In this document: one piece after another, positions 1-64,000 of the stretch
How the letters are laid out: every line of letters begins with the position of its first letter
Numbering within the stretch: the first letter of the stretch is position 1
Assembly: GCA_030625885.1 (NCBI GenBank)
Contig: DAOUPZ010000007.1
Coordinates: 1 to 64,000, forward strand
From: Clostridia bacterium
GTDB lineage: Bacteria; Bacillota; DAOUPZ01
DNA: 64,000 bases
Reading direction: 5' to 3'
Position numbers and translations under genes: made by a program
The notes under the pieces: generated by a model
What the model was told of the DNA's origin: nothing
Database searches by the model: none
What the model saw: the letters and a program-made list of their open reading frames with translations, nothing else

Positions 1-3000
1 CTGTTACATTGTCATCTGTTCGACTAGCCGTATCTACACCATCACTCCAACCTACAAAGTGATAACCTACCGCTGGTACTGCCGTTACTTCCGTACCACT
101 TGTGTCGTGATTAACCGTTTGACTGGTGTTTCCAGTAATACTCCCATTGTCACTTGCTGTATAGGTCAGTATAAAAGTTTTAACCGGCAACGTAAAGATT
201 GCACTGGGCCCTGATGCTGCTGAAATATTTCCTGCAATATCAGATGCTGTTGCTTCTGATAAACTGATTCCTAAAGTTCCCTCCCCGGTAATGTTACTAA
301 TAGTCACAGTCCGTATTTCATTACCCTCACCACTGACTGCTGCCGTTCCATTTGCACTTCCTGTCTTGTTTAAGCTGATATGATCTGCTGATAAACTGAT
401 ATGGTCTGCTCCGGTATAAGTAAGGGTGTATGTAACAGGATCGCCCCAGGTTAAATCTGCAGAAGGGGCTGATATCGTTACTGTTGGTGCAATATTATCT
501 ATTGTAAAGATGATCTGATCTGTTCCCGCATATGTGTTTCCTGCCAGGTCTGTTCCGCTTACAGTAACCGTTGCATGACCATTATGATCCTCAGGCACGT
601 TCCATACATAAGCCCAGGTTGTACCCGAACCACTCATTGCCGCAGCAATATCTGCATCACTGCCATCCGCAACATCAATGCTGATCTGTGGTGCATGGGT
701 CATATCCTCACTAAATTCAGCTGTTATTTCTACCGTATCTGCATCTCGAACAATCAAGTCGTCGTGATTGTGGCTCAAACTGACAGTTGGTGGTGTGCCA
801 TCTGCAATCGTAATGTTAAATTGCTGGCTATCTGAACGATCCTGTCCCCCGTTAGCCGTTCCTCCATCATCCTGAAGATAAACCGTTACTAAAGCCGTAC
901 CCATTTTATCCAACGCAGGTGTATAGATCAATGTTCCGGTTGCCGATATCGTGGGTTGCACAGAAAAAAGCGATTCATTATTACTGCTTGTGTGAAATGA
1001 TACATTCTGCGCCCCTTCACTCGGCCCGGCTGATATCCCTGTTGCCCATTCATTAAAAGATTGGGCACCTGCATTAACATCTACTGTAATGTCTGAACCC
1101 TTTGTGAAAATCGGCGGATCATTCACATCGTTTACAGTGACTGCAAACGATGCGGTTGAAGTTTTTTGTCCATCACCTACATTAATCGTTATCACCGCTG
1201 CACCGCTTTGATTTGCAAGTGGTGTAACGATTAAATTGCGGTTTTCTACCGTTCCCTCAAAAGACAGATTGTCATTGGGTATGAGGGATGTGTTGTTTGA
1301 CGTTGCTGACCATATCAATTCTGAATGATCAACATCGGTTGCCTTCAATGACATGGTTCCTGCCTGATCTTCAGATAAACTCATATTGTAGTTTATACCT
1401 AATGTTTGTAACCACTTTGCACTTGCTATGTTTCCATTATTGCTTCCGCATAAATCATTTAATACGCCGCCACTGCCTTCATCAACGGGATAGTATAAAA
1501 CCAGGCCAGCTTCATTGCCATTCAATCTGCTATTCATGTTGGCTTGAACTTGTAACTGACTGCGTACGGTATCCCATATTCTAATTTCTCTCATTGAGCC
1601 TTTAAAATATAGATCCTGAGCCCAGTTGCTTTTTGCTAGATAGTTACTGGTTCGCACCATATCCGGGTTCCCGGAAAGATCCATAATACCGACTGCTTTT
1701 AAAACTCCATCCCAGTAAATAAATCCTTTTTTACTGCTTTCATCATAAATAACTGCCACATGCGTCCATTGATTGAGCGGCAATATTTCAGTTGTCGCTA
1801 CCATATATCTATTTTCATAAACATTCCCTGGAGCTGTAAAGGCTTCCAATTTAACTCCACCTGTACTACCATCAAATCCAGCCCAGATATTATAATTTAG
1901 CTCACCATTGCCAAAATCAAAAAATCTCGACCAGTTATGGGCAGCTTCAGGTTTTACCCAAGTTTCAAAAGTAAATGAACCGTTCATATTGATATCGGAT
2001 AGCTGTACATAATCATCCGCGCCATCAAAATGCAGCACATGTCCTCCGCTGGAGTCCGTAATAATCGGCGCATCATTGACAGAGTTAACGGTAATACTGA
2101 CCGTTTCGCTGTTCAAACTAAATGCTGTACTCCCGCCATTATCACTTACATCCACTTTCGTCCTATTCGTTCCTATTGTTCTATCCCATGCTCGATAGGT
2201 TATTGTTGCCGTGCCATTCCAGTCACTTCCCGGCACAAATCGGACCAGAACATCGGATTCCAATAAAAGCGCACTGTTTTCAGATACCGGCGCAATACTC
2301 CACCATGCATCACCCACATAACATTCCCAATTACCGTTGGTATTGTCTAGCTGCGTAATAGCAATACCTTCCAAATCATTACTGTCTACATCACTTATAC
2401 TGCTCCCAATCATGTATGATACTAATGTTCCATTATTGTCTGTATCATCCTCATCAATAGCCGTTAACACGGGATCGCCGCTGTTATCAAGCACCGGTGC
2501 ATGATTGATATGCGCTGGTATAGTTACCGCGATTGTCTTGGTTTGCTCTGCACTCGATAATTTGTTGATTTTGACGACTACGTCGCCTATTACCTCTGAT
2601 CCTGTATAACTGATGCTGCCGTCATCTGCTATATTCTCATTCCCGCTAGCATCCAAGGTCAACATTACGCCCGTATCACTCATTCCATCTATTCCATTCA
2701 GGTATATCAGCAGATTCGTATGCGTATCTTCTACTGCTGTAAAGTTGGTCGGCATTAACCCTGCGGCTTCAGTAATAGCATTATTAGCTTGTTCTGTAAC
2801 ATCCCACTGCGCATAGAGGGTCACATCATCCGTACTCATCGAGAAAGTATTACCACCTTTATAATTTGTCCCGCTTCCATTTGCCGCCGTATTCCAACCC
2901 GCAAAGGAATAGCCTGCTTTTACAAGATTTTCTGTCTTACCAAGCACAGTTACAGTGTCATGCTCTTTATATTTTTTATCATCTGTTGGAACATTTCCTC

Positions 3001-4063
3001 CCGTACTACCATTACTGTTATAGAATACAGTATAAACAGGATTGACAGTTACTATAATTGCATATATGCTTGATTGACTTCCGTCACTTAATTCAAATTC
3101 AAAATGATCCGTACCGCTCCATCCTGCATTTGGAGTATAAGTAAGTTTAATGTTTTCGTTGTCAAAGATTAAGTTGCCATTTGAAGGGGAAACTTTCTCA
3201 CTAATTGTCAACGAATCATTATCATTATCATAACCTGCATAAATAGCTAAAGGCTTGTTCCTATCTGTAGCCCTTATTTTCCAAGCATCAGAATCTACCC
3301 AAGCAGTTGTGGTATCCATGTTTTTTAATGCAGCGTCATTATTACTAAATGTTGCATCATAAGCAACTGTTCCTGATCCTTCATCAAAGCGCCAATATCC
3401 TGCTAGCCCTCCTTCGTTTCCAGTCAGGGGCTTATACATACTATCAAGCAATTCCTGTTGTGTACGTTCCCTATTCCATACCCTTATTTCATCTAAGTAT
3501 CCTTTAAAATAGCGGTCTGACTCCGGTAAATCTGAACGATGATTATGTACGCCTATACGGATAAAATCTACTCCATCCATTACGCCTTGAACATATGAAT
3601 GATCATCAACCAGGGTACCATTGACATAAGCCTTATAATTACCGTTTGTATACACAACAGCGATGTGATACCATTGCCCAACGCTAAATAAAAAAGGAAC
3701 GTCCTTAAACCCATCATGATACTCAATAATTAATTTTGAGCCATTTTCAGAGATGTTCACTGAGAAACCGTGTCCATAGTGAGCGGGATCATCAGAACTA
3801 ATAATGTTATTTACATTTTGTTCATTGCCAACCTTGGGACTGACCCAGGCTTCCAACGTTAATGGAAGGGTGTTTGCACCAATCAGCATAGGCAACTCCA
3901 AATAATCATCAACTCCATCAAAATGAAGCGCCTTACCTGCACCTGCAACAGGTGATGCTTCCCCAGCAGCATTTGCCGGCAGCGTCATCACTGGCAGCAT
4001 GCTGAGCACCATCGCCAGTATCAAAATCATTGCTATTCCTTTCCTACGTACGTTTCCCTTCAC
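1..4063 (-). CDS. Large secreted LamG / Ig-like / InlB-repeat surface protein (C-terminus outside window)
   Basis: A single open frame runs off the window start, so at least 1354 residues are present and the C-terminus is missing. The start is GTG at 4063, preceded by GAAGGAGGCGGAAAA. Residues 1-34 form a signal peptide (basic NVRRKG, hydrophobic core, cleavage near PANAA). Domains in order: a LamG/concanavalin-like domain from about residue 43 (HFDGVDDYLE), a cadherin/Ig-like segment, an InlB B-repeat near 345-415 (GYSFAGWNTAANGSGTNYKG), a long Ig-like region, a second LamG domain near 675-870 (LHFDGADDYVQL), further cadherin-like repeats ending in VTVNDVNDPP, Ig-like repeats, and a divergent InlB-type repeat at the truncated end (YHFVGWSDG). 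This is a cell-surface or secreted adhesin-like protein; the ligand is unknown. All plus-strand ORFs in this stretch are shadows of it. Confidence 0.9.
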   Translation of the reverse strand, partial: MKGNVRRKGIAMILILAMVLSMLPVMTLPANAAGEASPVAGAGKALHFDGVDDYLELPMLIGANTLPLTLEAWVSPKVGNEQNVNNIISSDDPAHYGHGFSVNISENGSKLIIEYHDGFKDVPFLFSVGQWYHIAVVYTNGNYKAYVNGTLVDDHSYVQGVMDGVDFIRIGVHNHRSDLPESDRYFKGYLDEIRVWNRERTQQELLDSMYKPLTGNEGGLAGYWRFDEGSGTVAYDATFSNNDAALKNMDTTTAWVDSDAWKIRATDRNKPLAIYAGYDNDNDSLTISEKVSPSNGNLIFDNENIKLTYTPNAGWSGTDHFEFELSDGSQSSIYAIIVTVNPVYTVFYNSNGSTGGNVPTDDKKYKEHDTVTVLGKTENLVKAGYSFAGWNTAANGSGTNYKGGNTFSMSTDDVTLYAQWDVTEQANNAITEAAGLMPTNFTAVEDTHTNLLIYLNGIDGMSDTGVMLTLDASGNENIADDGSISYTGSEVIGDVVVKINKLSSAEQTKTIAVTIPAHINHAPVLDNSGDPVLTAIDEDDTDNNGTLVSYMIGSSISDVDSNDLEGIAITQLDNTNGNWECYVGDAWWSIAPVSENSALLLESDVLVRFVPGSDWNGTATITYRAWDRTIGTNRTKVDVSDNGGSTAFSLNSETVSITVNSVNDAPIITDSSGGHVLHFDGADDYVQLSDINMNGSFTFETWVKPEAAHNWSRFFDFGNGELNYNIWAGFDGSTGGVKLEAFTAPGNVYENRYMVATTEILPLNQWTHVAVIYDESSKKGFIYWDGVLKAVGIMDLSGNPDMVRTSNYLAKSNWAQDLYFKGSMREIRIWDTVRSQLQVQANMNSRLNGNEAGLVLYYPVDEGSGGVLNDLCGSNNGNIASAKWLQTLGINYNMSLSEDQAGTMSLKATDVDHSELIWSATSNNTSLIPNDNLSFEGTVENRNLIVTPLANQSGAAVITINVGDGQKTSTASFAVTVNDVNDPPIFTKGSDITVDVNAGAQSFNEWATGISAGPSEGAQNVSFHTSSNNESLFSVQPTISATGTLIYTPALDKMGTALVTVYLQDDGGTANGGQDRSDSQQFNITIADGTPPTVSLSHNHDDLIVRDADTVEITAEFSEDMTHAPQISIDVADGSDADIAAAMSGSGTTWAYVWNVPEDHNGHATVTVSGTDLAGNTYAGTDQIIFTIDNIAPTVTISAPSADLTWGDPVTYTLTYTGADHISLSADHISLNKTGSANGTAAVSGEGNEIRTVTISNITGEGTLGISLSEATASDIAGNISAASGPSAIFTLPVKTFILTYTASDNGSITGNTSQTVNHDTSGTEVTAVPAVGYHFVGWSDGVDTASRTDDNVT

Positions 4064-4167
4064 TTTTCCGCCTCCTTCTCATGCTGTTGTTCATCTTACA
4101 CACTCTAATCTGATCATTGCCCAATCTCTCAAGCGCTTTCGTCATTGCTGATATATGAAAATGCTTA

Positions 4168-4596
4168 TTAAAGACTTTCATACTCATGCAACAGAGTCCT
4201 TAGTTTTTCATCAATACGATCAATATCTTTAAAATCAATGTATTGATTGAGTAGATCAATCAACTCTAAATTGATTTTATTGCTAATCTCATATATCTCC
4301 AATCCTTTATCCGTCAATGAAACGGTAAACGTATTGCCTTTATTTTCTGATTCGTTCTTTTGGACAAAGCCTAAAGCAATCAGCTTTTTTAACATTTTGC
4401 TTGAAGCAGGACGTGAAACTTTCATTTCTTTAGCTAATACTGACGGTGTTATTTTTTTTGTCAGGTAGATTTTATCCATATAGTACAGCATTGAAATCGA
4501 CATAGGCGTATCTGCGTTAAAATACAAATCTTCAATGGTTTTATTAATATATTTAAACAGAATTTTATTTAATAACTCTTTATATTCACTAATAAT
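4168..4596 (-). CDS. MarR-family transcriptional regulator, probable ATT start
   Basis: A 142-residue winged-helix regulator. The helix-turn-helix is visible as TPSVLAKEMKVSRPASSKML, followed by a wing-like stretch and a C-terminal dimerisation helix. The first ATG or TTG inside the frame would leave an unusually short protein. Reading upstream, the frame stays open to ATT-ATT-AGT, and GGAGG sits six bases before the first ATT at 4596, so I choose this rare start. No better start codon is placed behind that ribosome site. It lies directly beside a perfect palindrome that is probably its own operator. The regulated ligand or neighbour is not evident; the large surface protein downstream is co-directional but has its own ribosome site. 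Confidence 0.8.
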   Translation of the reverse strand: MISEYKELLNKILFKYINKTIEDLYFNADTPMSISMLYYMDKIYLTKKITPSVLAKEMKVSRPASSKMLKKLIALGFVQKNESENKGNTFTVSLTDKGLEIYEISNKINLELIDLLNQYIDFKDIDRIDEKLRTLLHEYESL

Positions 4597-4609
4597 CGTT
4601 TACCTCCTT

Positions 4610-4635
4610 ACTGAGTTAACTTTAGTTAACTCAGT
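4610..4635. promoter_or_regulatory. Perfect palindromic operator upstream of the MarR gene
   Basis: ACTGAGTTAAC, four bases TTTA, then GTTAACTCAGT: an 11-bp perfect inverted repeat starting two bases upstream of the GGAGG of the MarR gene. MarR dimers bind such palindromes and commonly repress their own gene. Autoregulation is inferred. Confidence 0.75.
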
Positions 4636-4697
4636 ATATATCTTATAACTTTTTACATATATTTTCAATAATAAATGGGAAAACTTACTTCGAAATA

Positions 4698-4802
4698 TCA
4701 AAGGGACGGTTCGGTAATAAGAACCGAAATCGGAATACCCGCATCTAACTTAACTTTTACCAGCGTACCGCGGGGTATAATATCTTCATTTCCCGTAGAC
4801 AT
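4698..4802 (-). pseudogene. Relic of a ModC-type ABC ATPase (C-terminal TOBE fragment)
   Basis: A 34-codon open stretch whose translation contains EDIIPRGTLVKVKLDAGIPI. The ModC protein at 53633-54679 contains EEIIPQGPLVKVKLDAGIPL in its TOBE (molybdate/anion-binding) domain, an almost identical segment. No ribosome site precedes the ATG, and nothing upstream resembles the ATPase domain. I read it as the last recognisable piece of a second, deleted modC-like gene. The remaining bases of the 411-base intergenic region (4636-5047) show no other gene. Confidence 0.65.
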
Positions 4803-5047
4803 ATTTAGATATAAAGAAATATGTTAAAAAGCGCACCAAAAACTAAGCTAAGAACACAAAGTATAAAAATACTCATGTTTATATTACTTTTTCACAAAAA
4901 GAAGGTTAATTATTAATAAATTATTTTATGAATATAAAACGTATCCCATTTCACCCGTTTTCACATTTTTAACTCATTTAACATATTATGATATTAAAAA
5001 TATATGGATATTATTCCATAAATACGTTAATCAGGAGGCTGCTTAAA

Positions 5048-7488
5048 ATGAATTTAGCAGAAAACTATGGGAAAATACCTATGAGCTTTGAGTCCAATCA
5101 AGGTCAAACCAGCTCCCAAGTGAAATTCTTAGCACGAGGTAATAACTATACGCTCTTTCTAACACCTGACGAAACTGTACTAAAACTACAGCCATGCTCC
5201 CACCCAGAAAAAATACTTAACCCCCCCCCGCTGTTGTTCGTATGAAACTTGAAGGCGCCAACCCTAATCCGAAAATCGTTGGGTTGAAAATGCAACCTGG
5301 AAAAGTTAACTACTTTGCCAGTAAAGATCCTGCCCATTATCACACCCATATTCCAACTTATGAGCAAGTTAAATATCAGGATGTCTATCCCGGCATCGAT
5401 ATGATCTTCTACGGCAACCAGCAACAACTGGAATATGACTTTGTACTATCCCCAGACGCAGATCCCACATCTATTAACCTGGACATAGAAGGCATTGAAG
5501 AAATGGAAGTTGATGCACAAGGTAACCTAATGCTGCACACTTTAGATGGGGAAATACGTTTATGTAAACCATTTGTTTATCAAGAAAAGGATAGTTCTAA
5601 ACAAAAAATTTCAAGCCGTTATATCATCAAAAATGGCTGCCAGGTAGGATTTGAACTGGGCAATTATGATGTTTCAAATCCCTTAGTTATCGATCCTGTC
5701 CTCGAATATTCTACTTACCTGGGTGGAAGTAATGATAGCTTTGGGCAAAAAACTGTCGTAGACGATGCAGGTAATGCTTATATAACAGGCCGTACCAGCT
5801 CGCTCGATTTTCCTACCAAAGATGCATTACAACCTACATATGGGGGCGGTTCTGATGATGCCTTTATCATTAAAATCAACGCAGAAGGTTCGGCAGTCAT
5901 CTATTCCACTTATCTAGGCGGCAGCGGCAATGATCGCGGGCGTGCCATAGCAATTGATTCAGCTGGTAATGCTTATGTAACAGGGCGTACCAATTCACTT
6001 GATTTTCCACTCCAAAATCCCCTGCAACCCGTTTATGGGGGAGGCGACTTTGATGGATTTATCAGTAAACTCAATGCAGATGGCTCTGCACTCATTTACT
6101 CCACCTATTTCGGCGGCAGCGGTACGGGTGATGTACGTGGTATTGCTGTAGACGCTGCTGGTAATGCTTATGTATCAGGGCGAACAAATTCACTCGATTT
6201 CCCGGTCGTCAACGCGATACAACCCACTTATGGAGGCGATCCATTTGATGGATTCGTGGTTAAAATAAATGCTGATGGTTCAGCATTCATCTTCTCTACC
6301 TACCTGGGCGGCAACGGTGACGATGATGCAAGTGATATTGCCATTGATCAGGATAATAATGTCTATATTACGGGATTAACAACTTCAACCAATTTCCCGC
6401 TCGCCAATCCACTGCAATCCACTTTAAAAGGTGCGCAAGATATCTTTATCAGTAAAATAGCCGCTAATGGCTCATCATTTATCTACTCCACTTACCTGGG
6501 CGGCAGCAATGTAGAGCGAGGACGTGATATTGCAGTAGACACAGACGGCAACGCATACATTACCGGAAATACCAATTCACTGGATTTTCCAATCAAAGAT
6601 GCTTTGCAACCGACTTACGGCGGTGGTTCAGAAGACGCTTTTGTTACCAAAATTAACGCAGATGGCTCATCACTGGTCTATTCGACTTACCTGGGTGGAA
6701 GCGGCGAAGATCGCGGTCGTGGTATTGCCCTAGGACCCGGGAACACTGCCTATGTAACAGGGTTTACGTCATCAACTGATTTCCCGCTTGTCAATCCCAT
6801 TCAGGATACTTTAAAAGGCACTCTTGATGCCTTTATCACCAAAATCAGCCCAGATGGATCGATGCTGCTTTATTCCACTTACCTGGGTGGCAGCGGCGGC
6901 ACAGGCGATTCACGTGACATTGCAGTGGATGCTGAAGGTAGTTCCTATATTACCGGCTTTACCGATTCAGACGATTTCCCGGTTACAGAAAACGCTTTCC
7001 AACCTGAAATAGCTGGCGGAACAGATGCATTTATTGCTAAAATATCAGAAGCAGCTGATCTAACCATTACTAAGACAGATGTACCTGATCCTGTCATCAT
7101 CAAAAATAGCATTTGTGCATCAACTTGTGGTGGTTGTCTGTCGAAAAAATTCAATAAGCTGACGTATACCCTTACGGTTACCAATAATAACCTAGATACG
7201 GCAACAGGCGTTACCGTAACAGATGATTTACCACCAGGGATTAAATTAGTCTCCGTGACCCCAAGCCAGGGAAGTTGCAGTATAAGTGACGATATCATAA
7301 CCTGTGACCTAGACGTTCTGGACAGTGGAGAATCGGCAACGATAACCATCATCACACTGCCTACAAAAACGTGTACACTCCATAATCGTGCCACTGTGAC
7401 CAGTAATGAACTTCAAGGCAGTATTAGCGTAGAAACCGTTACCACTGTACAACAAAGTACTCAAATCTGTTATTGCCAGCACCTCTAA
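5048..7488 (+). CDS. SBBP beta-propeller repeat surface protein, frame broken at a C9 tract (possible phase variation)
   Basis: The start ATG at 5048 follows CAGGAGGCTGCTTAAA. The first frame (5048-5245) encodes the N-terminal part of a DUF7948-like domain (SFESNQGQTSSQVKFLARGN) and runs into nine C residues at 5221-5229, after which it stops at 5243-5245. The rest of the protein (5242-7488, 748 residues) is intact in another frame. One extra C would join the frames as NPPPAVVRMKLEG. The downstream part completes the DUF7948-like domain, then has about eight SBBP repeats (recurring YSTYLGGS and GNAYVTGRT-like phrases), then a cysteine-bearing DUF11 domain near the end. No signal peptide is evident. 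Either a slippage-controlled gene or a recent frameshift. Confidence 0.8.
5221..5229 (+). repeat. Homopolymeric C9 tract inside coding sequence
   Basis: Nine consecutive C in an AT-rich gene, exactly where the reading frame of the SBBP protein breaks. A length of ten would restore the frame. Such tracts change length by slipped-strand mispairing and switch surface genes in many bacteria; whether it switches here is inferred. Confidence 0.85.
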
Positions 7489-7489
7489 T

Positions 7490-7583
7490 CAAAAAGACGG
7501 CTAACGCCGTCTTTCTAGTTCTCACTCTAACCCTAACGAAAAAGAGACCGAGAGAATACTTTATATCCTCTCAGTCTCTTTCG
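7490..7583. terminator. Two hairpin terminators between convergent genes
   Basis: The first hairpin, AAAGACGGCTAACGCCGTCTTT near 7492-7514, follows the SBBP gene. The second, near 7541-7583, pairs AAGAGACCGAGAG with CTCTCAGTCTCTTT and serves the minus-strand cupredoxin genes. Confidence 0.8.
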
Positions 7584-7612
7584 TTTTAGTCTCTGTTCTC
7601 ATATTCATAAAA

Positions 7613-8626
7613 TCAAGGCATAACTTCCATTTTAGTCTTCATTCCACCCGGAAATTGCTCATTATTTACTAAATGGTTATATTCTCTCGCGTATAAATAG
7701 AATTCTCCCTCAGTCGTAGGCGTCATAATTACATCAACACTTTGGCCGGCCCCCAAGGTCATCTCCATTTTTTCATAGCTCCCATCCCCACCAGAATGTA
7801 TCAATGGAAAGCTGTCTTCTGCCACAACCCTTCCTACCAGCCCACCTAAATAGAATGTGTGCTCTTGAAAACCAGCGTTAAGCAATCTTAATAATACCCG
7901 GTCACCTAACCTGCAACTTATTTTAGAGCCGTAAGGTTGACTCGAACCATGATCGTCATTTAACGTATCAGGATAAACGCGGCCGTTGATCACCCAGTAA
8001 TCCGGCTTATACTTTAGCATATCATAATAGACATTAGGAACAACATCTTCATGCATAATACTATCCATTTCCCCTAAAATCAATATTTTCTCAACATCAT
8101 ACGATGAACCGGTACCTGCTCCATAAGCCGTTCTGTAATTAGGATGATCGGATATTTTGTATCCCACAGGCCGAACGACAATGGCACCGTAACATCCCAT
8201 TTGTATCTGTTTTTCTGGGTAGGTACCACTCTCGTAAAGATAAATTCCGGGCTTTTGGGCTTCAATCTGGTAAAAAAGCGCTTTGGGCTCGTAAAACTTA
8301 CCCTTTTCAATAAAGTTTGTCAGAGATATCAATCTTCCTCCGGAATACTGAGGTTGTACAAGTTGAAGCACGCCGCCCGGCCATTTTTCTACCCTTACAT
8401 TCTCCTGACCGGGAAAAATAAGTGATACGGGTTCACCTATTGGCGAAACATTTAAGAAGTCGTTATATAATCTTATTTGTATGATATCTCCTGCTTCTCC
8501 TTCAATGATGGGCCCGGGAACTTGAGCTTCACCTCCAAAAGTCCACAATCCCCAGATCGGAATTGTTTTTCCAGGTAAAGCTATTGTCCCCCTTGTGACC
8601 CATAAATCCTTTGAAATCATTGCCAT
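7613..8626 (-). CDS. Multicopper-oxidase-like cupredoxin protein, copper ligands apparently lost
   Basis: 337 residues from the ATG at 8626, which has GGGGTG six bases upstream; the GTG further out at 8647 is less likely. Two cupredoxin domains are suggested by paired beta-rich halves. The second shows RVLLRLLNAGFQEHTFYLGG and GQSVDVIMTP, typical of the last multicopper oxidase domain. It is a paralogue of the gene just upstream (8657-9661), sharing GRVYPDTLNDD-like and FQEH/FQDH segments. In the first domain, where the paralogue has YHCYFETVEHLQMGM, this protein reads YESGTYPEKQIQMG, so the Cys and His of a type 1 copper site are absent. It may be structural or a partner of the paralogue. 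No signal peptide. Confidence 0.75.
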   Translation of the reverse strand: MAMISKDLWVTRGTIALPGKTIPIWGLWTFGGEAQVPGPIIEGEAGDIIQIRLYNDFLNVSPIGEPVSLIFPGQENVRVEKWPGGVLQLVQPQYSGGRLISLTNFIEKGKFYEPKALFYQIEAQKPGIYLYESGTYPEKQIQMGCYGAIVVRPVGYKISDHPNYRTAYGAGTGSSYDVEKILILGEMDSIMHEDVVPNVYYDMLKYKPDYWVINGRVYPDTLNDDHGSSQPYGSKISCRLGDRVLLRLLNAGFQEHTFYLGGLVGRVVAEDSFPLIHSGGDGSYEKMEMTLGAGQSVDVIMTPTTEGEFYLYAREYNHLVNNEQFPGGMKTKMEVMP

Positions 8627-8656
8627 ATTCTTCACCCCTTTCAACACAAGAAAATA

Positions 8657-9661
8657 CTAAGGCTCCAAAACATTTACTTCCGTAATCATGCCTCCAAAAG
8701 ATATGCCGCCATTTGTATTTTTATGGTGACCTCGATTATACAAAATATATTTTCCCGGTGCAGGTGCCGTAAAAACAGCATCTACGGTTTGACCGCGCGC
8801 AATATTGACCGAATTCCTCCAACACGCTGAGTCGTCGCGATCACAACTGAGAATTTTCCTGGCATCCTGACCCACTAACTGCAAAGGAATACCCAAAAGC
8901 TGCATGCAATGATCCTGAAACCCTAAATTAACAAAGCGCAGCAAGACTTTCTCTCCCTCATACACATCAATCCGTGAAGAAAAAGGTTGTAAAGGCAATT
9001 CCGGGTCATTTCCATGTTTCACTGTGTCGGGGTAACTTCTCCCATTCATCAGCCAATAATGCAAACTGCCATCCATCCCCGTAAATTTCTGATCATTACC
9101 TGACAAATCATTTGCTCTCCCATCTAATTCCGTTAAAAAAATTAAGGCTTCCCAGTCAAATTCTGTTGCGGTATCGTTATAAACGAATTTTCTTCCACAA
9201 TAATTTGGATCTTTTTCTAGTATGGGTCGAACAATAAGCGGCCCTACCATCCCCATTTGGAGATGTTCTACCGTTTCAAAATAACAATGGTATACATAGG
9301 TACCGGGAGCCGTCACCTTATAGTTATAATGAAAGTCTCTTCCTCCGGGAATACTGCGAGAAGCCGCCGTTACACCTGACCCTAAAATAATTTCATTGGG
9401 AAACCCCTCCCAATATATTGTATGTTTGTCATCCACGCCCTGGCTTTTTGTCATACCCAAATCCTTTAAAGTGAGTTTCACCTCATCCCCTTCATAGGCT
9501 TCTAATAAAGGCGCTAATAAGGTTGCCTTCCCACGTTGCGCCACCATTCCATCTTTAGGAATATTAGTAACATCATTAAATCCAAATATATAATGATTCG
9601 TTCCATCGGGCATCTTAACCCATCCGTCCGTAGCAGCGAAACGTTTTTCAACGTGATCCAT
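8657..9661 (-). CDS. Two-domain cupredoxin / multicopper-oxidase-like protein
   Basis: 334 residues. The ATG at 9661 is chosen because AAAGGAG lies eight bases upstream; an in-frame GTG nine codons earlier has no site. The first cupredoxin domain ends with a type-1-copper-like motif, YHCYFETVEHLQMGMVG: Cys, His and Met are spaced roughly as in nitrite reductase and multicopper oxidases, with His five residues before a Met. The second domain contains RFVNLGFQDHCMQLLG and RGQTVDAVFTAPAPGKY. Full three-domain laccases are longer. No export signal is seen, so a cytoplasmic or spore-associated location is possible but unproven. The gene ends 30 bases before its paralogue begins, so the two are probably one operon. 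Confidence 0.75.
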   Translation of the reverse strand: MDHVEKRFAATDGWVKMPDGTNHYIFGFNDVTNIPKDGMVAQRGKATLLAPLLEAYEGDEVKLTLKDLGMTKSQGVDDKHTIYWEGFPNEIILGSGVTAASRSIPGGRDFHYNYKVTAPGTYVYHCYFETVEHLQMGMVGPLIVRPILEKDPNYCGRKFVYNDTATEFDWEALIFLTELDGRANDLSGNDQKFTGMDGSLHYWLMNGRSYPDTVKHGNDPELPLQPFSSRIDVYEGEKVLLRFVNLGFQDHCMQLLGIPLQLVGQDARKILSCDRDDSACWRNSVNIARGQTVDAVFTAPAPGKYILYNRGHHKNTNGGISFGGMITEVNVLEP

Positions 9662-9765
9662 TGCAAACACTCCTTTACTAATTTTCACAGTTTACGCATT
9701 TCCATAATTTGAGATTTACTACATATTATGTTTTTCATTATCATTCGGTTACAACTTACTAAAAA

Positions 9766-9809
9766 CAACAATCCCGTACCACTTTTATCGTGATACGGGA
9801 TTGTTGTTA
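9766..9809 (-). terminator. Rho-independent terminator of the GGDEF/HD-GYP gene
   Basis: AACAACAATCCCGTA pairs with TACGGGATTGTTGTT around a 14-base loop, just after the stop at 9819 and before the cupredoxin operon. Confidence 0.8.
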
Positions 9810-9818
9810 GAGATGATA

Positions 9819-11513
9819 TCATTTACAAACAGCGATATCTTCGCCAACTTCAGGTTCATTTTTTTCATGCTTAATCAGTTGAATAAAACAGGCTGCTATT
9901 TCAGGATCATATAAGGTTCCCGAACAACGCTCTAACTCATCTAGAACTTGATCTATCGAGAATATCTTTTGGTAAGGCCGGTTAGAAATCATCGCATCAT
10001 AACTATCAACCACTCTAATAATTCTCGATAGACTGAAAATATTTTTACCTTTAATCCCATCTGGATAACCTGAACCGTCATAATTCTCGTGATGCTGCAA
10101 AATAATATTTGCAACAGGCTGCAAGTTTTTAACGGCTTTTACAATATCACTTCCCCATTTAGGATGTTGTTTAAGTATATGCCATTCTTCTTCACTAAGC
10201 GCTTCTGTTTTATTAAGAATCTCTCGATCGATCTCGATCTTACCAATATCATGTAAAAATGCAGCATATCTCAACAACTGAATTTCTTTTTCCCCAATGC
10301 CTATTTCTTTTGCTAATTTAATTGAATATTCAGTCACTCTTTCAGAATGCCCATAGGTATAGCGATCCTTAGCATTAATGACTGAAAGCAAGGTATATAT
10401 TGAACTCAGAAGCTCTTCTTCACTTTCGTTAACTTCAAGATTATCAAATACAGAAAAGTATAATTCCACTTTATTTTTATTTAAACACTTTGCTCTATAA
10501 AGGGCTTGGTCAGCATATTTTATCAATTCTTTTATCGTTTTTGCATGTACAGGAGACGTAGCAACCCCACAGGATATGGTTATTTTACCGCCCGGTTGAT
10601 ACTGTCCACCCAAAAAGCTATGCTGACTCACTTTCAATCGAATTTCTTCCGCAATTTTCAGTGCTGTCTCACTATCACAATTGGGTAAAACCACAGCAAA
10701 TTCTTCTCCGCCATATCGAGCACTGAAACCTTTTCCTTTTACAGTATCTTGCAAAATATCCCCCATAAAACTCAGTACCTGATCGCCTGCTAAGTGACCA
10801 TAACTATCATTATAGTGTTTAAAGTAATCTATATCTATGAAAAGTAACGACAGAGGCTTTTGCTCAGAAACCAAACTGAAATACACTTTGATTTTTTCTT
10901 GAAAATAGCGGTGATTATATAGCCCTGTCAGTATATCAATGTTTGCTATTTTAATTAATTCTTGTCTATATTTATTCTCTAAATCCATTTGAGATCCAAT
11001 AAACCAACCCAAAATATACATCACACTCATTAATATTAGATTAGATTCAAAGGTATAAAAAATAGATGCTTGAGGATTATATTTATAAATAAACAAAATT
11101 ACACTACAAACTGTAGCCATGATCAATCCTGGCATTTTCCCTAAAATTGAAGCCGTAATTATGATGGGTAACAGAAGAATTGCCTCTGTATAATACCCTA
11201 TGTCCCCTACAATGAACAACATTAAAACGACGATTAATAATAGGAAACTAACATATAACAAATCTACTAAAGATAAAAAACTCGCCTTCTTAACCAATTG
11301 GAATCTCATATTGTATAAAACAATGGCTCCAAACCCCAATAAATTAATCAATAAGAAAAACCGGATGTTTATTACAGGATATATGTTTCCTACATATAAA
11401 TTTTTACCCAAAATAAGCGCAAGCATAATCACAATTAGTGATAATATATGTGTCGTCGTAACATAATCATTTAATTTTTCCTGTCTTTGTTTTTCGTTTT
11501 GACCTATACTCAA
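9819..11513 (-). CDS. Membrane diguanylate cyclase / HD-GYP phosphodiesterase (c-di-GMP turnover)
   Basis: 564 residues from a TTG start with GGAGTG upstream. About 180 N-terminal residues hold roughly six hydrophobic segments (membrane sensor). A GGDEF domain follows (about 190-350), with NIDILTGLYNHRYF at its start and an intact RYGGEEF active loop near 267; no RxxD inhibitory site lies five residues upstream. An HD-GYP domain completes it (about 370-540), with HDIGKIE and DGSGYPDG intact. GGDEF makes c-di-GMP from two GTP and HD-GYP hydrolyses it, so the protein may do both or be a switch. It lies 61 bases downstream of agrD on the same strand, with a terminator between, so any coupling to the Agr cassette would need readthrough. 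Confidence 0.92.
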   Translation of the reverse strand: MSIGQNEKQRQEKLNDYVTTTHILSLIVIMLALILGKNLYVGNIYPVINIRFFLLINLLGFGAIVLYNMRFQLVKKASFLSLVDLLYVSFLLLIVVLMLFIVGDIGYYTEAILLLPIIITASILGKMPGLIMATVCSVILFIYKYNPQASIFYTFESNLILMSVMYILGWFIGSQMDLENKYRQELIKIANIDILTGLYNHRYFQEKIKVYFSLVSEQKPLSLLFIDIDYFKHYNDSYGHLAGDQVLSFMGDILQDTVKGKGFSARYGGEEFAVVLPNCDSETALKIAEEIRLKVSQHSFLGGQYQPGGKITISCGVATSPVHAKTIKELIKYADQALYRAKCLNKNKVELYFSVFDNLEVNESEEELLSSIYTLLSVINAKDRYTYGHSERVTEYSIKLAKEIGIGEKEIQLLRYAAFLHDIGKIEIDREILNKTEALSEEEWHILKQHPKWGSDIVKAVKNLQPVANIILQHHENYDGSGYPDGIKGKNIFSLSRIIRVVDSYDAMISNRPYQKIFSIDQVLDELERCSGTLYDPEIAACFIQLIKHEKNEPEVGEDIAVCK

Positions 11514-11535
11514 AAGAATTCACTCCTACAAGACT

Positions 11536-11572
11536 ATGCTAAAGCAAAAAGAGGTGGAAATTCCACCCCCTT
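11536..11572 (-). terminator. Terminator after agrD
   Basis: On the minus strand GGGGTGGAATTTCCACCTC is followed by TTTTT. The GGTGG/CCACC stem and T-run fit an intrinsic terminator closing the Agr cassette. Confidence 0.65.
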
Positions 11573-11574
11573 AA

Positions 11575-11706
11575 CTATTTTCTCAATGATTCAGGTACCT
11601 CAGGTTGATACTGTGAAATTAAACATGCTGAGGCGGATGAAATGTTCGCAATAAACACCAAGGCAACAATTGCAAACCCAAATAAGCTATAGTATAGTTT
11701 CTTCAT
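11575..11706 (-). CDS. agrD: AgrD-like cyclic-lactone autoinducer peptide precursor
   Basis: A 43-residue precursor too short for most gene callers. The ATG at 11706 follows GGAGGTGAAAGAATT. The N-terminus is an amphipathic/hydrophobic leader (KKLYYSLFGFAIVALVF). The core reads SASACLISQYQ, and the tail is the conserved acidic recognition segment PEVPESLRK. The SASAC...PxxPESL pattern is characteristic of clostridial cyclic-lactone autoinducers: AgrB cleaves before the tail and the core Cys closes a thiolactone ring. It lies 16 bases downstream of agrB. The exact ring residues cannot be read from sequence; the single Cys in the core is the likely ring-forming residue. Confidence 0.92.
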   Translation of the reverse strand: MKKLYYSLFGFAIVALVFIANISSASACLISQYQPEVPESLRK

Positions 11707-11722
11707 AATTCTTTCACCTCCT

Positions 11723-12358
11723 TTATTTTTTTAAATCTATTTGATCAATCAAATTCATAAACCAATGTCCTAACTTGCTAATAATGAAGCTTACCCACAG
11801 AACACTTAAGACTAAATATTGTTGTATTTCTGAGGAATTAATCCAAGTACTTTGCCGTAATAAAATTACGATTATTGTTATTATAGTAATAGCCAACAAT
11901 GATAATGATTTCAGCTTTTTCCTCCGATCAGGCGATATAATCGGTGCAGCAGGTGTATCCACGGGTGCTAAAAGACTGATTGATATGATTCCCACAAGCA
12001 TAGCAATCACGTCTAAAACATCTGTATAATTTTGATTAAACCCTGATATATGCTTTCCCAGCAGTGCTAATAAAGGAAATATAGCAATTGTTACCATGGC
12101 ACATCGCCATGGTGACTTAGAATGAGCACCTCCTGCAGTATGCCTAAACACAGCAACGGTTATTAAACAAATAACCGTTCCTTGCCACACACCCAAGAGC
12201 CATCCCAATGCAAGTGTCACCATAACATTGATTAAGTTAATGATTAGAATTTCAATGGCATACGTTATGATGACTTCTTTTTCTGAAGAAAGTCCAGTTC
12301 TAGCAGATAAGTGACTCGCCAAACGTTTGCTGATGTTTAAATAACTCAAAATTTCCAC
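11723..12358 (-). CDS. agrB: AgrB-like peptide-processing membrane protease
   Basis: About 211 residues. The longest frame begins at 12451, but those extra residues overlap the upstream gene. GTG at 12358 (or TTG at 12349) places the start at the familiar AgrB N-terminus, ILSYLNISKRLASHLSARTG. The catalytic pair is visible as His in RHTAGGAHSKSPWRC and the Cys that follows. Several hydrophobic segments span the rest. AgrB removes the C-terminal tail of AgrD and helps cyclise the peptide. The start overlaps the end of the preceding membrane gene, suggesting translational coupling. No agrC or agrA gene is in the window. Confidence 0.9.
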   Translation of the reverse strand: MEILSYLNISKRLASHLSARTGLSSEKEVIITYAIEILIINLINVMVTLALGWLLGVWQGTVICLITVAVFRHTAGGAHSKSPWRCAMVTIAIFPLLALLGKHISGFNQNYTDVLDVIAMLVGIISISLLAPVDTPAAPIISPDRRKKLKSLSLLAITIITIIVILLRQSTWINSSEIQQYLVLSVLWVSFIISKLGHWFMNLIDQIDLKK

Positions 12359-12807
12359 GCACCTTGAACCGGTTTTAGTATCCTCGAAACAAATACAGCC
12401 AATAAATTGATCATCATAACCTGAATAAATCCTAATAATTTCCATGACCAATCTTTAGAGATCATTTCACTGAGCTCCAATTTGGTAAAAGCTAAAAAAA
12501 TCTCATTAATAAGTAATTCCAAGATTGCCAACACAACAACACTTACAATCACAACAATAAAGCTTTTTGAAGAACTTAGATGCGTTGCTTTGACTAAAAA
12601 AATTGCTAACAATAAAACACCAGCAATCGTATGTAACCCAAAAGTAACCGGTAAAAGCCTAACAAAATAAACAACTGAAGCCAGTACCGTTCCTACGAGT
12701 AAGATTCGACCCCAACGCAAAGGAACACGAGCTAATGCTAAAGACAAAGCAAATACCCCCATCATTTCAGGTATCCCTTGTAAAAGAAATAATAAAATAT
12801 GCATCAT
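12346..12807 (-). CDS. Small five-helix membrane protein upstream of agrB, resembling a detached GHKL-kinase sensor domain
   Basis: 153 residues from an ATG with GAAGGAG upstream at good spacing. It is almost entirely hydrophobic, with about five membrane segments (FLLQGIPEMMGVFALSLALA, VLLLAIFLVKA, SFIVVIVSVVVLAILELLIN and others). It ends in a short basic tail with no kinase or output domain. In my judgement it resembles the N-terminal membrane domain of clostridial peptide-sensing histidine kinases, but this is from memory of family character, not a search. The stop overlaps the agrB start, so the three genes form one operon. A role in sensing or exporting the peptide is inference. Confidence 0.65.
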   Translation of the reverse strand: MMHILLFLLQGIPEMMGVFALSLALARVPLRWGRILLVGTVLASVVYFVRLLPVTFGLHTIAGVLLLAIFLVKATHLSSSKSFIVVIVSVVVLAILELLINEIFLAFTKLELSEMISKDWSWKLLGFIQVMMINLLAVFVSRILKPVQGAWKF

Positions 12808-13133
12808 TTTCCAATCTCCTTCAATTATATATGAATATAGGTACAAAACCTATTAAAAATCTTCGACACAATTCGCCAAAATCCTTTAAGTTAAGCTATA
12901 CTCTATCATTTTCTCAATTCTCTTATAACGATCTATGAGATACATTAAGATATTATGACATTCTTTGGATAAAAAAACTTATTAACTGCCTACCCTTAAA
13001 GCATATACTTCAAAATCTCAATCATAATTTCCTGCACATTATAAGAAAATCACAGGACGGATTCACATAAAAAACGATATGTTTTTGATACGCCCCAAAC
13101 CCTTGATTTTATTGATTACCAAAAACGCACAAA
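12808..13133. other. AT-rich intergenic region, promoter side of the Agr cassette
   Basis: No convincing gene. It is AT-rich with short ORFs only, and must contain the minus-strand promoter of the Agr operon, but I cannot single out a reliable -35/-10 pair. Confidence 0.4.
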
Positions 13134-13162
13134 AAAACAGCTGTAAAAACACAGCTGCTTTC
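13134..13162 (-). terminator. Terminator of the zinc-ribbon gene
   Basis: On the minus strand CAGCTGTGTTTTTACAGCTG is followed by seven T, seven bases after the stop of the gene. Confidence 0.8.
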
Positions 13163-13168
13163 TAAAAA

Positions 13169-13372
13169 TTAATATTTTTTAATTCTAGGAGAGTTAAATC
13201 CTCCTTGATCATCTGACCGTCTATTATTACGTTGTGCTTTTCTAGCATCTCTGCATTTCTTACATCTTATAGGTTCATTTTCAAACCCTTTTTCAGCATA
13301 AAATTGTTGTTCCCCTTCTGTAAATACAAAATCTTCTCCGCAATCCTTACAAGTAATTGTTTTATCTGCCAT
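13169..13372 (-). CDS. Small CxxC zinc-ribbon protein (zf-trcl type)
   Basis: 67 residues. The ATG at 13372 is preferred: GGGAGGTG lies six bases upstream, whereas the earlier in-frame GTG is inside that site. Two CxxC knuckles are clear (CKDCGEDF and CKKCRDARK), separated by TEGEQQFYAEKGFENEPIRC, matching the probable-zinc-ribbon family widespread in Clostridia. The C-terminus is basic (RKAQRNNRRS), compatible with nucleic acid contact. The biological role of this family is not established. Confidence 0.85.
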   Translation of the reverse strand: MADKTITCKDCGEDFVFTEGEQQFYAEKGFENEPIRCKKCRDARKAQRNNRRSDDQGGFNSPRIKKY

Positions 13373-13631
13373 TATTTTCACCTCCCTAATCTTTTCTAGA
13401 CACTAAAATATTCATTAAAAAATTGCAGCCATCTTCTCTATGATTAGGAAGGATGATTTTTATACCATTTTTGTAATGAAATTCTCTTTTTAAATATATC
13501 ATTATACTCATTAATATTCAAGCACTTTAAAGAATATTATCATAACACTTTTAAATTTTTATTTTTAAAAATTACCATTTTCATAGTATAATAATTTTAA
13601 AGAAATTTATCATGAAAGGTGTTGACAAACC

Positions 13632-14267
13632 ATGAATTTTTTAATCATATCCAATGGCGCCTTCCTCAATCAAGCCGCTTTTGAAAAACTTAAAGCTGCA
13701 GCAGACTGCATCATTTGCGTTGATGGCGGAAGCCACATGGCCTACCATTACAACACAATTCCAGATATCATTATCGGCGATTTAGATTCCATAAGACAAT
13801 CTGTTTATCAGTTCTATGTTGAAAAGAAAGTGCCTTTCAAAAGATTCCCAGCAGAAAAAGATCAGACAGATACCCAAATTGCGATAGAATATGCTCTAGA
13901 AAATGGCGCCACAAATTTAACTCTAATCGGCTGTACAGGAACCCGATTGGATCACACCCTTGCTAATATTTCTTTGCTGACTTATATACACAAACAAGGT
14001 TGTTCTGCCTGGATCATTGATAACCATAATGAAATCACTTTGATGGAAAATCATCTGGATATCAAAGGAAAACCAGGTGATTTTGTCTCCCTTCTTCCTC
14101 TAACAGAACATGTTGATAGTATTACCCTTACGGGATTTAAATATTCCTTAAAAGATGGTTTTATGATTTGGGGAAATCCCTATGGGGTTAGCAACGAACT
14201 GCTACAGGAAAAAGGAACCATTCGCGCCGAAAATGGATTGTTATTGGTCATTAAGGCCAGAGATTAA
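13632..14267 (+). CDS. thiN: Thiamine pyrophosphokinase
   Basis: 211 residues. It transfers pyrophosphate from ATP to thiamine, giving thiamine diphosphate. Family motifs are complete: CVDGGSHMAYHY, IIGDLDSI, the catalytic-region KDQTDTQIAIEYAL and GCTGTRLDHTLANI. The length fits ThiN. The start ATG has only a weak AAAGGTG site. The next gene follows after 17 bases and may be co-transcribed. No TPP riboswitch is visible upstream. Confidence 0.93.
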   Translation: MNFLIISNGAFLNQAAFEKLKAAADCIICVDGGSHMAYHYNTIPDIIIGDLDSIRQSVYQFYVEKKVPFKRFPAEKDQTDTQIAIEYALENGATNLTLIGCTGTRLDHTLANISLLTYIHKQGCSAWIIDNHNEITLMENHLDIKGKPGDFVSLLPLTEHVDSITLTGFKYSLKDGFMIWGNPYGVSNELLQEKGTIRAENGLLLVIKARD

Positions 14268-14284
14268 AAGGAGGTGTATTAAAC

Positions 14285-14476
14285 ATGTATAAGAAACTTA
14301 AAAAAGGGGATCGCGTTGTACATCAAGGACGTGGTACGGGAACATTTGTTGCTTATGAAAAAGAAGGATGTGAAAGTCCTAAAGACAGCGCTTATGTTCA
14401 ATTTGATTTAGATGACAATATCCCCGGTAAAACACGGCTTATTACAGCAGGTCTGCTTAAGAAAATAAAAGATTAA
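14285..14476 (+). CDS. Small conserved-type protein with KGDRVVHQGRGTG motif
   Basis: 63 residues with GGAGGTG upstream. I do not recognise a characterised family. The N-terminal KKGDRVVHQGRGTGTFVAYE resembles the beta-rich opening of CarD/DUF3553-type modules, which bind RNA polymerase or nucleic acid, but the protein is too short for CarD. It sits 17 bases after thiN and before a strong terminator, so it is probably in the thiN transcript. Confidence 0.7.
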   Translation: MYKKLKKGDRVVHQGRGTGTFVAYEKEGCESPKDSAYVQFDLDDNIPGKTRLITAGLLKKIKD

Positions 14477-14503
14477 GGCATAAATATTTTATCAATCACA
14501 ATA

Positions 14504-14545
14504 TCAAAAGTGGCATGTCAATTACTTTGACATGCCACTTTTTTG
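14504..14545. terminator. Strong bidirectional terminator
   Basis: AAAAGTGGCATGTCA and TGACATGCCACTTTT form a 15-bp perfect stem between convergent genes, with T-runs on both strands. Confidence 0.9.
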
Positions 14546-14600
14546 ACTTTGTGATCGTTCTTTACCCTTTATTTTTGACTAAAACAATCCTATGTTATCT

Positions 14601-16634
14601 TTACATTTTAAATTTACCGACCTGCTTCTGCAGTTCCTCCGCCATTTGCGCCAGACTCTGGCTGCTCGCAGCAATCTCTTCTATGGAGGCCATCTGCTCC
14701 TGAGTGGCTGAAGCGGCCTGCTGCGCACCAGCCGCGCTCTCTTCTGTAATGTTAGCTATATTATCTACAGCAGCTACGATTTGCTGGGAACCGGCAGACA
14801 TCTCTTGTAGCTGAATGGCTGCTCCTGCACTAGCAACTGCAATGTTATCCACTGTTGTAATAATCTCGTCAAACGTCTTTCCAGTTTCCATAATTGCGCT
14901 GGATCCTTCTGATACGACTTCCGCTCCGCTATTCATTAAATCAACTGTTTTATCCGTTTCCTGCTGCACCTGAGCAATAAGTTGTGCAATTTGACCAGCA
15001 GCACTACTAGATTCTTCCGCAAGTTTTCTCACTTCATCCGCTACTACTGCAAAACCGCGGCCCTGTTCTCCGGCTCTGGCAGCCTCTATCGCTGCATTAA
15101 GGGCTAAAAGATTGGTTTGATCAGCAATACCTGTAATAACCTCGACAATCTTGCCAATTTCTTTGGAGTTTTCTCCTAATGCTTTTGTTGCATCCGCAGA
15201 TTCTTTTACCGTTCGCTGTGCTTCTTCCATCGTCTCAATAGCCTTATCAACTGCTTGCTTCCCTTTTTGCGATGCCTCTCCCGCTTTCCTTCCAGCTTCG
15301 TTTGCTTCCTGAGCCCCTTCAGCAACTTGCTGAATAGTTGCTGCCATTTGATTGATTGTAACAGAAGTTTGTTCGACCATAGTTGCTTGCTCGGTTGCCC
15401 CTTTTGCCAATTCATCCACTGTTTGCGTCATTTGCTCGGCCATCGAAGTGGTTTGCTGAGCCGAAGCTGACATCTGCTGGGATGATGCACCTAAACTTTC
15501 TGTAGCATGACCCACATGATTGATGAGTTGCCTTAGATTATCTACCATCTTAATAAAAACTTGTCCTAGTTGACCCACTTCATCATGGGTCTTGACCTTA
15601 ACCGCTGCTGTCAGATCACCCTCGCTAATCATTTCTGCTGCCTGCATCAATTCTTTTAGCGGCGCAACCATTTTCCGTGAGAAACCGATAGCAACAAAGA
15701 AAATTATGATCGCTGCAATAATCGTAAGCATCATAAGGAAATTACGCAGTTGTTTAACATCTTTAAAGAAAAGTTCGTCGTCATTAGGCGCATTAACGCC
15801 AATGGACCACCCCGTCACTTCAATAGGCGCATAACCTAAATGCTTGCTTACCCCTTTATATAGATCAATATCATTTCCTGTTTTTCCATCCACCATATCC
15901 TGCGTAATTTGTTTAGAATGGTCATTATCCGTTACAAAAGCGTTTTCCGCTTCATTCAGAACTATCTCTTGTACAGGATGCGCGAGAAAAGTCCCTTTTT
16001 GATCAATTAGATAGGCATATCCTCTTGCCCCTACTTCAATACTTAAAATACCATTTGTTATTTTATCCAAAGAAACCGCACCAACTAAAGCCCCTATGCC
16101 GTGCCCGAAATCATCTTTAAGCGGGGCAGCAATATAAAAAGCAGGTTTACCACTAAGCTTAGATATCGTGACATCCGATATATAAGCATTTCCTTTCATG
16201 GCTTCCTGAAAATATTCTCTTTGGCTAACATCCAATCCAATACCGGATGCACTGCTATGATGATCAATCATCCCCTCACAATTAACTGTAAACATCGTTT
16301 CATAATTAGGGGATTTACTAACTTGACGCATTACATACTTATTGATCGCTTCATCAGTGGTCAACAGCGGTGGTGTTTGCGCTAATCCTTCAATATCGTC
16401 CTGCATGGCCAAAATCCAGTCGTTCAATCCTTTAGCTGTATCTTGAGCCCTGGACAATAATATATGATCCATACTTGTTAAAAGCGCTTTTTGCGCCTTG
16501 TTATAACTTAAGAATCCCGCTGCTCCCAATGGAATAAGAGAGATCAACAAGCAAATTGCTACTAATTTTGTACCAATTCCCATTCGGCGTTTTGCTTTTG
16601 TCTGAATACTTTTTTTACCTAAATTTTTTAACAT
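14601..16634 (-). CDS. Methyl-accepting chemotaxis protein (dCache receptor)
   Basis: About 677 residues from the ATG at 16634 (GGGGGG upstream; an ATG eight codons earlier is possible). Order: basic N-terminus, first membrane helix ([17 protein letters not shown]), a large extracellular dCache-like domain of about 250 residues, second membrane helix ([18 protein letters not shown]), HAMP, and a long cytoplasmic coiled coil with the conserved tip [20 protein letters not shown]. Cache domains bind small molecules directly; the ligand is unknown. The message is preceded by a c-di-GMP-I riboswitch and an intrinsic terminator. It is closely similar to the receptor at 22888-24930, differing mainly in the sensor region. 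Confidence 0.95.
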
Positions 16635-16738
16635 AAGTCCATGCCCCCCAGCCATCATTTATAATTGCAAAAATTCACTTTGCTTGCCTTAATGCCCCCT
16701 TTCATGATTAACCTTTTTAAAATAAATTATTGAAGTAA

Positions 16739-16783
16739 TAAAAAAAAACCACTGCAAAAGTAGGTTTAATCCATTTTTGCAGT
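16739..16783 (-). terminator. Riboswitch-associated intrinsic terminator
   Basis: On the minus strand ACTGCAAAA pairs with TTTTGCAGT (loop about 15 bases), followed by GG and a run of nine or more T. It starts right after the c-di-GMP-I aptamer and before the chemoreceptor gene, so ligand binding probably alters readthrough. Confidence 0.85.
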
Positions 16784-16875
16784 CCGGCGACCATAGTAGA
16801 TTTTCGTCATCATTGAATAACTTTAGGCCCGTAACTTTGCGCCCTCACCTTTCGATAAGTTTGCCTTTATCATAT
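16784..16875 (-). ncRNA. Cyclic-di-GMP-I (GEMM) riboswitch aptamer
   Basis: Read on the minus strand. It has the GEMM-I signature: GGCAAAC, a GAAA tetraloop hairpin (CTTATCGAAAGGTGAG), then GGGCGCAAAGTTACGGGCCT with the CCTAA tetraloop receptor. A second helix returns as CTATGGTCGCCGG, the position of the conserved TAGCCGG-like strand. Known GEMM-I riboswitches bind c-di-GMP and control motility, chemotaxis and adhesion genes. Here a terminator follows directly and the target is the chemoreceptor at 14601-16634. Whether c-di-GMP turns it on or off depends on an antiterminator pairing I have not modelled. Confidence 0.9.
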
Positions 16876-17216
16876 TGTTATGTAAATTCTTTATATTGTT
16901 CTATACAGATACATAATACATGATTATGACAAAAAGTAAAGTCGAAATATGTCAAATAAATAATATTTTTTATTTTTTTTTAAAAACAACTGGAATTATA
17001 TGCATTTAATATGCAATAATATACCATTTGCTGTATATTATGAATATTTATTCTTTTTTCTAATTACTTTAGTCTATACTCTGCAATAAAAATTTTGCAT
17101 TTAGAGTTACTCTTGCAAACCCACAATGCAAATTCATTATTGCATGATACATAGCTTAAAAACTTATTTATCTTTATTGACTTTTTTTCCTTTAAACAGT
17201 ATAATCAACCCAAAAG
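16876..17216. other. AT-rich divergent promoter region
   Basis: No gene seen. Contains the promoter of the riboswitch-controlled chemoreceptor (minus) and probably of the TetR operon (plus). TTGACT at 17177-17182 and TATAAT at 17200-17205, 17 bases apart, form a good sigma-A promoter for the TetR gene. Confidence 0.6.
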
Positions 17217-17230
17217 TGAGTACTTACTCA
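17217..17230. promoter_or_regulatory. TetR operator candidate
   Basis: TGAGTA-CT-TACTCA, a perfect 6-bp palindrome about ten bases after the TATAAT of the TetR promoter and 31 bases before the start codon. The site fits autorepression by the TetR protein; this is inferred. Confidence 0.65.
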
Positions 17231-17261
17231 TAAATATAGTCTCATAAAAAGGAGTGAGTGA

Positions 17262-17906
17262 ATGACCAGAAAAAAGTCTGATATCACACAGGAAACCATC
17301 CTAAAGGCAGCCATAAAAATCTTTTCCGAAAAAGGGTATTCTGCAGCAACCACGAGCGAAATTGCTAAAGAAGCAGGTGTCGCAGAAGGCACCATCTTTC
17401 GCTATTTTTCTAAAAAGAAAGATTTACTCTATCAAATCGCACAAAAAACAATCGATTTATTCAGTCATCATATCGCTTTCTCTACTTTGAAGGAAGTTCT
17501 TAAAGAAAACGAAACAAAAGATGCCAAAGTATTACTTAAAGCCTTGATCATGGATCGCATGATTCTCTTCGAACAATATTTTCCGTATATTAAAATCATC
17601 TTTTATGAAGCACAATTTCATGAAGATATTCAAGCAATGATTGACAAAAAAATTATAAAGAAAGGCTTTCTCTTAATGCAAGACGTTTTTACACAGCGAA
17701 CACTTGCCGGTGAGTTTAAAGCAATAGCTCCCAATGTTGCAACGCGCTCTCTGTTAGGCATGATTGTGGCTATGTTCTTACAGAAAAAATTTATTCCTTC
17801 CCATTACTTTACAAACGATCTGGAAGAGGAAATTGATATCATCATTGATATTTTCTTAAACGGAATAAGAAATACAGCCAGCGGCTGTATTTCAGTTGAC
17901 AGTTGA
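17262..17906 (+). CDS. TetR-family transcriptional regulator
   Basis: 214 residues. The N-terminal TetR helix-turn-helix is clear: ILKAAIKIFSEKGYSAATTS then EIAKEAGVAEGTIFRYF. The remaining 150 residues are the helical ligand and dimer domain, without a recognisable effector signature. GGAGTGAGTGA precedes the ATG. It heads an apparent operon with a membrane fusion protein and ABC exporter, so it probably represses efflux until an exported compound binds. A palindrome upstream suggests autoregulation. Confidence 0.93.
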   Translation: MTRKKSDITQETILKAAIKIFSEKGYSAATTSEIAKEAGVAEGTIFRYFSKKKDLLYQIAQKTIDLFSHHIAFSTLKEVLKENETKDAKVLLKALIMDRMILFEQYFPYIKIIFYEAQFHEDIQAMIDKKIIKKGFLLMQDVFTQRTLAGEFKAIAPNVATRSLLGMIVAMFLQKKFIPSHYFTNDLEEEIDIIIDIFLNGIRNTASGCISVDS

Positions 17907-17922
17907 CAATGGACAGTTGACA
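17893..17922 (+). repeat. Short heptanucleotide repeat tract (CAGTTGA-type)
   Basis: CAGTTGA, CAGTTGA, CAATGGA, CAGTTGA in exact 7-base register, overlapping the last codons of the TetR gene. The gene end has therefore been extended or replaced by repeat sequence (it encodes SVDS at the C-terminus). Confidence 0.75.
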
Positions 17923-18026
17923 TTTAAAAGATTAAAAAAATGACAAACAAAAAATAATCATTAAATTTTTTGGATTAAAACTGGGAGAGGGCAAAAATCC
18001 GTTAAAAATAATTTAGAGGTGATGTT

Positions 18027-19040
18027 ATGAAATTTAAATATTCATTACTCGCATTAATCATAACTTTACTGGTTTCAGGCTGCAATTTTAGCAATCATAA
18101 TGAGCAGCTTGTTTATACTGGGACGGTGGAAAGTGATGAAGTAGATTTGAAATCACAAATCACAGACAAAATCAATAAAATTCTCGTAAAGGAAGGAGAG
18201 AAAGTAAAAAAGGGAAATATCCTCATTGAGATCGATACGGAAGCACTAGAATTGGACTATAAAAAACTAGAAGCCAGTTTGACATTATCTCAGGCTAAAC
18301 TGGAAGACCTGCTCAGCGGTTCGAGAAAAGAAGAAATATTACAAGCAGAAGCAAATTTAAATAATATCGACAGCCTCCTAACAAACGCCCGGGATGAGTA
18401 TCATTATCGGCTAGAAAATTTTAGCAGACTGCAAGAATTATACACTCAAGGCGCGATCTCCAAACAACAATTAGATGACGTCAAAGCAATACTAGACCGT
18501 GCCACAGCATCGGTTGCCAGCTTTGAACAGCAATCTAAAGCCGCACAGGCACAATTGGATTTACGCTTAAACGGCCCCACGGAAAAACAGATACAAATGG
18601 TACAATCTGAGGTAGATATAAAAGAAGCAGAAATTGCGCGTTTAAAACATACCATTGATCGGGGAAAAATCATCTCCCCAATCAATGGCATTGTAAAAAG
18701 TTTAAATTATGAGGAAGGGGAACTGGTTGGAACAGGCAGCAATATAGCGACATTAACCGCTATTGATGATTTATGGATCAAAATTTTTGTTCCTGAAAAA
18801 ATGCTTCATAAGGTGGCTTTGGGGCAAACCATTCATTTATCTCTCCCATCCGCGGAAAATGATACCCTAACCGGTGAGATTACATACATAGCCTCTGAGG
18901 CTGAATTTACACCCAAAAATGTCGAATCAAAAGAAAATAAACAAGAGATGGTCTTTGAAGTGAAGATTAAAATTAAAGATCACAAACACCCCATAAAGCC
19001 AGGCATGCTGATTGATGTCCAACTGGATGGTGAACTGTAA
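18027..19040 (+). CDS. HlyD-family membrane fusion lipoprotein of an ABC exporter
   Basis: 337 residues with a lipoprotein signal (ALIITLLVSGCN; lipid Cys about residue 19). It shows the HlyD/YbhG arrangement: an N-terminal biotinyl-lipoyl-like half motif (KINKILVKEGEKVKKGNILI), a long coiled-coil hairpin (about 80-205), then the second half motif (KIISPINGIVKSLNYEEGEL) and a beta-barrel domain. It would bridge the ABC transporter to the outside of the cell. The stop codon overlaps the ATG of the ATPase by one base. Confidence 0.92.
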   Translation: MKFKYSLLALIITLLVSGCNFSNHNEQLVYTGTVESDEVDLKSQITDKINKILVKEGEKVKKGNILIEIDTEALELDYKKLEASLTLSQAKLEDLLSGSRKEEILQAEANLNNIDSLLTNARDEYHYRLENFSRLQELYTQGAISKQQLDDVKAILDRATASVASFEQQSKAAQAQLDLRLNGPTEKQIQMVQSEVDIKEAEIARLKHTIDRGKIISPINGIVKSLNYEEGELVGTGSNIATLTAIDDLWIKIFVPEKMLHKVALGQTIHLSLPSAENDTLTGEITYIASEAEFTPKNVESKENKQEMVFEVKIKIKDHKHPIKPGMLIDVQLDGEL

Positions 19041-19813
19041 TGAATCATGACTTTTCCGTTGTAACGCATAATTTAACCAAAAAGTTCGGTGATTTTACCG
19101 CCGTACATCATGTTAACTTGGAAATCCCAAAAGGTCATATCTATGGTTTGTTAGGCCCTAATGGTGCCGGTAAATCGACAACGATCAGAATGTTATGCGG
19201 TGTATTAACCCCCAGCCAAGGAGAAGGTCAAATCCTCGGATTCGATATTATCAATGAAACGGAAAAAATCAAACAAAATATTGGCTACATGTCACAAAAA
19301 TTCGGTCTTTATGAAGATTTAACAGTTATAGAAAATCTAAAGTTTTATGCCAGTATCTACTCTATCCCCAAAAATGAAAGATACCAAAGAATACAGATGA
19401 TCATCGAAATGGCGGGGCTGACAGGTCGGGAAAAAACGATGACTGCTTATTTATCAGGCGGCTGGAAACAAAGGCTGGCCCTAGGGTGTGCTGTGATCCA
19501 CCACCCTAAATTACTCGTACTAGATGAACCAACTGCTGGCGTTGATCCCGTATCACGGAGAGTATTCTGGAATATGATCTATGATTTAGCCCATCAAGGC
19601 GTTACCATTTTGGTTACAACCCATTACATGGATGAGGCAGAAAGCTGTGATTCCATTGCCTTTATCTTTAACGGTACCGTCATTGCCAGAGGCACACCAA
19701 AAGAATTGATTAAAACTAGAAAGGGTAATAACCTTGAAGATGTCTTTATTAGTTATGTTGAAGAACAATCCGGGCAAAAAATTAATCAATCATTTACTAA
19801 GAAAAACGGCTGA
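19040..19813 (+). CDS. ABC transporter ATP-binding subunit (ABC-2 exporter)
   Basis: 257 residues. Walker A is GPNGAGKS, the Q-loop lies in IGYMSQKFGLYEDLTV, the signature is LSGGWKQRLALGCAV, and Walker B is LLVLDEPTAGVDP followed by the H-loop TTHYMDEAE. The signature has W where Q or M is usual (LSGGW), as in YbhF/CcmA-like exporters. It energises the permease encoded at 20059-21168. It is translationally coupled to the HlyD gene. A heptad-repeat insertion of over 100 bp now separates it from the permease gene. Confidence 0.94.
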   Translation: MNHDFSVVTHNLTKKFGDFTAVHHVNLEIPKGHIYGLLGPNGAGKSTTIRMLCGVLTPSQGEGQILGFDIINETEKIKQNIGYMSQKFGLYEDLTVIENLKFYASIYSIPKNERYQRIQMIIEMAGLTGREKTMTAYLSGGWKQRLALGCAVIHHPKLLVLDEPTAGVDPVSRRVFWNMIYDLAHQGVTILVTTHYMDEAESCDSIAFIFNGTVIARGTPKELIKTRKGNNLEDVFISYVEEQSGQKINQSFTKKNG

Positions 19814-19944
19814 TGCCGTTTTTCAGCAGGTAGGGATTAGGAGGTAGCAGGTAGGATTTATAAAGTTCGTGGATAAAGTAAGGTGCATCAAATTAAGACC
19901 TACCTGCTACCTGCTGGTTACTACCTGCTACTTACTAGCACCTA
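19801..19944 (+). repeat. Hairpin plus in-register heptad-repeat tract inside the exporter operon
   Basis: The hairpin AAAACGGCTGATGCCGTTTTT overlaps the end of the ATPase gene. From 19826, 17 successive 7-mers can be read without a register shift: GCAGGTA, GGGATTA, GGAGGTA, GCAGGTA, GGATTTA ... AGACCTA, CCTGCTA, CCTGCTG, GTTACTA, CCTGCTA, CTTACTA, GCACCTA. The second half is largely complementary to the first, so the tract can fold back. The same hairpin-plus-tract junction recurs at 58792. Confidence 0.8.
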
Positions 19945-20058
19945 TTTACCTTATTAGCTGTCATTCCACGAAACACGAATGGTGTGTCGCCATTACCTAG
20001 ATCATGAAATATAAGTTCTTTATTGCATAATCTTAACAACTAAAGAAGGTGAAACGAT

Positions 20059-21168
20059 ATGAATTTAACTCGATTATTGGCTATTGTAAAAAAAGAATTC
20101 ATACATATTATGAGAGACAAAGCCAGTTTAGGGATTGCAATCATGATGCCTGTGGTCTTTATACTGGTATTTGGCTATGCCGTCAATACAGATGTTGATC
20201 ATATTAATATGGCTGTCTTTGACCAAGACCACAGCATGGAAAGCAGAGCTTTTATTGACAATTTTACTAACTCGAATTATTTTAATGTCACACACTATGT
20301 CAATCATATTAAAAGTATGGAATCTTTAATCGACAGTGGCAGTGCTAAAATCGCACTCGTCATCCCGCCTGATTTTTCTAAAGACTTGAAACGAAATGAA
20401 AGACCCGGAGTCCAAATCATTATTGACGGCACCGATCCTACAATTGCGAGAACTGCCCTGCAAAGCGGTGTTTTGGTGGGGAAAAATTTCTCGCTTGAAA
20501 ATAATGCTTCTGTCCCTATTCAAGGAGGAATCGACCTTCGAACAAGAGTGTGGTACAACCCCAACCTGGAAAGCAATAAATTTACCATCCCAGGATTAAT
20601 CGGGTTGATTATGCAAAACATCACGGTTCTCCTAACCGCATTTGCCCTGGTCAGGGAAAAAGAAAAAGGAACCATCGAACTTTTGATTGTAACCCCTATT
20701 AAATCGATTGAATTAATCATCGGTAAAATGATTCCCTATATCTTTATCGGCTTTATCGGTTTTCTATTAGCCCTATTTTTAGGCACAACCTGGTTTCACG
20801 TTCCCATTCAGGGTAATCTGATGCTATTAATTGTTCTGGGAACCGGTTTTGTGATTTGTTCTCTAGCCATTGGGATGTTAATTTCCACAGTAGCCAAGAC
20901 ACAACTGCAGGCCATGCAGATGGCATTTTTATTCATACTCCCTAGTGTACTTCTGTCGGGATTCGTTTTTCCCAGAGAAGCGATGCCTAAAATCATAAAG
21001 CTCGTAAGCTACATCATTCCACTAACTTATTTTTTAGAAATACTCCGAAAAATTATTTTAAAAGGACTTGGGATAACCTATTTATATAAAGATGTTATCA
21101 TTTTAGCCGCTTTCGGAACCGTTCTCCTAGCACTTGCTTGCCTTCGGTTTAATAAAAAACTAGATTAG
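20059..21168 (+). CDS. ABC-2 type exporter permease
   Basis: 369 residues with the ABC2_membrane_3 layout: one N-terminal helix (ASLGIAIMMPVVFILVFGYA), a large extracytoplasmic domain of about 140 residues, then five helices (GLIGLIMQNITVLLTAFALV onward). RERKEKGTIE-like VREKEKGTIELLIVTPIKS marks the conserved cytoplasmic loop, and PSVLLSGFVFPREAMPK the conserved C-terminal region. AAGGTG precedes the ATG. It pairs with the ATPase and HlyD protein upstream, as in YbhFSR-like drug efflux; only one permease gene is present, so it probably homodimerises. Confidence 0.93.
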   Translation: MNLTRLLAIVKKEFIHIMRDKASLGIAIMMPVVFILVFGYAVNTDVDHINMAVFDQDHSMESRAFIDNFTNSNYFNVTHYVNHIKSMESLIDSGSAKIALVIPPDFSKDLKRNERPGVQIIIDGTDPTIARTALQSGVLVGKNFSLENNASVPIQGGIDLRTRVWYNPNLESNKFTIPGLIGLIMQNITVLLTAFALVREKEKGTIELLIVTPIKSIELIIGKMIPYIFIGFIGFLLALFLGTTWFHVPIQGNLMLLIVLGTGFVICSLAIGMLISTVAKTQLQAMQMAFLFILPSVLLSGFVFPREAMPKIIKLVSYIIPLTYFLEILRKIILKGLGITYLYKDVIILAAFGTVLLALACLRFNKKLD

Positions 21169-21365
21169 GGGAACGAATAACGAGGAACGAAAAGATTAAA
21201 AGCACACGAGAAAACAAAAATAGACCAATTACACTATAGGGAATTGGTCTATTTTGATATAGGAAATATAACCCATCTCGCGTTCTTAGGTTTTTCTTTA
21301 AGTCTTGAGTCAATATCGTTCCTCGTTCAGCAGCCAAAGGCTGCGTTCTTTCTTCGTTCCTCCGT
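21169..21365. repeat. Heptad-repeat and hairpin composite (GAACGAG / GCAGCC type)
   Basis: Starts with GGGGAACGAATAACGAGGAA and ends with the inverse-complement block TCGTTCCTCGTTCAGCAGCC then AAAGGCTGC and GTTCTTTCTTCGTTCC. The GCAGCC/GGCTGC hairpin between GAACGA-type heptads is the same composite found at 44505 and 58888 in the other orientation. Another hairpin (AATAGACCAATT / AATTGGTCTATT, 21220-21256) could terminate the exporter transcript. Confidence 0.7.
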
Positions 21366-21367
21366 TT

Positions 21368-22740
21368 CTAAATAACTTCCTGATTCAAATTATTTTCAAG
21401 TACTTTTTCAAATTCTAAAGAATCAACAGGTTTACTAAAATAAAATCCCTGATACTGATCACAACCATATTCTTTCAAGAAATTCAACTGTTCCTGTTTT
21501 TCAATGCCTTCGGCAATTAATCTAAGTCCCAAAAGATGGCCTAACAATATCACACCTTTGGTAACCATCACATCGCTGTCGTTTTCAATGACCATATCCA
21601 TAAAAGATTTATCAATTTTTATGGTATCGATTGGTAATTTCCTTAAATAATTTAAGGAGGAATACCCTGTCCCAAAATCATCCAATGAAATTTTAATGCC
21701 CCTTTCTCTGATCTGATCGATTAATCGTATACTCGCTTCAATGTCTTTCATTACCATCGTTTCTGTTATTTCAAGTTCAAGATATTGAGGCGCTAAATCT
21801 GCTTGGGATAATGCGTTATCTATTATACTCATCAGATGATTATCTTCAAACTGTCTTGCTGATAAATTTACGGCTATTCTTAAAAAATTATATCCTTTAT
21901 CATGCCACAGCTTGGTTTGCCGGCAGGCACTTCTTAACACAAACGACCCAATCTGTTTTATAAGCCCACTTTCTTCAGCAATGGAAATAAATTCACCTGG
22001 CAATATTATATTATTATCAGCGTCAATCCATCTGACCAATGCTTCCATGCTTATTACTTTCCCGCATTGAACATCAATGCAAGGTTGATAATAAACATGA
22101 AATTCATTATTATCTAGTGCATGTCTTAATTTTTGTTTCAATTTTGCTTTCTTTAAAGCACGGGCTGATAATTCCTTATTGTAAATCTGGTATTTGTTTT
22201 TACCATTTGCTTTCGCTTGGTACATAGCCATATCCGCATTCTTAATTAACACTTCCGGATCCTTTGAATCATCAGGATACACACTTATCCCCGCACTCAC
22301 GGTAATAAAAAAACGCTTGTCTTTAACCCTAAATGGCTGCTTGAAAAAATTAATAATTTGTTCCAAAAATTTCTCTAAACCAGATAGATCATCTGCATTC
22401 GAACAAATGATAATAAATTCATCCCACCCCATCTATACATCTTACAACCATCCGCAATAAAATTCCTTGATTTTATGACAATTTTATTTAACAATTCATC
22501 TCCGAAAGAATGTCCCTAGGTATCATTAATAGAATTGATATTAAACTCTCTTCTACTGGACGCAAACTCATAACTCGCATCATACATAACCGTTATGGCA
22601 TCTATTATTTCGTTTTCATTAATAACTAATGGTTCATGATCATATAATGCAACCCTTGAAGACGTTTCTCCATAAGCAATCGGACTTAGTAACAAAATCA
22701 ATACCAACATAATTAAAAACGAACTGCAAAAGCACTTCAT
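21368..22740 (-). pseudogene. Decayed GGDEF-EAL protein gene (nonsense plus frameshift)
   Basis: The start at 22740 encodes a signal peptide (FLIMLVLILLLSPIAYG) and about 50 further residues ending SINDT, then TAG at 22516-22518. The frame continues without interruption as GHSFGDELLNKIVIKSRNF, which is standard GGDEF sequence (INDTYGHSFGDE), so TAG replaces a Tyr codon. Further on, the GGDEF loop itself has lost one G: RWGG then out of frame, with the downstream frame reading GWDEFIIIC. The remaining 21368-22432 frame carries the end of GGDEF and a full EAL domain including YYQPCID, ALVRW, DDFGTGYSS and KIDKSFM. The N-terminal sensor is also shorter than usual. The EAL part might still be translated from an internal ATG, but I regard the gene as broken. 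Confidence 0.8.
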
Positions 22741-22815
22741 ATTGTTTCATCTCCCAATGATTTAATACTAATAATTTAATCCCTTCATTACATCTGTACC
22801 CCTGTAATGGCATAC

Positions 22816-22862
22816 AAAGAAGAGGAATACCCCTCATCCAAAGTATACCTCTTCCTTCTTTA
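22816..22862 (-). terminator. Terminator of the second chemoreceptor gene
   Basis: On the minus strand GAAGAGGTATAC pairs with GTATTCCTCTTC, 25 bases after the stop at 22888. Confidence 0.65.
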
Positions 22863-22887
22863 TTTTTCCAGGAAATAAAACAACCTG

Positions 22888-24930
22888 TTACATTTTAAAT
22901 TGAGCCACCTGTTTTTGCAGTTCTTCTGCCATCTCTGCTAAATTCTGCGCACTTGCGGCAATCTCTTCTATGGAGGCCATCTGCTCCTGAGTGGCAGAAG
23001 CAGCCTGCTGCGTACCGGCCGCACTCTCTTCTGTAATATTGGCAATATTATTAACCGCGCCGACAATTTGCTCTGAGCCGGCAGACATTTGCTGCGTTAT
23101 TGCAGACGATTCCTGTACATCGGTTACGATTTTATCAATTGTCTTATGAATGTCATCAAACGCTTTTCCGGTTTCCATGACAGCCTGAGAACCTTCTTCC
23201 ACGGCTTCCGCTCCTTTATTCATTAAATGAACCGTTTTATCCGTTCCCTGCTGTACTTCCGCAATCAGCTGGGCAATCTGACCGGCTGCATGACTGGATT
23301 CTTCGGCAAGCTTTCGTACTTCATCCGCTACAACCGCAAAGCCTTTACCCTGCTCACCCGCCCGGGCTGCTTCAATGGCAGCGTTTAAAGCCAAAAGATT
23401 GGTTTGATCTGCGATACCCGTAATCACCTGAACAATATTGCCGATTTCTTTGGAATTGTCTCCTAAAGCCTCTGTTGCTAAAGCAGACTCTTTCACAACC
23501 CGCTGCGCATCAGCCATTGTCTCAATGGCATGATCGACGGCATGCTTACCTTTTTGGGAGGCATCTTCCGCATTCTCGCAGGCTGCATTTGTGTCTTGTG
23601 TATTTTCCGCTACCTGCTGAATACCCTGTGCCATTTGGTTAATGTTTTCCGCCGTCTGTTCGACTGTTGTTGCCTGCTCAGTTGCCCCTTTCGCCAATTC
23701 ATCAACGGTTTGCGTCATCTGCTCCGCCATCGAAGTGGTTTGCTGGGCCGAAGCAGCCATCTGCTGGGATGATGCACCTAAACTGTTCGCGGTATTAGCA
23801 AGATGATTGATGAGTTGCCTTAAATTCTCTACCATCTTTCTAAAAGCCTGTCCTAATTGACCCACTTCATCATTTGTTGTCACTTTAATTTCTGCCGTTA
23901 AATCACCATTACTGATAATCTCAGCTGCTGTTGTCAATTTCATAATCGGTTTAGCTATATTTCTGGCAACAACCTCTGCTGCTAGGATAATTAAAATGGA
24001 AGCTATTATCACCAAAATTAGAAGGAAATCACGTAATTGTTTCACATCCTTAAAAAACAACTTATCATTATTAGGTGCTGTGATCCCAATCGACCATCCT
24101 GTTGCTTCAATGGGTGCATATCCCAAATGTTTGGTTACACCATTATACACATCAATATCATTTCCTGTTTTCCCATCCACCATATCCTGCGTAATTTGCT
24201 TGGAATGATCATTGTCTGTTATAAATGCATTTTCCTTTTCATTCATGACAATTTCTGGATTAGGATGTGCTAAAAAAACACCCTGATGATCGATCATATA
24301 ACTATAGCCGCTAGATCCGATTTTAATGGACAAAGTATCTTCAGTTATCTTATCTAAAGAAACTGACGTTGCTAAGACACCGGTTACCTGAGCATTATCA
24401 TCTTTAAGCGGTGCAGCGATATAAAATGCAGGTTGACCTGTTCTCGTTGAAACGTGTACTTCAGAAATAAAGGTACTGCCATTCAAAGCAGCCTGAAAAT
24501 AATCGCGTTGACTCACATCAATACCAACAACTGACACATCATTATGATGATCTATGATTCCCTCTGTATTCACAGTAAACAGCGATTCATAATTACTGGA
24601 AGATTCAACTTTTTCCTGCAGATACTCATTTACCTCTTCATCCGTATCTAAAAACGGCGGCGTTAATGCCATGCCTTTTACATCATCTCTCATCGCTAAA
24701 ACCCAATCATTCAATCCTTTAGCCGTATCCTGTGCCCGCGCTAATAAAATATGATCCATACTTGTCAAAAGCGCTTTTCTAGCTTTATGATAACTTAAAA
24801 AACTGGCAACACCCAAAGGAATGAGTGCAATTAGCAGACAAATTGCCACTAATTTAGTCCGCAAACCCATTTTCTTATTAAAACTTAGCTCTTTTTCTCC
24901 CTTTTTAACCATACGTTGCTTTTTTAACAT
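22888..24930 (-). CDS. Methyl-accepting chemotaxis protein (dCache receptor), paralogue of 14601-16634
   Basis: About 680 residues from the ATG at 24930, with AAGGAG upstream; the longer frame from 24957 includes the ribosome site. Layout: N-terminal helix ([20 protein letters not shown]), extracellular dCache domain, second helix ([20 protein letters not shown]), HAMP, methylation helices and tip [20 protein letters not shown]. Large stretches of membrane-proximal and cytoplasmic sequence match the receptor at 14601-16634 almost residue for residue, including [11 protein letters not shown]-like and KHLGYAPIE sensor phrases. Unlike that gene it has no visible c-di-GMP riboswitch. Confidence 0.95.
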
Positions 24931-24939
24931 CGCTCCATT

Positions 24940-25000
24940 TCTCCTTTTCTCGTTCACTCATTTTCTCATTTTCTCTTTTTCTCATTCTCTATACTGTGGA
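24940..25000 (-). repeat. Low-complexity pyrimidine repeat before the chemoreceptor
   Basis: TTCTC/TCATTT-type repeats (plus strand CTCGTTCACTCATTTTCTCA and onward) immediately upstream of the ribosome site of the second chemoreceptor. It is related in style to the heptad tracts elsewhere but its register is less regular. Confidence 0.5.
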
Positions 25001-25085
25001 AAAGGCTCCATTTCTTTTTTCTCTCTCACCCCTTTTGTATTTTTAGTTAACGCTTTTAACATTTATATTTTAAAAATTTATTAAA

Positions 25086-25134
25086 AAAAATAATTACTCC
25101 TGTATTATTAATAATACAGGAGTAATTATTTTTT
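25086..25134. terminator. Long perfect hairpin
   Basis: AATTACTCCTGTATTATTAA followed directly by its reverse complement AATAATACAGGAGTAATTATT: about 18 bp of perfect stem flanked by A-run and T-run. It lies upstream of the minus chemoreceptor gene and far from the end of any gene, so it could be a terminator for an unseen transcript or a remnant. Confidence 0.6.
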
Positions 25135-25521
25135 AATATCTTGCAATGTATCACTTGCCTCATATTGTTATCTTCCTCGCTTTCAATCCTTGTTCTTATA
25201 TTACAAAACATTGACGTTTTTTCTATATATCTCTATTCATATATTACCACTACAAAAACGAGAAATTTGTCATAAAATGTACTTGAAAATATTATTCTAT
25301 TAGAATTCCCAACTAAGTATATTCAGTTATTATTTTAATAGAAAAAATTATTAATGCTATAGTTTTATAAAAAAAGAAGGATAAATATACCACAAAAAAG
25401 AATATACTGGTTATTCATTTAATATTTTAACTTATACTAATAAAAACGTTTGCTATTGTGATATACCCTGATATTTAAACTTTAAACTATAAAAACAATT
25501 GTTGTGAAAGGATTAAAATTT
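25135..25521. other. AT-rich intergenic region without a gene
   Basis: No ORF with a ribosome site. It carries the promoters of the divergent chemoreceptor and ComFB genes, not resolved further. Confidence 0.4.
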
Positions 25522-25791
25522 ATGCCCAAAAATTACATGGAAGAGGTTATCGAAAATTTATTACCTATTGTTTTAGAAAAATACAAGACTGAACATATAT
25601 GTACCTGTGAAAAATGTATTGAAGATATCAAAGCTTTTGCTTTAAACCAATTAGATCCCATATACGTTACTACTAAAAAAGGAAACCTTTATGCTAAATT
25701 AAATGAAGTGAATACACAATTTAACGCAGATGTTATTAATGAAATAATCAACGCCATTGAAATCGTAAAAAATAATCCAAATCACTTTTGA
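25522..25791 (+). CDS. comFB: ComFB-family protein, possible c-di-GMP receptor
   Basis: 89 residues from the ATG at 25522 (AAAGGA about ten bases upstream). It shows the ComFB family pattern: N-terminal NYMEEVIENLLPIVLEKY, then CTCEKCIEDIKAFALNQLDP with the paired Cys, and YVTTKKGNLYAKL. In Bacillus it is the middle gene of the late competence comF operon, but here it stands alone. Cyanobacterial ComFB homologues have been described as c-di-GMP-binding, which would fit the c-di-GMP enzymes and riboswitch nearby; that link is inference. A weak hairpin follows at 25800-25836. Confidence 0.88.
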   Translation: MPKNYMEEVIENLLPIVLEKYKTEHICTCEKCIEDIKAFALNQLDPIYVTTKKGNLYAKLNEVNTQFNADVINEIINAIEIVKNNPNHF

Positions 25792-25983
25792 TATGATATC
25801 AAGAAAAGGGAAGTTATTCACTTAGCTTCTCTTTTTTAATTAAACTCAAATAATTAGACCATAGACAAAAAGTTGGTACAGATTTTGTAATATTAATGTA
25901 TAGAGGTAATAATAATTTTTTAAATATCTAAATAAAGGTATAAATAAAATACGATTGTTAATCAATCAATAGGAGGCAAAAAT

Positions 25984-26175
25984 ATGAGATTTACTAAAAT
26001 AAACATCAAAAACTGGTTAATTATTAGCGGAGAAATATCAAAATTAATCACGACCGGCACACCAAGAATGGATGCCATCTTCAAAATAGCCGCTAAATAT
26101 AATTTAGATCAAGCTGAGTTAATTAAAAAATATACGGGATTCTCATGGGCTTCTTTTAAAGAGCTTAATTATTAA
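25984..26175 (+). CDS. Small protein of unknown function
   Basis: 63 residues behind a good AGGAGGCAAAAAT site. Not recognised. It contains ISKLITTGTPRMDAIFKIAA, with a helical C-terminal half (AELIKKYTGFSWASFKELNY). No membrane helix or cysteine. A strong terminator follows, so it is a monocistronic gene with its own signals, which argues that it is real. Confidence 0.65.
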   Translation: MRFTKINIKNWLIISGEISKLITTGTPRMDAIFKIAAKYNLDQAELIKKYTGFSWASFKELNY

Positions 26176-26187
26176 GTTTAATAACAT

Positions 26188-26244
26188 AAAAAGATAAGAA
26201 AAAGGCCGCTTGGATAAATCCAAGCGGCCTTTTTCTTATCTTTT
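26188..26244 (+). terminator. Strong intrinsic terminator
   Basis: AAGGCCGCTTGG and CCAAGCGGCCTT form the core stem, extended by AAAAGATAAGAAA / TTTCTTATCTTTT; about 25 bp in total. Confidence 0.9.
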
Positions 26245-26512
26245 ATGATCAATCATTCTTATCCTTTTACCCTCTATTTGAAAATATAAGCAACTCATTC
26301 ATGCGCTCATAGAAGGTAAAAAAATAGTGTTCAATTATAGCACGATTTTCTAATAATAGCAACAATAGTGTTGTAATATCGATCAAAGAAATATATAATG
26401 AGGTCGTAAGATAGATGCACGGTTCATTAATGGAGCGGCAAGTAAAAAAGTAGAATGGGATGTAAGGGTTGTTTAGGGGAGTCGTTAAGGGAATCGCAAA
26501 GGAGGAATTACA

Positions 26513-26716
26513 ATGACTAAATTAATGGAAAGAACATCTGCTAAGATTGACGCTTTTGCAAAATATCATGAGGAATTAAACGGTATGTATGATGGTTTTA
26601 ACTCGAATATTAACAATTGTAAAGGTGAAGAGACACTCAGTCCTGCACCTGCTAGAAAAGCATTAAAAGGTAAATTCACTTACGGTGGCAAAAGAAGAAA
26701 TGAAGTACCCTGTTAA
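26513..26716 (+). CDS. Small protein of unknown function
   Basis: 67 residues with AAAGGAGGAATTACA before the ATG and a strong terminator after it. Not recognised. The N-terminal half is helical (SAKIDAFAKYHEELNGMYDG); the C-terminal half is basic (ARKALKGKFTYGGKRRNE) and ends in Cys. Two isolated Cys (NNCKGEE and the terminal PC) are not a zinc pattern. The 267 bases before it hold no other gene. Confidence 0.65.
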   Translation: MTKLMERTSAKIDAFAKYHEELNGMYDGFNSNINNCKGEETLSPAPARKALKGKFTYGGKRRNEVPC

Positions 26717-26739
26717 ATAGCATTATAAAATTTTCTAAG

Positions 26740-26794
26740 AGATGATATAAAAACAACCTCCGCCTAAAGGCGGAGGTTGTTTTTATATCATCTC
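26740..26794. terminator. Bidirectional terminator
   Basis: GAGATGATATAAAAACAACC plus TCCGCC pairs with GGCGGA plus GGTTGTTTTTATATCATCTC, a near-perfect 26-bp stem between convergent genes; it reaches the stop codon of the minus gene. Confidence 0.92.
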
Positions 26795-27269
26795 AATTAC
26801 AAAACAATTTACTAATATTCTCTTGAGCAGAATGATAAAAAACCGCTTGATCAATACGCCAATTCTTTATGTCTTGTTCCGAAACAAATCTATAATAATA
26901 TTCCTGCATTAATAATGCCGCCTGCTTAATCCCTTTTTTATCTTCATAAACGACAAGAGAAGAATCAAACCTGTCTAACGAATCAGAAACAACGATTGGA
27001 TATAACATAGCGTTTTCTTTTACCTGATCCCAGGGGCTTTTTAGGAGATTAAATGATGATTTATAATTATCATATGCTAAATCGATGAGCTTCTTAAGCG
27101 TCTCTTCTGAATGAGCATCTAAAAGAACTGCATATTCTAAACCACCCATTCCATATTCATTGCTCAATATATACGTATCTCTTATTAAGTCTACTTTTGT
27201 TTCTGGCCCCCATTTCTGAGATATACACGTTTTAACGAATTCTCTAGATAACATAATTTCTTTTGACAC
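26793..27269 (-). CDS. Protein of unknown function
   Basis: About 158 residues. The ATG at 27275 overlaps the AAGGAGGGG site, so the GTG two codons later at 27269 is better spaced. Not recognised. Soluble and mostly helical, rich in aromatic residues (QEYYYRFVSEQDIKNWRIDQ near the C-terminus), with YILSNEYGMGGLEYAVLLDA as a possible core motif. No export signal. Confidence 0.7.
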   Translation of the reverse strand: MSKEIMLSREFVKTCISQKWGPETKVDLIRDTYILSNEYGMGGLEYAVLLDAHSEETLKKLIDLAYDNYKSSFNLLKSPWDQVKENAMLYPIVVSDSLDRFDSSLVVYEDKKGIKQAALLMQEYYYRFVSEQDIKNWRIDQAVFYHSAQENISKLFCN

Positions 27270-27379
27270 AAACATCCCCTCCTTAAGATGACCTCCCTCT
27301 TATATATAATATACTTAACAAAAAAATTTAAAACTATCGCCAAGCAACCTAAAAACTAGAAATTAGTTTGATACATGTT

Positions 27380-28774
27380 TTATTCCTTTTCAAAAATGTT
27401 TACTGCTTCTTGAATGGCCTCCGTTGTGGTTGGGTGCACATGAATGGTGTCAATTAATTGCTGACACGTTATTTCATTTTTAACCGCCAACATCAATTCC
27501 CCAATCAACGCTGCTGCACGCGGACCCATTACGCTGGCACCTATTATTTTACCCGTGCCGTTATCTTTCACAATTTTGACAAACCCTCGTCTCTCATCTA
27601 ACACCACTGCTTTCGCATTATGCGCAAAGGGGAATTTACCTACGGTTATATCCAATCCTTTTTGCCGTGCCTGATCTTCCATAATGCCTACAAAACAAAT
27701 TTCCAACCCAGCATAAGTCGCTCCGGGAAGTACACTTTCGTCCATTTCACAGGGTTGTTCCATGATATTGCGAACTGCGACTACGCCCTGTCTCATGGCA
27801 ACCGTACCTGTCCAAATTCCTACCGCAGCATCACCAATTGCATAAATTCCTTCAATTTCTGTCTGCATCTTTTTATTAACAGGGATGGCCTTTTTCCGAA
27901 CGGTTTCAATCCCTATATTCTCCAAACCTATATCATCCGTTACGGCTTCTCTACCGATCGCTACTAATAATTTTTCCCCTGTTAATACGCTGTTTTTCCC
28001 ATTTTGTTCAAATTCAACCACAACATGCCCAAAATCATCATTCCTCACGCGCGTAGTCTTAGCATTTTCATAAATTTGAATCCCCTTTTCTTGCCCCATC
28101 TCCTTGACTAAATTAAGCATATCCTCATCAATAGGATTCATAATACGGTTTCCTGCTTCCAACACAGAAATACGGACACCAAATTCGGCTAAAGCAAAAG
28201 CATATTCCATACCACCAAATCCACCCCCAAGAACAATCATATGCTCGGGCTTTTGGCGAATCGAGAAGAATTCTTCACTATTAACAACGGCTTCACTATC
28301 CAGACCCTCAATCGGTAACGCCATGGGCTGTGAACCGGTAGCTATAATGATATGCGTTGTTTGGATGGTTGTCTTTTGGTTACCTCCTTCATCTTCCACA
28401 ATAACTGTTTGACGATCTTGGATTATTCCTTTTCCTTCTATCACCATAATATGATGTTGAATCATTAAATCATATATTTGTGCAACTGTTTCCTCAGCAA
28501 CATCGTTTGTCCGCTGCATCACTTTTTTAAAGTCAACAGCTAGATTATCAGCATATATCCCAATCTTATCCATTCGTTTGATATACTGATAAGTCTGAGC
28601 AGAATGAACCAATGTTTTAGCGGGAACACCTCCTCGATTAAAACATGTGCCTCCTAATTTATCTTTTTCCACAACCACTACTTTAGCGCCCATTTTTGCA
28701 GCTTGTACGGCAGCCATATAACCACCAGCCCCGCCTCCAATAATGGTAATATCTGCTTTTAATTTATACGCCAT
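27380..28774 (-). CDS. Dihydrolipoamide-dehydrogenase-family flavoprotein with one redox cysteine missing
   Basis: 464 residues from the ATG at 28774 (AAAGGAGGAGACCCT upstream). The FAD motif is IIGGGAGGYMAAVQAA, the NAD motif VLGGGFGGMEYAFALA, the second FAD contact GIYAIGDAA, and the C-terminal dimer-interface catalytic pair HVHPTTTEAIQE is intact. The active-site helix reads GGTCFNRGGVPAKT, where the family has GGTCxNxGCxPxK: the second cysteine of the CxxxxC disulfide is Gly. It therefore cannot form the usual disulfide and is unlikely to be a normal lipoamide dehydrogenase. No lipoyl-complex genes are nearby. It may be a diaphorase-like or repurposed relative. Confidence 0.85.
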   Translation of the reverse strand: MAYKLKADITIIGGGAGGYMAAVQAAKMGAKVVVVEKDKLGGTCFNRGGVPAKTLVHSAQTYQYIKRMDKIGIYADNLAVDFKKVMQRTNDVAEETVAQIYDLMIQHHIMVIEGKGIIQDRQTVIVEDEGGNQKTTIQTTHIIIATGSQPMALPIEGLDSEAVVNSEEFFSIRQKPEHMIVLGGGFGGMEYAFALAEFGVRISVLEAGNRIMNPIDEDMLNLVKEMGQEKGIQIYENAKTTRVRNDDFGHVVVEFEQNGKNSVLTGEKLLVAIGREAVTDDIGLENIGIETVRKKAIPVNKKMQTEIEGIYAIGDAAVGIWTGTVAMRQGVVAVRNIMEQPCEMDESVLPGATYAGLEICFVGIMEDQARQKGLDITVGKFPFAHNAKAVVLDERRGFVKIVKDNGTGKIIGASVMGPRAAALIGELMLAVKNEITCQQLIDTIHVHPTTTEAIQEAVNIFEKE

Positions 28775-28933
28775 AGGGTCTCCTCCTTTATATCCCAAAA
28801 ATGATACTAGTTCCCTTTTATCTTTTATAGTTATACATAAACCACAAAAACCCTCTTATGTTTGCTAGTATTTTAACAATTCCTCAAAGCTTTTCTTAAT
28901 ATAGATAAAAAAACTCTAGAATTTATATTGAAA

Positions 28934-29033
28934 TTACATTGCAAGTTTGTAGGAAAAGCGAAGGAAAGATGGGGACATTCCACAAGGTACGAGTGGTGTA
29001 TCCCCATGTTGCCAGAGCCATTCTAAATGAAAA
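28934..29033 (+). repeat. Hairpin repeat family E, copy 1
   Basis: Begins TTACATTGCAAGTTTGTAGG, then a purine block AAAAGCGAAGGAAAGAT, a 35-nt hairpin at 28971-29005 (GGGGACATTCCAC ... GTGGTGTATCCCC), then GCCAGAGCCATTCTAAATG. Other copies lie at 31948, 33948 and 48661. It occupies most of the gap before the PKD gene. Confidence 0.75.
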
Positions 29034-29123
29034 CTTTCATGCATTCTATTTGATATTAAAAAACATAAATCACAGCATCATACAATAAACTATAAAAAAA
29101 TAACATCAATTGGAGTGAAACCA

Positions 29124-29393
29124 ATGGCAAGTTTTTATTTTATTCCTTCTTTCCCCAAAACAGGAGAAACCATTACATTTTACCCACCACCTGCGCCACT
29201 TAAAGAAATACCCTCGTACTTATACGATTTTGGAGACGGTACCATCACCAGTGGTTACATCGTAACTCACGCTTATGAAAAACCGGGAACCTACTTGGTC
29301 TCCATCTCTACCCCAAGTGCAACAACCTTTGCATTAGAAGTTGTTGTTTCAGAAGCAGAAACACCTGTTCTTAACTTCAACTATGTTATTTAA
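29124..29393 (+). CDS. Stand-alone PKD-domain protein
   Basis: 89 residues from the ATG at 29124, with TTGGAGTG upstream. A single PKD/Ig-like fold is indicated by YLYDFGDGTITSGYIVTHAY and KPGTYLVSISTP, the family hallmark (DFGDG ... THxYxxPGTYxV). No signal peptide is present, although PKD domains normally sit in exported proteins, so it may be exported by another route or be a detached module. Confidence 0.8.
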   Translation: MASFYFIPSFPKTGETITFYPPPAPLKEIPSYLYDFGDGTITSGYIVTHAYEKPGTYLVSISTPSATTFALEVVVSEAETPVLNFNYVI

Positions 29394-29453
29394 AAAATAA
29401 GGACACCCTCACTATCTTACATTTGACAGTTTATAGAGAACAGTTTAAAAACA

Positions 29454-29602
29454 CTTGGACAGGGTTATGCTGGAAGGCAATTACTGGCGTCGTTGAAATA
29501 ATAACTCACTAGGTTTCTCTAATTATCTGCAGTACACTCATTCTCTCCTTGCACAACCTTGTTTAGCTTCAGAAATTGCCTGGAAGCATAACCCTGTCTA
29601 AG
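29454..29602 (+). repeat. Structured GGA/GGA element, copy 1
   Basis: Outer helix CTTGGACAGGGTTATGCT (29454-29471) pairs with AGCATAACCCTGTCTAAG (29585-29602), one G-T wobble. An internal loop GGA (29472-29474) faces GGA (29582-29584). Inner helix AGGCAATT (29475-29482) pairs perfectly with AATTGCCT (29574-29581). The middle contains GGCGTCGTTGAAATAATAAC and TTTAGCTTCA. Related elements lie at 38482 and 58953, with a collapsed copy at 44593. It lies between convergent genes. Confidence 0.8.
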
Positions 29603-29649
29603 TACAAACTTTCACATCAAACGTTATTCCCTATATTACAAAAATTAAC

Positions 29650-29688
29650 ACCCGAGAATCCATTTAAAAGGGTTCCCGGGTGTTATTC
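29650..29688. terminator. Terminator between convergent genes
   Basis: AACACCCGAGAA pairs with TTCCCGGGTGTT (one mismatch), followed by ATT-rich sequence; it serves the minus gene ending at 29692. Confidence 0.7.
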
Positions 29689-29691
29689 GAT

Positions 29692-30174
29692 CTACTCTTT
29701 TTTTAACCCTTCCATAAACCCTTTAATTTGATCCATCATCCCTTTTTTCACCGCTTGAAATTCTTCAGAATCCAACACATTCCGAATCGTTTCTCCTGCT
29801 TTCTTCCCCTCTTCATACACTTTTTCACTACTCAGATAATCAACCATTTTTTGACGTGTTTCTTTAAATTGAGGACTTTGCACAAAATCACTAAAAGCTT
29901 TTTTAGCACCTTCTCGTATCTTTATAAATTGAGGGTTTCCCAAAAACGTCTTGATGGTCTCTTGCGTTTCAATACTTAATTTTTTAAAACCCGGTGACGT
30001 ATAAACTTCCTCAGCAAATTCAATCGGATTGGTATCCTTTACGTTTGCAAATATTTCTTCAAGTAAAGCCTGTTCTTGGATATCATCAGGTGAATTATTA
30101 AACGTTTTTTCGGTCATATTATAACTTAAAAATATGACGCCTAATAAAATAAATAAAGTCATCATTTTTTTCAT
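29692..30174 (-). CDS. Small exported or membrane-anchored protein of unknown function
   Basis: 160 residues. One N-terminal hydrophobic segment (MTLFILLGVIFLSYN) could be an uncleaved anchor or signal. The rest is hydrophilic and helical with repeated FVQSPQFKETRQKM and VLDSEEFQAVKKGMM-like units, each giving an xxSxxFxxxxxxM rhythm. Not recognised as a named family. The start has GGGAGTGATAATTCA upstream. Confidence 0.75.
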   Translation of the reverse strand: MKKMMTLFILLGVIFLSYNMTEKTFNNSPDDIQEQALLEEIFANVKDTNPIEFAEEVYTSPGFKKLSIETQETIKTFLGNPQFIKIREGAKKAFSDFVQSPQFKETRQKMVDYLSSEKVYEEGKKAGETIRNVLDSEEFQAVKKGMMDQIKGFMEGLKKE

Positions 30175-30408
30175 TGAATTATCACTCCCAAATATACCAT
30201 ATTTGTTATATTATAATTATATATGCTTTTTTTACTAAATCATAGTTTTCTTGACAAAATGCAATTTTTTGTATATAAATAATAAAAATAGCCTTAGGCT
30301 ATTTTTATTAGAAAGGGGAAAGATGAAAGAAAAGGATAAAAAATTGCAAAATTATGCAAAACATAATCAGCATGAAACACAAATAAAAATTCAAGGAGGA
30401 AATAATCT

Positions 30409-31632
30409 ATGAAAAACTTTTTTGGGTCAACGACCCCCCAAGAACTGATCGCTACTTATGGCAGTCCTTTATATGCTTATAATGAAACAATCCTGCGACA
30501 GCGCTGTCAAGAAATGAAAAATTTGATTTCCTATCCCCATTTCACCATCAATTACTCTACAAAAGCTAACAGCAACTTAGAATTGCTTAAAATCATTAAA
30601 GATGAGGGCCTCAATGCAGATGCCATGTCTCCCGGTGAAATTCACGTTCTACTGGCAGCAGGATTTAAGCCAGAACAAATCTTCTATATCAGCAATAACG
30701 TTTCTGCTGAAGAAATGCAATATGCAATTGACCGAAATATCATAACGAGTGTAGATTCACTCTCTCAATTAGAGTTGTTTGGGAAAATAAATCCTGGTGG
30801 CAAGGTTGCCATTCGTTTTAATCCCGGTGTTGGTGCCGGTCATCATGAAAAAGTTGTCACCGGCGGCAAAAAAACCAAATTTGGTGTTTCTCCAGAACTC
30901 ATTCCAGACGTTAAAGAAATATTAAATCAATACAATCTTAAGCTGATCGGTATCAATCAACATATCGGTTCTCTCTTTATGGAAGGTGATCCCTATATTG
31001 CAGGTGTTAAATCACTTCTTTCTATTTGTGAAAACTTTACAGATTTAGAATTTATCGACCTGGGTGGTGGTTTTGGCATTCCCTATCATAAACAAGCTGC
31101 TGAAGAACGTCTTAATCTACCTGAACTGGGTGAAAAATTAAATACAGTACTAACTGAATGGGTAGAACACTACGGCAAAACCATTACCTTCAAAATCGAA
31201 CCTGGAAGATATATTGCAGCTGAATGCGGCATCCTACTCGGTACAGTACATGCTATCAAAGAAAACTATGGCAAGAAATATATTGGCACCGATCTTGGAT
31301 TTAATGTTTTAGCACGCCCGGTAATGTATGATGCCCATCATGATATTGAAATCTATAAACATCGTACCCCTCATACAAGCGATGAAAAAGAAACCGTTAT
31401 GGTGGTTGGAAATATCTGTGAAAGCGGTGATATTATCGCAAAAGATCGGTTACTCCCCTGCCTCGCTGAGAATGACATGATCGGCGTTCTAGACGCAGGT
31501 GCTTACGGATATTGTATGGCTTCTAATTATAACAATCGATTGCGGCCTGCAGAAATATTGATAACTAACGAAGGTAAAGCTAAATTAATCCGCCGTAGAG
31601 ACACGTTGGAAGATTTAATGCGAAATTTTTAA
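30409..31632 (+). CDS. lysA: Diaminopimelate decarboxylase
   Basis: 407 residues. A PLP enzyme that decarboxylates meso-diaminopimelate to lysine, the last step of lysine synthesis. The PLP lysine lies in INYSTKANSN; the glycine loop is DLGGGFGIPY; FKIEPGRYIAAECG and NICESGD (catalytic Cys region) are present, and DAGAYGYCMASNYN closes the barrel-facing C-terminal domain. AAGGAGGAAATAATCT precedes the ATG. It stands alone rather than in a lysine operon. Confidence 0.95.
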   Translation: MKNFFGSTTPQELIATYGSPLYAYNETILRQRCQEMKNLISYPHFTINYSTKANSNLELLKIIKDEGLNADAMSPGEIHVLLAAGFKPEQIFYISNNVSAEEMQYAIDRNIITSVDSLSQLELFGKINPGGKVAIRFNPGVGAGHHEKVVTGGKKTKFGVSPELIPDVKEILNQYNLKLIGINQHIGSLFMEGDPYIAGVKSLLSICENFTDLEFIDLGGGFGIPYHKQAAEERLNLPELGEKLNTVLTEWVEHYGKTITFKIEPGRYIAAECGILLGTVHAIKENYGKKYIGTDLGFNVLARPVMYDAHHDIEIYKHRTPHTSDEKETVMVVGNICESGDIIAKDRLLPCLAENDMIGVLDAGAYGYCMASNYNNRLRPAEILITNEGKAKLIRRRDTLEDLMRNF

Positions 31633-31676
31633 ACTGCCAACACCTTTTTAGATAAGTAGTAAAAACTAAAGATATT

Positions 31677-31823
31677 GGCTAAAAGCTTAAGGCTCAAAGC
31701 TTAAGACTAAAGATAAAGAGCAGATTATCTTTTTATTTCTCTTTTTCTTTTGCCTTTGGCCTTGGGCCTTTAGCTTTCAGCATCTTTTAATCCTTTTCCC
31801 ACTTACCTGTTACCACTTACCAA
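31677..31823 (+). repeat. In-register heptad-repeat tract with drifting motif
   Basis: Twenty-one consecutive 7-mers without a shift: GGCTAAA, AGCTTAA, GGCTCAA, AGCTTAA, GACTAAA, GATAAAG ... CTTTTGC, CTTTGGC, CTTGGGC, CTTTAGC, TTTCAGC ... TTCCCAC, TTACCTG, TTACCAC, TTACCAA. Neighbouring units resemble each other while distant ones do not, and the GCTTAAG-type half is complementary to the GCCTT/AGCTTT-type half. Confidence 0.8.
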
Positions 31824-31947
31824 AATAACTTTCAAAGCCGTCTTTCCTATTTGCCGATAATAAAAATATAGAATATAATAACAATACATAGACTTTTTCC
31901 CATCTCATTTCAATTATCATGGACGCAATACACACATAAAAACATGC

Positions 31948-32091
31948 CTATATGAAACGCAATAAATTTTTACATTTAGAATGGCTCTGGCAGCATGGGG
32001 ACACACCACTCGTACCTCGTGGAATGTCCCCATCTTTCCTTCGCTTTTCCTGCAAACCTGTAATGTAAGTTATTTATTGCGTTACATATAG
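31948..32091 (-). repeat. Hairpin repeat family E, copy 2 (longest, with terminal inverted repeats)
   Basis: Ends are CTATATGAAACGCAATAAAT and its inverted counterpart ATTTATTGCGTTACATATAG, followed inward by TTACATT on both sides. The core reads on the minus strand like copy 1, with the hairpin at 31997-32031 (GGGGACATTCCACGAGG ... GTGGTGTGTCCCC). At 144 bp it is MITE-sized. Confidence 0.75.
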
Positions 32092-32129
32092 ATTAAGGAA
32101 CAAAAATATCAAATTTGGAGGGATCATAC

Positions 32130-32747
32130 ATGGGTATGAAAAAAGTTATTTTGCTAACCGTTATACCTTTCATACTATTTATATTTATGAATCGCAATAC
32201 TGAGCCACTAGAGCGTAATATTCCAAATGTCCAAGAAATGTTTGCCGATCAAGAAGTGACAAAAACAAGTGTAAACGCAGCTTTATATAAAATACCTGAC
32301 ATGGAAGAAACCGTACAATTGGATCGAATCACTGATGTAGAAGTAAAACTCAATAGAGATACCGACGCGTTCCTGGATAAAACGCTTCATCTTTATTTTG
32401 AGCCTGAAAACAAAAACCCTGAAATGATCCTGCAAACAGTCACTGCAACAACTGCCACAGCAATGCAGATCCTGTTTGCAAATGATAATGTAACCAGAAT
32501 TATAATGTGGGTTAAAGATGGAACAATGGATTCAGTGGAAAAAGAAGATTTAGAAACCTTAGAAACTTTAGAAACTAGGATTAAAATTAGTATGAATGAG
32601 GATACTGTTAGAAGAGGTGATTGGGAAAGCCTGAGACAAGAAACGATAAAGGATTATCATGTGCTGCTTGAAAAGGCAGATGAGGTGTTTATTCATCCAA
32701 ATATTATAGAAAAAGACGCGGAACGAAGAACGAAAAACGAGGAATGA
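32130..32747 (+). CDS. Exported or membrane-anchored protein of unknown function
   Basis: About 205 residues from the ATG at 32130 (GGAGGG seven bases upstream). An N-terminal hydrophobic segment (KKVILLTVIPFILFIFM) suggests a signal or anchor; no lipobox Cys. The remainder is acidic with no motif I recognise, including ATTATAMQILFANDNVTRII. The C-terminus (RRTKNEE) is encoded by a GAACGAAGAACGA-type heptad repeat at about 32717-32745, so the original end has been overwritten by repeat sequence. Confidence 0.7.
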   Translation: MGMKKVILLTVIPFILFIFMNRNTEPLERNIPNVQEMFADQEVTKTSVNAALYKIPDMEETVQLDRITDVEVKLNRDTDAFLDKTLHLYFEPENKNPEMILQTVTATTATAMQILFANDNVTRIIMWVKDGTMDSVEKEDLETLETLETRIKISMNEDTVRRGDWESLRQETIKDYHVLLEKADEVFIHPNIIEKDAERRTKNEE

Positions 32748-32810
32748 TAAAGCAGAAAACAAAAAATATGAAAACTGAGAAATGATGACAAATAAAAAGG
32801 AGCGATTGAT

Positions 32811-33929
32811 ATGCACGACAAAGAAATTAAACAACTGGCCCATAATTTAATTAATTATTCGGTAAAGCTTAAGCCCGGCGAAAAAGTTTTGATTGATAAT
32901 ATTAATATGGAAACACAGCTGGCAAAAGAACTGATTAAGGAAGCCTATCTTGCAGGCGGTATCCCTTTTCTCAATTTTGAAAGTTCATACCTTAAACGGG
33001 AACTGCTCAAAGAAGCAACCATTGAACAGCTAAAAATCACTGCCCATTATGAATTAGAACGCATGAAACAAATGGATGCGTATATCGGCATACGCGCCGC
33101 TCATAATATTAATGAATTGAGCGGACTGCCAGAAGAAAAAATCAAGATGCTTACAGAACATGTCATTAAGCCCGTTCATTATGACCAGCGCGTTAACCAC
33201 ACAAAATGGTGTATCCTTCGTTATCCCACACCTTCTATGGCTCAGCTGGCTAATATGAGCACAGAAGATTTTGCTGCTTTCTTCTTTGATGTCTGTAATT
33301 TAGATTATGCAAAAATGTCCCGTGCCATGGATGCGCTGGTAGACATAATGGAAAAAACGGATAAGGTACGGCTGACTGCTTCCGGAACCGATCTCACCTT
33401 CTCCATTAAAGATATGCCTGCCATCAAATGTGCCGGTTCCCATAACATTCCAGATGGCGAAGTCTATACGGCGCCCGTCAAAGACAGTGTCAATGGCATG
33501 ATTACCTATAATACACCTTCCGTCCATGATGGTATTACCTATGAAAACATTCGTCTAGAATTCAAAAATGGAAAAATTGTCAAAGCAACTGCTAATCTCA
33601 CAGAGCGAATCAATAAAATATTTGACATGGATGAAGGTGCCCGTTATGTGGGGGAATTTGCAATTGGTGTCAACCCATACATCTTGAACCCTATGAAAGA
33701 TACCCTCTTTGATGAAAAAATCAGCGGCAGTATTCACTTCACACCCGGCTCTAGTTATGATGATTGTAATAATGGTAATAAATCTGCCATTCACTGGGAT
33801 CTCGTTCTCATCCAACGTTCTGAATTCGGTGGCGGTGAGATCTATTTTGATGATGTATTGGTGCGTAAAGACGGCATTTTTGTCTTAGAAAGTTTACAAG
33901 CATTGAATCCGGAAAATTTAAAAGGATAA
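32811..33929 (+). CDS. M29-family metallo-aminopeptidase
   Basis: 372 residues, the length of clostridial and thermophile M29 aminopeptidases. Dinuclear metal ligands are visible in the C-terminal half: Glu in NIPDGEVYTAP, Glu in GARYVGEFAIG, His in SGSIHFTPG, and His/Asp in SAIHWDLVL. It removes N-terminal residues from peptides in the cytoplasm, normally with Co or Zn. AAAAGGAG precedes the ATG. It follows the unknown exported-protein gene by 63 bases. Confidence 0.92.
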   Translation: MHDKEIKQLAHNLINYSVKLKPGEKVLIDNINMETQLAKELIKEAYLAGGIPFLNFESSYLKRELLKEATIEQLKITAHYELERMKQMDAYIGIRAAHNINELSGLPEEKIKMLTEHVIKPVHYDQRVNHTKWCILRYPTPSMAQLANMSTEDFAAFFFDVCNLDYAKMSRAMDALVDIMEKTDKVRLTASGTDLTFSIKDMPAIKCAGSHNIPDGEVYTAPVKDSVNGMITYNTPSVHDGITYENIRLEFKNGKIVKATANLTERINKIFDMDEGARYVGEFAIGVNPYILNPMKDTLFDEKISGSIHFTPGSSYDDCNNGNKSAIHWDLVLIQRSEFGGGEIYFDDVLVRKDGIFVLESLQALNPENLKG

Positions 33930-33947
33930 GAGGAAGAGAAATTTTTA

Positions 33948-34057
33948 TTACAGCGGGGGCATGACACGAGATATAAGTGGCATACCCCCAATTTTGTATA
34001 TCTGTAATGCAATAAAGAAATTACATTTCATCTTTCCAGAGCCATTCTAAATGTAAA
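33948..34057 (+). repeat. Hairpin repeat family E, copy 3 (divergent hairpin)
   Basis: TTACAG ... CTGTAA bracket a 35-nt hairpin at 33955-33989, GGGGGCATG ... GGCATACCCCC, the same length as in copies 1 and 2 and sharing the loop region CACGAGATATAAGTGG. Downstream lies TTACATTT ... CCAGAGCCATTCTAAATGTAA. Relative to copies 1 and 2 the hairpin has moved outside the TTACATT pair and ATCTTTCC replaces its complement. Confidence 0.65.
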
Positions 34058-34274
34058 AATTCTAAAGCAAAATATATCAGATAAAAAATATGGCAGAATA
34101 TGTTGAATAAAGTAGTATAATTTGCTAATTTATAGTATAATTTCTATAATAGGATAACTGTACTTCAAATTAAAAGATAATATCTTTTAATAACATTGAT
34201 AGACTGTCCTTGGAATACAAATTTAAGTCGAATATACAAAAATCTATGCATACAAAAAAGGAGGCGGAAAAATC

Positions 34275-35999
34275 TTGAAAGTACCCCCCAAAAAAAGATC
34301 CGGTAAATTGCAAACTAAATTTATAATCACATTTACACTCATCATCATCTTAATCACGGGCATGATGGGCTTTCTCTTTTATCATGATCTAGAAAAATCA
34401 TTGATGGCAGAATTACAAGACAAGCTGATGATTGCAGCCAAAACCACTGCTCATATCATTGATGCTGACCAACATCAAACCATACTATCATCCAAAGATA
34501 CTGAAAATCCGCATTACCAAGAAATCTCTAATCTATTGATAGAGATTAAAGAAGAGAATGAACTTGCTTATCTCTATACTTTCGCTCCCCTCTCCAGTAA
34601 CTCTATCCAATTTGTCATAGACCCTGGTGAAGAGGGGTGTGATATAGGAGAAGCATATGACAGTACGACACCGGAAATGATGGAATCTTTAACAGGCGTC
34701 TATATTGCCGAAAAACAATTATATACAGATGAATGGGGAACTTTTTTAAGTGGATACGCCCCTATCAAAGATGCAGCGGGTCACACAATCGGAGCTGTGG
34801 GTGCCGATATTTCCGCGGAACAAATATTAACTGCCAAAAAGAATGTATTAAAACAAATTATTCTTATTATGATAACGGCTGTTTTGATAGGTATTATCGT
34901 CATTATACTGGTTGTTAAAAAAATTACCCATCCTATTACTCAAGTCACTCAAAAAATTGAAGATATGGCCAGTAATGGCGGTGACTTAACGCAGCGCATT
35001 ACCATCCATACCGGAGATGAGATTGAGACTTTAGCCTGCGCAACCAATAAACTGATGGAAAACTTGCAAAATATCATGAATCAAATTAATCAAAACACCG
35101 TGCAACTCCATTCATCTTCAGAGGAATTATCAGCCATTACCCAACAATCCAGCCAGGCAAACGACCAGATCGCCACGAGTTGCCAGCAAATGGCCAGTGA
35201 TTCAAACAACTCTTTTGAAAAAACTGAAACAAACCTGACCTTAATTAATGATATCGTTTCTGAAACAGTTCACGTTAATTCTATAACCATGTCATGTACC
35301 GAATCATTTCAAAATACCAATCGTTATGTTAAAGAAGGCGTAGAAAAATTAGATGAAGGCATCAAAGAAATCAAAGTGTTTGAACAGATCAGTCAGGAAA
35401 CAACCCAAGTGATTGAACGATTAAATAAAAAATCAGAACAAATTGGCAATATTATTAATATCATCAATGGTATCGCCGACCAAACCAACCTGCTGGCACT
35501 TAATGCCGCTATTGAAGCAGCACGTGCCGGCGACCACGGCAAAGGTTTTGCCGTGGTGGCAGAAGAAGTCAGAAAACTCGCAGAAGAATCAGCGCATTCT
35601 ACCAAAGACATTGAGCATATTGTTGAAGAAATCAGGAAAGAAATTGAAGCTGTAAAAATATCTCGAATGAAAGGAAATAAACAAATCAATAAAACGGTCC
35701 ATACCTTTAATGAAGGCAATAAAGTTTTTACCCTTATTTCAGAAGCCAGCCAGATCGCTGTAAAAGAAATAGAAAAAATTGCAATGGCTGTGCAAACACT
35801 TTCTAATAATAGTAGTAAAATTCTTGCAGATATAGAAATGATGAAAGAATTAGCTTCTAGTAGTAACGACGGTGCCCAAAACATTGCTGCTGCTGTGGAA
35901 GAACAATCTGCGTCTATGGAAGAAATTAGTTCATCAACTGAAATCCTCTCACAAATGGCAAATGACTTACAACATATTATTGAAAAATTTGAATTTTAG
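34275..35999 (+). CDS. Methyl-accepting chemotaxis protein, shorter Cache type
   Basis: 574 residues from a TTG with GGAGG ten bases upstream. First membrane helix [20 protein letters not shown], an extracellular domain of about 160 residues ([30 protein letters not shown], a typical Cache ending), second helix [24 protein letters not shown], and the signalling tip [20 protein letters not shown]. It differs in sensor and helices from the two receptors at 14601 and 22888. No chemotaxis kinase genes are nearby. Confidence 0.94.
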
Positions 36000-36223
36000 T
36001 TATTTATAGTGTCATAAAGCGTTTAATACATATTATTGATTTTCTTCATTTTTTTGCTTGGAATAAAAAACTTGCATCTCCATATCATAGTACTGTATCA
36101 AATATTTTATTAATGATTGATATGCAAAAATATCTTAATTTATTTTTCGTCTAATGGTCAATCATTTTTGCATACCATCCCAGTAAAATTACATCGTAAA
36201 TACTTTTATAAGGAGATGATTTT

Positions 36224-36421
36224 GTGGAACGTTTAGCACTTATTCTCGTCATTATTGGTGCCCTTAATTGGGGACTGATTGGTGCTTTCAATTTTGATTT
36301 GGTTGCAAGCCTTTTCGGAGGACAAACTGCATGGCTTAGCCGAATTGTGTATTCTCTCGTCGGTTTAGCGGGTCTATATTCTATTACGCTTTTATTCAAG
36401 GAGCGTATTCGTCAAGATTAA
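36224..36421 (+). CDS. DUF378 small membrane protein
   Basis: 65 residues from a GTG with AAGGAG upstream. Two membrane helices around the family hallmark IIGALNWGLIGAFNFDLVAS and RIVYSLVGLAGLYSITLL. Function unknown; common in spore-formers and many other bacteria. Confidence 0.9.
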   Translation: MERLALILVIIGALNWGLIGAFNFDLVASLFGGQTAWLSRIVYSLVGLAGLYSITLLFKERIRQD

Positions 36422-36444
36422 AAAAATAGGATACTTTAGATGCA

Positions 36445-36480
36445 AAAAATAAAACAGCCATATGGCTGTTTTATTTTTTT
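36445..36480. terminator. Bidirectional terminator
   Basis: AAAAAATAAAACAGCCATAT followed by ATGGCTGTTTTATTTTTT; a perfect stem between convergent genes that overlaps the last codons of the aminotransferase. Confidence 0.9.
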
Positions 36481-37664
36481 GCATTATAGGCTTTAATACC
36501 TTCTCCAACAATCTCTACTGCTCTTTTAATCTTCTCTTCCTCTAATACATACGCAATACGGACTTCTTGTTTCCCTAGACCCGGAGTCGCATAGAATCCT
36601 TCACCCGGCGCCATCATGGTCGTTTCTCCATCCAAATTAAAATCTGTTAACATAAACCTACAAAATGCGGCTGCATTATCAACCGGCAGCTTGACCATCA
36701 TATAAAATGCACCTTCAGGATCACTACAAACAACACCAGGAATTTGGTTAAATGCTTCAAAGCAAACTGTTTTCCGTTTATGGTATTCCTTAATTTCATT
36801 ATATACTTGCTCTAATGGAAGCTTTAACAATGCAACCGTCCCCACCTGTGTAACCGGCGAAACACTTAAACGGCTCTGTGCTAGCTTCAAAATCATTTTC
36901 ATAAATTCGTGATTTTTAGAGGCAATTGTCCCGATTCTAGCCCCACACGCACTATACCGTTTGGAAATAGAATCAATAACAATGACGTGCTGCGCTATAC
37001 TTTCATAACTGGAAAAACTTTCCGCCATATCGCCCGTATAACAAAATTCTCGATATACTTCATCCGAAATGATGTAGAGATCATTTTCAATTGCCAATTC
37101 CATAATCAGCTTCATCTCTGCATCGGTAAGCACTCTACCTGTGGGATTAGCAGGATTAGATTCTAAAATGGCTCTCGTTCTATCATTAATCTTTTCCTGA
37201 AACGCTTCTTTTGATGGCAACCGGTAGCCATTTTCAGGCGTTGTTGTAACAGGAATCAATTCAACACCTGCAATCGCCGCCAATTGATTATAATTGGTAT
37301 AAAAGGGCTCTGTTACAAGGATATTGTCCCCCTGGTCACAAACCGTAAGCATAGCAAAAAGCAAAGACTCAGACCCACCATTCGTAATAATAATATCCTT
37401 TGCGTTAAAAGGCAAATCAATTTTGGCATAATAATCTGCAAAAGCACCTACCAAATCATTAATGCCTTGAGAAGGACAATAACTTAACACCTCTTCATCA
37501 AAATGGTGCACCCCTTCGTAAAAAGATTTTGGCGTTTTAATATCGGGTTGACCGATATTTAAATGATAAATATTAATGCCTTTAGCTTCAGCTTCATGTG
37601 CTAAAGGCAGCAGCTGTCTTACTGCTGACGCAGACATATTCTTAACTCTGTTTGCAACCTTCAT
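36471..37664 (-). CDS. Class I/II PLP-dependent aminotransferase (aspartate-aminotransferase family)
   Basis: 397 residues from the ATG at 37664 (GGAAGGG six bases upstream). Fold type I features: NIGQPDIKTP near the N-terminus, GGSESLLFAM, SNPANPTGRVL, SDEVYREFCY, and the PLP lysine in IDSISKRYSACGARIG. The Arg binding the substrate carboxylate is in EVRIAYVLEEE. Substrate is not decidable; aspartate or aromatic acids are typical for this subgroup. Monocistronic. Confidence 0.92.
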   Translation of the reverse strand: MKVANRVKNMSASAVRQLLPLAHEAEAKGINIYHLNIGQPDIKTPKSFYEGVHHFDEEVLSYCPSQGINDLVGAFADYYAKIDLPFNAKDIIITNGGSESLLFAMLTVCDQGDNILVTEPFYTNYNQLAAIAGVELIPVTTTPENGYRLPSKEAFQEKINDRTRAILESNPANPTGRVLTDAEMKLIMELAIENDLYIISDEVYREFCYTGDMAESFSSYESIAQHVIVIDSISKRYSACGARIGTIASKNHEFMKMILKLAQSRLSVSPVTQVGTVALLKLPLEQVYNEIKEYHKRKTVCFEAFNQIPGVVCSDPEGAFYMMVKLPVDNAAAFCRFMLTDFNLDGETTMMAPGEGFYATPGLGKQEVRIAYVLEEEKIKRAVEIVGEGIKAYNAKK

Positions 37665-37944
37665 ATACAACCCTTCCTTACTGTTTTTTTACTTGTTGAC
37701 ACATTATTAAATATTTATAAAAAAATTATATTCCTATATCTTTATAGAAAAAAACTCTAAAACTAAATATTTGTTGTTTTCCCTAATATTTTGTTAGATA
37801 AAAGTTGCATTGCCAAATATTTTTTAATTTTAAAGTTTATTATCTATAGTTTGTTCAACAAGCTTTCGTTTTATTTACTGAGTATTATAACATGTATTAT
37901 ATGCACATGAAAGAGATAATCATAATATAAAAAACAATTTTATT

Positions 37945-38319
37945 TTAGATCATTTGCGCTAGATATTTACCTAGCCACACACTAAACAATCCCAATGATA
38001 AGTTTAAGATCACATTTAATACGCCCAACCCATAGTTTCCACTACTCAGTAACGAAACAGTCCCATAACCAAATGAGGAAAAGGTTGTCAACCCGCCAAG
38101 AACACCGACTGTAAAGAAAGCTCGAATTTCTGGCGAAACATGCCATAAGTATAAAGTGGCTTCCATCACAAAACCAATTAAAAGACACCCTAAAATATTC
38201 ACGATTAACGTTCCATATATAAGCTGATTATCAAACCAGCGGGAAGCTAACTGAGAAATTAAATACCTCAATGATGCCCCAATAAATCCCCCGGCACCTA
38301 CAATAAATAACCTGTACAA
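37945..38319 (-). CDS. crcB: CrcB/FluC fluoride channel
   Basis: 124 residues from TTG at 38319, with AGAGGTGATATT upstream; the longer frame from 38349 spans that site. Four membrane helices with family residues: GAGGFIGASLRYLIS, YGTLIVNILGCLLIGFV (the Asn in the pore region), and FFTVGVLGGLTTFSSFGY (the polar track). It exports fluoride as a dual-topology dimer. Only one crcB gene is here and I find no fluoride riboswitch upstream. Confidence 0.93.
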   Translation of the reverse strand: MYRLFIVGAGGFIGASLRYLISQLASRWFDNQLIYGTLIVNILGCLLIGFVMEATLYLWHVSPEIRAFFTVGVLGGLTTFSSFGYGTVSLLSSGNYGLGVLNVILNLSLGLFSVWLGKYLAQMI

Positions 38320-38481
38320 AAATATCACCTCTTGTTTTATAATAGACAAGAAGTCATTATAACATAACCCAATTACTTATTCCACAACAAAATTTTACAG
38401 GAAAATGAGACGATTAATTCCATTACTTCTACCTTTCATTAGCTAAACAAAAAGCCCAAAAGATTAATAATCAAACCTGCA

Positions 38482-38632
38482 TAATGGAATCGATATACTG
38501 GAGGAAAATATTTGGTGAATTCGAGCAAAAACTTACTCATTGATTGTTACTGTCAACGTATGCTCAACCTTTATGCCTTACGATATCCTTTTTTAGCATT
38601 CAAAGTTTTCCGGAAGTATATCGATTCCATTA
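38482..38632 (+). repeat. Structured GGA/GGA element, copy 3 (different helix sequence)
   Basis: Outer helix TAATGGAATCGATATACT (38482-38499) pairs perfectly with AGTATATCGATTCCATTA (38615-38632). GGA (38500-38502) faces GGA (38612-38614). Inner helix GGAAAA (38503-38508) pairs with TTTTCC (38606-38611). The middle keeps ACTTACTCATT and TTTAGCATTCAAAG, matching copy 2. The sequence ATTCCATTACTTCTACC occurs both at 38416-38432, upstream, and at 38625-38641 at the right end, a direct repeat flanking the element. Confidence 0.8.
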
Positions 38633-38753
38633 CTTCTACCTCCATTTAGTAATACGTAAATCTCATAGGATGTATTTAGACAAAATGTTATCATAATACG
38701 CCAAAATATTATTGAGATGTTTAAAATAATTTATAGTAGAATAAAAACATAGA

Positions 38754-38786
38754 AAAAAGACAGCCAGAGGCTGTCCTTCTTATGGG
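38754..38786 (-). terminator. Terminator of the response regulator gene
   Basis: On the minus strand AAGGACAGCCTCTGGCTGTC followed by TTTTTTC, 14 bases after the stop. Confidence 0.85.
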
Positions 38787-38799
38787 TTTGCTCACCATC

Positions 38800-39849
38800 T
38801 TATCTTAAAAAATCATTTGATTTAGCCTTTCGATATTGAGTGGGTGTCACCCCTTCCATTTTCTTAAAAACTTTACTAAAATAACTTGTTTCATCATAAC
38901 CCAAATCCAAGGCAATATTGACGATAGGCTGATCTGTTTTTTCCAGCGCCTCTTTTGCTTTTTCAATCTTATATTTCGTGACATAGGAAACATAAGTCAT
39001 GCCCATTTCCCTTTTAAAGAGTTTGCTAAAATAATGGGGACTTAAATGCATGCTTTTGGCAACATCTTGAAGCGATAACCACTCATTATAATTCTCGGCA
39101 ATATAATCCAGTGCTTCTTTTACTTTATTGGACATATTATGATCATTTCGGCTCAGAATTTCTTCAAATATAGCATCTAGCATACGATTAAGATATTCTT
39201 TTATCGTATCATACGTTTCCATCTGAATCAGTTCACATGAATAATGCTTCTCAATACTTGAAATATGATCATTCTTAATCTCCATTTTAGAAGCGGTTCT
39301 AAGCATCATATCCGCTAATTCTATAGATTTTTCCCTTAAAACACCGATGTATTTAGGCCTTAGCAAATAATAGTCTTTTACAATTTCATTAAGTAAACTT
39401 TTTGCTTGTTGATCATCACCTGTTTTTATTTTTTCAGATAATAATCGTTCCTTAACATTGACATTATTTCTTCGATCATTAATCTCCATAATTTGTGTGC
39501 TTAATACATCTAACAGCTTTTCCGGCCTTACAGGCTTCAATAAATAATCTTCTATCCCAATTTTTAGTGCATCATAAGCAAATTCAAAATCACTATAAGC
39601 ACTTAAGATAATAATAACTTTATTTTTATCTTTCTTTTTAATCATTTCAGCTGCTTCAATACCACTCATTCCTGAAATCTTGATATCCATCAATATAATA
39701 TCCGGGTCTAGCCTTTCAGTCATCGCTATGACTTCTTTACCTGATGTTGCTTCCCCTACAATTTCCACATCTTCTCTTGCCTGACTAATGATAATTTTCA
39801 ACCCTTCTCTTTCTATTGCTTCATCATCCACAATCAAAATTTTATACAT
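38800..39849 (-). CDS. AraC-type response regulator (YesN-like)
   Basis: 349 residues from the ATG at 39849 with AAAGGAG upstream. N-terminal receiver: ILIVDDEAIEREGL, phospho-Asp in DIILMDIKISGMSG, and KPVRPEKLL. A variable middle follows, then an AraC double helix-turn-helix at the C-terminus (WLSLQDVAKSMHLSPHYFSK and LDLGYDETSYFSKVFKKMEG). Transcribed with the kinase upstream; the stop of the kinase lies 13 bases before this start. Targets unknown. Confidence 0.93.
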   Translation of the reverse strand: MYKILIVDDEAIEREGLKIIISQAREDVEIVGEATSGKEVIAMTERLDPDIILMDIKISGMSGIEAAEMIKKKDKNKVIIILSAYSDFEFAYDALKIGIEDYLLKPVRPEKLLDVLSTQIMEINDRRNNVNVKERLLSEKIKTGDDQQAKSLLNEIVKDYYLLRPKYIGVLREKSIELADMMLRTASKMEIKNDHISSIEKHYSCELIQMETYDTIKEYLNRMLDAIFEEILSRNDHNMSNKVKEALDYIAENYNEWLSLQDVAKSMHLSPHYFSKLFKREMGMTYVSYVTKYKIEKAKEALEKTDQPIVNIALDLGYDETSYFSKVFKKMEGVTPTQYRKAKSNDFLR

Positions 39850-39862
39850 TCGTAACGCTCCT

Positions 39863-41110
39863 TTAAGCATATACTGGCATGATAATTTTAGCCTCTGTTC
39901 CTACATCTATTTGACTGGTAATCTCTACCCCATAACCCTTGCCAAAATAGTGTTTAATTCTTTGATTGACATTATTAATCCCTATTCCCGTATTCACAGG
40001 TATCCCATTGGTATTATCCGTTTCCCCTCTACCATGATTTTTCACCATTATGCGTTCTAACTTATCCTGAGACATACCCATCCCGTCATCCGATATGATA
40101 ATAATCATATTCTTTCCTTCAATAGATGCTTTAATATGAACTGTTCCGCCTTCTTTTTTATCTATTAAACCGTGTACAATAGCATTTTCAACAAATGGCT
40201 GGATAATCATAAAGGGAACTTCTAGCTTTTGGGCTTCTTCTGTTACTGAAATTTCATAACTGAGCCTTTCCCCAAATCTCACTTTTTGAATTTTTAGATA
40301 TCTCGTAATATAATCAATCTCCTCTTTAAATAAAACCATCTGATTGGATTTTTTAATTGTATATCTTAACATATCTGCTAATGAATAAATCACTTCCTGC
40401 GTTCGCGGTGCCTTTTCAATCAGTGCCAGTGTACTGATCGTATTCAGCGAATTAAATAAAAAATGAGGGTTAATTTGAGCGTACAAGGCTTGTAACTCCG
40501 CATCCTTTAAAGCTTTTTCCAGTTCAACCTGTGCTTTCTGCGTTGCTACCAATTTTATATTTTTATAGCACAATTCTTTTTCAATACGCCTGATATAAGC
40601 TTTTTCAACAATGTAATTCTCAATGATTGAGATCATGTTCATGATCGCTTTAACCTTAACCAATGACATCACAGGTAATGAATGATAAGCATCTAATAAT
40701 TCTTTCTTTTGTTTCCAGTCTGTTGATTCTTTCATAACATACTCTAATTGCGTCTCCTCTTCTTCTTTAAGTCGCGCTTGTCCCGCCGTAATCGCCCCTA
40801 AATATTGTCCATTAACAATAATCGGAATAGAAAGACTAATGAGCCCGGTATGACATTTAAATATATAGGGTTCTTCAGCCTTTACAGCTTTTGAATAAGC
40901 ACGAATATCTGATTCCTGACAGTATTGATTGCGTGTGGTATCCCCGATTAATTCACAAAAACTTTTATAATTACTTTTTTCCGTAATATACTTTCCATCA
41001 TCATCAATAATTATCATGGCTAGCCCGGTAGCTGTCGCAATTTCATCCTGTATCTTTTGTAAATCCTCTAAATCAATAATATCATTAATATGCAATTTTG
41101 TATCATCCAT
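39863..41110 (-). CDS. PocR-domain sensor histidine kinase (LytS/YesM-type core)
   Basis: 415 residues, soluble. The N-terminus (about 10-150) is a PocR ligand-binding domain: GLAMIIIDDDGKYITEKSNY, FCELIG, CHTGLISLSIPIIVNGQYLG. A coiled coil leads to the His_kinase core, QINPHFLFNSLNTIS with the phospho-acceptor His, and an HATPase domain (VENAIVHGLIDKKEGGTVHI, DDGMGMS). PocR domains in the founding regulator respond to 1,2-propanediol-type metabolites; the ligand here is unknown. No transport or catabolic genes adjoin. Confidence 0.92.
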   Translation of the reverse strand: MDDTKLHINDIIDLEDLQKIQDEIATATGLAMIIIDDDGKYITEKSNYKSFCELIGDTTRNQYCQESDIRAYSKAVKAEEPYIFKCHTGLISLSIPIIVNGQYLGAITAGQARLKEEEETQLEYVMKESTDWKQKKELLDAYHSLPVMSLVKVKAIMNMISIIENYIVEKAYIRRIEKELCYKNIKLVATQKAQVELEKALKDAELQALYAQINPHFLFNSLNTISTLALIEKAPRTQEVIYSLADMLRYTIKKSNQMVLFKEEIDYITRYLKIQKVRFGERLSYEISVTEEAQKLEVPFMIIQPFVENAIVHGLIDKKEGGTVHIKASIEGKNMIIIISDDGMGMSQDKLERIMVKNHGRGETDNTNGIPVNTGIGINNVNQRIKHYFGKGYGVEITSQIDVGTEAKIIMPVYA

Positions 41111-41269
41111 ATTTTTCTTCCTCTCGGTTTATTCAAATATTCTGAAAACATTTATACACAATACATTATTATATTGCTTATGATCATCAACTGCAAGATT
41201 TCTATCTATAATTATAAATCAAACGCGTTTATTATTTAAGTGGAAATATAAAATTAATGATATATACAA

Positions 41270-41310
41270 TTAAAAAGAAATCCCTATAACTTGCTCAGGA
41301 TTTCTTCTTT
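41270..41310 (-). terminator. Terminator after nrdG
   Basis: On the minus strand AAGAAATCCTGAGCAAGTTA then TAGGGATTTCTTTTT: a stem of nine bases with a T-run, directly after the nrdG stop. Confidence 0.75.
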
Positions 41311-41312
41311 TA

Positions 41313-42014
41313 TCAAAAATTAACCAATTCAACTTTTTGGATATATTTTCCTGCTTGCTCTTTTAAGGGTTGTATGTTTTCCAAGCTATAGGGCTCGATA
41401 TTCAGCAAATGTTTGTCCAGCATAGTTTCTACGGGCTTAAATTGCTGCAACACGTAACATTTGGCTCCTTTAATTTGTTGAATGATCTCTTTGATATCAT
41501 TCAACTCAATCAAGGTAGGGACAACTGTTGTTCTAAATTGATAATCTACCTCAGATTGCATAATATATTTGATTGAAGTATGAATTAAATCGTCATCAAT
41601 GTGACAATGACATACTTTTTCATATTTATGTAATGGTGATTTGATATCCATAGCAATATAATCTACCAGTCGTTTCTCTACCGCTTGCTTAATAAATTCC
41701 GGATGAGAACCATTAGTATCCAGTTTAACAGCATACCCCAAACTTTTAATATCTGCCATGAGGTTCAAAACCGATGGATGCAAAGATGGCTCTCCGCCTG
41801 ACACCACCACCCCATCCAAAAGCTTCTGCCGTTTTATCAAGTAAGGCTTAATGGTATCCTCCCAGGGAATAGTCAACTGATCCCCTTTAAGAATGGATTC
41901 ATTATGACAGTACGGACACGCAAAATTACACCCGCCAACAAAAAGAACCGCTGCTACTTTACCGGGATAATCAACAAATGATACTTTATGAAAGCCTTTA
42001 ATATTATATATCAA
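41313..42014 (-). CDS. nrdG: Anaerobic ribonucleotide reductase activating radical-SAM protein
   Basis: 233 residues from TTG at 42014 (AAGGAAG eight bases upstream). The radical-SAM cluster motif is GGCNFACPYCHN (CxxxCxxC), with GVVSGGEPSLHPSVL and KLDTNGSHPEFI further in. This longer type, sometimes named NrdG2, resembles pyruvate-formate-lyase activases. It generates the glycyl radical on NrdD. It follows nrdD on the minus strand after 165 bases containing a heptad tract. Confidence 0.92.
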   Translation of the reverse strand: MIYNIKGFHKVSFVDYPGKVAAVLFVGGCNFACPYCHNESILKGDQLTIPWEDTIKPYLIKRQKLLDGVVVSGGEPSLHPSVLNLMADIKSLGYAVKLDTNGSHPEFIKQAVEKRLVDYIAMDIKSPLHKYEKVCHCHIDDDLIHTSIKYIMQSEVDYQFRTTVVPTLIELNDIKEIIQQIKGAKCYVLQQFKPVETMLDKHLLNIEPYSLENIQPLKEQAGKYIQKVELVNF

Positions 42015-42073
42015 AATGGTCACTTCCTTAGTTAGCTCATCAATACATTGATAATTCTCAGCTTTAAGCGGTA

Positions 42074-42178
42074 AAGCAGGTAGCTCGCTCCCTATGGTCG
42101 CTTGTAGCAGGTAGGAGGTAGGAAAAACCGCTTCTTTTAGCTTTCCCTACCTACTACCTGCTGTTCGCTACCTGCTTT
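42074..42178 (+). repeat. In-register heptad-repeat tract between nrdD and nrdG
   Basis: Fifteen 7-mers without a shift: AAGCAGG, TAGCTCG, CTCCCTA, TGGTCGC, TTGTAGC, AGGTAGG, AGGTAGG, AAAAACC, GCTTCTT, TTAGCTT, TCCCTAC, CTACTAC, CTGCTGT, TCGCTAC, CTGCTTT. GCAGGTAG-type and CTACCTGC-type halves are complementary. It abuts the nrdD stop codon. Confidence 0.8.
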
Positions 42179-44278
42179 TTACATTACAAACTCTTTCCGT
42201 TCTTCAAATTCTTCCTTCTTCCCTTTATTCCAGTTAGAAACAGGACGATAAAATCCGACCACTCTAGACCAAACTTCTGCTTCTCTGCCACACGTTGGAC
42301 ACTCAAAATGTTCTCCGGCAATATAACCATGCTCTGGGCAGATACTAAACGTTGGCGTAACAGAAAAATAGGGCAAATGATAGTTTTCCATTACCTTTTT
42401 AACCAATGCTTTACAGGTATTAATATCCGAAATGCGCTCACCAATAAAGGCATGAAAAACAGTCCCCCCAGTGTATTTTGTTTGCAATGGGTCTTGCAAA
42501 TCAAGCGCTTCAAATAAATCTTCTGTATGACCGACAGGTAGCTGTGAACTGTTTGTATAATACGATTCATCTGTACCTGATGCGATAATATCAGGGAATT
42601 TTTCCTTATCAATTCTTGCGAGACGATAAGCCGTTCCTTCCGCCGGTGTTGCTTCTAGATTAAACATATCGCCTGTTTTTTCTTGATATTCAACCATGAC
42701 ATCACGCATATAATTTAAAATTTCTTCCGCAAATTCTTTACCCTTTTCGGTTGTAATATCTTCAGACAACCCCAAAAAGTTTTTAATGCATTCGTTCATT
42801 CCATTGATCCCAATGGTATTGAAATGATTCTTCCAATACTCACCAAATCTTTCGTGAACACTGGATAAATAGAACCGACTATAAGGATAAAGACCTAATA
42901 CTGTATTCTTTTCAATGATTTTCCGTTTTATTTCCAGAGAATTGCGGGCAATTCCCATCAGTCTTGTTAAGCGTTCAAAGAAATCTTCCTTATCTACAGC
43001 CAGATAACCAAGCCTTGGCAGGTTAATGGTCACAACACCAATGGAACCTGTTAAAGGATTGGCCCCAAATAACCCGCCCCCTCTTTTGCGAAGTTCTCTG
43101 TTATCCAAACGCAATCGACAACACATACTCCTCGCATCTTCCGGATCCATGTCTGAATTGACAAAGTTCGCAAAGTACGGTGTACCGTATTTTGCTGTCA
43201 TTTCCATCACCTTATCCACAATAGGACGATCCCATTCAAAGTTCTTGCCAATATTATACGTTGGAATAGGAAAAGTAAAGATCCGTCCTTTAGCATCACC
43301 CTCCATCATCACTTCACAGAAGGCCTGATTAATCATATCCATCTCTTTCTGGAACATCCCATAAGTATCTGTTTCATGATACTTGCCCCCAATAATAACC
43401 GGTTGATCGGAAAGCATCTTAGGACAGTTCAAATCCATTGTATAGTTTGTAAACGGAGTTTGAAAACCAACACGAGTTGGAATATTAAGATTAAAAATGT
43501 GTTCTTGCATGGACTGTTTGACTTCTTCATAGGTTAAACCATCATGTTTGATAAAAGGTGCCAAATAGGTATCAAAAGAAGATAACGCCTGCGCTCCGGC
43601 TGATTCACCCTGCAAAGTATATAGGAAATTCACAACTTGCCCTAAAGCAGCACCAAAATGTTTGGGCGGACTGCTTTCCACTTTTCCATTTGCCCCTCTA
43701 TACCCTTTGAGCAGTAGATCTTCCAAAGACCAACCCACACAATAAGTAGCCAGTAATCCTAAATCATGAATATGTAAATCTCCATTGATATGCGACTCTC
43801 GCACTTCAGGAGGATATATTTGATGTAACCATAAATTTTTTGTGACATTTTCCACAATACTATTGTTAAATCCCTGAAGGGAAAAATCCATATTGGCATT
43901 CTCTTTCACACGCCAATCCGATTGGGTAATATAACCTTTGGATAATTCCTGTACATCTACCAGGATTTTCTTACCCTGCCGCACAGCTTCTCGCTTAAGA
44001 CGATAGCGAATATAATTTTTAGCGGTCTGCCTTTCACCCATATCCATTAAGGTAATTTCTACAATATCTTGTATGACTTCTACAGTTGGTACATCATTAC
44101 CAAATTGCTTCTGCGCCATATAAATCACGCGATCCGTAACCACCTCTGCTAACCTTTCTAACTCCACTAACCTGCGGTCATTATAGGTTGCTTCTAGTGC
44201 TTTTAGCACCGCTCTCTCTATCTTATCAATATCAAAAATCTGTAATGTTCCATCCCGCTTTTCAATTGCTTTAAACAA
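42179..44278 (-). CDS. nrdD: Anaerobic (class III) ribonucleoside-triphosphate reductase
   Basis: 699 residues from TTG at 44278 (GGAGG ten bases upstream). An N-terminal ATP-cone (KRDGTLQIFDIDKIERAVLK) provides allosteric control. The core follows, with HDLGLLATYCVGWSLEDLLL and MCCRLRLDNRELRKRGGGLFG. The C-terminal zinc site is CPEHGY ... CPTCGRE and the glycyl-radical loop is SRVVGFYRPVSNWN. It makes deoxynucleotides without oxygen and is activated by NrdG. Upstream boxes suggest control by NrdR. Confidence 0.96.
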   Translation of the reverse strand: MFKAIEKRDGTLQIFDIDKIERAVLKALEATYNDRRLVELERLAEVVTDRVIYMAQKQFGNDVPTVEVIQDIVEITLMDMGERQTAKNYIRYRLKREAVRQGKKILVDVQELSKGYITQSDWRVKENANMDFSLQGFNNSIVENVTKNLWLHQIYPPEVRESHINGDLHIHDLGLLATYCVGWSLEDLLLKGYRGANGKVESSPPKHFGAALGQVVNFLYTLQGESAGAQALSSFDTYLAPFIKHDGLTYEEVKQSMQEHIFNLNIPTRVGFQTPFTNYTMDLNCPKMLSDQPVIIGGKYHETDTYGMFQKEMDMINQAFCEVMMEGDAKGRIFTFPIPTYNIGKNFEWDRPIVDKVMEMTAKYGTPYFANFVNSDMDPEDARSMCCRLRLDNRELRKRGGGLFGANPLTGSIGVVTINLPRLGYLAVDKEDFFERLTRLMGIARNSLEIKRKIIEKNTVLGLYPYSRFYLSSVHERFGEYWKNHFNTIGINGMNECIKNFLGLSEDITTEKGKEFAEEILNYMRDVMVEYQEKTGDMFNLEATPAEGTAYRLARIDKEKFPDIIASGTDESYYTNSSQLPVGHTEDLFEALDLQDPLQTKYTGGTVFHAFIGERISDINTCKALVKKVMENYHLPYFSVTPTFSICPEHGYIAGEHFECPTCGREAEVWSRVVGFYRPVSNWNKGKKEEFEERKEFVM

Positions 44279-44321
44279 ATCGTGTCAACCTCCTTCTTAA
44301 CTCCCTTTATACTCACAACAG

Positions 44322-44395
44322 TTACAATATATGTAATTAAAATAAAATAATTACTATATGTTGTGAGCATAGTTATTATATGCCACAACATATAG
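44322..44395. promoter_or_regulatory. Three evenly spaced NrdR-box-like sites upstream of nrdD
   Basis: TTACAATATATGTAA (centre 44329), CTATATGTTGTG (centre about 44359.5) and CACAACATATAG (centre about 44389.5). The last two are exact inverted copies. Centres are 30 bp apart, about three helical turns, the spacing known for paired NrdR boxes (consensus like ACAxTATATxTxGTG). NrdR represses ribonucleotide reductase genes when dATP is high. The assignment rests on motif and spacing only. Confidence 0.65.
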
Positions 44396-44504
44396 ATTGT
44401 CGAACGCGAAAATAGCACATAATAGATAATATGGATTATCAAATACAGATATGGACAAGTTTTCTCATTTTTTCATATAAATACAGTAAAATATAAGATA
44501 TTGG

Positions 44505-44562
44505 CGGAAAGGGGAAAGACCGCAGCCTATGGCTGCTGAACGAGGAACGAAAAAGATTTAAA
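44505..44562 (+). repeat. GAACGAG heptad and hairpin composite
   Basis: AAAGACC, hairpin GCAGCCTATGGCTGC, then TGAACGAGGAACGAAAAAG. Same arrangement as at 58888-58935 (plus) and 21311-21362 (minus). It lies 30-odd bases before a collapsed GGA element, as the 58888 copy lies before an intact one. Confidence 0.7.
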
Positions 44563-44592
44563 AAGATAAAACCTTAAGTAAACTCATTACAT

Positions 44593-44626
44593 TAGGTATG
44601 GTTATGGTGGAAGCATAACCATACCT
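44593..44626 (+). repeat. Collapsed copy of the GGA/GGA element
   Basis: TAGGTATGGTTATG and CATAACCATACCTA form a perfect stem around GTGGAAG. This equals the outer helix of the copy at 58953 with the inner ~110 bp removed, leaving one GGA. The downstream flank CACAAACTTG also matches the flank of the full copies (ACAAACYTTCA). Confidence 0.75.
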
Positions 44627-44659
44627 ATTGCACAAACTTGCAAATAAAATTTTATACTA

Positions 44660-44692
44660 TAAAAAAAGAGAGCCGATTTGGCTCTCCTATAA
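44660..44692 (-). terminator. Terminator of the amino acid permease gene
   Basis: On the minus strand GGAGAGCCAAATCGGCTCTC is followed by TTTTTTT. Confidence 0.85.
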
Positions 44693-44713
44693 TATAATAA
44701 TGTCTATTTCTCT

Positions 44714-46168
44714 TTATAAAGACCAATCTCCAAAGATAAGATACTCACGTTCTTCTTCACTGATCGATTCACGACCTTCTTTAGCCATGCTAAAGAATAT
44801 AACGCCAAGAATCAACCATGCTCCAAACACAATCCATTCTAGGGGCCATACCAACGCACCTGGACTTCCTGGTATAATCAAAACCATCGTAAAGATGATC
44901 GCTGAAACAACGGCCATATAGCCTGTTGCTATACCGCCAGGCATTTTATAAGGTCTCGGCATATCGGGCTTGCTCTTGCGCATTTTAACAGCAGAAGCAG
45001 AAACCAAAAGCCACGCTAACATAAAACATAAGGAACCCACATCAACGATCGGTAGTAAAATCGCTGTACCAATAAAAGGTGCTATAACCGTTAAACCACC
45101 AACAAAGATATTGGCATTCGTAGGTGTTTTGAATTTTTCATCAATTTCGCCGAACCATTCCGGGATCAGTCTCGCACGCCCCATCCCAAACAGAACACGC
45201 GTCGAAGCCACGAAAAATGCATTGAATGTTGTGAGCAGCCCGCATAGTGCACCCACTAGAACAATCCGACCCACAACAGGTGCAACCGTCATCATCGCAT
45301 CTGCAGCTGGGAATTCAAGATTAACCAGTTCCTTCCAAGGCATAACCATCGACACAGAAGTAATAGCCAAGGCATAGAAAACCACACCAGCAATAACCGC
45401 TAGACTCAACACCTTACCCAGATTATTATAGTTTAACCCTTCGTTACTTTCTTCTGCACCTTGCGGAATGGTGTCAAACCCGGCAAAGAAAAACGGCGTA
45501 ATTGCAAATACGGCAATAATACCACCCATTGTACTGAACCCTTTCAAGGAATGGCCGATTGCTGGCACCATATTAGCGGAACTACCTTTTACGAACCCCG
45601 TAATAATGAAGATCGCTGAACAAGCCAGAAGGAAATTTGTCATCCCACTTTGAAATTTGGCAACCTTATCTACCCCAATAATATTCATCCAAATAATTGC
45701 ACCCGCAACAACTAAGTCTAAAATAAGAAGTGGTAGATAAACCGTAAAACCCATCACTTCATAAATTGGCATGACTTTCATAGCAGGTACCAAACTACCT
45801 ACTAAACGACCAATCGCTACGGCTTCCCACGGACAAAGGAAAGCATATCCAAAACATAAAATCCAACCGGTATAAAATGATGCCGTCGAACCAAATGCCC
45901 GGTATGTATAAGCAATTTCGCCACCAGCCACAGGCATAGAAGCTGTCATTTCACCATAAGCATAGGTAATAGGAAGTAAGAAAAGTCCACCTGCAACAAA
46001 AGCAATAACCGCACCTAGAGGCCCACCGGCATTTGCAATCCAACTACCTACCGTAACAACCCAGCCCACACCCACCATGGCACCAAAACCCAACGTAAAA
46101 TAATCAAATATTCCCATTGCTTTAGCTAATTCTTGTCTCTCTAAACCTTGATTCTCCATTTCTGTCAT
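44714..46168 (-). CDS. APC-superfamily amino acid permease
   Basis: 484 residues with about 12 hydrophobic helices. The first helix carries the family glycine motif FTLGFGAMVGVGWVVTVGSW, and AGGEIAYTYRAFGSTASFYT and FFFAGFDTIPQGAEESN (helix 6) are typical APC signatures. It is a proton- or antiport-driven amino acid or amine carrier; substrate not decidable. The ATG has AGGGGG nine bases upstream. Its long 5' leader contains a stable hairpin. Confidence 0.93.
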   Translation of the reverse strand: MTEMENQGLERQELAKAMGIFDYFTLGFGAMVGVGWVVTVGSWIANAGGPLGAVIAFVAGGLFLLPITYAYGEMTASMPVAGGEIAYTYRAFGSTASFYTGWILCFGYAFLCPWEAVAIGRLVGSLVPAMKVMPIYEVMGFTVYLPLLILDLVVAGAIIWMNIIGVDKVAKFQSGMTNFLLACSAIFIITGFVKGSSANMVPAIGHSLKGFSTMGGIIAVFAITPFFFAGFDTIPQGAEESNEGLNYNNLGKVLSLAVIAGVVFYALAITSVSMVMPWKELVNLEFPAADAMMTVAPVVGRIVLVGALCGLLTTFNAFFVASTRVLFGMGRARLIPEWFGEIDEKFKTPTNANIFVGGLTVIAPFIGTAILLPIVDVGSLCFMLAWLLVSASAVKMRKSKPDMPRPYKMPGGIATGYMAVVSAIIFTMVLIIPGSPGALVWPLEWIVFGAWLILGVIFFSMAKEGRESISEEEREYLIFGDWSL

Positions 46169-46264
46169 TTAGAAATCCCCCTTTTTTTAACCAAACTTAC
46201 CCCAGTCACAACAGATCCAGTAACGGTTAAGTTCACCTAAATAATTTTTTGGTCATCACCCCCT

Positions 46265-46325
46265 TTCGAAGTTTTTAGTGAAAAGTTATTCCTCAAATAC
46301 TCAAAACTTTCTCTAAAAACTTTTC
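46265..46325 (-). promoter_or_regulatory. Long hairpin in the 5' leader of the permease gene
   Basis: On the plus strand AAGTTTTTAGTGAAAAGTT (46269-46287) pairs with AAAACTTTCTCTAAAAACTT (46303-46322), with two to three irregularities, about 100 bases upstream of the permease start. The 306-base leader and promoter region holds no convincing gene. The hairpin lacks a T-run, so it may be regulatory or stabilising. I do not recognise a known riboswitch. Confidence 0.5.
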
Positions 46326-46475
46326 ATAAAATATTGTGATCAGGTGATGTCAGGTAAAGCACTCATAAATCTATAAGGGGTCTTCCTAATATAAAGATAT
46401 TATGTTGACACTTCTTTAATATATGTATGATTGATTTTTATGATTTAGAACACAGCATCTCCATGACAAAAATAA

Positions 46476-47480
46476 TTAGCAATTCTGCATATCCTTCATA
46501 ATTTGCGCGGCTCGATGCGCATATGTATGATATTGATAGACATACGCTTGCCCCTGACGTACAACTTTTTCCAGCTGGTCTTGATGATCTAAATAATAAG
46601 CCGTCCGCTCTATTGTCTCTTCCGGAGACTGACTCCATACTAAATGTTTATTATTTACAAAATACCGTTCTAATGAAGGACAGTATTGCGTTAAATGCAG
46701 CGCACCACATCCCAGCACTTCGAATACCCGACAGGATAACATCGTTTTCGAAGTCCCTACGGATTGAAGCCCTAAAGCAATCTTACAGGAAGCATATACT
46801 TCTTTCTCACATCCTGGGGGTAAAACCCCGCCATAATATTTTTCCGGTAACTGATAATACGCATTTTCTTGTAACCAACCGGAACCATACACTTTTAAAT
46901 TTGAATAACCTTTATCAATAATGGGTTTAAGAATATTATCAATTCCATTAATACGATATGAAAACGTTTCGGAATACGCTTTCATATTATAATTGTTAGC
47001 CAGTAAGCTTATATCGCTTTGATAAGCAGTAACAGGGTCCACATGATAATGTAAAAGCGGCCAACACGCAAATGGTAACAGGGAAGATTTCACACCATGT
47101 GTCTCATAGATAGAAAGCATTTCTTCCGCTGGCGTAAAAATGTAATCACAGCATTTTAACAAGGGAAATGACAGTGATTGAAATAATACCGGATCATCTG
47201 TCGCCCAGTAAGTATAACGAAAATTAAATTTACGTTTTAATTCATTAATTCGCTCCCCATATTCACTGATATTAATGTGCGGAATCCAAATATACCCAAA
47301 GCTAAACAAAATATCCGGCTTGAAATGTCGAATCTTTTGTTCTATCCTTTGGATCAATGAATCCGTATCATCTTGGTTCAACTCATACATCACTTCTTCC
47401 GCTTCACATCCTACGCTTAGAAATGCGTCCTTAAGCGGAAACGGGCTTTTAGGGTTAAAACTGACCACCAGAACCTTCAC
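46476..47480 (-). CDS. CgeB-like glycosyltransferase-family protein, copy 1
   Basis: 334 residues from a GTG with AAGGAGTG upstream. Resembles the CgeB / spore-maturation-protein family: N-terminal KVLVVSFNPKSPFP Rossmann opening, FNFRYTYWATDDPVLF, EEMLSIYETHGVKSSLLPFA, and the C-terminal glycosyltransferase-type half VFEVLGCGALHLTQYCPSLE. CgeB in Bacillus affects the spore crust sugars. It is a paralogue of the next gene upstream, 14 bases away, and the two form one operon. The acceptor is unknown. Confidence 0.85.
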   Translation of the reverse strand: MKVLVVSFNPKSPFPLKDAFLSVGCEAEEVMYELNQDDTDSLIQRIEQKIRHFKPDILFSFGYIWIPHINISEYGERINELKRKFNFRYTYWATDDPVLFQSLSFPLLKCCDYIFTPAEEMLSIYETHGVKSSLLPFACWPLLHYHVDPVTAYQSDISLLANNYNMKAYSETFSYRINGIDNILKPIIDKGYSNLKVYGSGWLQENAYYQLPEKYYGGVLPPGCEKEVYASCKIALGLQSVGTSKTMLSCRVFEVLGCGALHLTQYCPSLERYFVNNKHLVWSQSPEETIERTAYYLDHQDQLEKVVRQGQAYVYQYHTYAHRAAQIMKDMQNC

Positions 47481-47494
47481 TTTATTTCACTCCT

Positions 47495-48502
47495 TTATAT
47501 ATATTCATTAATATGCTTCATTGTGACACGGGCACGATCAACAAAGGTATGATAACGATAAACATAAGCCTGACCCTGCAAAGCAATTTTTTCCCGCTCC
47601 CTTTCATGGGTCAGGTAATATTGCACCAATTCCTCAGTTTCCGCTGCTGACTCACTCCAAACCAGGTGTACTTTATTTTTAAAATAAGTTTCCAATGCAG
47701 GTGAATATTGTGTTAAATGAAAGGCCCCACACCCCAGTACTTCAAAAACCCGGCAAGAAATCATCGTTCTAGAATTATCTACCGATTGAAATCCCAGTGC
47801 AATTTTCGTAGATGCATAAACCTGGGGTTCTTTTCCAGGCATTAAAAACCCCCCGCAGATATCTTCCCGCAAAGGGTAGTAGGTATCTTTTTCTCCCCAC
47901 CAATACCCCCATACTTTAATATCACATCCATTTTCTACCACCGGTTTTAAAATGTCTTCAACGCCTCGCAAGCGAAAGTTTTTAGGACCGTTTTTCGTAT
48001 TATAGTTGTTAGCAATCAAAACCAGATCATGTTTATATTGCGCCAAGGGCAACACCCGCCTGTGGATTGACGGCCAACATCCAAACATCAACAAAGCCGC
48101 TGAACATCCATATTGCTCATATTTGAGAATTAATTCTTCCGCAGTTGTCAACGCTAAATCACAACACCCAGTTTTAATAATTGGTAACGAAAGTTGTTCA
48201 AACCCCGGCGGATCATCCATATTCCAGTAAATATGACGAATGCCCTTCGTCTCCCGCAAATGATTGATAGCTGCTGCAAATTGACAAAGATCAAATTCCG
48301 GGAACAGCCAATAACCATAACTAAAAATGATATCCGGCTTAAATTTTTCAACCCGAGCATTAAGACTAGAAATAAATTCCGGAAATGTTTCTTTATTGAC
48401 CCCTAAAACAATTTTATCTGTAGGATGCCCTAACTTCCTAAACCCCTCTGCCATAAACTGTAAACCTGCTGCTTTATTAAAATTGATAAATAGAATTTTC
48501 AT
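47495..48502 (-). CDS. CgeB-like glycosyltransferase-family protein, copy 2
   Basis: 335 residues from the ATG with AAGGAGGCG upstream. Same layout as the downstream paralogue: KILFINFNKAAGLQFMAEGF, HIYWNMDDPPGFEQLSLPI, EELILKYEQYGCSAALLMFG, and VFEVLGCGAFHLTQYSPALE with the conserved acidic/His surroundings of a nucleotide-sugar site. The pair clearly arose by tandem duplication and then diverged; both are intact. Confidence 0.85.
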   Translation of the reverse strand: MKILFINFNKAAGLQFMAEGFRKLGHPTDKIVLGVNKETFPEFISSLNARVEKFKPDIIFSYGYWLFPEFDLCQFAAAINHLRETKGIRHIYWNMDDPPGFEQLSLPIIKTGCCDLALTTAEELILKYEQYGCSAALLMFGCWPSIHRRVLPLAQYKHDLVLIANNYNTKNGPKNFRLRGVEDILKPVVENGCDIKVWGYWWGEKDTYYPLREDICGGFLMPGKEPQVYASTKIALGFQSVDNSRTMISCRVFEVLGCGAFHLTQYSPALETYFKNKVHLVWSESAAETEELVQYYLTHEREREKIALQGQAYVYRYHTFVDRARVTMKHINEYI

Positions 48503-48660
48503 TGGTTTCGCCTCCTTTTAGCCTTAATCAAAAATGTTCCTGCAATTTAGAATATGTCTTGATGCTAATATTGGTGCAATTAACAATAATATTTATATTT
48601 AACATAAAAAGGAAAATGATATAGCAAAAGCGTTAAGCTATATATCATTCAATAAAGAAC

Positions 48661-48714
48661 TTACATTGCAGGTTTGCAGGAAAAGCGAAGGAAAGATGGA
48701 GCCATTCTAAGTGT
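48661..48714 (+). repeat. Hairpin repeat family E, copy 4 (hairpin removed)
   Basis: TTACATTGCAGGTTTGCAGG, AAAAGCGAAGGAAAGATGG joined directly to AGCCATTCTAAGTGTA. The 35-nt hairpin and its flanks are missing, leaving ATGG-AG-CCAT. A precise-looking deletion derivative of copies 1 and 2. Confidence 0.75.
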
Positions 48715-48797
48715 ATAAACCTTAATGCAATTTATATGATTATGCTTTTTATGAAAACAAAAAAGACTAGCCAATAGACTAATCTTTCACCTTTCCT

Positions 48798-49373
48798 CTA
48801 AGTAGCAGGGATCATCTCATTTTCCGTGATAATCCAATCAACGGGTATATCGTGCTTTTCGACAGGTACAGCCTCAACTAATTGACAATCAAAAGATAAG
48901 GCCACCAAAAGGGGGCATTTTTTAAAGGATGCTAAAAAGCGATCATAATAGCCGGCACCATACCCCACCCGACCCCCCTGGCGGTCAAACGCAATGCCCG
49001 GCATAAGAATTAAATCAATTTCCTGAGGATCAATAACCGATAGCCGTTCTTTAGGCGGTTCCAATAAACCGATACGACCTTGCGGCTGCAAGTCTAATTT
49101 TGGGTCCTTAATCTCAGATATCAATAATTCCTTGCTCTTAGGCATGCAAACCGGTACAACCACTCTTTTTCCGAGTGCTAAACTTTCTGCAATAAAAGGC
49201 AGCGTCGCAACTTCTGAACCAAAACCAACATAAGTCATGATGACTAAACTCTGCTGAAAGAGAACCATTTCCCGCAATCGGCTCATTATTTTCTGACTTT
49301 TTTCCTCAATCTCTTCCGTTTTCATCTCTTCACGTAAAGCCAAAACCGCTTTACGAATAACATTCTTTTCCAA
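48798..49373 (-). CDS. 5-formyltetrahydrofolate cyclo-ligase
   Basis: 191 residues from TTG at 49373 (AAAGGAGTGAGTTAT upstream); an ATG eight codons earlier lacks a site. ATP-dependent conversion of 5-formyl-THF to 5,10-methenyl-THF. Motifs: RKAVLALREEM near the N-terminus, VVPVCMP, and the substrate/ATP loop LMPGIAFDRQGGRVGYGAGYYDRFL. One-carbon folate metabolism, relevant to an anaerobe with formate-linked pathways. Confidence 0.93.
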   Translation of the reverse strand: MEKNVIRKAVLALREEMKTEEIEEKSQKIMSRLREMVLFQQSLVIMTYVGFGSEVATLPFIAESLALGKRVVVPVCMPKSKELLISEIKDPKLDLQPQGRIGLLEPPKERLSVIDPQEIDLILMPGIAFDRQGGRVGYGAGYYDRFLASFKKCPLLVALSFDCQLVEAVPVEKHDIPVDWIITENEMIPAT

Positions 49374-49740
49374 ATAACTCACTCCTTTCTCTTTCATCTA
49401 ATCTTTTTGTCTTTTCCTTTAAGCTGACAACTAATAACTGATAGCTAAACGCCAGTCTTTATATTTGAGTTCAAACCATCTAATTTTTGTCTGTATATCT
49501 CATGTAATATAATTATTGAAGCTATATATTATCCTATCATTTTTTTCTTAGGATACGAAAGTACAAATGACAGCAAAAAAATACTATAAAAATTCAAGAA
49601 TTCCCTTTTGTGATAAACGTGTCTATATTTTAAGCACTTTTTTATTTATTTAAACCAAAATTTTATTGAGGTAACGTAGAAAAATTATACTAAAATCAAA
49701 GCATAAAGAGCAATATAAATATATCAAAGGGGATAGAACT
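49374..49740. other. Intergenic region with a short heptad remnant
   Basis: Near 49422-49450 the units GACAACT, AATAACT, GATAGCT, AAACGCC follow in 7-base register. Otherwise AT-rich; the promoter of the next plus gene lies near its 3' end (AAAGGGGATAGAACT is that gene's ribosome site). Confidence 0.5.
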
Positions 49741-50169
49741 ATGATGTTTAGAAGAAAAAATGCTTGCCTGCCATATAACGACAAAATCATACTAGAACTG
49801 ATTAACACCGCTATGAAAAAACCCATTTCTCGCACTCTATTTAACACCTATAAAACAAAAGGGCTAAGCATTGTTAGTGATAAAAATGTGATTATGATTA
49901 AGATATTTGGAGACACACAAAATGCCAACCCTATTTGTCTATTAACACAAGATCTATTTAAAGAAGTTGATATAAAAACAATGGAAGATAATTTTTTTGA
50001 TCCTACCCATCAAACCATTTCCTTGTTCTGGTTTCTAAACCCACAAGTGATCAAAGATAGTTATTACGAACTCAAAAAACATTCTACCATCTTACACATC
50101 AGTCAAGATGTAAACGATATGGTTTTTGAAACCGAAGAAACCGCTTCATATCTTCCACGTGCCATATAA
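49741..50169 (+). CDS. Protein of unknown function
   Basis: 142 residues, soluble, behind AAAGGGGATAGAACT. Not recognised. N-terminal RRKNACLPYNDKIILELINT, central mixed alpha/beta (SDKNVIMIKIFGD), C-terminal SQDVNDMVFETEETASYLP. No membrane segments or metal motif. It has its own promoter region and terminator; the adjacent selenium-related genes may be coincidental. Confidence 0.65.
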   Translation: MMFRRKNACLPYNDKIILELINTAMKKPISRTLFNTYKTKGLSIVSDKNVIMIKIFGDTQNANPICLLTQDLFKEVDIKTMEDNFFDPTHQTISLFWFLNPQVIKDSYYELKKHSTILHISQDVNDMVFETEETASYLPRAI

Positions 50170-50171
50170 CA

Positions 50172-50206
50172 ATAAGAAAGACATCCTAGGATGTCTTTCT
50201 TATTGT
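50172..50206. terminator. Bidirectional terminator
   Basis: AATAAGAAAGACATCC pairs with GGATGTCTTTCTTATT, between convergent genes. Confidence 0.88.
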
Positions 50207-50213
50207 CTCCAAT

Positions 50214-51359
50214 TTATATACACTTTAAAATGCTGTCTACTGCATAATCAACATCTTCTACCGTATTAAAATGACTGAAGCTAAATCGAACCGTTCCATC
50301 TGGAAAAGTTCCCAGCGTTTTATGCGCTGATGGGGCACAATGCAACCCACAACGGGTCATGATTCCAAAATCCTTACACAATCTATGAGCGATTTCCCCA
50401 TTATCATGTTTAAAAAAATCAATCGATACCAACGCCGTTCTCCCATCAATTCCTTTTTTACCCACAAGTCTAATATCAACCATATTATTAACTTTTTCTA
50501 AAAAACGATCTAAGAGAAACAATTCTTCTTCCCTTATCGACTTTACAGTTTGCGCCATTACATATCTCAAGGCTGTATTTAAACCATAAATCCCCGGGAT
50601 ATTCATCGTTCCTGCTTCAAACTTATCGGGCATATACTCCGGTTGAATTTCTATTTCGGAAAGACTTCCTGTCCCCCCTTCTATCAATGTCGTCATTTGC
50701 TTAATGAGTCGGTCATTCACAATAAAACCACCAATGCCTTGCGGGCCCAGGAGGCTTTTGTGCCCTGTAAATCCAATGGCATCCGCATTTAAAGTCTTGT
50801 AATCCATATCCAAAAAGCCGGCTGTCTGAGCACTATCAATAATAAAAAACAATCCCTGCTCCTGACAAATTCTCCCCACCTTTTCCAGATCAAGCAGGGT
50901 TCCGCATACGTTGGATGCATGCGTCATAATGACAGCTCTGGTATTAGGTTTGATGTATTTCACCACATCATCTGCATTTAATTCTCCCATTTCGTTACAG
51001 GGTACTTTAGAAAATTCTACTTTCCTACTTTCCAATGCATTTAAAGGCCTCATAACAGCATTATGTTCCATTGAAGATACAATGACATGATCCCCTTCTT
51101 TTAATATCCCTTTTATTAGAATGTTCATGCTTTCCGTAATATTTTTTGTAAAAACAACGTTTTCCGGCTGATCAAAATTAAAAAGTTCGCAAATTAATTC
51201 TCTGGTTTCAAATACAATATTCTCAGCTTCAAAAGAAGTTGCATAAGCCCCTCTATTGATATTACAGCCCACATTGATTAAATAATCTGCCATACGTTCC
51301 CCAACCCCCGGTGCTTTAGGAAAAGACGTGGCACCATTATCCAAATATAGATTTCTCAT
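50214..51359 (-). CDS. Class V aminotransferase / cysteine-desulfurase family protein, selenium-associated
   Basis: 381 residues from the ATG at 51359 (GGAGTG upstream). NLYLDNGATSFPKAPGVGER opens the PLP fold; HNAVMRPL, DSAQTAGFLDMD and the PLP lysine in GFTGHKSLLGPQG follow. The Cys-bearing loop is TRCGLHCAPSAHKTLGT, the position of the sulfur-accepting Cys. This subgroup (cysteine desulfurase family protein) often neighbours yedE, yedF and DUF3343 genes in selenium-using bacteria, as here, divergently. A selenocysteine lyase-like or persulfide role is plausible. Confidence 0.88.
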   Translation of the reverse strand: MRNLYLDNGATSFPKAPGVGERMADYLINVGCNINRGAYATSFEAENIVFETRELICELFNFDQPENVVFTKNITESMNILIKGILKEGDHVIVSSMEHNAVMRPLNALESRKVEFSKVPCNEMGELNADDVVKYIKPNTRAVIMTHASNVCGTLLDLEKVGRICQEQGLFFIIDSAQTAGFLDMDYKTLNADAIGFTGHKSLLGPQGIGGFIVNDRLIKQMTTLIEGGTGSLSEIEIQPEYMPDKFEAGTMNIPGIYGLNTALRYVMAQTVKSIREEELFLLDRFLEKVNNMVDIRLVGKKGIDGRTALVSIDFFKHDNGEIAHRLCKDFGIMTRCGLHCAPSAHKTLGTFPDGTVRFSFSHFNTVEDVDYAVDSILKCI

Positions 51360-51595
51360 CAACAATCACTCCTATTAATTAATAATTATCAATTTTTCAT
51401 AATTCAATACTTTGACTCTAATATTAATTATAAATAACCCAAAATAATATTTATAGGTTATTTAAAAATTTATTTATAGAAAATATTTATACTTAGCTAA
51501 CTGATGATAAATAATCTCTATTATACATTACTCAATTAAAATGTTAAAATTATTTTGCAATTTTAATTTTTTTACAAATACTAGGAGGGATTTTT

Positions 51596-52687
51596 ATGGA
51601 AGGTAAAAAAGGAATTATATTTGGAGGGGCTATTGTAGGTATACTGTCCGTGTTACTGGTATATTTAGGTAATCCTGCCAACATGGGTTTCTGTATCGCA
51701 TGTTTTATCAGAGACATCGCCGGTGGCATTGGCATGCACCGAGCAGCTGTTGTGCAATACATTCGCCCCGAAATCATCGGCCTGGTTTTAGGTGCATTTC
51801 TACTGGCTCTTAAAAACAGAGAATTTGAATCAAGAGGCGGCTCTGCTCCATTTACACGTTTTGTATTAGGTATTGCCGTTATGATTGGCGCTTTAATGTT
51901 CTTAGGATGTCCTTTAAGAATGGTATTACGACTGGCGGGCGGCGATTTAAATGCATTAATAGGTATTGCCGGATTTGTAGTAGGCATCTTCGGCGGCGTA
52001 TATTTCTTAAATAAAGGATTTAACTTAAAAAGAAATTATAAAATGCCAAAATCAGAAGGTTATTTGTTCCCAATAGTCAATGTAGGCCTATTCGCTTTAT
52101 TGTTAGCTGCACCCGCATTTTTATTCTTCAGTGAAAAAGGCCCTGGTGCTGCTCATGCATCAATCTGGATCTCATTAATCGTTGGCGTTATCGTAGGGGC
52201 AATCGCACAAAGAACAAGACTTTGCATGGTTGGCGGAACGAGAGATATGATTCTTTTTAAAGACAGCTATCTTCTTTCAGGTTTTCTTTCCATATTGGCA
52301 TTTGCATTCATTGCAAACTTCTTCATGGGATATTTCAATGTTGGGTTTGCCGGTCAACCTGTAGCACATGTAGATGGTTTATGGAATTTCTTAGGCATGG
52401 TGTTAGTTGGATGGGCTTCAGTATTATTAGGTGGCTGCCCACTAAGACAGTTAATATTAGCAGGAGAAGGAAATACGGATTCTGTTGTAGCTGTTATGGG
52501 TATGCTGGTTGGTGCAGCAATTTGTCATAACTTTGGCTTGGCATCCAGCCCTAAAGGACCTACGCCTAACGGGCAAATAGCCGTCATCATTTGTTTTGTT
52601 ATAATTGCAATTATCTCCTATTTAAATTCAGAAATGCTCTCAAGTCAATCTGATCTTAAATCACAAAGTACGTTAAGCAAATCTTAA
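51596..52687 (+). CDS. yedE: YedE-type selenium-metabolism membrane transporter
   Basis: 363 residues with AGGAGGGATTTTT before the ATG. Two homologous halves of membrane helices, each with YeeE/YedE Cys motifs: MGFCIACFIRD and GCPLRMVLRLAGGDLNALIG in the first, QRTRLCMVGGTRD and GCPLRQLILAGEGNTD in the second. In selenium-using genomes this family accompanies yedF and selD, and it is thought to move a selenium or sulfur species across the membrane. It heads an operon with yedF and the DUF3343 gene. Confidence 0.92.
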   Translation: MEGKKGIIFGGAIVGILSVLLVYLGNPANMGFCIACFIRDIAGGIGMHRAAVVQYIRPEIIGLVLGAFLLALKNREFESRGGSAPFTRFVLGIAVMIGALMFLGCPLRMVLRLAGGDLNALIGIAGFVVGIFGGVYFLNKGFNLKRNYKMPKSEGYLFPIVNVGLFALLLAAPAFLFFSEKGPGAAHASIWISLIVGVIVGAIAQRTRLCMVGGTRDMILFKDSYLLSGFLSILAFAFIANFFMGYFNVGFAGQPVAHVDGLWNFLGMVLVGWASVLLGGCPLRQLILAGEGNTDSVVAVMGMLVGAAICHNFGLASSPKGPTPNGQIAVIICFVIIAIISYLNSEMLSSQSDLKSQSTLSKS

Positions 52688-52752
52688 TTTATTGAGGAAC
52701 GAGGAACAAATAAAGAAGGAAAAAAAATTAAAAACTGAAAGGAGCAAGTACC

Positions 52753-52959
52753 ATGATAAAAGTTGATACATGCGGTATGGGCTGTCCACAACCCGTTTTA
52801 ATGACCAAAAAAGCTTTAGACCAAAATCCAGAAGGTGCAGATATCATCGTTGATAACAATACGGCTAAAGGCAATGTAGAAAGATTCATAAAGAATGCAG
52901 GCTATCAAATGGAAATAATAGAAGATGGTGAAACTTTTATGATTAGTGCGAGGAAATAA
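52753..52959 (+). CDS. yedF: TusA-like selenium/sulfur carrier (YedF N-terminal domain only)
   Basis: 68 residues with AAAGGAG upstream. TusA/SirA fold with the carrier cysteine in DTCGMGCPQPVLMTKKALDQ (CPxP motif). Full YedF proteins carry a second DsrE-like domain of about 100 residues; that domain is absent here, so this is the carrier domain alone. It probably ferries persulfide or perselenide sulfur/selenium between the desulfurase and acceptors. Three bases separate it from the next gene. Confidence 0.88.
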   Translation: MIKVDTCGMGCPQPVLMTKKALDQNPEGADIIVDNNTAKGNVERFIKNAGYQMEIIEDGETFMISARK

Positions 52960-52962
52960 GAC

Positions 52963-53199
52963 ATGGAATATACAGTCATATTTTTCACACATTCCGGCGC
53001 CATAAAATTTGATCGAAAACTAAAAGCAAAAAATATTAATTGTGAATTAATGCCCGTGCCAAGAAGCTTAAGCTCTAATTGCGGTATTGGCGCTAAGATC
53101 GTTTTCGATGGCGATTTAAGGGATATTATAGATGATGAAGTCGAAAAGATTTTTCAAACGCAAGATCATCAAAAAGAATTGGTTTATGAAGCAGAATGA
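52963..53199 (+). CDS. DUF3343 putative Se/S carrier protein
   Basis: 78 residues. Family pattern: YTVIFFTHSGAIKFDRKLKA, then ELMPVPRSLSSNCGIGAKIV with the single conserved Cys. DUF3343 genes follow yedF in many selenium-using anaerobes. Its ATG follows the yedF stop after three bases, so translation is likely coupled. The Cys is a candidate carrier site; the biochemical role is not established. Confidence 0.9.
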   Translation: MEYTVIFFTHSGAIKFDRKLKAKNINCELMPVPRSLSSNCGIGAKIVFDGDLRDIIDDEVEKIFQTQDHQKELVYEAE

Positions 53200-53242
53200 A
53201 AAATAACGCTAATTGTTTAAACAATTAGCGTTATTTTTTTCA
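53199..53242 (+). terminator. Terminator of the yedE operon
   Basis: AAAAATAACGCTAATTGTTT followed by AAACAATTAGCGTTATTTTT; a perfect stem of about 20 bp. It separates the selenium operon from the mop gene. Confidence 0.92.
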
Positions 53243-53326
53243 TAAGTTTAAAATGAAATGCTTATTAATTTATTGAAAAAATCTATGTATAAAAAACAAT
53301 CTATAAATCATACTAATAGTAGTTAA

Positions 53327-53356
53327 TACGATATGGTAATTAATTGGTATATCGTA
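53327..53356. promoter_or_regulatory. Palindromic candidate operator before the mop gene
   Basis: TACGATAT (53327-53334), 14 bases, ATATCGTA (53349-53356). It resembles in style molybdate-regulator sites (CGxTATA-N-TATAxCG), but no ModE gene is present in the window. It lies 33 bases before the mop start codon. Function inferred. Confidence 0.5.
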
Positions 53357-53388
53357 AATTAAACCAATAATAATAAGGAGGATTTTTC

Positions 53389-53607
53389 ATGGAAGCTGGT
53401 GTAAGAAATCAACTGGTTGGTAAAGTACAAGAAATCAAAGCGGATGATGTGATGGCGCAAATTAAAATGACTGTCGATGGCTGAGCAGGTAATCCATTGA
53501 TTACGTCCGTGATGACGAATGAAAGTTTACAAGATTCAGGATTTAAAGAAGGAGATAATGTTGAAGCTTTAATTAAAGCCATCAACGTTGTTTTTGTAAA
53601 ACATTAA
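53389..53607 (+). CDS. mop: Mop molybdate/molybdopterin-binding protein with in-frame UGA (candidate selenoprotein)
   Basis: ATG at 53389 follows AAGGAGGATTTTTC. The frame is 72 codons with one internal TGA at codon 32 (53482-53484). Before it: ARNQL-type opening VRNQLVGKVQEIKADDVMAQ; after it: NPLITSVMTNESLQDSGFKE and AINVVFVKH. Both halves match the Mop/TOBE family (about 68 residues), so the normal protein spans the TGA. Without UGA decoding, neither half is a functional Mop. No ribosome site or start supports a second gene. A hairpin fitting the bacterial SECIS pattern lies 10-37 bases after the TGA. The gene is flanked by selenium-carrier genes and modCBA. Mop proteins form oligomers that bind molybdate. 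A recent nonsense mutation is the alternative. Confidence 0.72.
53495..53521 (+). promoter_or_regulatory. Candidate bacterial SECIS hairpin in the mop gene
   Basis: CATT (53495-53498) pairs with AATG (53518-53521); a five-base bulge GATTA; CGTC (53504-53507) pairs with GACG (53514-53517); apical loop CGTGAT. The loop starts 23 bases after the TGA and has G at its second position, as required in published bacterial SECIS models. The stem is short, so evidence is modest. Confidence 0.45.
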
Positions 53608-53637
53608 GAAAGACAGCCTAAGGCTGTCTTTCTTATT
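53605..53637. terminator. Bidirectional terminator between mop and modC
   Basis: AAGAAAGACAGCC pairs with GGCTGTCTTTCTT, overlapping the stop codons of both convergent genes. Confidence 0.9.
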
Positions 53638-54679
53638 TAAATACATGTACCGCAGTGGTCTTAAAAATCGCAGCAATTTGTCGTCCCGGAGAAAGTTCCA
53701 TTTCTTCTGCACCCTTCTTCGTAATAAATGCCACCAGGGGTATGCCTGCATCTAATTTAACCTTAACTAAAGGGCCTTGCGGAATGATTTCCTCAACACA
53801 ACATTTTAAGACGTTCTGTGCTGTCGTTTCTATATTGACCTGAGTCAAAATAATATCTTCCGGACGCACCGCAATATTCACTTTGCCATCCTCTTCTGTA
53901 AGAACTCTTAAATGCACATCGCCAATCTGAACCACTTTTTGTCCATTAACTTCCTTGACCTGACCTTCATAAATGTTTTCCATTCCTACAAAACTAGCCA
54001 CAAAATGCGTTTTAGGCTTATAAAACACCTCCTGTGGCGTTCCCACTTGAATCATTTTCCCTTTACGCATAATACCGATCCGATCCGCAAGTACCAGCGC
54101 CTCATTGAAATCATGGGTAATATGAATGGTTGTCGTTTTAATCTGCTCATGAATTCCCTTTAATTCCTGCATAAAATTTTCTTTGGTACGAGGATCAAGC
54201 GCACTCAAAGGCTCATCCAATAATAATACATCCGGCTCAGTCACCAGTGCCCGAGCAATCGCTACCCGCTGCTGTTCTCCACCGCTTAGCGTAGAAGGAT
54301 AGCGTTCCAGTAAATGACCAATACCAAGAAGCGTTACCATTTTTTCCAGTTGCGCTTCCATCACCTTTTGGGGAGTCTTCCTTATTTTTAGGCCAAAAAG
54401 AATATTCTTTCTCACATTCAAATGAGGAAAAAGCATATAATCCTGATAAACAAAAGCAATGTTACGCTCTTCCGGGTAGCACGTGGTAATATCTGCCCCA
54501 TCAAAATAAATTTGTCCTCGATCCGGTTTATACATCCCCGCAACCGTTTCCAGAATCACTGTTTTCCCGGTACCTGTCGGCCCTAGAATAACAAAATACT
54601 CATGATCATTGATGATTAAATTGATATCATCAAGATGAAAATCACCTAATCGCTTGGAAACATTTCTTAATTCAATCAT
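53633..54679 (-). CDS. modC: Molybdate (or tungstate) ABC transporter ATP-binding protein
   Basis: 348 residues from the ATG at 54679 (GGAGTAGAGAA upstream). The longer frame to 54742 runs into heptad repeat and is not credible. Walker A GPTGTGKT, signature LSGGEQQRVAIARAL, Walker B VLLLDEPLSALDP, H-loop ITHDFNEAL. C-terminal TOBE domain (about 270-345) with CVEEIIPQGPLVKVKLDAG, the anion-sensing part. It energises oxyanion import with ModB and ModA; Mo versus W cannot be decided by eye. Confidence 0.93.
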   Translation of the reverse strand: MIELRNVSKRLGDFHLDDINLIINDHEYFVILGPTGTGKTVILETVAGMYKPDRGQIYFDGADITTCYPEERNIAFVYQDYMLFPHLNVRKNILFGLKIRKTPQKVMEAQLEKMVTLLGIGHLLERYPSTLSGGEQQRVAIARALVTEPDVLLLDEPLSALDPRTKENFMQELKGIHEQIKTTTIHITHDFNEALVLADRIGIMRKGKMIQVGTPQEVFYKPKTHFVASFVGMENIYEGQVKEVNGQKVVQIGDVHLRVLTEEDGKVNIAVRPEDIILTQVNIETTAQNVLKCCVEEIIPQGPLVKVKLDAGIPLVAFITKKGAEEMELSPGRQIAAIFKTTAVHVFK

Positions 54680-54696
54680 TTCTCTACTCCTTTTTT

Positions 54697-54760
54697 GTTT
54701 CTCAGTTCTCAGTTCCCGGTTCTCGGAAAAAGATAAACCCACTACTTACCACTTACTCCA
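54697..54760 (-). repeat. Heptad-repeat tract between modB and modC
   Basis: TTTCTCA, GTTCTCA, GTTCCCG, GTTCTCG, GAAAAAG then CTACTTA, CCACTTA in 7-base steps. It adds spurious codons in front of modC. Confidence 0.7.
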
Positions 54761-54780
54761 AACACTCTCAGACTGTTTGG

Positions 54781-55677
54781 CTAACGGGAGAGCATACCTC
54801 GTTCCCCGCCCAGTAACTCAAATATAAACAATGAAATAACGGAAGCTGCAATAAGAAGTGTTGCCGCTGCCATAGCAAGTCTTAAGTCCCCTGTAGACAT
54901 GTTCAAAAACAGCGATACAGGTAATGTTTCTGTCCGCATTCGTGTTGCCCCAGCCAGCATCAATGCCGCACCAAACTCACCTAAAGCTCGTGCCCAAGTA
55001 ATCACGATCCCCGCAATCAACCCATTTTTTGCTAACGGCAAGGTAATTTTGAAAAACGCCTGCCATTGAGAACAGCCTAATGTTCTCCCCACGAATTCTA
55101 AACGCGGATTAATATCAGCAATGGTTGATTTTAAAACCCGTACCATATAAGGAATATTAACAAAAAATTGCGCAAGTATAATACCTTTTACCGTAAATAC
55201 AAATTTCAACCCATGCTGAGCAAGCATGCGGCCAAAGGATGTAGTACCAAATAACAAAAGCAACGCTACCCCTGATACCACCGGCGGCAATGCCAGAGGG
55301 ATATCCAAAATCGTATTAATAATTTTTTTACCCGGTAATTTAAACCGTTCCATACCATAAGCTGTAGGAATAGCCACTAAAATACACATCACTGTCGAAA
55401 TCACAGAAGTCATCAAACTGAGACGAATGGAAAACAAGATTTCCGGCTGCTTTATGCTTTCTAAAAAACCTACCATACCTTTTGCTAACACATTGGATAA
55501 CGCACCTACAATCAATAAGCATAGTAATAAAATAAATCCTATTGTTCCGGTCTGAAATAAAATGTTTTTTAATTTAAACTTTTTTTGATGCCCTTTTTTA
55601 TGCTCAACTTGATTAATTTGTTGTTCCGATAATGCCGTACCCATACTCACACTGGGCTTTTCAATCTGTTTTTGCAT
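54781..55677 (-). CDS. modB: Molybdate (or tungstate) ABC transporter permease
   Basis: 298 residues with AAGGAGTGGAAAA before the ATG. About six helices; the ABC-permease EAA loop reads GRTLGCSQWQAFFKITLPLA. WARALGEFGAALMLAGATRM is typical for ModB/WtpB proteins. The N-terminal 40 residues are a hydrophilic extension (SMGTALSEQQINQVEHKKGH) not normal for ModB. Middle gene of modABC on the minus strand. Confidence 0.94.
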   Translation of the reverse strand: MQKQIEKPSVSMGTALSEQQINQVEHKKGHQKKFKLKNILFQTGTIGFILLLCLLIVGALSNVLAKGMVGFLESIKQPEILFSIRLSLMTSVISTVMCILVAIPTAYGMERFKLPGKKIINTILDIPLALPPVVSGVALLLLFGTTSFGRMLAQHGLKFVFTVKGIILAQFFVNIPYMVRVLKSTIADINPRLEFVGRTLGCSQWQAFFKITLPLAKNGLIAGIVITWARALGEFGAALMLAGATRMRTETLPVSLFLNMSTGDLRLAMAAATLLIAASVISLFIFELLGGERGMLSR

Positions 55678-55766
55678 TTTTCCACTCCTTTATAAATAGA
55701 GCAGGTAAAATGCAACACTAAACAGCTTTTTACCTGCTACCAAAATAAAACTTTCTTATCCCTTAA

Positions 55767-56564
55767 CTATTCAACGACTTTAAATCCGTGCTTTTCAAAA
55801 ATGGCTTTACCCTCAGCAGAAGCAACAAAATCCACAAACTGTTGCGCTAACTCTAGCTTTTGAGAACAGGTTAAGACACCGGCAGGAATGGTTTTAATCA
55901 TATTTTGTTCTGCTGGAATTTCGATGATTTCAACTTCATCCACACCTTGCACATTATCTTCCCAAATGATACAAGCATCCGCCTGCGCCATAGCCACATG
56001 AACCATGACTTCGTTAACCGTTGCATCTTTAGAAACAACATTTTTTTCCACTGCTTCTACCAATTTATTTTTTTGCAACATTTTTTGTGCTACTTTTCCA
56101 ATCGCTGCTGATCTTTCATCACCTAAGACAACTTTAACATCCGGTTTCGCAAAATCAGCTAAGCAGGTAATATTTGCCGGATTCCCTTTAGGTACGGCAA
56201 TCGCCGGGATATGATAAACCACATCTTTTTTACTGGCTACAAGTCCTTTTTCTTCTGCCGACTTAATATAAGACATTGCACCCGGAATATAAACATCACC
56301 TTCTTGAACCAATTCAATCTGACTCAAATTTTGTGCAGAACCTGCATAAGTATATTCAATCTTAACACCAAACTGTTCTTCATAGACTTGTCCAATTTCA
56401 TCCATCGGTTTACGCAATCCGGCACCACTATATACCATCAAACTTTCTTGCGGTTGATCCGCTGCCTGCTGATCAGAAGCTGCAGGCTCACTCCCACATC
56501 CCACCAAAGAAACCATTGCTAACATTAAAACCAAACAAACAGCCAAAACTTTTCTCATTTTCAT
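55767..56564 (-). CDS. modA: Molybdate (or tungstate) substrate-binding lipoprotein
   Basis: 265 residues with lipoprotein signal LAVCLVLMLAMVSLVGCGS. Periplasmic-binding-protein type 2 fold: LMVYSGAGLRKPMDEIGQVY is the ModA oxyanion loop, and GDVYIPGAMSYIKSAEEKG and GNPANITCLADFAKPDVKV follow. It captures the oxyanion outside the membrane and delivers it to ModB. First gene of the operon; upstream lies a heptad tract rather than an obvious Mo-cofactor riboswitch. Confidence 0.94.
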   Translation of the reverse strand: MKMRKVLAVCLVLMLAMVSLVGCGSEPAASDQQAADQPQESLMVYSGAGLRKPMDEIGQVYEEQFGVKIEYTYAGSAQNLSQIELVQEGDVYIPGAMSYIKSAEEKGLVASKKDVVYHIPAIAVPKGNPANITCLADFAKPDVKVVLGDERSAAIGKVAQKMLQKNKLVEAVEKNVVSKDATVNEVMVHVAMAQADACIIWEDNVQGVDEVEIIEIPAEQNMIKTIPAGVLTCSQKLELAQQFVDFVASAEGKAIFEKHGFKVVE

Positions 56565-56593
56565 TATAACTCTCTCCTTTTTTTGCTTTTTTG

Positions 56594-56754
56594 TTCTCAG
56601 TTCCCGGTTCTCGGGAAAAGATTAAAAAATTACTGAAGGCTCAAAGCTTAAGGCTGAAGGCAAAATATACGTTCCAAGCTTTTAGCTTTCGGCTTTAATC
56701 CTTGAGCCAAAGTCTTTTATCTTTTCCTACCTGCTACCTGCTGTTCGCTACCTG
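56594..56754 (+). repeat. Longest in-register heptad-repeat tract (23 units)
   Basis: Read in 7-base steps without a shift: TTCTCAG, TTCCCGG, TTCTCGG, GAAAAGA, TTAAAAA, ATTACTG, AAGGCTC, AAAGCTT, AAGGCTG, AAGGCAA, AATATAC, GTTCCAA, GCTTTTA, GCTTTCG, GCTTTAA, TCCTTGA, GCCAAAG, TCTTTTA, TCTTTTC, CTACCTG, CTACCTG, CTGTTCG, CTACCTG. It occupies the whole gap between modA and the DUF364 gene. Confidence 0.85.
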
Positions 56755-56778
56755 CCAAAGCAGCAATAAGCTGCTTTG

Positions 56779-57516
56779 CTATTTTGCACACTCACAATAA
56801 CGCTTCAACCCCAGCAAATGTGCAGCTCCTGCAACCGTTGTACCAAAAAACACGGTCTCTTTCTCTTTACCCATAAAATTGACGATCGTTCCATTAGCCA
56901 ACGTACTACCCGTGGCAAAGATCATATCACACCATGACAAAACATCCTCCATAGCAGTCTCACCATCTTCAACCAGCACACCAAATTTTTCTTTGCCAAT
57001 ACGGTCCACATCCAGGTCCAAAACACGTACAGCAAAATGAGGCGCAAGACTTTCTAAAAAAGAAGGTTGAAAACCCACAAGTGCAATTTTGGGATCACCA
57101 TAATTTTCTTTCATAAAATCCACTAATTTTGCTGCACAATCCTCCGGCTCATTATCCTTACAATGAATCGTCCGATCCACCAAACCCAAGTAGCGCATCA
57201 CCGCATTGAGTGTTGCAACAAATACTGCCATATTGAAATTGGTGCTTAAGGGTCGATTGATAATATCTTGCAAAGTTCCTTCGAAATACCCGGGCATATC
57301 TGTAAAAGCCTGTCCGCAAAAACCCTTAATTTCCGCCTGCAAAAGTTTTTCTTTACCTTTTACAATAGGGAAGTCTTGTCTGTCGGGATTGCCGATTGCT
57401 TCTTCCGTTGTCAGTGCTCTCCCTGTAATGGATACTTTTTCATCAAGCAGGTCATTCTCTTTTGCAATTTGCAAAAACTTCTCTTTTAATTGTTCAAATA
57501 AAACGTTCTTCTCCAT
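56779..57516 (-). CDS. DUF364 / putative heavy-metal chelation protein
   Basis: 245 residues. An N-terminal domain (ENDLLDEKVSITGRALTTEE) precedes a Rossmann-like DUF364 half with IALVGFQPSFLESLAPHFAV, RVLDLDVDRIG, and the conserved MIFATGSTLANGTIVNFM and FFGTTVAGAAHLLGLKRYC. This family often accompanies molybdenum-transport and Mo-enzyme genes. It lies upstream of modA on the same strand. Proposed roles involve metal or cofactor chelation, not proven. Confidence 0.85.
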   Translation of the reverse strand: MEKNVLFEQLKEKFLQIAKENDLLDEKVSITGRALTTEEAIGNPDRQDFPIVKGKEKLLQAEIKGFCGQAFTDMPGYFEGTLQDIINRPLSTNFNMAVFVATLNAVMRYLGLVDRTIHCKDNEPEDCAAKLVDFMKENYGDPKIALVGFQPSFLESLAPHFAVRVLDLDVDRIGKEKFGVLVEDGETAMEDVLSWCDMIFATGSTLANGTIVNFMGKEKETVFFGTTVAGAAHLLGLKRYCECAK

Positions 57517-57956
57517 CTCATCAACCTCTTTTTCATCATAATTATAGAAAATATAATCTAATTGTCTATCACCTCCACAAAAATAAAAACATGCCCAATA
57601 TGAAAAAAGACATGTTTTAAAAAACTATTTCTTTTCCACATTGGGAGGCATATCCGTTTCCAAACACACCCTATCGGCTTTAAATCCTTAGCAAAGGCCA
57701 CAGGATTAAAAGCTCAGAAACAAGAACTATATTCATTTTTTACTAAATCTAAACATTTTCATTAACATTATATAATTGTTTTGAGGTTTATTCAATAGAT
57801 ATCCTTAATTAGCAGTAATAATTATCTTACTTTGGCACATAATAGTAATAACAATTATATATATCGTTATATTAATAAAAGGAAAATGAAGAAACAAAAG
57901 GAAAATTGGAGAAAAAAATCGAATATCTTCATAACTAAAGGAAAAGGAGGAAAACA
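57517..57956. other. Divergent intergenic region before the Mo-storage gene
   Basis: No gene. A hairpin near 57586-57621 (AAAACATG ... CATGTTTT), a second complementary pair (ATGCCCAATATG with CACATTGGGAGGCAT), and a heptad remnant near 57670-57715. Near 57862-57875, ATATATCGTTATAT contains CGTTATAT, like half of a ModE-type site. The Mo-storage promoter lies downstream of this. Confidence 0.45.
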
Positions 57957-58790
57957 ATGGGACTTATAAGAGATAAAGAAAGTAAAAGACTGCATATTGA
58001 AAGCAAGTTGATGGGAGAATCATTAGTCAGTCATTCATTTCTGGACAGTTTAGAAATTAGAGATCAGTTTAAAATTTTTCCAGAAGTCAATGTTATGAAA
58101 ATTGGCGGACAAAGTATTACGGATCGGGGTGGCAGTACGCTTCTACCGATTATTAAAGAAATTGCGGAAAACTCTGAAAGAGAGAAAATGGTCATTCTAG
58201 CAGGCGGCGGCACCCGCTCTCGTCACGTTTATTCTATCGCACTGGAACTGGGTATGCCTACAGGTGTCATTGCTGAATTAGGATCTAGTATCTCCACACA
58301 AAACGCCTTAATGATTTCCACCCTACTCGGACCTTACGGTGGTATTCAAGTCGAACAGGACGATATCATTAAACTAGCACTTTATATTCGTCAAGGGTGC
58401 ATCCCGGTTATGGAAGGTATGCCGCCCTATGGTTTCTGGGAAAAACCGCCAAAAGAAGGCCGTATTCCTTCTAACCGTACCGATATCGGTACCTTCCTGG
58501 CCGCCGACTTAATCGGCGCTAAAAATTGTATCTATATCAAAGATGTGGACGGGCTTTATACCCACGATCCCAAAAAAGATCCCAATGTCGATTTCATTCC
58601 CAAAGTTGGGGCAAAAGAATTACTAGATATGGACCTCGATGATATGATTATTGAGCGTGCTGTACTAGAATCTATGCTCTATGCACAAGGCATCGACAAA
58701 CTCCAAATCATTAACGGAACAAAATACGGCAATATTACTCGGGCCCTTCGTGGTGAGCATGTAGGAACCATTATTTATAAAGACGTTTAA
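57957..58790 (+). CDS. Molybdenum storage protein subunit (amino-acid-kinase fold)
   Basis: 277 residues, the length of MosA/MosB. Motifs shared with Azotobacter MoSto: VMKIGGQSITDRGGSTLLPI, GGGTRSRHVYSIALELGMP, AELGSSISTQNALM, EGMPPYGFWEKPPKEGRIP and the C-terminal NGTKYGNITRALRGEHVGTI. The characterised MoSto is a heterohexamer storing polynuclear molybdate or tungstate clusters using ATP. Here one gene suggests a homo-oligomer. AAAAGGAGGAAAACA precedes the ATG. Divergent from the DUF364-modABC group. Confidence 0.9.
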   Translation: MGLIRDKESKRLHIESKLMGESLVSHSFLDSLEIRDQFKIFPEVNVMKIGGQSITDRGGSTLLPIIKEIAENSEREKMVILAGGGTRSRHVYSIALELGMPTGVIAELGSSISTQNALMISTLLGPYGGIQVEQDDIIKLALYIRQGCIPVMEGMPPYGFWEKPPKEGRIPSNRTDIGTFLAADLIGAKNCIYIKDVDGLYTHDPKKDPNVDFIPKVGAKELLDMDLDDMIIERAVLESMLYAQGIDKLQIINGTKYGNITRALRGEHVGTIIYKDV

Positions 58791-58949
58791 AAAAACGGCT
58801 AAAGCCGTTTTTCAGCAGGTAGCAGGTAGGAAAAGATTAAGAAATGGCTAAAAACTAAAAATAAAGATTAAAATACGAGGAACGAAGAAAGACCGGAGCC
58901 TTCGGCTTCTGAACGAGGAACGAAAAAGATTAAAAAATAAAAAACATGA
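58791..58949 (+). repeat. Terminator hairpin plus heptad composite
   Basis: AAACGGCTAAAGCCGTTTTT (terminator of the storage gene) runs into CAGCAGGTAGCAGGTAGGAA and then 7-mers GATTAAG, AAATGGC, TAAAAAC, TAAAAAT, AAAGATT, AAAATAC, GAGGAAC, GAAGAAA, GACCGGA, GCCTTCG, GCTTCTG, AACGAGG, AACGAAA, AAGATTA. It contains the GAACGA/hairpin composite at 58881-58935 and leads into GGA element copy 2. Confidence 0.75.
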
Positions 58950-58952
58950 TAT

Positions 58953-59095
58953 TAGGTATGGTTATGCTGGAAGACAGTTTGGGCGTTTGTGAAATAACAC
59001 GTTACTCATTTCTACAAATAACGCTCATGGTAAAAAATTTCAGGAATGCACAAAATTCTTTAGCTTCAAAGTGTCTGGAAGCATAACCACACCTA
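58953..59095 (+). repeat. Structured GGA/GGA element, copy 2
   Basis: Outer helix TAGGTATGGTTATGCT (58953-58968) pairs with AGCATAACCACACCTA (59080-59095), one A-C mismatch. GGA (58969-58971) faces GGA (59077-59079). Inner helix AGACA (58972-58976) pairs with TGTCT (59072-59076). Middle contains GGCGTTTGTGAAATAACACG, TTACTCATT and TTTAGCTTCAAAG. It lies between convergent genes. Confidence 0.8.
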
Positions 59096-59112
59096 TACAC
59101 AAACCTTCAGCT

Positions 59113-59146
59113 ATAAAAGAGCACCTGTATTTGCAGGTGCTCTTTC
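59113..59146. terminator. Terminator of the MATE gene
   Basis: AAAGAGCACCTG pairs with CAGGTGCTCTTT around TATTTG; serves the minus-strand gene ending at 59146. Confidence 0.88.
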
Positions 59147-60516
59147 TATTCATCTTTAACCTTCAGCAAACTCATCCCGAGTTTTCTAAATTCATGTTCC
59201 ATCCAAATGGTCGCCACCACAGTTGAAACCACCTCCGAAATAGGAGCAGCAAGCCATACACCCCATAAACCTAGGTAGGGGGGCAAAATAAATACCAGGG
59301 GAATATAAACGACCCCTTGCCGCAAAATAGAAACAGTCAATGCGGGAATCCCTTTGCCCATCGCTTGAAAAACACCAGAAAAAATGATCTCGGGTGCAAT
59401 AATCAAATAAGCTGCACTAACCATCCGAATAATTTTTTCCCCCATTAAGACAAGAAGCGGATCATTATTAAATAAGAGCATGAGAGGACCTGGAATTGTC
59501 CAAAATAAAATACCTACTGCGGTCATCACCACTGTGGCCACCAACGCCCCTTTAAGCGCTGCCTCTCGCACACGTAAAAATTTTTTCGCCCCAAAGTTAA
59601 AACCCACAAGCGGCATAATCCCTTGATTGATACCAAAAACAGGCATAAAAGCCAGCGATTGTAACCGCCAATAAATCCCCATCGCAGCGATCGCTGTTTC
59701 TCCATAACCTTTAAGCACATTATTGGTTATTGCCACCAGCGCACTACCCATCAACTGCATGATTGCCGATGGGCCTCCAACTTTATAAATATCACATGTT
59801 AATGGCCACGAAGGTTGGAAATGGGTCCATTTAAAATGCAAACTGCTGCGGCCGCACATAAAATAGTAAGCCGCAAAGACAGCTGATATCGCTCGGGCAA
59901 TAATCGTAGCCAGTGCTGCGCCCTGTATACCCATTTGCGGAAACGGTCCTATCCCAAAAATCAAAAGTGGATCCAGCACAATATTGGTAAGCGCGGAAAT
60001 CATCATGACCTTCATCGGTGTCAGTGTATTCCCTTCCCCACGCATCACACTGTTGGCAATAATGGGGAAAAATATAAATATCCCTCCTGCAAAGATGGTT
60101 ATCATATATTCACGCGTATAAGGCAAAAGTGCCTGGGTCGCTCCAAATAATTTCAACACCGGATCGGTAAATAATAGACCAACAATTGAAAAAATGCAGC
60201 TAACCATCAACGCCAGCGTCATCGCATACCCACCGATATGATCCGCTTTTTCAACGTCTCTTTCACCCAAACTGCGCGAAATTAAGGAAGTCACCCCTAC
60301 CCCTGTCCCAACCGCCAGAGAAATTGCAATGAGCTGCAGAGGAAAAGAAATGGAAAGCGCGGCAATCGCATTCTTACCCAAACGTCCTACAAAAATAGTA
60401 TCTACGACGTTAAATAATGCATTAATCAACATAGCTGCTGTAGATGGAATAGATAGCTTAATAATCAAGGAAAGTATCTTATCCTCTCCCAAGTTATGCG
60501 ATTGTTTATGTTTCAT
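59146..60516 (-). CDS. MATE-family multidrug/cation antiporter
   Basis: 456 residues, about twelve helices in two bundles. Motifs: LSIPSTAAMLINALFNVVDT at helix 1, IFVGRLGKNAIAALSISFPL, and the second half beginning AIMQLMGSALVAITNNVLKG and FGINQGIMPLVGFNFGAKKF (the conserved helix 8 region). It extrudes drugs or metabolites using Na+ or H+. Ends nine bases after the DUF1847 gene stops, so the two are probably co-transcribed. Confidence 0.94.
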   Translation of the reverse strand: MKHKQSHNLGEDKILSLIIKLSIPSTAAMLINALFNVVDTIFVGRLGKNAIAALSISFPLQLIAISLAVGTGVGVTSLISRSLGERDVEKADHIGGYAMTLALMVSCIFSIVGLLFTDPVLKLFGATQALLPYTREYMITIFAGGIFIFFPIIANSVMRGEGNTLTPMKVMMISALTNIVLDPLLIFGIGPFPQMGIQGAALATIIARAISAVFAAYYFMCGRSSLHFKWTHFQPSWPLTCDIYKVGGPSAIMQLMGSALVAITNNVLKGYGETAIAAMGIYWRLQSLAFMPVFGINQGIMPLVGFNFGAKKFLRVREAALKGALVATVVMTAVGILFWTIPGPLMLLFNNDPLLVLMGEKIIRMVSAAYLIIAPEIIFSGVFQAMGKGIPALTVSILRQGVVYIPLVFILPPYLGLWGVWLAAPISEVVSTVVATIWMEHEFRKLGMSLLKVKDE

Positions 60517-60525
60517 TCAAACACC

Positions 60526-61101
60526 CTATTCCTTCAAGTCAAATTTGTTTTTATAATAACCACTATAAATGGCGCCTGCTGTGTTATGGGCTAACACCCG
60601 ATCTTTAGCAATAAACGTAATAACAGGCGCTTTAGAATGTTGGGTAAATAAAACATCATGCCCCACACAAAGACCTACAATGATATTTAAATCTGTTCCC
60701 GCTTCATTTAAAATCTGAGCTTGCATCAGCGGATGACAGCTCGCTTCATAATCATTTCCCTTACGAATTTGCGTTAAATTATAATCTTTCTTATTCACAC
60801 CACAAACTTTACAGCATACTGAATCGACTTCAAAATGCTGTGCTAAAACTTTATGCACCACGGCCCCTTCACTCTGAGATCCAATACAAAAAGCGATACC
60901 CATCCGTTTATAACCCATCCGTTTTCCAAACTCAATAATTTCTTCAAGACGCGTTTTCTGGCAATAAAAATCCCCCTCGATCTCCGCTGCTACTTTCATT
61001 ATTTTAAAATCTTCCTCAGAAACATTATCAAATTTCTGCGTATCTTGAACACAGTTTTTCCCCTGATAACATCCTTTCTCCTTACATAATGCACATTTCA
61101 T
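60526..61101 (-). CDS. DUF1847 cysteine-rich metal-binding protein
   Basis: 191 residues from the ATG at 61101 (GGGAGGAAATATC upstream). An N-terminal Cys cluster, CALCKEKGCYQGKNC, probably binds zinc or another metal. A conserved body follows with RMGIAFCIGSQSEGAVVHKV, VCCKVCGVNKKDYN, SCHPLMQAQILNEAGTDLNI and GLCVGHDVLFTQHSKAPV. The many conserved Cys and the SCHP segment suggest a metal- or redox-dependent role in anaerobes; function unknown. First gene of an operon with the MATE transporter. Confidence 0.9.
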   Translation of the reverse strand: MKCALCKEKGCYQGKNCVQDTQKFDNVSEEDFKIMKVAAEIEGDFYCQKTRLEEIIEFGKRMGYKRMGIAFCIGSQSEGAVVHKVLAQHFEVDSVCCKVCGVNKKDYNLTQIRKGNDYEASCHPLMQAQILNEAGTDLNIIVGLCVGHDVLFTQHSKAPVITFIAKDRVLAHNTAGAIYSGYYKNKFDLKE

Positions 61102-61302
61102 GATATTTCCTCCCATCTGTTGCTGTAGTAAATGTGTTATTTCTGCATCTTCTCAGAAAATCCCTTTCTTTTCATCATTTTAGAGATAATAATACTTTGG
61201 CAGGCAGCGAACAGCCGGTAGGCTTTTTTTGATAATATCTTATGTATTATATGACATGAAATAAGAAATGAAACCTTCCAGTCTTTTTAATAATTACAAA
61301 AC

Positions 61303-61347
61303 AAATAGCACATAGGTATGACATACCTATGTGCTATTTGTCAGCTG
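61303..61347. terminator. Perfect hairpin upstream of the DUF1847 gene and after the kinase
   Basis: ACAAATAGCACATAGGTATG followed by its complement CATACCTATGTGCTATTTGT. It lies 66 bases after the stop of the minus-strand histidine kinase and probably terminates it. The other ~260 bases of the gap hold a short heptad-like remnant (GGCAGGCAGCGAACAGCCGG) near 61200. Confidence 0.8.
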
Positions 61348-61412
61348 CTTTCTCTACAAAAAGGCAGCATGATTAGCTGTATTACTTTATGCAAAAAGTT
61401 TAGAATTTTTCG

Positions 61413-63368
61413 TTACATCTTAATTTCTTCAGGAAAGGAACAAAAAAAAGTTGTACCTTTATTGACTGTGCTTCTTACACTTATTGCCCCTTTTAATAAA
61501 AGACTGAGCTTTTGTGTTAAGTAAAGGCCGAGTCCGGTTCCCCCTTTTTTACGAGAAACAGAGCCATCCACTTGACGAAAGGGTTCAAATATGGTCTGAA
61601 TATCCTCTTGATGAATACCAATACCTGTATCAGATACAGCAATATTAATCCTGGACGTACCATCTTCTAATAGAGTGGCTTGAGCTTCAAGTTTAATATT
61701 TCCCTTCTCTGTAAATTTAATGGCATTTCCGGTAAGATTGATAAGGATTTGCAATAGTTTTTGACGATCCGAACAAATAAAAATTTCCTTTGCATCTGAA
61801 GCGTTGACAAGATTTAATTGTTTGTTACGAGCCAAAGGTAATCCAATTTCAATAACTTCATCAATCAGCTCCACACAATTGAATGTTTCCAAAACCAAAT
61901 CTTTTTTCCCAGCTTCAATGGCAGAAATATCTAGGATCTCATTAATTAAATTTAGAAGGTGATGACCATTGCGCTCCACCGTTTGGAGATGTTTAATCTG
62001 TTTGGAGGGCAAGTTGTTTTTAGACTGTGTTAAAACAAGCTGTGTGAAGCCAATAATAGAATTCAATGGTGTGCGCAACTCGTGTGACATGGTGGACATA
62101 AACTCAGATTTTAAACGATTGGCCTCTCTTGCTTTATGCATGAGGACTTTTATTTGACTCATGGTCTTATTAAAACTATTGACTAATAGCCGCGTTTCTT
62201 CACAGTCTTGTTGATCAACATCACAAACAACAGAAAAATCACCTTCCCCTGCTCGCAGTAGTACTTCACGTATTTTATATATGGGCTTGGTAATACTTCT
62301 GCTGATACACAAAGCCATGAAAATAGCCATTATGATACCCAGCAATAATATAATAATAACCCACTGCTTGATTTGAATAAGACCTTTCAATATCTCTTTC
62401 TCTTGTACACCAACAGCTAATACAAAGCCATTGGTAAGATGGGAAAAAGCTATTTTTTTCTTTATACCGTCTTGAGCTATATAATCATAGAGTTTACTTT
62501 CATTATTTTCAAATACGGTTGCCATTTTAGGATAAATTTGATTCAGATCATTTCCGGCCTCTCGTATCCGATGAACCACATAATGTAAATCATTATCTAA
62601 AAGAAAAGCATAACAGGTATCATAAATACTAAGATCTAATATTCTGTTTTTAAATCGCTCAAAATCGATATCAATACCTACAACCCCTAATAGAATATCA
62701 CCATCATAAATCGGCTTAACATAATCAGTCAGTTCTTTTCCGATCGGCTCCCAAAAATAAGGATCACTCCATACGCCCTGTCCTTCTTTAATGGGATGAT
62801 AATACCAGGTCATATTAGGATTATCAGAGTTAAAATCGCAACTCTGCAATGAGTTGTTTTTTACAAGTTGACCATTCCCTTTTTCATCCAGATAAAACAT
62901 TTCATATATTTTGTTATGAGATATTTCAGGATTGATCATTACATAAATACCCAGAATGTCCTCCATTTCTTCTGAATGTCGCTTAACCATACCCTCTACT
63001 TTTTTCACATATTTTTCAATATAGCTCGCATCTTGTGCAGCTAAATCATGGTCATAAATATTTTCAGCTGCTATACAAATAGCTTTTACAACACTTTCAG
63101 CTCTTATAATCGTTTTATCAATCTTATTGGCTTCCTCATTTACATGATAGAGCAAAATATTATTTGCTTCATTAACTACCGCTTTACTAATCACCTTATA
63201 ATCCATGATTGTAATGGATATGGCTACAATCAAAGTTGTAAATAAAATTGAAAAAATAATTTTTATGCTAATGCTATTTTTAATTTTAATATGATGATTA
63301 TTCTCCTTATTACTTCGGTCTTTTTTCGCCGTATTTTTTTCCCTTTCCATCATCATTATATCCATCAA
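61413..63368 (-). CDS. Membrane sensor histidine kinase with Cache domain (orphan)
   Basis: About 651 residues; several near-N-terminal ATG are possible. First membrane helix IIFSILFTTLIVAISITIM, an extracellular dCache domain of about 300 residues (SDPYFWEPIGKELTDYVKPI, GVVGIDIDFERF), second helix QWVIIILLLGIIMAIFMALC, HAMP, HisKA with FMSTMSHELRTPLNSIIGFT, and a HATPase_c domain (NLTGNAIKFTEKGNI, SDTGIGI, KGGTGLGL). No response regulator is adjacent, so the partner lies elsewhere. Confidence 0.93.
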   Translation of the reverse strand: MMDIMMMEREKNTAKKDRSNKENNHHIKIKNSISIKIIFSILFTTLIVAISITIMDYKVISKAVVNEANNILLYHVNEEANKIDKTIIRAESVVKAICIAAENIYDHDLAAQDASYIEKYVKKVEGMVKRHSEEMEDILGIYVMINPEISHNKIYEMFYLDEKGNGQLVKNNSLQSCDFNSDNPNMTWYYHPIKEGQGVWSDPYFWEPIGKELTDYVKPIYDGDILLGVVGIDIDFERFKNRILDLSIYDTCYAFLLDNDLHYVVHRIREAGNDLNQIYPKMATVFENNESKLYDYIAQDGIKKKIAFSHLTNGFVLAVGVQEKEILKGLIQIKQWVIIILLLGIIMAIFMALCISRSITKPIYKIREVLLRAGEGDFSVVCDVDQQDCEETRLLVNSFNKTMSQIKVLMHKAREANRLKSEFMSTMSHELRTPLNSIIGFTQLVLTQSKNNLPSKQIKHLQTVERNGHHLLNLINEILDISAIEAGKKDLVLETFNCVELIDEVIEIGLPLARNKQLNLVNASDAKEIFICSDRQKLLQILINLTGNAIKFTEKGNIKLEAQATLLEDGTSRINIAVSDTGIGIHQEDIQTIFEPFRQVDGSVSRKKGGTGLGLYLTQKLSLLLKGAISVRSTVNKGTTFFCSFPEEIKM

Positions 63369-63655
63369 CTCCCATAAACACGCTTATGTTTTTCAACATC
63401 GAATCGCTCTTTCAATTAGTAGATACCCTATTTAACCCGCTTAATACGTTTCATTGATTTAGAAAATCAGGTTCTCATGTTTCGAATTTAATAATTTCAT
63501 ATAAATATTATAATATAAAACATTAATATTTGGAATATTTTTAATAAAAAAGAAAATATTTACTAAATCAATAAAAAATAGCCAAAATCCTGTAATAATA
63601 TTATGAATACTGCAAATAATAAGCCGTGAAAAAATAATTAAAAGGAGGCTTATCC

Positions 63656-63904
63656 ATGAAAAAGAAAGTGGTTGTTGAAAACACATTGGGAGATGTTAAG
63701 AATTATCTTGGTCAACAAGGCTATGATGTTCGTACCATGTATCGTAATGATACCTTAGGGGCTATTACGAGTAATGAGTATCAGGCAATCGTTGTAGAAA
63801 ATATGAACAATGCTGCACAAAACCCAAGTACTTCCTCCCCAGTCATTGAAGCAGGCAGCTTAACACCCGAGCAAGTTTATGAGAAAATAAATAATCTACA
63901 ATAA
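63656..63904 (+). CDS. UPF0180 (YkuS) family small protein
   Basis: 82 residues with AAAAGGAGGCTTATCC before the ATG. Family pattern KVVVENTLGDVKNYLGQQGY at the start and AIVVENMNNAAQN in the middle, with a Pro/Ser-rich linker and a helical end (SLTPEQVYEKINNLQ). Function unknown; frequent in spore-formers. Confidence 0.88.
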   Translation: MKKKVVVENTLGDVKNYLGQQGYDVRTMYRNDTLGAITSNEYQAIVVENMNNAAQNPSTSSPVIEAGSLTPEQVYEKINNLQ

Positions 63905-63940
63905 AATGAAGGTGGACAATGTCCACCTTCATTTTATTGT
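63905..63940. terminator. Terminator after the UPF0180 gene
   Basis: AAAATGAAGGTGGACA pairs with TGTCCACCTTCATTTT. Confidence 0.9.
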
Positions 63941-63952
63941 AGATTATTTCTA

Positions 63953-64000
63953 TCAGATCACCTCATCATTTCCTTCTTTTTCTTTAAGCATTTGAATAAA
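63953..64000 (-). CDS. C-terminal end of a minus-strand gene entering from outside the window
   Basis: An open minus frame gives IQMLKEKEGNDEVI followed by TGA, right after a bidirectional terminator. Only 15 codons are visible, so it cannot be identified and might be chance. Confidence 0.35.
   Translation of the reverse strand, partial: FIQMLKEKEGNDEVI

Follow-up and report, generated by a model that had tools for sequence, protein, structure and literature searches.

Mop proteins, or molbindins, normally are small storage proteins for molybdate and tungstate. Members of the family are MopII of Clostridium pasteurianum (1GUG), Mop of Sporomusa ovata (1FR3), ModG, and the tungstate-binding Tub of Eubacterium limosum (9BEB). 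A hexamer that binds eight oxyanions is typical of the family. Tub stores tungstate as a hexamer, in which the type-1 sites involve the backbone of residues 20–22 and the type-2 sites Ser4, Arg6, Ser40, Lys60, and Ala61 (PMC11980592). The hairpin (SECIS) that goes with a selenocysteine (Sec) UGA in bacteria is described by the bSECIS model as having a loop of 3–9 nt, a stem of 4–16 bp, a G in the first two loop positions, and a distance of 16–37 nt from the UGA; the published energy rule is −7.5 kcal/mol or lower (PMC13188914). HGD subunits and CoA-enzyme activases are known as neighbors of the selenium-related proteins YedE, YedF, and DUF3343 (Lin et al. 2015, PMC5322559). The elements of molybdate and tungstate share the active site of formate dehydrogenase with selenium.

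The window is a stretch of 64,000 nucleotides from a Clostridia bacterium whose genome amounts to 3.10 Mb in 39 contigs. It contains a mop gene with an in-frame TGA, which is very likely decoded as Sec (Table 1). No other genome in the whole-genome collection searched belongs to its order or class; it, hence, stands for a deep-branching, hardly sampled lineage. The read-through product matches Pfam TOBE (2.6e-8, above the gathering score). Against the TIGR00638 Mop profile, it reaches 1.9e-12 and 47 bits and does not attain the curated cut-off of 55 bits, which the tested relatives likewise miss. A purine-rich ribosome site is also found upstream of the relatives. The inverted repeat in front of mop is a likely operator, an inference from sequence alone, and resembles ModE-type boxes. 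No conservation of the palindrome was seen when the regions upstream of relatives were checked; the ModE-like reading, therefore, remains only a lead. A terminator-like hairpin separates mop from yedE–yedF–DUF3343, and mop is, thus, probably its own transcription unit. An earlier, sequence-only reading had claimed an intact 72-codon frame around a single TGA at codon 32 and the presence of yedE, yedF, and DUF3343 beside it, both of which held, the three genes lying directly upstream. Its assignment to the Mop/TOBE family held for the read-through product. The strong ribosome site, palindromic operator, and terminator that it listed are present as elements, with the operator role only probable.

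Table 1. Features of the window, with the evidence for each (Sec insertion is inferred).
Feature	Positions	Strand	Basis or remark
c-di-GMP-I-GGC riboswitch	16774–16874	−	64.9 bits
Cysteine desulfurase/selenocysteine lyase-like (SclA-like)	50214–51365	−	TIGR01977
yedE, putative selenium transporter	51596–52687	+	TIGR04112, 526.8 bits
yedF-type (TusA-like) protein	52753–52959	+	Pfam TusA 3.3e-16; TIGR03527 6.8e-16 over N-terminal domain, below cut-off
DUF3343, putative Se/S carrier	52963–53199	+	PF11823, 9.2e-13
Terminator-like hairpin between DUF3343 and mop	53199–53238	.	sequence
Perfect 8+8 inverted repeat TACGATAT-N14-ATATCGTA, probable operator	53327–53356	+	sequence
Ribosome-binding site AAGGAGG	53375–53381	+	sequence
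mop, 72 codons/residues, Sec at position 32 (TGA), stop TAA	53389–53607	+	sequence, profile matches, fold prediction, purifying selection after TGA in relatives
In-frame TGA, codon 32, very likely read as Sec	53482–53484	+	TGA at corresponding place in all 44 different TGA genes
SECIS hairpin ATT-(A bulge)-CGTC[CGTGAT]GACG-AAT	53500–53520	+	codon block conservation, lower-stem compensation
Terminator-like hairpin right after mop stop, between convergent mop and wtpC	53605–53635	.	sequence
WtpC-like tungstate/molybdate ABC transporter ATPase with own TOBE domain	53633–54742	−	NF040840, 465 bits, above cut-off
Molybdate/tungstate permease, ModB-like	54781–55677	−	profile match
Substrate-binding protein, ModA-like	55767–56564	−	profile match
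DUF364, putative heavy-metal chelation protein	56779–57516	−	
Moco/tungsten-cofactor riboswitch	57613–57731	−	RF01055, 70.4 bits
Molybdenum storage protein (MoSto)-like AA-kinase-fold protein	57957–58790	+	PDB 2ogx_B, 5.6e-64
Cys-rich DUF1847 protein	60526–61116	−	close to Mo/Se island

The genome contains the full selABCD set, whose absence had been named beforehand as a refutation. SelA and selB each score above their curated cut-offs, and tRNA-Sec scores above the gathering score and lies just upstream of selB. SelD carries one in-frame TGA itself (contig C20, 47285–48208), followed by the hairpin GGAC[CTGAT]GTCC, the loop of which begins 17 nt downstream and is similar to the mop loop CGTGAT. 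Ordinary genes here use TGA as a stop, as seen in the DUF3343 gene (53197–53199); TGA is, therefore, not a sense codon throughout. SelA was found in all 22 TGA-mop genomes tested and in 39 of 45 other mop genomes. Since selA is common in the phylum, this co-occurrence is weak evidence and merely consistent with Sec decoding.

A scan of public genomes returned 16 relatives of the window mop, 14 of which have a TGA at the corresponding place, including those of Clostridium ljungdahlii (81% identity), C. drakei, and three Desulfosporosinus. The whole-genome searches were limited to the phylum of the window, and Clostridium was sampled only via the public-genome scan. The combined set holds 44 different TGA-containing mop genes (from Clostridium, Desulfosporosinus, Desulfotomaculia, Syntrophomonadales, and others), 18 TGA-free close relatives, and seven canonical Mops. 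The occurrence of the same TGA and hairpin in 43 genes other than that of the window is far beyond chance. Herein, the SECIS-proximal TGA is located 18 or 21 nt before a conserved codon block in 44/44 TGA genes. Many of the genes carry two TGAs, in two arrangements. Subfamily I, to which the window gene belongs, has a single TGA; subfamily II has two in the layout M-U-V-G-G-U, and subfamily III has two, located at positions 14 and 28. A tree built with Sec masked as X groups all TGA genes in a single clade (support 98/93), within which subfamily III is basal, followed by II and then I; resolution inside the clade is limited because only 71 columns were available. Within this clade, the SECIS-proximal UGA is never swapped for a sense codon, and the accessory Sec position shifts between subfamilies. 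The relatives with a sense codon are placed outside the clade and also lack the SECIS sequence. Near the Sec position, TGA-free relatives have Q, K, R, L, V, or T. No Cys counterpart at the Sec positions was found among the 18 TGA-free clade members and the seven canonical Mops; a search of homologs for UGA or Cys/Ser at codon 32 had been proposed as a check. Such a Cys homolog is a rule of homology-based finders and is usual for selenoproteins, not defining.

Purifying selection acts on the part of the frame that follows the TGA. The pN/pS values after the SECIS are 0.166 (I), 0.154 (II), and 0.201 (III), which is lower than before the SECIS, and the final stop is TAA or TAG in all 44 TGA genes; both are expected of translated selenoprotein genes. 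A pseudogene or a sequencing error, with the TGA being a real stop and the 3′ half being dead, has nothing in its favor beyond the TGA itself. It is all but excluded by the TGA in 44 genes of many genera, the purifying selection downstream, and the ribosome site; the retention of the TGA in homologs of many genera in itself rules out a sequencing error. The three outcomes named beforehand as refutations (missing selABCD, an ordinary sense codon in close relatives, a sequencing error) all turned out on the side of a selenoprotein. As a separate observation, the mop selenogene of C. ljungdahlii (L018) adjoins a reverse-transcriptase gene and acetyl/adenylyl-transferase genes, neighbors that may possibly point to horizontal transfer.

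The SECIS hairpin of the window has a 6-nt loop with G second, an upper stem of 4 bp, and three pairs below the bulge, and its loop starts 23 nt after the TGA. In loop size, upper stem, position of the G, and spacing, it agrees with the published rules. The energy rule is not met, with −4.9 kcal/mol for the isolated window hairpin versus the −7.5 kcal/mol or lower of the rule. The earlier reading had paired the hairpin with a distant CATT arm, which is corrected to the pairing in Table 1. The spacing of 23 bases and a G in the first two loop positions held, and the stated fit to bacterial SECIS rules held for geometry and spacing, not for energy. Over the 54 nt from the UGA, family members range from −5.6 to −19.6 kcal/mol, most of them well below −7.5, with RNAfold not always picking the SECIS pairing there. 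The energy rule serves as an empirical filter in searches, does not express a biochemical need, and does not decide selenoprotein membership. On naked RNA, RNAfold favors a competing upstream hairpin, which, by inference, a ribosome stalled at the TGA would unwind.

The peptide SVMT after the SECIS-proximal TGA is written exactly as TCC-GTG-ATG-ACG in 42 of the 44 TGA genes, and the preceding codon is ACG in 37, GCG in six, and GTG in one. The two Clostridium genes instead read ACG TCT GTA ATG ACT. The full five-codon block ACG-TCC-GTG-ATG-ACG, which folds as CGTC[CGTGAT]GACG, occurs in 0/18 TGA-free relatives encoding the same peptide, where the codons vary freely. The flanking codons of the lower stem pair in a subfamily-specific manner: ATT/AAT as in the window, GTG/CAC, GTT/AAC, or CTC/GAG, and, in Clostridium, TTA/TAA with the bulge shifted. 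On average, a gene forms 2.75 lower-stem pairs, versus 1.30 ± 0.18 after synonymous resampling (0/2000 as high), and the TGA-free control shows 0.72 observed versus 0.83 resampled. Hence, compensatory changes maintain the lower stem. On the main SECIS, counting pairs at one fixed set of columns is a weak test because the bulge and mismatch register differs between subfamilies; the register-aware resampling is the stronger test.

The frame would also be open if the UGA were read as Trp or by unspecific read-through. This explanation is very unlikely and was rejected, as ordinary genes here stop at TGA, the SECIS is confined to TGA genes, and selABCD is complete. Sec insertion into a Mop protein, as proposed beforehand, is supported and very likely; it remains inferred, as there are no protein or 75Se data. 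In the proposed mechanism, SelB and tRNA-Sec would decode the UGA at codon 32, directed by the SECIS hairpin downstream.

For the accessory UGAs, additional hairpins were seen. Subfamily II (L024, L027, L036, L040, and others) has a 4-bp hairpin, GGAU[AAUAAU]AUCC, about 18 nt after UGA1, placed between UGA2 and the main SECIS. Pairing is seen in 76% of cells, and compensatory changes are few (three cells; 22/500 shuffles as high). The hairpin may possibly be a separate SECIS for the first UGA, which is suggestive only given the weak statistics. In subfamily III, folding yields a short GGU[GUNAUG]GCC hairpin about 20 nt after UGA1 in many members, not all, so that a separate SECIS for UGA1 is possible and not established.

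AlphaFold predicts a confident Mop fold for the window protein (pLDDT 86; monomer only) with Sec32 in the loop 30–36 between strands 2 and 3. The top Foldseek matches are MopII, ModG, ModE, and Tub, with an rmsd of 1.3–1.4 Å to several Tub chains. Compared with the type-2 site of Tub, Arg6, Thr43 (Ser40 in Tub), Lys63, and Ala64 are kept, and Ser4 is replaced by Gly in the window protein (Gly4) and in the clade. Because this side chain is lost, the bound ion is uncertain. The sequence-only reading had put the selenol next to an oxyanion site. This is not shown; in the model, Sec32 is predicted to lie at neither known oxyanion site of the monomer. The product most likely would bind Mo/W oxyanions as a hexamer, each subunit carrying a reactive selenol on the strand 2–3 loop; the hexamer and the ion are inferred only.

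The window mop is flanked by selenium genes on one side and by Mo/W transporter genes, a Moco riboswitch, and a MoSto-like gene, divergent from the riboswitch, on the other. The genome, thus, likely has two Mo/W storage systems, MoSto-like and Mop. Regions of ∼12 kb in other genomes were compared for 20 TGA mops, seven TGA-free clade members, and 13 canonical mops. YedE, YedF, or DUF3343 is near 3/20, 4/7, and 0/13 of these, respectively; counting HGD-D and BadF too, the numbers are 8/20, 5/7, and 0/13. ModA/ModB adjoin five of the 13 canonical mops, and MOT1 molybdate transporter genes adjoin several clade members. HGD-D proteins are common in syntrophs for other reasons as well. As strict selenium markers are near only three of the 20 TGA mops, the physiological link rests on a minority of neighborhoods. 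TGA-free Mops of the wider clade (L032, L055, L056, and L078) are also near yedF; the selenium link of the clade may possibly predate its first Sec.

These neighborhoods bear on an alternative in which the selenol serves as a carrier site for selenium or as a redox site. The protein would then belong less to Mo/W storage than to selenium trafficking, together with YedE, YedF, DUF3343, Sec lyase, and the HGD-D/BadF pair. In favor are both neighborhood counts, the known association of HGD subunits and CoA-enzyme activases with these selenium proteins (PMC5322559), and the loss of Ser4 from the oxyanion site. Against it stand the retained Arg6, Lys63, Ala64, and Thr43 of the type-2 site, the MOT1 genes adjoining several members, and the WtpC/ModB/ModA operon that the window mop faces. 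Selenium trafficking is only a possibility.

The role of the Sec is inferred and much less certain than its insertion. The most likely use would be to couple storage or hand-over of molybdate and tungstate to selenium status, in cells making enzymes that require selenium together with Mo/W, of which formate dehydrogenase would be the obvious, if putative, example. The likeliest of the three roles weighed, with odds slightly below even, is a chemical one, played by a selenol at the surface of an inferred hexamer for Mo/W oxyanions. The presence of two Sec residues in subfamilies II and III speaks for chemistry, whereas a gate is favored by the shifting accessory positions and by the lack of Cys forms. 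In such a selenium gate, the Sec would have no chemistry, and complete Mop would be produced only in the presence of selenium, matching Mo/W storage to the synthesis of selenium-dependent enzymes. Further points for the gate are the constancy of the SECIS-proximal UGA, the surface location of the Sec loop in the model, and the selenium genes adjoining part of the family. However, two UGAs in many members would cut the yield without benefit to a simple gate, and no member of the TGA clade has a sense codon in place of the SECIS-proximal UGA. On balance, the gate is less likely than not; it ranks behind the chemical role and slightly ahead of selenium trafficking. A bolder reading, toward which the balance tips slightly, is that of a new selenoprotein family in which Sec was not derived from Cys, and the SECIS and its adjacent UGA stayed fixed while a second Sec was gained, moved, and lost. 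The Sec would then provide selenols on a tungstate/molybdate hexamer or serve as a gate that makes Mo/W storage follow the supply of selenium.

A described Sec-containing Mop, which the earlier reading did not know of either, was not found in full-text literature searches, in the May 2026 catalog of 119 prokaryotic selenoprotein families (PMC13188914), in the deep-Sep list (PMC12013277), or in NCBIfam 20.0, and Mop and TOBE are absent from the text of Lin et al. 2015 (PMC5322559). The searches did not extend to subscription papers or to annotations in databases, and an unpublished or merely annotated instance is possible. A link between selenium and Mo/W supply via Sec Mop likely is undescribed. 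Many selenoprotein finders require Cys homologs (PMC12013277), and the lack of a Cys counterpart at the Sec positions may, thus, explain why Cys/Sec-pair searches missed Sec Mop, which exposes a blind spot of such searches. Annotation without Sec decoding would call the gene as two broken pieces or miss it. Sec Mop spans many anaerobic Firmicutes, adds a family to a list mostly of redox proteins with Cys counterparts, and places selenium in a protein class storing molybdate and tungstate. Because C. ljungdahlii, a cultivable acetogen, carries a Sec mop, its function is directly testable.

Compared with known systems, the gene set directly upstream of the window mop is that of the YedE/YedF/DUF3343 selenium neighborhoods (Lin et al. 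2015, PMC5322559). Like other bacterial selenoproteins, e.g., SelD and FdhA, Sec Mop combines a UGA with a hairpin in the coding sequence, a loop 16–37 nt downstream, and selABCD; unlike them, it is absent from the 119-family catalog, has no oxidoreductase fold, and has no Cys homolog found. Two in-frame UGAs, as in subfamilies II and III, are shared with two-Sec families, such as MduS and MbdU. In contrast to these, accessory UGA positions differ between subfamilies of one Mop clade, and subfamily II seems, on weak statistics, to have a separate hairpin for its first UGA. With the Mop/molbindin family, Sec Mop shares a single TOBE/Mop domain of 67–73 residues, the same predicted fold, and the type-2 residues Arg6, Lys63, Thr43 (Ser40 in Tub), and Ala64. 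The TGA clade differs from that family by its Sec, by Gly in place of Ser4, by the selenium genes adjoining part of its members, and, in subfamilies I and II, by a longer loop between strands 2 and 3.
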